From: a virus
Length of the DNA stretch: 20,681 bases
IMG/VR virus record: IMGVR_UViG_3300025132_000388
Location: 1-20,681 of that record
Reading direction: 5' to 3' (one strand)
The position numbers were made by a program, and so were the translations under genes. Below the pieces are notes generated by a model. The model searched no databases and was not told the DNA's origin. It saw only the letters and a list, made by a program, of their open reading frames with translations. Numbering within the stretch: position 1 is the stretch's first letter; each line of letters starts with the position of its first letter. Below are positions 1 through 20,681 of this stretch, in pieces.

Positions 1-397
1 AGAAGATATGTCACAGAACTATGGTTATAAATTTGGTCAAGACGAGGAGACTTACAACATCGTTGCAGCTCATGGCTACTTCGGTAGATTAATTTTCCAA
101 TATGCGTCTTTCAATAACTCTCGTTCTCTTCATTTCTTTCTTGCTACTTGGCCGGTTGTTGGCATATGGCTGACATCTATGGGTATCTGCACAATGGCAT
201 TTAACCTTAATGGATTTAACTTTAACCAATCAATAGTTGATACTAATGGCAAAGTTATTCCTACTTGGGCTGACGTTGTAAACAGACAGAACTTAGGCAT
301 GGAAGTAATGCACGAACGTAATGCTCATAACTTCCCTCTCGACTTAGCATCTACTGAGTCAACAGAAGTTGCATTAACAGCTCCACAAATTGGCTAA
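1..397 (+). CDS. psbA: Photosystem II D1 protein, C-terminal part (5' end outside window)
   Basis: Phage-encoded D1 reaction-centre subunit, thought in cyanophages to replace photodamaged host D1 and keep photosynthesis running during infection. The frame is open from base 2, and the visible 132 codons match the last third or so of D1. With standard D1 numbering, His252, Ser264, Phe265 and the non-haem iron ligand His272 are present. The Mn4CaO5 ligands His332, Glu333, His337, Asp342 and Ala344 are all intact in the [12 protein letters not shown] block. A 15-residue C-terminal extension after Ala344 would be removed by the host CtpA protease. Nothing suggests decay, so I infer a functional gene. 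The N-terminal part, promoter and any 5' UTR element lie off the left edge. The next gene overlaps its last codons by 8 nt. Confidence 0.97.
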
Positions 398-677
398 AAA
401 AATTTGGACTATATGGAAGTACGCTCTTGGTAGTTTTAACGATGATAAGACTAGCTCTTACGACAATGTTATAGCTATCACTCGTACTTTTATTTTTGTT
501 AGTTACTTAATAACTAATTGTTTTATTATCTCAGGCGTTATACGCCATTGGAATAGTATGCAAACAAAAGAACCAGAAATTCTAGAACTACAGAAACAGG
601 TAGATAAATTACTAGAGGAATATAGACAAGAAGAATATAAAAAGAAGGATGAACCAGTAGGTGACCCTTCTTATTAA
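390..677 (+). CDS. Small one-helix membrane protein, unknown function
   Basis: A 95-residue protein I do not recognise functionally, though similar small proteins next to psbA or hli genes occur in cyanophages as far as I recall. It begins with TTG at 390, overlapping the psbA stop by 8 nt; there is no in-frame ATG before residue 57. The start is chosen because [16 protein letters not shown] is a plausible N-terminus and the overlap suggests translational coupling. Residues about 27-50 form one hydrophobic, probably membrane-spanning helix, ending in IRHW. The C-terminal half (55-95) is highly charged and helix- or coiled-coil-prone ([22 protein letters not shown]). No Shine-Dalgarno sequence is visible. 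Its position suggests co-expression with psbA. A role at the thylakoid or inner membrane is possible, and a holin-like role cannot be excluded. Confidence 0.75.
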
Positions 678-684
678 CGACACG

Positions 685-737
685 TCCGTTCATCCCTTAT
701 GGGACGCATGACCACTAAGCATGGAACGGGGCTTAGT
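685..737 (+). promoter_or_regulatory. Glutamine-riboswitch-like element, Downstream-peptide type, with pseudoknot
   Basis: Seen directly: CCGTTC (686-691) pairs perfectly with GAACGG (724-729), forming P1. TCCC (693-696) pairs with GGGA (701-704) around a TTAT loop, forming P2. ACTAAGC (714-720) pairs over 7 bp with GCTTAGT (731-737) just downstream of P1, forming a pseudoknot. CATG 707-710 could also pair with CATG 720-723. This order (P1 enclosing P2, with a pseudoknot whose 3' strand lies beyond P1) and the CGTTCATCCC..GGGACG core recall the glnA/Downstream-peptide glutamine riboswitches of marine cyanobacteria and their phages. Those of the second type precede short peptide genes, as here. 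The pseudoknot ends 4 nt before the GGAG of the 17-codon gene, so ligand-dependent control of its translation is a reasonable inference. The GGAAGTAGG segment I remember from glnA-type aptamers is absent, so the subtype call is from memory. Confidence 0.75.
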
Positions 738-741
738 ATAT

Positions 742-745
742 GGAG
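742..745 (+). promoter_or_regulatory. Shine-Dalgarno site of the 17-codon peptide gene
   Basis: GGAG sits 6 nt before the ATG at 752 and 4 nt after the 3' strand of the riboswitch pseudoknot. This is one of the clearer ribosome-binding sites in the window and is the main reason to treat the tiny gene as real. Folding of the pseudoknot would place a helix directly beside it and could hinder ribosome loading. Confidence 0.65.
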
Positions 746-751
746 ATAACC

Positions 752-805
752 ATGAAAGTTACTTTCGTATATCGTGGCGTTGCTTACACAAGAATAATCG
801 GTTAA
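752..805 (+). CDS. 17-residue peptide downstream of the riboswitch
   Basis: Seventeen codons starting with ATG at 752, preceded by GGAG at ideal spacing, encode MKVTFVYRGVAYTRIIG and end in TAA at 803-805. Downstream-peptide riboswitches are known for preceding short genes of about 17 codons or more. The YRGxxY motif resembles the N-terminus of small cyanobacterial proteins (MKxxYRGVxY, as in DUF4278), here apparently cut to its minimum. No function is known to me. Candidates are a small regulator of host nitrogen metabolism, or a leader peptide whose translation controls folding of the RNA that begins 3 nt after its stop. Its codons for Arg-Ile also hold GAATA (792-796), which could pair with TATTC (832-836), so ribosome passage would alter that pairing. 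Confidence 0.65.
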   Translation: MKVTFVYRGVAYTRIIG

Positions 806-807
806 GC

Positions 808-897
808 GGTCTGGGAGGTGCAAGTCCTCCCTATTCAATTTGGCTCTTTGCCCTCTACGGAGGATACCAATTAGCCGTCTAGACGGTGGGATAGACC
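808..897 (+). ncRNA. Predicted structured RNA domain, four-way-junction-like
   Basis: Pairing read by eye: a closing stem GGTCT (808-812)/AGACC (893-897) encloses three hairpins. The first is GGGAGG (813-818)/CCTCCC (826-831) with a 7-nt TGCAAGT loop resembling a tRNA T-loop. The second is AATTtGG (837-843, T841 bulged)/CCAATT (867-872), enclosing CCTC-TACG-GAGG (852-863), whose c(UACG)g is a UNCG-class tetraloop. The third is the perfect palindrome CCGTCTAGACGG (875-886). It is not a tRNA: it lacks an anticodon arm, a 7-bp acceptor stem and CCA. It could be part of the untranslated leader of the capsid gene, a processed small RNA or a second regulatory domain. The family is unknown to me. 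There is no start codon at a usable distance from its two GGAGG sequences, so these appear to be stem strands rather than ribosome-binding sites. Confidence 0.55.
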
Positions 898-909
898 ACA
901 AATATCAAT

Positions 910-936
910 GAGTCTAAATAAGACTCGCAACTTTTT
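910..936 (+). terminator. Hairpin with short T-run upstream of the capsid gene (weak terminator or processing site)
   Basis: GAGTCT (910-915) and AGACTC (921-926) form a perfect 6-bp stem with an AAATA loop. After five intervening bases comes a run of five Ts (932-936). The displaced, short T-run makes efficient intrinsic termination doubtful. An RNase processing hairpin, as found before T7 late genes, is an equal alternative. It would separate the psbA/riboswitch RNA from the capsid message. Confidence 0.4.
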
Positions 937-979
937 ACGTACGTAGACGAACAAATATACCTTTAATTTTTAATATAAA

Positions 980-2296
980 ATGGCTGATGCTAATCAGGTC
1001 GGTGTAGGTAGAATTAATCTATCAACCGGCGTAGGTTATGACGGAGCTGGTGACAAGTATGCCACTTATCTTAAACTCTTTAGTGGAGAGATGTTTAAGG
1101 GATTCCAACATAACACAATCGCTCGTGACTTAGTCATGAAGCGTACATTGAAGAACGGTAAGAGTCTTCAATTCATCTACACAGGTCGCATGACAAGTGA
1201 CTATCACACACCGGGGACTCCTATCTTAGGAAACGCTGACAAGGCACCTCCAGTTGCTGAAAAAACTATTGTTATGGATGACCTTCTAGTCAGTTCTGCA
1301 TTCGTGTATGACCTTGACGAGACACTCTCTCACTATGATTTGAGAGGAGAAATTTCTCGTAAAATTGGTTATGCTCTTGCTGAGAATTATGACAGAAAAA
1401 TTTTCAGAGCTATTGCAAAAGGTGCTCGTCAAGCTTCTCCAATATCTGCTAGTGGTTTCGTTGAACCCGGTGGTACACAGATTCAGTTAAATGGTACACA
1501 GAACAATGCACAAGCTACATCAGCTTCTAACCTTGTTACTGGTTTCTATGACGCTGCTGCTGTATTAGATGAAAAAGGAGTAAGTTCTGACGGACGTGTA
1601 GCTGTACTTAACCCAAGACAGTACTACGCACTTATCCAACAAACTGGTGACAATGGACTAATCAATAGAGACGTTCAGGGTACAGGTTTACAGTCTGGAG
1701 AAGGCGTTGTATCTATCGCTGGTATTAAGATCTACAAGTCAATGAACCTACCATTCTTAGGTAAGTTCGGTACTGCTAATACTATTTCTAACGCTGGTTC
1801 ATTCGTAGGTCAATCTATGGATTCTGGTGCTGGTAAACAGACAGCAACTTATGCTAGATCTTCAGCAACAATTACAATAACTCTTAACGGTCACGGAATT
1901 TCTGTTGGCGATAAGATTGTCTTTGATGCTACAGCTGGTAACGGTACTTCTGGTACTTACACAGTTGCAACTGTACCTGATGCTAATACATTCACAATTA
2001 CTGATACTGTAAGTGGAACCGTTTCTGGCGGAACAGCTTGTACATTCAACATTGCTGGTGTTAACAATGGCTATGGTGAGTCTGGTGACTTTGCTGGATC
2101 ATGCGGTTTAATTTTCCAAAAAGAAGCTGCTGGTGTGGTAGAAGCTATTGGACCACAAGTTCAGGTAACTAATGGAGATATATCCGTTATATACCAAGGA
2201 GACGTAATTTTAGGGCGTCTCGCAATGGGCGCAGATTACTTAAACCCTGCTGCTTGCGTGGAATTACACGTTGGTACAGCAGACTCTGCTTTCTAA
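980..2296 (+). CDS. Major capsid protein (T7 gp10-like)
   Basis: Forms the icosahedral head shell with an HK97 fold. The 438-residue protein carries the T7-group capsid signature in its first half (residues 14-150: YATYLKLFSGEMFKGF, TLKNGKSLQFIYTGR, ALAENYDRKIFRAIAKGAR) and the usual C-terminal block with LMADYLNPAA-like sequence. Between about residues 285 and 358 there is an extra beta-rich, Thr/Gly-rich segment (ITITLNGHGISVGDKIVF, TYTVATVPDANTFTI) that does not look like shell sequence and makes the protein longer than I remember for relatives. The ATG at 980 is the only sensible start, but it has no Shine-Dalgarno sequence. Upstream is an A/T-only stretch, as often seen for cyanobacterial genes. 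A strong terminator follows 17 nt after the stop. No 10A/10B-type slippery site is evident. Confidence 0.95.
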   Translation: MADANQVGVGRINLSTGVGYDGAGDKYATYLKLFSGEMFKGFQHNTIARDLVMKRTLKNGKSLQFIYTGRMTSDYHTPGTPILGNADKAPPVAEKTIVMDDLLVSSAFVYDLDETLSHYDLRGEISRKIGYALAENYDRKIFRAIAKGARQASPISASGFVEPGGTQIQLNGTQNNAQATSASNLVTGFYDAAAVLDEKGVSSDGRVAVLNPRQYYALIQQTGDNGLINRDVQGTGLQSGEGVVSIAGIKIYKSMNLPFLGKFGTANTISNAGSFVGQSMDSGAGKQTATYARSSATITITLNGHGISVGDKIVFDATAGNGTSGTYTVATVPDANTFTITDTVSGTVSGGTACTFNIAGVNNGYGESGDFAGSCGLIFQKEAAGVVEAIGPQVQVTNGDISVIYQGDVILGRLAMGADYLNPAACVELHVGTADSAF

Positions 2297-2312
2297 GTTT
2301 ATACATTTATAC

Positions 2313-2337
2313 GGGACCTTCGGGTCCCTTTTTTTTT
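2313..2337 (+). terminator. Rho-independent terminator after the capsid gene
   Basis: GGGACC (2313-2318), TTCG loop (2319-2322) and GGTCCC (2323-2328) make a perfect 6-bp GC-rich stem closed by c(UUCG)g, followed at once by nine Ts (2329-2337). This is a textbook intrinsic terminator in the same place as T7's late terminator just after gene 10. It would give extra capsid message relative to downstream tail genes if readthrough is partial. The next gene starts only 4 nt after the T-run. Confidence 0.93.
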
Positions 2338-2341
2338 ATCT

Positions 2342-2959
2342 ATGGCTACTACAACAATTGACCCCGATACCGAACTATCCGCAGTGAACTCAATCTTGGG
2401 TAGCATAGGTCAATCACCTTTAACCACTCTTAATTTTAATAATCCTGAAACTGCATTTGTTTATAATTTATTAGTTGAAGCTAATAAAGATATACAAAAC
2501 GAAGGATGGCATTTTAATACAGAGGAAAACTTAAAAGTTACTCCTGATTCAACAACAAAATATATAAATATTCCTAGTAACTATTTAAGATACGATTTAC
2601 ATGATAAACGTATTGATAAATCAAAGGATTTAGTTAGAAGAAATGGAAGACTATATGATTTAGTTGAACATACTGATCAATTTACAGAAGATATTTATTT
2701 AGATATTGTCACGCTTTATCCATTTGAAGATGTACCCCCAGTTTTTCAAAGATACATAATTTCTAAAGCTTCAACTCGTGCAGCTACACAGCTTGTTAGT
2801 AATCGTGAATTAGCTGCACTTTTACAAGTACAAGAAAATGCTGCTAGAGCAAACGTTATGGATTATGAATGTTCTCAAGGCGACCATAACTTTATGGGTT
2901 GGCCGGAAAAGACAGCGTATTCTCCTTACCAACCATTCCACGTATTAAATAGAAGATAA
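2342..2959 (+). CDS. Tail tubular protein A (T7 gp11-like)
   Basis: Forms the gatekeeper ring between portal and nozzle in T7-like tails. The 205 residues align in outline with T7 gp11 (about 196 aa): ELSAVNSILGSIGQSPLTTL near the N-terminus, then an IQNEGWHFNTEENL block, a LYDLVEHTDQF block and a C-terminal QENAARANVMDYE block. The ATG lies 4 nt after the terminator T-run and has no Shine-Dalgarno sequence, so a message starting or processed here would have almost no leader. Its TAA shares one base with the ATG of the next gene (TAATG), implying coupled translation. From about 2430 onward the DNA is markedly more AT-rich than the capsid gene. Confidence 0.93.
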   Translation: MATTTIDPDTELSAVNSILGSIGQSPLTTLNFNNPETAFVYNLLVEANKDIQNEGWHFNTEENLKVTPDSTTKYINIPSNYLRYDLHDKRIDKSKDLVRRNGRLYDLVEHTDQFTEDIYLDIVTLYPFEDVPPVFQRYIISKASTRAATQLVSNRELAALLQVQENAARANVMDYECSQGDHNFMGWPEKTAYSPYQPFHVLNRR

Positions 2960-5889
2960 TGGCAAGTGTTACTCAAACAATACCAACGCTGACTGGAGGT
3001 TTATCTCAACAGCCAGATGAACTAAAAATTCCCGGACAAGTTAGTGTCGCTAATAATGTAATACCTGATGTAACACATGGCTTACTAAAACGTCCGGGAG
3101 GAAAATTAGTTGCATCTATTAGTGATAATGGTACATCAGCTTTAAACTCACAAACAAATGGTAAATGGTTTTCATATTACCGTGATGAAACAGAAAGTTA
3201 TATAGGACAAATTAGTAGAACTGGTGATATAAATATGTGGAGATGTAGTGATGGTGCGGCACAGACTGTTAATTATGATTCTGGTACAGCAAGTGCATTA
3301 GCTACATATTTATCTCATAGTGATGATCAAGATATACAGACTTTAACTCTTAACGACTACACATTTATAACTAATAGAACTAAGACAGTAGCAATGTCTT
3401 CTACTGTGGAAACTGTTAGACCTCCTGAAATTTTTATTGATTTAAGAGCTACAGCTTATGCAAGACAATATTCGGTAAATCTATATGACAATACTACTAC
3501 TCAAACTGAAACTACAGCAACAAGAATAAGTGTTGATCTAGTTAAGTCAAGTAATAATTATTGTGATGGAAGTGGCAATATGGTTGGACATGCTTCTCGT
3601 CCTAGTCAATCTACACGATGTGGAGCTGGAGCTGGAGATGGTAGAGATGCATATGCTCCTAATGTTGGGACTAGAATATTTGATATTGATGATGGAGCAA
3701 GTCTTACAGATGAAGCTCCTTCTGGAAATTACACTTATACAATTGATGTTAAAAATTCTAGTGGAACTTCAGTAAATAGAGGTACTAATCTTTACTTTAG
3801 AATAAGAAATACTGGACAATCCGTACCTTTTACAACAGGTCAAGGAACAAGTCAAGAAACAACATATCAAGCTAGATATACTACTACTTTTGATCTTTTG
3901 TATGGTGGTAGAGGTTGGCAACAAGGTGATTATTTCTATGTATTTATGGAAGATGCTTACTATAAAATAACTATTGAAACTATAAGTACTACTGAAATAC
4001 AAGCAAATTTAGGATTAATAAGACCTAACCCAACACCTTTTGATACTGAAACAACTGTTACGGCTTCAGCAATACTTGGTGATATAAGAAAAGAAATTAT
4101 AGATACTGGTAATTTTACTTCTGCTAATGTCCAACAAATTGGTAATGGTCTTTACGTTACAAGACCTTCAGGAACATTTAACGTTACAGCTCCTACAAGC
4201 GACTTATTAAAAGTAATGTCAACTGAAGTTAAAGACGTAGATGATTTACCTGATCAATGTAAACATGGTTATGTAGTAAAAGTAGCTAATAGTGAAGCTG
4301 ACGAAGATGATTACTATGTAAAATTTTTTGGTAATAATGACAGAGATGGGGACGGCGTTTGGGAAGAATGTGCAAAACCCGGAAGAAATATAGAGTTTGA
4401 TAAGGGCACTATGCCTATTCAATTAGTTAGACAAGCCAATGGTACATTTACTGTTTCACAAGCTACTTGGGAAAATGCTGAAGTAGGAGATGATTTAACT
4501 AATCCAAACCCTTCTTTTGTAGGAAAAACAGTTAATCAATTAGTTTTCTTTAGAAATAGATTAGTTTTTTTAAGTGATGAAAACGTAATTATGTCGCGAC
4601 CCGGAGAGTTTTTTAATTTTTGGTCTAAGACTGCTACTACATTTACACCTATGGATGTTATTGATCTTTCATGTAGCTCTGAATATCCAGCTATTGTTTA
4701 TGACGGTATTCAAGTTAATGCGGGATTATTATTATTTACGAAAAATCAACAATTTATGTTGACGACTGATAGTGATATTTTAAGTCCAGAAACTGCAAAA
4801 CTAAATGCAGTATCATCATATAATTTTAATGAAAAAACTAATCCAGTTAGTTTAGGAACTACAGTTGCTTTTCTAGATAATGCTAATCAATTCACTAGGT
4901 TTTTTGAAATGTCTAATGTTCTTAGACAAGGAGAACCAGACGTAGTTGATCAAAGTAAAGTTATTTCTAAATTATTAGATAAAGATATAAGTTTAGTATC
5001 TGAATCACGAGAAAACTCAGCTGTATTTTTTAGTAAAAAAGATACTAATAAAATTTTTTGTTTTAGATATTTTACTTCTGGTAATGAACGACTAATGCAA
5101 TCTTGGTGTACTTGGACAGTTGTTGGAAATATACAATACCATTGCATGTTAGATGATGCTTTATACGTTATTACACGAAATAATAATAAAGATCAAATGG
5201 TTAAATATTCTTTAAAGCTAGATGATAATGGTCATTTTGTAACTGATACAAGAGATACTACTGATACTACAGATGACTATATATATCGTGTTCACTTAGA
5301 TCATTCATCATCAGTAACGTCAGCTTCTAATACATATAACAGTGCAACTATTAAAACAACTATTCCTAAACCAAATGGTTATGAAAGCACTACACAATTA
5401 GTAGCTTATGAAACTGATGCCGGTAATGACTTAGGAAGATATGCAGAAATAACTGTTAATGGTAGTAATTTAGAAATCCCGGGAGATTGGTCAAACAATA
5501 CTTTTGTTATTGGTTATTTATATGAAATGGATGTACGCATTCCTACCTTATATGTAACTAGAGCTGAAGGAAGTAAATATAGATCTGATGCTAAATCATC
5601 ATTAATTATTCATAGAATTAAGTTTAGTTTTGGACCGTTAGGAGTATATTCAACAACCTTACAAAGAGTAGGTAAACCAGACTACACAGAAACTAAAGAA
5701 CTAGCTTTGGCTGGTTTTGTATCTGCTAGTAGATTACCAATCGTAAATGAAGTTATAGAGACAGTACCTTGTTACGAAAGAAATACAAACTTAACAGTAA
5801 ACGTTAAATCAGAACACCCTGCTCCAGCCACACTTTATTCATTGGCATGGGAAGGAGACTTTACAAATAGATTTTATAGACGTGTCTAA
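2959..5889 (+). CDS. Tail tubular protein B / nozzle (T7 gp12-like)
   Basis: Forms the hexameric tail nozzle that carries the fibres. At 976 residues it is longer than T7 gp12 (about 794). The N-terminus (TQTIPTLTGGLSQQPDELKIPGQV, with a LLKRPGG block near residue 45) and the central VFFRNRLVFLSDENVIMSRPGEFFNFW segment (about 526-552) are family hallmarks. Extra length lies in inserted beta-rich regions, for example about 200-300. Residues 461-466 (DRDGDG) look like a calcium-binding DxDxDG loop inside the conserved segment YYVKFFGNN..WEE. The C-terminus ends NRFYRRV. Translation is coupled at both ends: TAATG with the tube A gene and an 8-nt overlap with the next. Confidence 0.94.
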   Translation: MASVTQTIPTLTGGLSQQPDELKIPGQVSVANNVIPDVTHGLLKRPGGKLVASISDNGTSALNSQTNGKWFSYYRDETESYIGQISRTGDINMWRCSDGAAQTVNYDSGTASALATYLSHSDDQDIQTLTLNDYTFITNRTKTVAMSSTVETVRPPEIFIDLRATAYARQYSVNLYDNTTTQTETTATRISVDLVKSSNNYCDGSGNMVGHASRPSQSTRCGAGAGDGRDAYAPNVGTRIFDIDDGASLTDEAPSGNYTYTIDVKNSSGTSVNRGTNLYFRIRNTGQSVPFTTGQGTSQETTYQARYTTTFDLLYGGRGWQQGDYFYVFMEDAYYKITIETISTTEIQANLGLIRPNPTPFDTETTVTASAILGDIRKEIIDTGNFTSANVQQIGNGLYVTRPSGTFNVTAPTSDLLKVMSTEVKDVDDLPDQCKHGYVVKVANSEADEDDYYVKFFGNNDRDGDGVWEECAKPGRNIEFDKGTMPIQLVRQANGTFTVSQATWENAEVGDDLTNPNPSFVGKTVNQLVFFRNRLVFLSDENVIMSRPGEFFNFWSKTATTFTPMDVIDLSCSSEYPAIVYDGIQVNAGLLLFTKNQQFMLTTDSDILSPETAKLNAVSSYNFNEKTNPVSLGTTVAFLDNANQFTRFFEMSNVLRQGEPDVVDQSKVISKLLDKDISLVSESRENSAVFFSKKDTNKIFCFRYFTSGNERLMQSWCTWTVVGNIQYHCMLDDALYVITRNNNKDQMVKYSLKLDDNGHFVTDTRDTTDTTDDYIYRVHLDHSSSVTSASNTYNSATIKTTIPKPNGYESTTQLVAYETDAGNDLGRYAEITVNGSNLEIPGDWSNNTFVIGYLYEMDVRIPTLYVTRAEGSKYRSDAKSSLIIHRIKFSFGPLGVYSTTLQRVGKPDYTETKELALAGFVSASRLPIVNEVIETVPCYERNTNLTVNVKSEHPAPATLYSLAWEGDFTNRFYRRV

Positions 5890-6340
5890 TTACATTCACC
5901 CAATAACGATGGAAGCTGCACTAGCTGTAGCTTCTAATCTTTTACCAGATGACCGTAGAGAAGTAGAAGAGGGTCATGGACATGATCCTGTTGTGGCAAT
6001 ACCAGCGTGTTCCAAATATGGAGACACCGTGTATTTCACAGTTCCGAACGGTGAACTAGCCGGAGTAGCCGGAGTACAAGAAGATGGCAGAATCTGGATG
6101 CTATGTACACAAGCTATTCATAAGTACCCACTAACTTTTGCACGAGAGGCAAAAAGATATGTGGAAAGTAGACAAGAGAAGTTGCTTTGGAACATCGTTG
6201 ATAAACGAAACAAAGTTCATATAAAACTACTCAGATTCCTTGGGTTCAAATTTTTACGGGAATTAAAACACGGACCTAATCAATTACCTTTTATGGAGTT
6301 TTGCCGTGTGTTTAGGCTCGGAAGCGAGAGCACAAAATGA
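5882..6340 (+). CDS. gp13-like virion assembly protein
   Basis: 152 residues resembling T7 gp13 (138 aa), a small protein needed for proper internal virion assembly and remotely like GNAT acetyltransferase folds. The match is clearest at residues about 100-145, where LLWNIVDKRNKVHIKLLRFLG parallels T7 LWNYVWVGNTSHIRFLKTIG. The chosen start is GTG at 5882, which overlaps the preceding stop by 8 nt and keeps the N-terminal NYIHPITMEAALAVASNL segment. An ATG at 5909 is the alternative and would shorten the protein by nine residues. Its 3' end overlaps the next gene by 35 nt. Catalysis by the acetyltransferase-like fold is not implied by anything I can see. Confidence 0.83.
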   Translation: MSNYIHPITMEAALAVASNLLPDDRREVEEGHGHDPVVAIPACSKYGDTVYFTVPNGELAGVAGVQEDGRIWMLCTQAIHKYPLTFAREAKRYVESRQEKLLWNIVDKRNKVHIKLLRFLGFKFLRELKHGPNQLPFMEFCRVFRLGSESTK

Positions 6341-6890
6341 AGCGTCTCGTAGACAATACAAATATGAAGTTGAGCGAAGAGAACGTGAATGGATGCAACA
6401 ATTAAGTATCTATGATACACAAGTAACTCAATTTGAAATTAATACAGAAAATGCAAAATTAGCAGCTGCGGGTGCATATACAGAAAATCAACTTAAGCGT
6501 GAACAAGCTCGAGATGATGCACAAATGAAATATCAAGACTTGTATGTACAGTTATTAGAACAAAGTCCTTCATCTAAATTAATTGCAAGTGGTAGAACAG
6601 GACAATCTATTAAAAAAATGCAAGTAAGTGACGTTGCTAAATATGGCAGAAATGTATCTGAAATAGGTAGAGAATTAATGCAAAATGATTATGCTTTAAT
6701 GCAAGAAAATGCAAAAGCTCAAGCTCAAGCTAAGTCTTTTATTAAGGAAAGTTTTGCACAAGTTGCCTTCCAGCCAATACAAGACGTAGCACCACCACAA
6801 CCTGTTATGAGAAATGTTGGAGCTGCTGCATTTATGGATGCTTTATCTATAGGTTCATCAATAGCTAGTATAGCTATGCCATTTGTTTAG
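6306..6890 (+). CDS. Internal virion protein, gp14-like
   Basis: 194-residue counterpart of T7 gp14 (196 aa), an ejected protein that in T7 forms the outer-membrane part of the DNA-ejection channel. It starts with GTG at 6306, giving MCLGSEA, which mirrors T7 gp14's MCWAAA. It overlaps the gp13-like gene by 35 nt. The body (about 8-150) is mostly helical and charged, and the C-terminus is hydrophobic and small-residue-rich (AAAFMDALSIGSSIASIAMPFV), a plausible membrane-inserting segment. The next in-frame ATG would remove much of the conserved region. Identity rests on position, length and the N-terminus more than on overall similarity. Confidence 0.82.
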   Translation: MCLGSEARAQNEASRRQYKYEVERREREWMQQLSIYDTQVTQFEINTENAKLAAAGAYTENQLKREQARDDAQMKYQDLYVQLLEQSPSSKLIASGRTGQSIKKMQVSDVAKYGRNVSEIGRELMQNDYALMQENAKAQAQAKSFIKESFAQVAFQPIQDVAPPQPVMRNVGAAAFMDALSIGSSIASIAMPFV

Positions 6891-6894
6891 GAGG
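6890..6894 (+). promoter_or_regulatory. Strong Shine-Dalgarno site for the gp15-like gene
   Basis: GGAGG begins at the last base of the gp14-like stop codon and is 8 nt before the ATG at 6903. It stands out because most structural genes here lack such a site, and it fixes the start of the gp15-like protein. Confidence 0.75.
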
Positions 6895-6902
6895 TATAAA
6901 TT

Positions 6903-9272
6903 ATGAGATTTAATTTTATTGAAGAACCAGATTTTAGTGAACAACTAGCAAGATCTTATGAAAAAATTAATAGAGGTTACGAAAGAGCGGAGCAACGTGA
7001 ACGTGAGAATGATCAGATAAGAATACAAGAAGCTGGTAACGCTAAAAAAATGATTGCAGCTTTAGCAGAATTTGTTCCAAAAGCTAAAAAACTTGCAGAT
7101 GCTGCAAAAGAAAAATCAGAAAAAAGACAACTAGCTAATTACAATAAAAGTGAAGTTGCTAAACGTAGTAATGATGAAAAAAAAATACTTTATGATAAGC
7201 ATGAATTAGGTAAAGATGTCTTAAGTGATGAATACATAGCTGCTAATAAAGTTGCTAAAAAACTTAAAGAAGAAGGTAAATATACAGAAGCTATAGGCTT
7301 AATAGATAAAACTACTTGGAAAAGAATTAGATTTGGTGTAAAAGAATCATTATTTAAAAATGATTTATTAACTTATAATTCACGATTTAATAAAAAAGTT
7401 GGAGATACTAGAGACTTAAGTTCTGGAAATTTAGCTGATGCAATTGAAGCATTTAATGCTGAAGAAAAAGCTAGATATGCTGACTGGGGAGATGGATTTC
7501 AACAACGATTAAGTGATTACCATGATAAGCAGACTACTGCTTTGATGAATATCAAAATTCAGCAAGAAAATAAAGAATGGGAAAATACACAGGATATAGA
7601 AAATCAACTTGAATTACAATCTATATTTGATTTTGATGATGTTGGAGATGGTTCTTATAATAGAAACATCTTGAGCTATATGAGTAGACGACATGCAGAA
7701 TTAGGACATGAAAAATTAGGTCAGACTTATCAAAGGATTGCGGAAGATGTAATAGCTTTAGTAAAAGCTGGCAAACTAACTGTTAATCAAGCTAGAAAAT
7801 TTGAAGCATTATATATCTTACATAAAGGTAAAGAAGGAGAACCTCCTGAATTAATGTTAAAAAGCCATGAAAAATGGTTAATGGCATCTAATTGGGAAAA
7901 GGAATTACTTGATGCTGAAACAGAAAAGTATGAAGCGGAAGAAGCCGAAGCTGATAACTATGAAAAAGGTTTCATAGCAGAAATGAGGCAAGAACGTAAA
8001 GATAATGGTGGCTCATTTACTAATGAGATGTTTAGACAAAAACTGTCTACATGGGATTATGACACCTATGGAACCCCTTCATCTGATGTTACTGGATTTG
8101 CAACTGATGAAATAGTTGAAGATGATTTACAAGTACGTTATTTAAATAATTTATGGCAAGAAGGATTGGTCACAGAAGACGAAGTATATAAACTTAATGA
8201 CCCAGAAAAAAAAGCAACTTGGCTAGAAAGAGTGGGAACTGTTAGTCCTGAAGGAATAAGTTCTAAGGATTTAACAAGTGCTGTGGCTCATGCCAAAAGA
8301 GTAGCTATTAGTTTAGATAAGAATAGAGGTCTTAAAGCTGGTGATAATAGTGTTGCTACCGGAAACATTGAGAGAAATACCGAAATCTTTTTCCCCGGTC
8401 TTTATGCTACAGAAATGGAAACGGCTCCAGATTCTGCAACTGCATATAACAATGCTATTGCAAAATTAGAAACAATTATTGAATCAGGTGCATATGACAA
8501 ATTAATTAGTCCTACAACTGATGCTAATAAAAGAAATCGAGAATTAGCTAATGCACAAAATCAGCTAAAAGAAGATATGTCTGTTGTAGAGAATAGTATT
8601 ATTTTTGGTTCAGAAAATATTATTGATGAAGCTGAAAGATTACATAAGAAGAATATTGCACATCCATTTTATATACAGTTATCTAAAGATTTAAAAATAA
8701 ATGGTAAAAAAGTGCATCCCTTGAAACTTCAAGATATGCAATTAAAAGTAAAAGCTAAATTAGAAGGAGCTGGCGAACCTGTTAAATCAGTAGTATTACA
8801 AGCATGGGAAGCTATGCCTGAAACTTCACAAGAATTATTAAGTAATTACGTAACTAAATCTAGATTAAATAGAGCTAAGATTGAAGCATTCTATAAAGAT
8901 GCAACAGGGCAAGGTGAAGGAGATGGAATTATTGATTACAACGACCCTGCTATAAACTCTATTGCTGCTGAAATATTATCTAATAAAGATGGATTATATC
9001 CAGAGTTTAAAACAACTGAAACACTAATAGAACCTGAAAAAGTTAAAAAATTATCTAATAGAGTTTCGTATTCTAATTACAGGAAACAGCAGAGTGATGG
9101 AGTTGCAGCTGAAAGAGTTAAAACATTCTTTAATGAACTTGTTCAATTTCCCGGTGAATTTGTACAAGATATATTTGCAACCGAAGCAGCTGTATTTAGT
9201 ACGATAGGAGAAGGTTTAGAACAACAAAAAGAAAAAGTTAAAAAACAAACAAATAGAAGAAAACGCAATTAA
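6903..9272 (+). CDS. Internal virion (core) protein, gp15-like
   Basis: 789-residue protein at the position of T7 gp15 (747 aa), which with gp14 and gp16 makes the internal core and the trans-envelope ejection conduit. The sequence is long, highly charged and largely helical, rich in Lys and Glu. Coiled-coil-like stretches are visible near residues 20-110 and 335-360 (LDAETEKYEAEEAEADNYEK). No catalytic motif is seen. The C-terminus is strongly basic (EQQKEKVKKQTNRRKRN), which could touch DNA or lipid. The identity comes from synteny, size and composition, as gp15 homologues diverge strongly. A 16-nt spacer separates it from the gp16-like gene. Confidence 0.86.
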   Translation: MRFNFIEEPDFSEQLARSYEKINRGYERAEQRERENDQIRIQEAGNAKKMIAALAEFVPKAKKLADAAKEKSEKRQLANYNKSEVAKRSNDEKKILYDKHELGKDVLSDEYIAANKVAKKLKEEGKYTEAIGLIDKTTWKRIRFGVKESLFKNDLLTYNSRFNKKVGDTRDLSSGNLADAIEAFNAEEKARYADWGDGFQQRLSDYHDKQTTALMNIKIQQENKEWENTQDIENQLELQSIFDFDDVGDGSYNRNILSYMSRRHAELGHEKLGQTYQRIAEDVIALVKAGKLTVNQARKFEALYILHKGKEGEPPELMLKSHEKWLMASNWEKELLDAETEKYEAEEAEADNYEKGFIAEMRQERKDNGGSFTNEMFRQKLSTWDYDTYGTPSSDVTGFATDEIVEDDLQVRYLNNLWQEGLVTEDEVYKLNDPEKKATWLERVGTVSPEGISSKDLTSAVAHAKRVAISLDKNRGLKAGDNSVATGNIERNTEIFFPGLYATEMETAPDSATAYNNAIAKLETIIESGAYDKLISPTTDANKRNRELANAQNQLKEDMSVVENSIIFGSENIIDEAERLHKKNIAHPFYIQLSKDLKINGKKVHPLKLQDMQLKVKAKLEGAGEPVKSVVLQAWEAMPETSQELLSNYVTKSRLNRAKIEAFYKDATGQGEGDGIIDYNDPAINSIAAEILSNKDGLYPEFKTTETLIEPEKVKKLSNRVSYSNYRKQQSDGVAAERVKTFFNELVQFPGEFVQDIFATEAAVFSTIGEGLEQQKEKVKKQTNRRKRN

Positions 9273-9288
9273 TTACTAAGGTAAAAAA

Positions 9289-12200
9289 ATGAATCCTGAT
9301 GATTATCAGTTGGATGTCGATTCTATGGCTTTCGATGAAGAAGGCATTGATTTCCAAGAAAGATATGAGGAGGCTGAAAAACAACAAGCGTATCAACAAC
9401 AACAAGAACTTCAACTTGAAAATGAAGCAACTCAAGCTAAGGCTGAGTTGGATGACCCTCGTGAACGTGAAGGCGGTGGAGGATTAGGAGGAGTTGTTAA
9501 AGAAATCCAATCTGCTATAGGCGGTGGACTTCAAGATACTGCTTCGTCTGTTGTCACTCTCCCAGAAAGAGCCATTGACATGTTTAGTGGCGAAATGCAA
9601 GAAGAGCAAGAAACTGATGAAGGCTATGGAGCTGAATGGGATGACTGGTTTGTAGATGACGCTAACCCTATTGAAACCAAAACATGGTGGGGTGGTGCAT
9701 TAAGAAGCCTTGTACATTTTGGTTCACTAGCTGCTGCTATTATCCCTGCTGCTAAGGTAGCTGGCGTAACTGCTGCAACTACTGTAGTTGGAAGTCTTGC
9801 AAGAGGTGCTGCTGTCGGTGCTACATCTGACATTATTTCTAAGTACTCTCAAGAAGATAATGGTCTAGCTATTTTAAGAGATCGATTTAATTTTATTGAT
9901 ACACCATTAGCTACTAAAGATACTGATCACCCTGCAATGAAGACATTAAAAAATGTTGTTGAAGGTATGGGTATTGGTGCAATATTTGATGCTGCTAGTA
10001 TTCTTATTGGTAAAGGTATTAAAAAAGTTAGAGTAAATAAAGCTGGTCAAGAAGTAGTTGAAGATGGAACGACTGATGCTGTACAAAAAGCTGTAACTAG
10101 AGAAGCAGATGTTAATGCTCAAGTTAGAGAAAAAGCTGTAGATGATTTAAAAACACCAAACTATAGTGCTTATAAAAATAGAGAATTAGCTGACCCATGG
10201 CAAGGTGCACCAACCTCTAATGGTAAAGCTGGTGAAGTTAGAGACCAATTAAATCGTATTGAAAAAGAAGCTGGTGCAGAAATGGGTTCTACTGACTCAT
10301 TAACTACTCCAAAAAGATTAGCTAGTTATACAACTCCTGTAGAAACTGAACTAATGGTTAGAAGCTCTCAAATGGCTGAAGATCATGTGACAGAAATATT
10401 AGGTGAGTTTATGACTGATGCTCGTCTACAAGCTGAAATACAAGCTGCTAAGAAACAAGGTAAAACATTATCTGAAATATGGGGTGACTCTGCTGAACTT
10501 GTTAAAGAAGTTTATGAGGGTAGAAATAGATCAGACATAACTCCTGAAGAATTTTGGGAAAGAATGTTTGAAGCACCTACTGTTATCAAGAAAGGTTCAC
10601 CTGATGAAATTACTATATGGGACCCAGAAAAAGCTAGTGCTTCTAGATTAATCATTGGTTCTTTAATGAGAGAACTTAGAGATGCTGGTATTGGAGCTAG
10701 AGAACTTGCTGATATTGCTGACCTTAATGATATTGATGGTCCAGCTAAAGCTATATATGAAAAGATTATCGCTGGTTTAACTCAAGTTAAATTATCTAGC
10801 ATGAAAACATCTGGTCAATTAAAAGCATTTGGTGCTGGTAAGCAATCTTTAAAACAATTAAATGAAGTAGTTGACAGACAAGTTGGAGAATCTATAGATG
10901 CTTTTAGATTAGCTTTTAAAGTAGCTGGTGATTCTGCTAACGATGATTTGTTTAAAGCATATATGGAAGTCATTTCTATGAGTAATGACATTCGTAATGT
11001 TAAAGATTTCGATAATTGGGTTCGTAAAAAATTAAAAGGTGGAGAATTTAACGGGGAAGCTAAAACAGGTGTTCTTATTAAAGAACTAGAAGGAATGATG
11101 ATACATAGTGTACTTAGTGGTCCAAAGACTTCGGTTCGAGCAATCATGGGTACAGGTACTGCAACATTTCTTAGACCAATATCCCAAGTTATAGGTTCTA
11201 CTCTTACAGGTGATGTAGTTACCAGAAAAGCATCTATTTCTGCTTTAACAGGAATGATTGAAACTATACCTGAAGCATGGAAATTATTTAATACTAAATT
11301 AAATTCTTACTGGTCAGGTGACGTATCTACAATTAAATCTAGATTTACCGAATATACAAAAGGTGATGAGCAATGGGCTATATTTTCTGATTGGATAGAA
11401 AATAGTGGTAGAGCAACTCTGGGAGATAAAGCTGCTTTTTATATGGCAAACATGGCAAGAAGTTTAAATGATAATAAATTTCTTACTTACTCAACTAAAA
11501 TAATGGCTGCTACTGATGATACTTTTGGGTATTTATTAGCTAGAGCTAAAGGTAAAGAGAAAGCTATGAGAGCTGCTATTGATGCAGTATCAACAGGACA
11601 GGTTGTAGAAATAACTCCAGATTTACTTAAAAACTATGAAAATAGATTTTTATCAACTGTACTTGACCCAGAAGGAAACATAACTGATGCAGCTACTTTG
11701 TATGCAAAAAAAGAAGCTACATTAACTACTGATCTTACTGGCTTTTCAAAAGGTCTTAATGATGTATTTGAAAAAGCACCTTGGGCTAAACCATTTTTCT
11801 TGTTTGCAAGAACAGGTGTTAATGGATTAGCACTATCAGCTAAGCATACTCCCGGATTTAACTTCTTAGTAAAAGAATATAATGAAATAGCTGGAGCTAC
11901 AGTTGAAAACTTACAAGATGTTGCCAAGTATGGAATTACAAATGCTGACGAATTAGCTAATGCTAAAGCTTTACAAACAGGAAGATTAGCAATTGGTGGT
12001 TCAATAATTACTATGGCTTCCATGCATTTTATGAATGGTGGTTTAACAGGTAATGGACCAGCTGATCGTCAGATGAGACGTGCTTGGATTGATGGTGGTT
12101 ATAAACCTAGAACTATGACTATTGGTGGTGTTCAAGTAGGTTATGATTCATTTGAACCATTTAACTTAATACTTTCAACTATTGCTGATATTGGTGATTA

Positions 12201-13038
12201 CAGCCAATTAATGGGTGAAGAATGGACAGAAAATAATTTACAGAAATTAGCTTTAGTAGTTGCACAAGGTGTAACCAGTAAATCTTATTTAGCTGGTATG
12301 CAGCAATTTGTAGATTTATTTGGAGGTGCTCCCGGACAAGCTGAAAGAATTGTAGGTGGATTGATGAATAATATAATTCCTATGAGTTCTGCAAGAAATG
12401 AATTAGGAAAATTATTTAACCCACATATGAAAGAATTGAATGCTGGTATATGGCAATCAATTAGAAATAGAAACCAAATAACTGAAGGATTAGCTGTTAA
12501 TCAATTACCAACTAAGTACGACTTATTAAATGGTAAACCAATAAAAGAATGGGATTTTCCTACTCGTATGTTTAATATGTTTAGCCCATTTCAAATTAAT
12601 TTAGATCAAAGTCCGGGAAGAAAACTTTTATTTGAAAGTAAATACGATATGAGATTATCGACTCTTTCTTCTCCTGATGGATTAAGTTTAAAAGATAGTC
12701 CAAGACTAAGATCTTTATTTCAAAAAGCAATTGGTGATCAAAACTTAGAAGCACAATTAAATAAATTAGCAAAAGATTCAAGAGTAATAAAATCTCTTCA
12801 ATATATGAATGCTGACTTAAATGCTGGTAGAAGAGAAATGGACCCAAGAACAGCTTATATGCATAATCAATTAATTCATAATTTATTCCAAACAGCTCGT
12901 AGAAAAGCATGGGCTACATTGATGAATAATCCTGAAGTGCTTGAACTGATTAAAGAGCAAAGAAGATTAGACGTACAAAATTATAAATCATTAAAGAAAA
13001 CAGCAGAAGTAAATAATCTTTTATCACTTAGATATTAA
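9289..13038 (+). CDS. Internal virion (core) protein, gp16-like
   Basis: 1249-residue counterpart of T7 gp16 (1318 aa), the large ejected protein that spans the periplasm and inner membrane during DNA entry. The N-terminus is acidic and Gln-rich (residues 1-60), followed by a Gly-rich linker and a stretch of small hydrophobic residues at about 138-180 ([20 protein letters not shown] and onward) and again at 226-243, which could be membrane-active. T7 gp16 begins with a soluble lytic transglycosylase domain; I see no such domain or its catalytic Glu context here. The central block about 600-830 ([41 protein letters not shown]) is typical of the family. Only a weak AAGG lies before the ATG. A 40-nt gap follows. 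Confidence 0.92.
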
Positions 13039-13065
13039 TCCACTCGCCAATTAAATAAAAAATCG

Positions 13066-13079
13066 TTTGTAAATACAAA
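13066..13079 (+). repeat. Short inverted repeat at the tail-fibre start codon
   Basis: TTTGTA (13066-13071) and TACAAA (13074-13079) are perfect complements separated by AA, with the 3' arm ending on the A of the ATG. The 2-nt loop is too tight for the full stem, so at most a short hairpin would form. It may be a protein-binding palindrome or chance in AT-rich DNA. Confidence 0.3.
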
Positions 13080-15418
13080 TGGCGACAACTGAACATTTTT
13101 ATACAGGCAATGGTTCCACCACAACCTTTGCCTTTACATTTCCATATTTATCGAATGGCGCTGTAAAAGTAGAACTTAACAACGTCCTAAAAACTGAAAA
13201 TACAAGTGGTCAAACAGATAATGACTACACCATTTCTAATACAAATATTGTCTTTAACTCAGCTCCAAGCAATGGAGTTAACGTACATATTTATAGAAAT
13301 ACTAACGTTGACTCAGCTCAAGCAGTTTATGCTGCTGGCTCTTCAATAAGAGCAGCTGACTTAAACAACAACCATACTCAATTGCTGTACTCAGCTCAAG
13401 AAGCTGGTGGTCAATTAATTAGACAAAGTGATATAAAAGACAGTGCTATAAATAGCACAAAAATTGAAGACGGAACTATTGTCAATGCTGATGTAAATGC
13501 TTCAGCTGCAATAGCTGGAACAAAAATATCACCTGATTTTGGTAGTCAAAATATAGCAACTACCGGTACGGTTAATGGAGTAACAACAACAGAATTAGCA
13601 ATTTTAGATGGTGCAACTGTTAGCACCGCAGAATTAAATACTTTAGATGGAGTAACATCTACAACAGCAGAATTAAATATTTTAGATGGCGTTACAGCAA
13701 CAGCTTCAGAATTAAATATTCTTGATGGTGTTACAGCTACAGCTTCCGAAATTAATAAGCTAGATGGAGTAACTGCATCAACAGCAGAATTAAATATTTT
13801 AGCTGGCGTAACAGCTACAGCTACAGAACTAAACATTATTGATGGAGTAACAGCTACAACGGCAGAACTTAATCATGTTGATGGTGTTACAAGCGGTATC
13901 CAGGCACAGATAGATGGTAAACAACCACTTGATTCTGAACTAACAGAACTAGCTACAATGGGTAGCGGAACTGCTGGAGCTTTAGCTGATCTAAACACAG
14001 CAGAAGTTCAAACACTAGATGGAATCACATCATCTACAGCAGAACTAAACTTATTAGATGGCAAGAGTATAGTCACAACTATTGGTGGAAGTGCAACTGA
14101 TGTACAGATACCTTCAGCTCAAGCTGTAAACGAAAGAATTGTAGAGCTAGTAACAGAGGTTGGAGGATTTGCTCCAATAGCTAATGAGACAAGTTTTCCT
14201 ACAACTAATCCAGACATCAATGATGGTGCTGGAACTATAGTCAGTATTAAAGCTTTAGCAAGTAACTTAGTTTCTAACGGAAGTGGAGTTGCAACTATTT
14301 CTAATGGTGCTGGATCTGGAAATACAGTTACTATTAATGGGTTAGCAAACAGCACAACATACGCTGCTGGAAAAGGTCTATTAGTAGAAACAACTACAAC
14401 ATTACATACATATACTTTCCATAGAGAAGTTCTTAGTCCAACTGGAGTAGCAAATGCACAAACCCTTGTAAATGACTTTAATGATAGATACCAAGTAAGT
14501 GGTAGTGCTCCAAGTAATCATCCAGATGGCTCTGCTTTAGCGGATGGAGATCTTTGGTTTGATACTTCAGCCAATGTAATGAAAGTCTATGACTTAGGTA
14601 ACACACAATATGATGCTGTTACTTCAATTGGAGACTTTAAATTATTAACAGTAGTTCCTGATGGAGCTACATCTGGAAGTCCTACATTTAATGCAACTAT
14701 ACAATCTTATGACTTAAGAGATGGAAGTAATGCAGCAGCGATAACAAGTGTTGGACAACTAATAGTCAGTCTTAATGGTGTAATCCAAAAACCAAATGCT
14801 GGTTCATTTGATGCAAGTCAAGAAGGATACTATTTAGAAGGAACTAACGGAATTAAATTCTGTACAGCTCCTCCAAGTGGTACAAGTTTATTTGTAACTT
14901 TAATTGGATCTGCTACTGCTATAGGTACACCAAATGACAATACAGTTTCAGAAGCTAAATTAACAACTGATTCTGTAAGTGAAGCTAAATTAAAAGTTGG
15001 AAATTCTCCAGTTAATGGAAAATTTTTACAAGCACAATCTGGACAATCTGGCGGACTATATTGGGAAACTGTTGACTTAACAGCTTTAAGTGCAAGCAAC
15101 CTTACATCTGGCACAGTACCTAATGCACGATTCCCTGCAACACTGCCAGCGGTAAGTGCAGCTAACTTAACAAACGTCCCAGCTGCAAACATAACTGGTA
15201 CTCTCCCTGCTATAGATGGGTCGAATCTAACAGGTTTACAAGCTGGTGCTACAGGTGGTAACTCAGGAGCTAATGCTGTTTTCTGGGAAAATGCTCAGAC
15301 AATAACTCACGATTACACAATTAGCACAAACAAAAATGCTGGCTCGTTTGGACCTCTAACTATTAACAATGGAGTGACCGTGACAGTACCTAACAACTCA
15401 ACTTGGACAATAGTTTAA
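13079..15418 (+). CDS. Tail fibre with T7 gp17-like N-terminal anchor
   Basis: 779 residues. Residues 1-120 match the T7 tail-fibre anchor that attaches to the tail nozzle (FAFTFPYLSNGAVKVELN, IYRNTNVDSAQAVYAAGSSI, RAADLNNNHTQLLYSAQEA). Residues about 117-155 contain the DSAINSTKIEDGTIVNADVN-type linker. Residues 172-273 are eight consecutive 13-residue repeats with consensus ELNILDGVTATTA, and two further copies occur near 309-329. Such repeats probably form a slender trimeric beta-rich shaft. A second linker of the SEAKLTTDSVSEAKLKVGN kind is near 620. The C-terminus (GANAVFWENAQTITHDYTI to TVTVPNNSTWTIV, about 723-779) is a recurring marine-phage fibre end. There is no Shine-Dalgarno sequence, and the ATG lies at the edge of a small inverted repeat. 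Its stop overlaps the next start as TAATG. Confidence 0.92.
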   Translation: MATTEHFYTGNGSTTTFAFTFPYLSNGAVKVELNNVLKTENTSGQTDNDYTISNTNIVFNSAPSNGVNVHIYRNTNVDSAQAVYAAGSSIRAADLNNNHTQLLYSAQEAGGQLIRQSDIKDSAINSTKIEDGTIVNADVNASAAIAGTKISPDFGSQNIATTGTVNGVTTTELAILDGATVSTAELNTLDGVTSTTAELNILDGVTATASELNILDGVTATASEINKLDGVTASTAELNILAGVTATATELNIIDGVTATTAELNHVDGVTSGIQAQIDGKQPLDSELTELATMGSGTAGALADLNTAEVQTLDGITSSTAELNLLDGKSIVTTIGGSATDVQIPSAQAVNERIVELVTEVGGFAPIANETSFPTTNPDINDGAGTIVSIKALASNLVSNGSGVATISNGAGSGNTVTINGLANSTTYAAGKGLLVETTTTLHTYTFHREVLSPTGVANAQTLVNDFNDRYQVSGSAPSNHPDGSALADGDLWFDTSANVMKVYDLGNTQYDAVTSIGDFKLLTVVPDGATSGSPTFNATIQSYDLRDGSNAAAITSVGQLIVSLNGVIQKPNAGSFDASQEGYYLEGTNGIKFCTAPPSGTSLFVTLIGSATAIGTPNDNTVSEAKLTTDSVSEAKLKVGNSPVNGKFLQAQSGQSGGLYWETVDLTALSASNLTSGTVPNARFPATLPAVSAANLTNVPAANITGTLPAIDGSNLTGLQAGATGGNSGANAVFWENAQTITHDYTISTNKNAGSFGPLTINNGVTVTVPNNSTWTIV
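13592..13897 (+). repeat. Eight tandem 39-bp units in the tail-fibre gene
   Basis: In-frame repeats of 13 codons, each running from Glu-Leu/Ile-Asn-x-x-(Asp/Ala)-Gly-Val-Thr. Copies are diverged at the DNA level (synonymous and a few replacement differences), so the array looks old and selected for protein shape rather than freshly expanded. Two isolated copies follow at about 14003-14065. Unit number could vary between relatives and change fibre length. Confidence 0.9.
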
Positions 15419-15978
15419 TGGCAATAACAATAAATGGAAACGGTACTATCACAGGTTATGACCCAGTACCAAATGGCTCAATTACTTCTGCAAAATTAGC
15501 AAGTGGTGCTATCACAAAATCAGCTTTTCCAGTTGGAACTATAATAAACACAACATATGGAGCACATGCTACGACTGGAATGTCAACAAGCTCTACCTCT
15601 TTTACAAACTATCAAAATAGTGAGATTACAGTAACAAAACTAAGATCTGGTAATGGTAGTGGTGGTTCTGTTTTGTTAATTTTAGCTTCTGCTTGGCTTG
15701 AATTTTCAGGAAGTTCTGCAAACAGTAAACACTTATCATATTCACTAATGAGAGATGGAAATGAGCTAACAGGAAAAACTCATGGTTTAGGTAATCTTTA
15801 TTCTGAAAATGCTCAAGGTTATCAAAGTGCTGCTGATATGAAATATACGGATACCGTTAATCTAAGTGCTGGAAACTATGTTTACTCTGTGTGTATTAAA
15901 AGTGCTAACTCATCTACTATCCAAATTGGTAATAGTCAAAGATTAGGTACTTGGCAAATTTTGGAGATAGCAACATGA
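15418..15978 (+). CDS. Accessory tail-fibre protein 1
   Basis: 186 residues starting with ATG at 15418, sharing one base with the preceding TAA (TAATG), which decides this start over an upstream in-frame TTG. The N-terminal 40 residues contain an attachment/linker motif of phage fibres (NGSITSAKLASGAITKSAFPVG). Residues about 50-186 look like a compact beta-sandwich tip found in marine phage fibres (SSTSFTNYQNSEITVTKL, VLLILASAWLEF, LSAGNYVYSVCIK). I infer a virion surface protein, possibly receptor-binding, but no receptor can be named. It overlaps the next gene by 4 nt (ATGA). Confidence 0.75.
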   Translation: MAITINGNGTITGYDPVPNGSITSAKLASGAITKSAFPVGTIINTTYGAHATTGMSTSSTSFTNYQNSEITVTKLRSGNGSGGSVLLILASAWLEFSGSSANSKHLSYSLMRDGNELTGKTHGLGNLYSENAQGYQSAADMKYTDTVNLSAGNYVYSVCIKSANSSTIQIGNSQRLGTWQILEIAT

Positions 15979-16628
15979 GTATAAAATTAAACGCACAGTC
16001 TGGAGGGTCAGTTGCACTAGACGCTCCAACTCAAACAACAAGTAGTGCAGACTTAACATTTAAATTACCTGTAGCTGATGGAACATCAGGTCAAGCTTTA
16101 ACTACAAATGCCAGTGGTCAACTAGCGTTTGCAACTGTTGCATCTGGTAGAAAATATACTTATGGAAGTTGGACTAATACAACCAGTGGAAATAATGTAG
16201 AATTTACAGGATTAGCCGCTACAACAGAATTAGCTTTTGATTGGCTTAACGTAAAATCCGCAGGCAACACGAATTTTCAAATTACGATAGGAGATAGTGG
16301 AGGTTACGAAACATCTGGTTATCAAACTGCTACTGGATATGCAGGAGCTAGTGGTAATCATCACGACCCAACTGGTAATTTATGGTTAACTGAAGGCTCT
16401 GCTGATGCTGCTGGTTTAAGATCTGGCAGAATGAAACTTATTAATATGTACGGAAATTGGTGGTACATGGAATTTGATTGGTTAGATACAGGCTCTTCAC
16501 CTCACTTTAGATTTTTGAAAGGTACAAAAGAGTTATCAGGACAATTAGATAGAGTTAAAATTGGTTGGGAAAATAGCGGTACTTTTGATGGTGGCTATAT
16601 CAGATATGTAAAAATCGAGGATTTATAA
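15975..16628 (+). CDS. Accessory tail-fibre protein 2
   Basis: 217 residues from the ATG at 15975, inside the previous stop (ATGA) and preceded by GGAG at 15963-15966, 8 nt away. Residues 1-55 are a common marine-phage adaptor module (MSIKLNAQSGGSVALDAPTQ, LTFKLPVADGTSGQALTTNASGQLAF). The remainder (about 60-217) is an aromatic- and Gly-rich beta-domain with WWYMEFDW and several Trp residues, compatible with glycan binding. Function beyond fibre or adhesin is not determinable from sequence alone. Alternative: a decorating protein of the tail. Confidence 0.73.
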   Translation: MSIKLNAQSGGSVALDAPTQTTSSADLTFKLPVADGTSGQALTTNASGQLAFATVASGRKYTYGSWTNTTSGNNVEFTGLAATTELAFDWLNVKSAGNTNFQITIGDSGGYETSGYQTATGYAGASGNHHDPTGNLWLTEGSADAAGLRSGRMKLINMYGNWWYMEFDWLDTGSSPHFRFLKGTKELSGQLDRVKIGWENSGTFDGGYIRYVKIEDL

Positions 16629-16629
16629 C

Positions 16630-17259
16630 ATGAGCAGAATATTAGTCGATCAAATACGATCAAACAGTGCGTCAGCAGATGCACTTACTTTAGATGGATC
16701 TGGTAATCTTACTATTCCCGGTAATCTTACTTGTAGTGGTAACGCTTCTATTAGTGGTACACCTACAGGTTTTGGATTTTCACCAGAAGCAGATGCTTAC
16801 AGACTTACGTCTGACTTTTCTAGTAGTGCTGATCCTATCACTAGTAATTGGGAAAGAAACGATAATACATGGGAAGGTACAGGATATTTAGGTTCTTCAT
16901 TAATTACTCAATCTAGTGGTATATTCACTTTTGCAAAAACTGGTTGGTATTATTTTTATCTACAACATGATTCTCAAATAGGTGGTGGTAATTCAGATGG
17001 TTTTAATCAATTTTTTGCAAGTATAAGTACAAATAGTGGGAGTGCATATACTAATTTTTGCGAGAATGATGGTTGGTTTGGAGATAATGCCAGTTCAAAA
17101 TATATGGTTAAAAGTTCTAGTGCTTTAATAAAAGTAGCTGATGCTAGTACTTACAGAATAAAAATATCACAGTCTGCCGGTTCTGGTTCAACTACAACCA
17201 AAGGCAGTTCATATAAGTTAAGAACTGGATTTATTTTACTTCGTATAGGAGACGCATAA
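16630..17259 (+). CDS. Accessory tail-fibre protein 3 with C1q/TNF-like tip
   Basis: 209 residues beginning 1 nt after the previous stop, with GAGG at 16616-16619 as ribosome-binding site. Residues 1-48 are a fibre module (MSRILVDQIRSNSASADALT, LDGSGNLTIPGNLTCSGNAS). Residues about 50-209 have the strand pattern of a jelly-roll C1q/TNF-like trimer head: SGIFTFAKTGWYYFYLQHDS, AYTNFCENDGW and YKLRTGFILLRIGDA at the end. Such heads often bind cell-surface glycans and trimerise. The domain assignment is by eye and moderate. Confidence 0.73.
   Translation: MSRILVDQIRSNSASADALTLDGSGNLTIPGNLTCSGNASISGTPTGFGFSPEADAYRLTSDFSSSADPITSNWERNDNTWEGTGYLGSSLITQSSGIFTFAKTGWYYFYLQHDSQIGGGNSDGFNQFFASISTNSGSAYTNFCENDGWFGDNASSKYMVKSSSALIKVADASTYRIKISQSAGSGSTTTKGSSYKLRTGFILLRIGDA
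17247..17251 (+). promoter_or_regulatory. Shine-Dalgarno site for the 104-residue gene
   Basis: AGGAG located 8 nt before the ATG at 17260, inside the end of the preceding fibre gene. It is a good site that supports independent translation of the small gene. Confidence 0.65.
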
Positions 17260-17574
17260 ATGAGACCATCACACATAGAAGATTATCTTGTAACAGTCAG
17301 AACAGGACAATGGTTTGGCTGGACAGACAGTAAAAACAAAATTTATGCAAATCTTATAGTGCATGACGGTGGTTCTAAGCCTACTGAATCAGATTGCACA
17401 AACGGACTTGCTGCACTACAAGCTGCATGGGACTTACAAAATAATTCTTATAAATCTCAAAGAAGAGCAGAATACCCTAGCATGGTCGATCAGCTAGACA
17501 AAATGTTTCATTCTGGTTTCCAAGCATGGAAGGATGAAATTCAAAAAGTTAAAGAAAAATATCCGAAACCATAA
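17260..17574 (+). CDS. Small conserved protein, tail-assembly/chaperone-like
   Basis: 104 residues with a clear Shine-Dalgarno site and a start directly after the previous stop. The C-terminal half (QRRAEYPSMVDQLDKMFHSG, WKDEIQKVKEKYPKP) matches a motif I remember from small proteins encoded next to tail-fibre genes in cyanophages and other marine phages (YPSxxDQLDxxYxxG...VKxxYPKP). These are often annotated as tail-fibre accessory or assembly chaperone. The N-terminal half has VRTGQWFGWTDSKNKIYANL. Placement among fibre genes supports a role in folding or attachment of fibres, which is an inference. Its TAA overlaps the next ATG by one base. Confidence 0.68.
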   Translation: MRPSHIEDYLVTVRTGQWFGWTDSKNKIYANLIVHDGGSKPTESDCTNGLAALQAAWDLQNNSYKSQRRAEYPSMVDQLDKMFHSGFQAWKDEIQKVKEKYPKP

Positions 17575-19079
17575 TGGCATTAACAAAAATTGGGACGGAC
17601 GGTGTCAAAGATGATGCCATCACGTCAGGGAAGATACCCGCAAACGCTGTGGGAACTAGCGAAATATCTAATGATGCAGTTGGTGCAGATCAATTAGCTA
17701 ACACATCAGTAAGTGCTGGAGCTTTTGGATCATCTTCCGCAATACCAGCTCTAACAGTAGATGCTCAAGGTAGAATTACAGCAGCTACTACAAACAGTAT
17801 CTCAATCCCTCCAGCGTTTGATGATAATAAAATTATTAATGATATATCTGCATTATCTTTAAAACTTAACGCTTTACAAAACGCTACTAGATACAATACT
17901 AACTCTACTTATGTAGATACATTCCAAGATGCTAATGGAATAGCTACTCAGACAAACACATCCAGAAATAGTGTTGGAGAATATATTTCTTCAATAACAG
18001 CAATTACAAAATATTACTATAAACCAAATGTTGACAAGTGGACTTGGACTCAAAGTTCTACTGGTGTAGGAGGAAATAGTGCTATGACTTTTGTTGGAGT
18101 TATAAAAAGTGCTAATGGTTCTAACTGGACTTACAACGGATCGCAAGGTGGTGGAATAATGAACTTAGAAACTACTAATAATAGTTCTCCATATGTTTTA
18201 TTTGGTATTGGTAACGCTTCAAACAATGGTCAATTTGGTACTCATACTCCCGGAAGGTCTGACTGTAACGCTTCTATGTCTGCACCTACTGATAAGTGGG
18301 TATGGGCGGTAGTAAGAACATATAGTAACTGGACATCAGGACAGGTTGAAATTAAGTATCGTGCTTATGATGAAAATTCTTGGACTGTTTTGTCAGATAG
18401 TAATGGTGGATCTGATAACGCAGGTGTTCTTGGTAGTGGTCAAGGAAGATTATTTAGACACGACTCTAGTAATTATACTGGCGATTATGATAACACCCAT
18501 GTTGCTCACTTAGGATTTTGGAATACTAGATTAAATGACACACAATTAAATGGTTTATTTAATAATGGTAAGTTTTTTGATTGGAGTACAAATAGTGCTG
18601 ATGGAGATTATACCCTTTCATCTAATCTTCAAGAATATTTTAAAATAGACGAAGGTTCTGGTACTACCTTTGCTAATGACGGAAATGGTGGAACTGCAAC
18701 TAAGCAATCTGGTTCTGGTGCTTGGGATTCAGATACTACAACCTTTACTACGACAAGTGCAACTGGAAACTTTATATCTAATGTAATTACAGCTTCAGCA
18801 TCAACTACCAAGATGGGTGTTGTTATTACATATATAGATTCATCAGGTACAGCCACATTAAATACTGATTTAAAAGTTTATTTATCAGCAGATAATGGTT
18901 CTAACTTTACCCAAGTAACTTTAGTAGCACAGCCTGATTTTTCAACTGGTGTCAAAATGGCACTAGCAAATGATGTTACTGTTACTGCTGGAACACAACT
19001 TAAATATAAAGTTGAATTTGCTAACCAAGCACTAGGTTCTAAAGTAACAAGAGTTACTGGAATATCGTTACAGTATTAA
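17574..19079 (+). CDS. Adhesin-like tail-fibre protein with LamG-type lectin fold
   Basis: 501 residues. Residues 1-80 are a fibre linker (DDAITSGKIPANAVGTSEIS, then ALTVDAQGRITAAT). Residues about 85-101 form a short helical segment. Residues about 150-335 look like a concanavalin-A/LamG-type jelly roll: MTFVGVIKSANGSNW near the start, WVWAVVRTYSNWTSGQVEIKYR in the middle and HVAHLGFWNTRLNDTQLNGL at the end, the last being the typical closing motif of such domains. Residues about 400-501 form another beta-domain (MGVVITYIDSSGTATLNTDL, LKYKVEFANQ). This is the best candidate in the window for a glycan-binding host-recognition protein. It begins and ends with TAATG overlaps. Confidence 0.76.
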   Translation: MALTKIGTDGVKDDAITSGKIPANAVGTSEISNDAVGADQLANTSVSAGAFGSSSAIPALTVDAQGRITAATTNSISIPPAFDDNKIINDISALSLKLNALQNATRYNTNSTYVDTFQDANGIATQTNTSRNSVGEYISSITAITKYYYKPNVDKWTWTQSSTGVGGNSAMTFVGVIKSANGSNWTYNGSQGGGIMNLETTNNSSPYVLFGIGNASNNGQFGTHTPGRSDCNASMSAPTDKWVWAVVRTYSNWTSGQVEIKYRAYDENSWTVLSDSNGGSDNAGVLGSGQGRLFRHDSSNYTGDYDNTHVAHLGFWNTRLNDTQLNGLFNNGKFFDWSTNSADGDYTLSSNLQEYFKIDEGSGTTFANDGNGGTATKQSGSGAWDSDTTTFTTTSATGNFISNVITASASTTKMGVVITYIDSSGTATLNTDLKVYLSADNGSNFTQVTLVAQPDFSTGVKMALANDVTVTAGTQLKYKVEFANQALGSKVTRVTGISLQY

Positions 19080-19486
19080 TGGAAATACCCACCATTGAAA
19101 TACCACCAATAGGCAAGATAGAAACAATATCTATACCTTTACCAACAGCAGACGTTCCTTCTTATATTCCTATGGTTGTACCTCCAAGTGATTTGGATGC
19201 GGTTGAAGAACCAGAAGGAACAACTTCTGAAAAAAAAGAAGAAGTTAGACCACCGGTTCCGCCAAGTATTAAATTGCCGGTTGTAGATATAGATTTACCT
19301 TTACCTACTACAGCAGTAGTTACGACTGCAACTTATGCAGCTGTATCCGCTGTAGCGGTAACAACTTTGGCACAACCTTTTTTTGACACTATCAAAAAGC
19401 AAATTCAAAAATTAATGCTAGGCAAAATAAACAAATGGAAGGAACAGAGAAAGAACAAAAAGAAAAAGGATTCTTTGGAAAAGTAA
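19079..19486 (+). CDS. Pro-rich protein with one membrane helix, unknown function
   Basis: 135 residues, coupled to the fibre gene by TAATG. The N-terminal 45 residues are rich in Ile-Pro/Leu-Pro motifs (IPTIEIPPIGKIETISIPLP, DVPSYIPMVVPPSDL), then an acidic linker. A hydrophobic Ala/Val/Thr segment at about 76-98 is probably one membrane helix, and a very basic tail follows (KWKEQRKNKKKKDSLEK). I recall proteins with similar IP-repeat N-termini in other cyanophages, with no known function. A tail- or lysis-related role is possible from position. Its last 52 nt overlap the next gene. Confidence 0.65.
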   Translation: MEIPTIEIPPIGKIETISIPLPTADVPSYIPMVVPPSDLDAVEEPEGTTSEKKEEVRPPVPPSIKLPVVDIDLPLPTTAVVTTATYAAVSAVAVTTLAQPFFDTIKKQIQKLMLGKINKWKEQRKNKKKKDSLEK

Positions 19487-19752
19487 AAGATATTGCTGAA
19501 GACAAAGAACATCAAATTGAATTTTTGGGAACTGTAGTCAGACTAGGCGTTGTTGTTTGGTCTGGTTTCATCATTACGATGAACTACGTTGATATTCCTA
19601 TGGTAAAGAAATCTGGTAACTCGGATATCACTTTCGTAGCCAGCGTATTTACTGGCGCACTTGCCACATTCGGTCTTACTACTGGTAAGAACGGAAATGG
19701 TAAAACACCAACAAATTGCCCTATGGCAAAAAAACCAACAACAAAAGCATGA
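19435..19752 (+). CDS. Two-helix membrane protein, holin-like candidate
   Basis: 105 residues, ATG at 19435 inside the preceding gene (52-nt overlap). A charged N-terminus (MEGTEKEQKEKGFFGKVKDI) precedes two probable membrane helices at about 30-50 (FLGTVVRLGVVVWSGFIITM) and 65-84 (ITFVASVFTGALATFGLTTG), with a basic C-terminal tail. Size and topology resemble class II holins, and T7 encodes its holin (17.5) right after the tail fibre, so lysis is a reasonable guess. There is no sequence match I can name. The stop overlaps the next start as ATGA. Confidence 0.62.
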   Translation: MEGTEKEQKEKGFFGKVKDIAEDKEHQIEFLGTVVRLGVVVWSGFIITMNYVDIPMVKKSGNSDITFVASVFTGALATFGLTTGKNGNGKTPTNCPMAKKPTTKA

Positions 19753-20105
19753 AAAAATTAATCTTGCTTTTAGCTCTGTTATCACCCAGCATAGCTAGAG
19801 CCAATACAGTTACGCCACAATTTACTACAGGTTCGATGAACTCAACGACCACTACAACTCAGACAGTAACTGCTGTAGAACAGCGTCAAGTGTTCGGATC
19901 TGCCGTAAACACATGGTCAGGAACAAACGTAACACCATCAGCAGATATAGCTGGTAGCGGTACAACATTTACTGTTACCAATGCAGCTAATCCTTGGACA
20001 TTAGAAACCACAACTAGAGCTGCTGGGTTAGTAGAACAATGGGATACCACAACAAATTACACAATAAACTCTACAACTACTTCGCTCTCTGTCTTCTCAC
20101 AGTAG
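19749..20105 (+). CDS. Secreted small protein with signal peptide
   Basis: 118 residues from the ATG at 19749, which overlaps the previous TGA (ATGA); an upstream in-frame ATG at 19716 is rejected because the signal peptide starts at MKKLILLLALLSPSIARA, with a likely cleavage after ARA. The mature part is rich in Thr/Ser (NTVTPQFTTGSMNSTTTTTQ, AVNTWSGTNVTPSADIAGSG) and ends TTSLSVFSQ. I recall similar proteins in T4-like cyanophages, always of unknown function. Export to the periplasm or thylakoid lumen is inferred. Its last 67 nt overlap the following gene in another frame. Confidence 0.68.
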   Translation: MKKLILLLALLSPSIARANTVTPQFTTGSMNSTTTTTQTVTAVEQRQVFGSAVNTWSGTNVTPSADIAGSGTTFTVTNAANPWTLETTTRAAGLVEQWDTTTNYTINSTTTSLSVFSQ

Positions 20106-20566
20106 GCAGTCCCGTTTTAGCTGAAGGAGATACAAATAATTCATCGAATCCTGTGGCAGCAGCTACAGGAAACGTAACAAATCAAGCCGTCCAATTTCAG
20201 AATAATGGAGCTCCATCGAGACAACAATATAACGTTGGTAACTCTTGTAATGGAAGCACTATGACGTTTAGTCCTTTTTATATGGGCAATGATACGCAAC
20301 CACAAACTGAAGACGGCTATGTCATAAGTGAGAACTGGGGGTTTCAATTAAATTTCTCAGTTCCTTTAAATCGAGAACTAACTGAACAATGTCAACGCAT
20401 TGGTGCGTTACATGAACAGGATATGAAACTCGCTCAAGAAATTAATCGTGCACTTAAATGTGCCGAATTACAACGCAAAGGTTTTACCTTTCGCAAAGGT
20501 ACACGTGTAGCGCATTTATGCTCTGACGTAGTTCCTATAAAATTACAACCCATCAAAAAAGAATAA
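20039..20566 (+). CDS. Secreted protein with Cys-containing helical C-terminus
   Basis: 175 residues. ATG at 20039 is the only ATG before the hydrophobic segment and gives a signal-like N-terminus (YNYFALCLLTVGSPVLA, probable cut before EGD). It overlaps the preceding secreted-protein gene by 67 nt. The mature part has an Asn/Gln-rich N-terminal half and a C-terminal helical part with Cys residues near 118, 140 and 161 (LTEQCQRIGALHEQDMKLAQ, EINRALKCAEL). The family is unknown to me beyond recollection of similar neighbours in T4-like cyanophages. Disulphide bonds in an oxidising compartment are plausible. Confidence 0.66.
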   Translation: MGYHNKLHNKLYNYFALCLLTVGSPVLAEGDTNNSSNPVAAATGNVTNQAVQFQNNGAPSRQQYNVGNSCNGSTMTFSPFYMGNDTQPQTEDGYVISENWGFQLNFSVPLNRELTEQCQRIGALHEQDMKLAQEINRALKCAELQRKGFTFRKGTRVAHLCSDVVPIKLQPIKKE

Positions 20567-20681
20567 TGTTAGCACTCGCAAGACCATTCGTACTTTCTGC
20601 ATTAAGAAGTCCAAAATTTAAAACATTCGTTATTGACCTACTACAGAAGTTAGTTGAGCAATCAGATAACGAACTAGATGA
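20566..20681 (+). CDS. Small protein, truncated by window end
   Basis: The ATG at 20566 shares one base with the preceding TAA (TAATG), and the frame stays open to the window edge (38 codons). The visible part, MLALARPFVLSALRSPKFKT followed by FVIDLLQKLVEQSDNELD, is an amphipathic helical N-terminus. It resembles short conserved cyanophage proteins of unknown function starting MxxLARP. Full length cannot be seen. Confidence 0.6.
   Translation, partial: MLALARPFVLSALRSPKFKTFVIDLLQKLVEQSDNELD

Follow-up and report, generated by a model that had tools for sequence, protein, structure and literature searches.

Glutamine-II riboswitch aptamers ahead of one-unit DUF4278 micropeptide genes are nearly universal between psbA and the capsid gene of the marine cyanopodoviruses sampled

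The window, meaning the whole 20,681-nucleotide stretch of viral DNA that was analysed, is the 20.7-kb psbA-to-tail region of a T7-like cyanophage. It is close to P-SSP2/P-SSP3, with 92% identity over the aligned part of positions 390-1100. The features between psbA and the capsid gene are as follows.

2-397: 3' end of psbA
390-677: 95-aa open reading frame (ORF) between the psbA 3' end and the aptamer
684-737, plus strand: glutamine-II riboswitch aptamer (Rfam RF01704, hand-mapped nucleotides, P1/P2 covariation in relatives)
687-691 and 724-728, plus strand: pseudoknot helix, CGUUC with GAACG
693-696 and 701-704, plus strand: P1, UCCC with GGGA
705-708, plus strand: ligand strand CGCA
714-720 and 731-737, plus strand: P2, ACUAAGC with GCUUAGU
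707 with 729 and 721 with 730, plus strand: long-range pairs C707:G729 and A721:G730
742-745, plus strand: GGAG Shine-Dalgarno (SD) sequence, 6 nt before the ATG and 4 nt after P2; an SD is found in most relatives
752-805, plus strand: 17-codon YRG (DUF4278-type) micropeptide gene, MKVTFVYRGVAYTRIIG; ATG at 752, TAA at 803-805
792-836, plus strand: anticodon-less tRNA-like element (from sequence and relatives), overlapping the end of the micropeptide ORF and not part of the riboswitch
792-796 and 832-836, plus strand: its acceptor-like stem, GAAUA with UAUUC
797-800 and 807-810, plus strand: its D-like stem, AUCG with CGGU
813-818 and 826-831, plus strand: its T-arm, GGGAGG with CCUCCC, loop UGCAAGU
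840-899, plus strand: capsid-leader RNA core upstream of the capsid gene (covarying helices, no Rfam family)
842-844 and 874-876, plus strand: capsid-leader helix H1, GGC with GCC
852-855 and 860-863, plus strand: capsid-leader helix H2, UACG loop
875-886, plus strand: capsid-leader palindrome
886-889 and 896-899, plus strand: capsid-leader helix H4
980-2296: capsid gene

An earlier, sequence-only reading had proposed a glutamine-riboswitch-like RNA in front of a 17-residue peptide and had suggested a covariance search with two Rfam models. An Rfam scan of the window returned a full-length match to RF01704 (Downstream-peptide) that scored 48.7 bits (E 2.9e-9; gathering score 33), and this Glutamine-II match at 684-737 is the sole one above cut-off. 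The glnA model (Glutamine-I, RF01739) reached just 19.4 bits in the window, below its cut-off of 35, which assigns the proposed RNA to the Downstream-peptide class. RF01704 RNAs lie in the 5' UTR of short ORFs of 17-100 codons, and the ORF at 752-805 has 17 codons plus a stop. The ligand-site bases were assigned by hand on the crystal-structure numbering of PMC6698751. All named nucleotides are present, namely C687 (C1), G688 (G2), G706 (G18) and C707 (C19), and A721 (A33), C727 (C39), G728 (G40), G729 (G41) and G730 (G42) are also intact, with A721:G730 corresponding to A33:G42. Judged by its sequence, the aptamer belongs to a known riboswitch class and is an ordinary example of it. The GGAG at 742-745, four bases past P2, and the 17-codon ORF were found as first described. 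The helices of the sequence-only reading are likewise all present, but their labels had to be changed: its 6-bp P1 is the pseudoknot helix (counting C686:G729), its P2 is P1, and its 7-bp pseudoknot is P2. Three further candidates were rejected. In the window, CAUGG 720-724 could pair with CCAUG 750-754 around the start codon to give an OFF state, but relatives do not keep this pairing. The upstream ACGUC-C can alternatively form a hairpin with GGACG; ACGTCC/GGACG is common, at 64 loci, and no compensatory changes were seen in it. A frameshift-element match at 806-831 on the minus strand is at chance level (E 0.24).

A pattern scan of viral contigs gave at least 120 aptamer loci, and nearly all matches listed with enough flank map to cyanopodoviruses, in the interval from psbA to the capsid gene. 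RF01704 also scored above cut-off, at 39.9-59.2 bits, in nine more phage records from isolates or metagenomes: P-SSP3, P-SSP7 (48.1 bits), P-GSP1, S-RIP2, NATL2A-133, NATL1A-7, S45-C4, S05-C849 and S28-C3. The P2 stem averages 6.62 bp, as compared to 3.74 bp after the 3' strands were dealt among the 90 unique sequences; the maximum of 200 such shuffles, which leave relatedness in place, was 4.13 bp. Independent change in P2 is clear because its stem sequences are many and different. P1 variants that keep pairing include UCCC/GGGA, UCGC/GCGA, UCCAU/AUGGA and ACC/GGU, among others. The P1 and P2 helices of the phage aptamers, as relabelled, are thus kept by the compensatory change that had been looked for among relatives.

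Loci were also chosen by their capsid protein to escape the bias of an aptamer pattern; this sample leans to close relatives since it was drawn from the best 80 of 587 confirmed matches. At least 600 nt of upstream sequence was available for 61 of these loci. Aptamer and in-phase YRG ORF occur together in 50 of them, six retain the ORF next to a damaged aptamer that has lost or changed its 5' part, and neither was seen in five; the aptamer core is exact in 47. The aptamer-peptide module is nearly universal in the marine cyanopodoviruses sampled, and the sensor in a structural-gene operon, which the sequence-only reading had called unusual, turns out to be the arrangement in nearly all those examined and no peculiarity of a single phage. 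The six loci that retain the ORF with an aptamer lacking its 5' strand or C1 indicate that the switch is dispensable in some phages.

In five loci (L300, L304, L308, L317 and L280) a YRG ORF and an intact 3' aptamer half are found, but the 5' pseudoknot strand, which lacks C1, is lost or altered and has fused with the upstream gene. These aptamers may be decayed switches or altered-ligand variants.

The window peptide, MKVTFVYRGVAYTRIIG, is a single YRGVxYTK beta-hairpin unit of 17 residues. A YRG(V/I)xY(T/K) ORF begins 23-32 nt past the aptamer core in nearly all matches listed, where 116 of 118 phage YRG ORFs start with ATG. The ORFs span 13 to 79 codons and keep their reading frame, and a Tyr stands three residues after the Gly of YRG (+5 from its Tyr) in 84/84 unique phage windows. 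Single changes were counted by nearest-neighbour comparison of unique phage ORF stretches: outside the YRG codons they are 91 synonymous to 44 nonsynonymous (67% against 23% expected, p about 1e-27), where neighbours are not fully independent, and across the whole YRG stretch 74% are synonymous against 24% expected. This third-position excess shows the peptide to be under protein-level selection. That the short ORF is untranslated and conserved through RNA structure alone is scarcely credible: the ORF is short and is left unannotated in P-SSP7, P-SSP2, P-SSP3 and P-GSP1, but the synonymous excess, the near-constant ATG and the frame kept across such different lengths speak against this reading. 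The 3' end of the ORF, stop codon included, shares nucleotides with the acceptor-like and D-like stems of the tRNA-like element (752-805 versus 792-810), and therefore C-terminal peptide residues may be RNA-constrained.

Two peptide architectures are found in phages, a hairpin alone of 13-20 aa, to which the window peptide belongs, and a form of about 33-39 aa with an N-terminal helix. The AlphaFold model of the long form features a helix at residues 3-20 and strands at 21-24 and 27-30 (pLDDT 81). The YRG ORFs of L021, L055, L084, L103, L105 and L127 are without a Shine-Dalgarno sequence and carry a conserved (G)TACGAAC just before the ATG.

In cellular genomes the same aptamer pattern turns up in Prochlorococcus and Synechococcus, where the proteins encoded behind it mostly have two or three YRG units. 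A YRG protein follows in 81/119 cellular-genome matches; nearly all of the remaining matches come from bacteria that are not picocyanobacteria, which makes them a built-in negative control. The host two-unit form, MTLIYRGQKYVQNKEAAKKQHNELTYRGKAYTS (33 aa), is found as the Yfr6 peptide of PMC1242208 and PMC2518516. The three-unit forms of 55-57 aa match DUF4278 (PF14105), with E values of 6e-11 and 7e-8 for host proteins, and a three-unit protein was modelled with moderate confidence (pLDDT 73) as hairpin-helix-hairpin; the search found no solved structure for the family. Phage long forms align to DUF4278 profile positions 33-57 or 41-57, which is the last unit, with 14.4-17.9 bits (E 0.004-0.05), below the Pfam gathering cut-off of 25.3. 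Two other phage forms gave no match to this profile, and neither did the 17-aa peptide when padded with X, its own length being less than the 20-residue search minimum. Hosts and phages have in common the YRG motif with a Tyr three residues after the Gly, behind a glutamine-II aptamer, and in the phage peptides of 13-79 aa nothing but the YRG unit, in some cases plus a helix, is seen. The window peptide is not an orphan; it is a single DUF4278 YRG unit that resembles the final unit of host proteins, the Yfr6 peptide among them, and this family is known behind the aptamer in host picocyanobacteria. We infer that the phage gene is probably a reduced host gene that was carried with its riboswitch.

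The region between the micropeptide gene and the capsid gene features two additional RNAs. ARAGORN found no tRNA in the window, so the element at 792-836 is only tRNA-like. At the same place a full tRNA-Gly stands in NATL1A-7; by locus, it is annotated in L007 (6254-6324) and recognised by anticodon-like sequence only in L047, L064 and L125. The capsid-leader RNA at 840-899 is followed by the capsid gene in 181 of 182 pattern matches with enough downstream sequence, and it is found in 69/69 capsid-anchored loci with at least 260 nt upstream (from the best 80 of 587). Its GGN/N'CC pairing holds in 130/130 and uses five kinds of pair. The loop is of the YNMG type, and the three loop-proximal pairs of H2 hold in 130, 130 and 129 of 130, with between two and five kinds of standard pair. 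A near-invariant palindrome, CCGUC-UA/AU-GACGG, lies downstream of H2, and the 5' neighbour is either the tRNA-like T-arm element (69) or a CACCUC hairpin with CACCUCAGAGUCGGAC (93). Among 50,697 phage records the capsid-leader RNA was found in only 30, from cyanophages or marine uncultured phages. No Rfam family matched it and no description was found in the literature searched, which left most subscription journals outside; 840-899 is apparently a second, independent and undescribed structured RNA. It may help to process or stabilise the capsid mRNA, though this is a guess. In nearly all relatives the palindrome is CCGTC-(TA, AT, nothing or TATA)-GACGG with a self-complementary centre, L101 being the exception; that this centre is kept hints at a duplex, dimer or DNA-level role and not a simple hairpin loop.

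The window ORF ends within the tRNA-like element, about 35 nt ahead of the capsid-leader core, as might be expected if the aptamer and small ORF were a leader-peptide or operon switch, in which glutamine-dependent translation of the small ORF mainly controls the downstream RNA and the capsid gene. This explanation is improbable. Between 70 and 1,319 nt separate the aptamer from the capsid-leader core, sometimes with other genes in between, and such variable spacing makes control of the capsid by the switch unlikely. The capsid-leader RNA is present in 5/5 loci without aptamer and YRG ORF, and conservation of the small ORF at the amino-acid level argues that its product matters. The placement that the sequence-only reading described as a sensor inside a structural-gene operon is probably incidental to capsid control, because as much as 1.3 kb, with additional genes, may separate the peptide from the capsid leader.

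The explanation that best fits these results, with a probability of roughly 0.6, is that a cis-acting, glutamine-ON translational riboswitch drives a host-derived, stripped-down DUF4278 micropeptide that would act on host nitrogen regulation through a putative target. A review (PMC6316151) states that class-II aptamers bind L-glutamine and that the Prochlorococcus version activates expression once bound; further literature support comes from PMC2864571, beside PMC6316151 and PMC6698751. High glutamine in the infected cell would stabilise the pseudoknot beside the GGAG, so that more peptide is made. The peptide, equivalent to the last beta-hairpin of the host protein, would then occupy the partner of the host YRG proteins and so mimic or compete with host nitrogen control during virion production. 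The leading candidate for this partner is glutamine synthetase or its regulation, because the DUF4278 family covers the N-terminus of the inactivating factor IF17; the assignment is uncertain because in Synechocystis IF17 can inhibit without its DUF4278 part (PMC6316151).

Accessibility modelling of the translation start gave a mixed result; with the aptamer formed, the SD is more open in 44/93 and the AUG less open in 47. This result, the ORFs kept with damaged aptamers in six loci and the phage classes without any Shine-Dalgarno sequence would agree with a peptide that is the selected product of an inherited leader, constitutively expressed from an RNA that no longer switches. Such a loss of switching is unlikely, given that the ligand-contact bases of the window are intact, that the core is exact in 47/61 capsid-anchored loci and that P1 and P2 are maintained by compensatory change.

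Host expression studies bear on the riboswitch-driven peptide as well. Yfr6 drops on nitrogen depletion (PMC1242208). Early in phage infection of MED4, Yfr14, the antisense RNA of Yfr6, increases, as does an antisense RNA to a Yfr6-like ORF (PMC2518516). P-SSP7 carries both the aptamer and an unannotated YRG peptide. It is also reportedly the phage used in that MED4 infection experiment. Together, the response of Yfr6 to nitrogen, the antisense rise and the P-SSP7 module would fit a replacement or override of host YRG peptides in the infected cell. Because the ligand is glutamine, these viruses probably read the nitrogen state of the host, and they may adjust it. A bolder version, which we regard as rather doubtful, is that cyanopodoviruses near-universally deploy a glutamine-triggered decoy, whose one-hairpin DUF4278 form blocks the partner of the host two- or three-hairpin regulators, so that the host keeps assimilating nitrogen when phage activity raises glutamine. 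Nitrogen limits much of the ocean where these phages multiply. If the riboswitch-driven peptide acts as proposed, nearly all sampled T7-like cyanophages, including the model phage P-SSP7, would carry a sensor and regulator that read host nitrogen directly, and the long-open question of the role of DUF4278/Yfr6 peptides, and of their targeting by phages, is now testable in P-SSP7 and MED4.

Phage-borne glutamine aptamers have also been reported in T4-like cyanophages, Melnitz and the Pelagibacter phage Mosig; the Melnitz aptamer resembles glnA and is located in the 3' domain of its tmRNA gene. A literature search, with most subscription journals outside it, found no description of a glutamine aptamer driving a YRG peptide in T7-like phages, and both the placement in nearly all these viruses and the single-unit DUF4278 micropeptide are new to the literature so covered. 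DUF4278 (PF14105) proteins, including the N-terminus of IF17, share the YRGxxY beta-hairpin with the phage form, which retains the last unit only and has no apparent IF7-like inhibitory part. The phage RNA is like RF01704, the type 2 glutamine riboswitch of marine picocyanobacteria, in its covariance model, its ligand-site bases and its place before a short YRG ORF; however, it resides in a virus, in nearly all sampled cyanopodoviruses, with a one-unit peptide behind it, and its linker from CGCA to P2 is typically of the CAUGA type whereas hosts mostly have the CAGUUCGA type. A further parallel is the Yfr6 RNA of Prochlorococcus with its 33-aa peptide, which likewise combines the aptamer with a short YRG peptide; the Yfr6 peptide has two YRG units, whereas the phage peptide, which in some forms carries an N-terminal helix, has a single one, and the phage copies precede the capsid gene.
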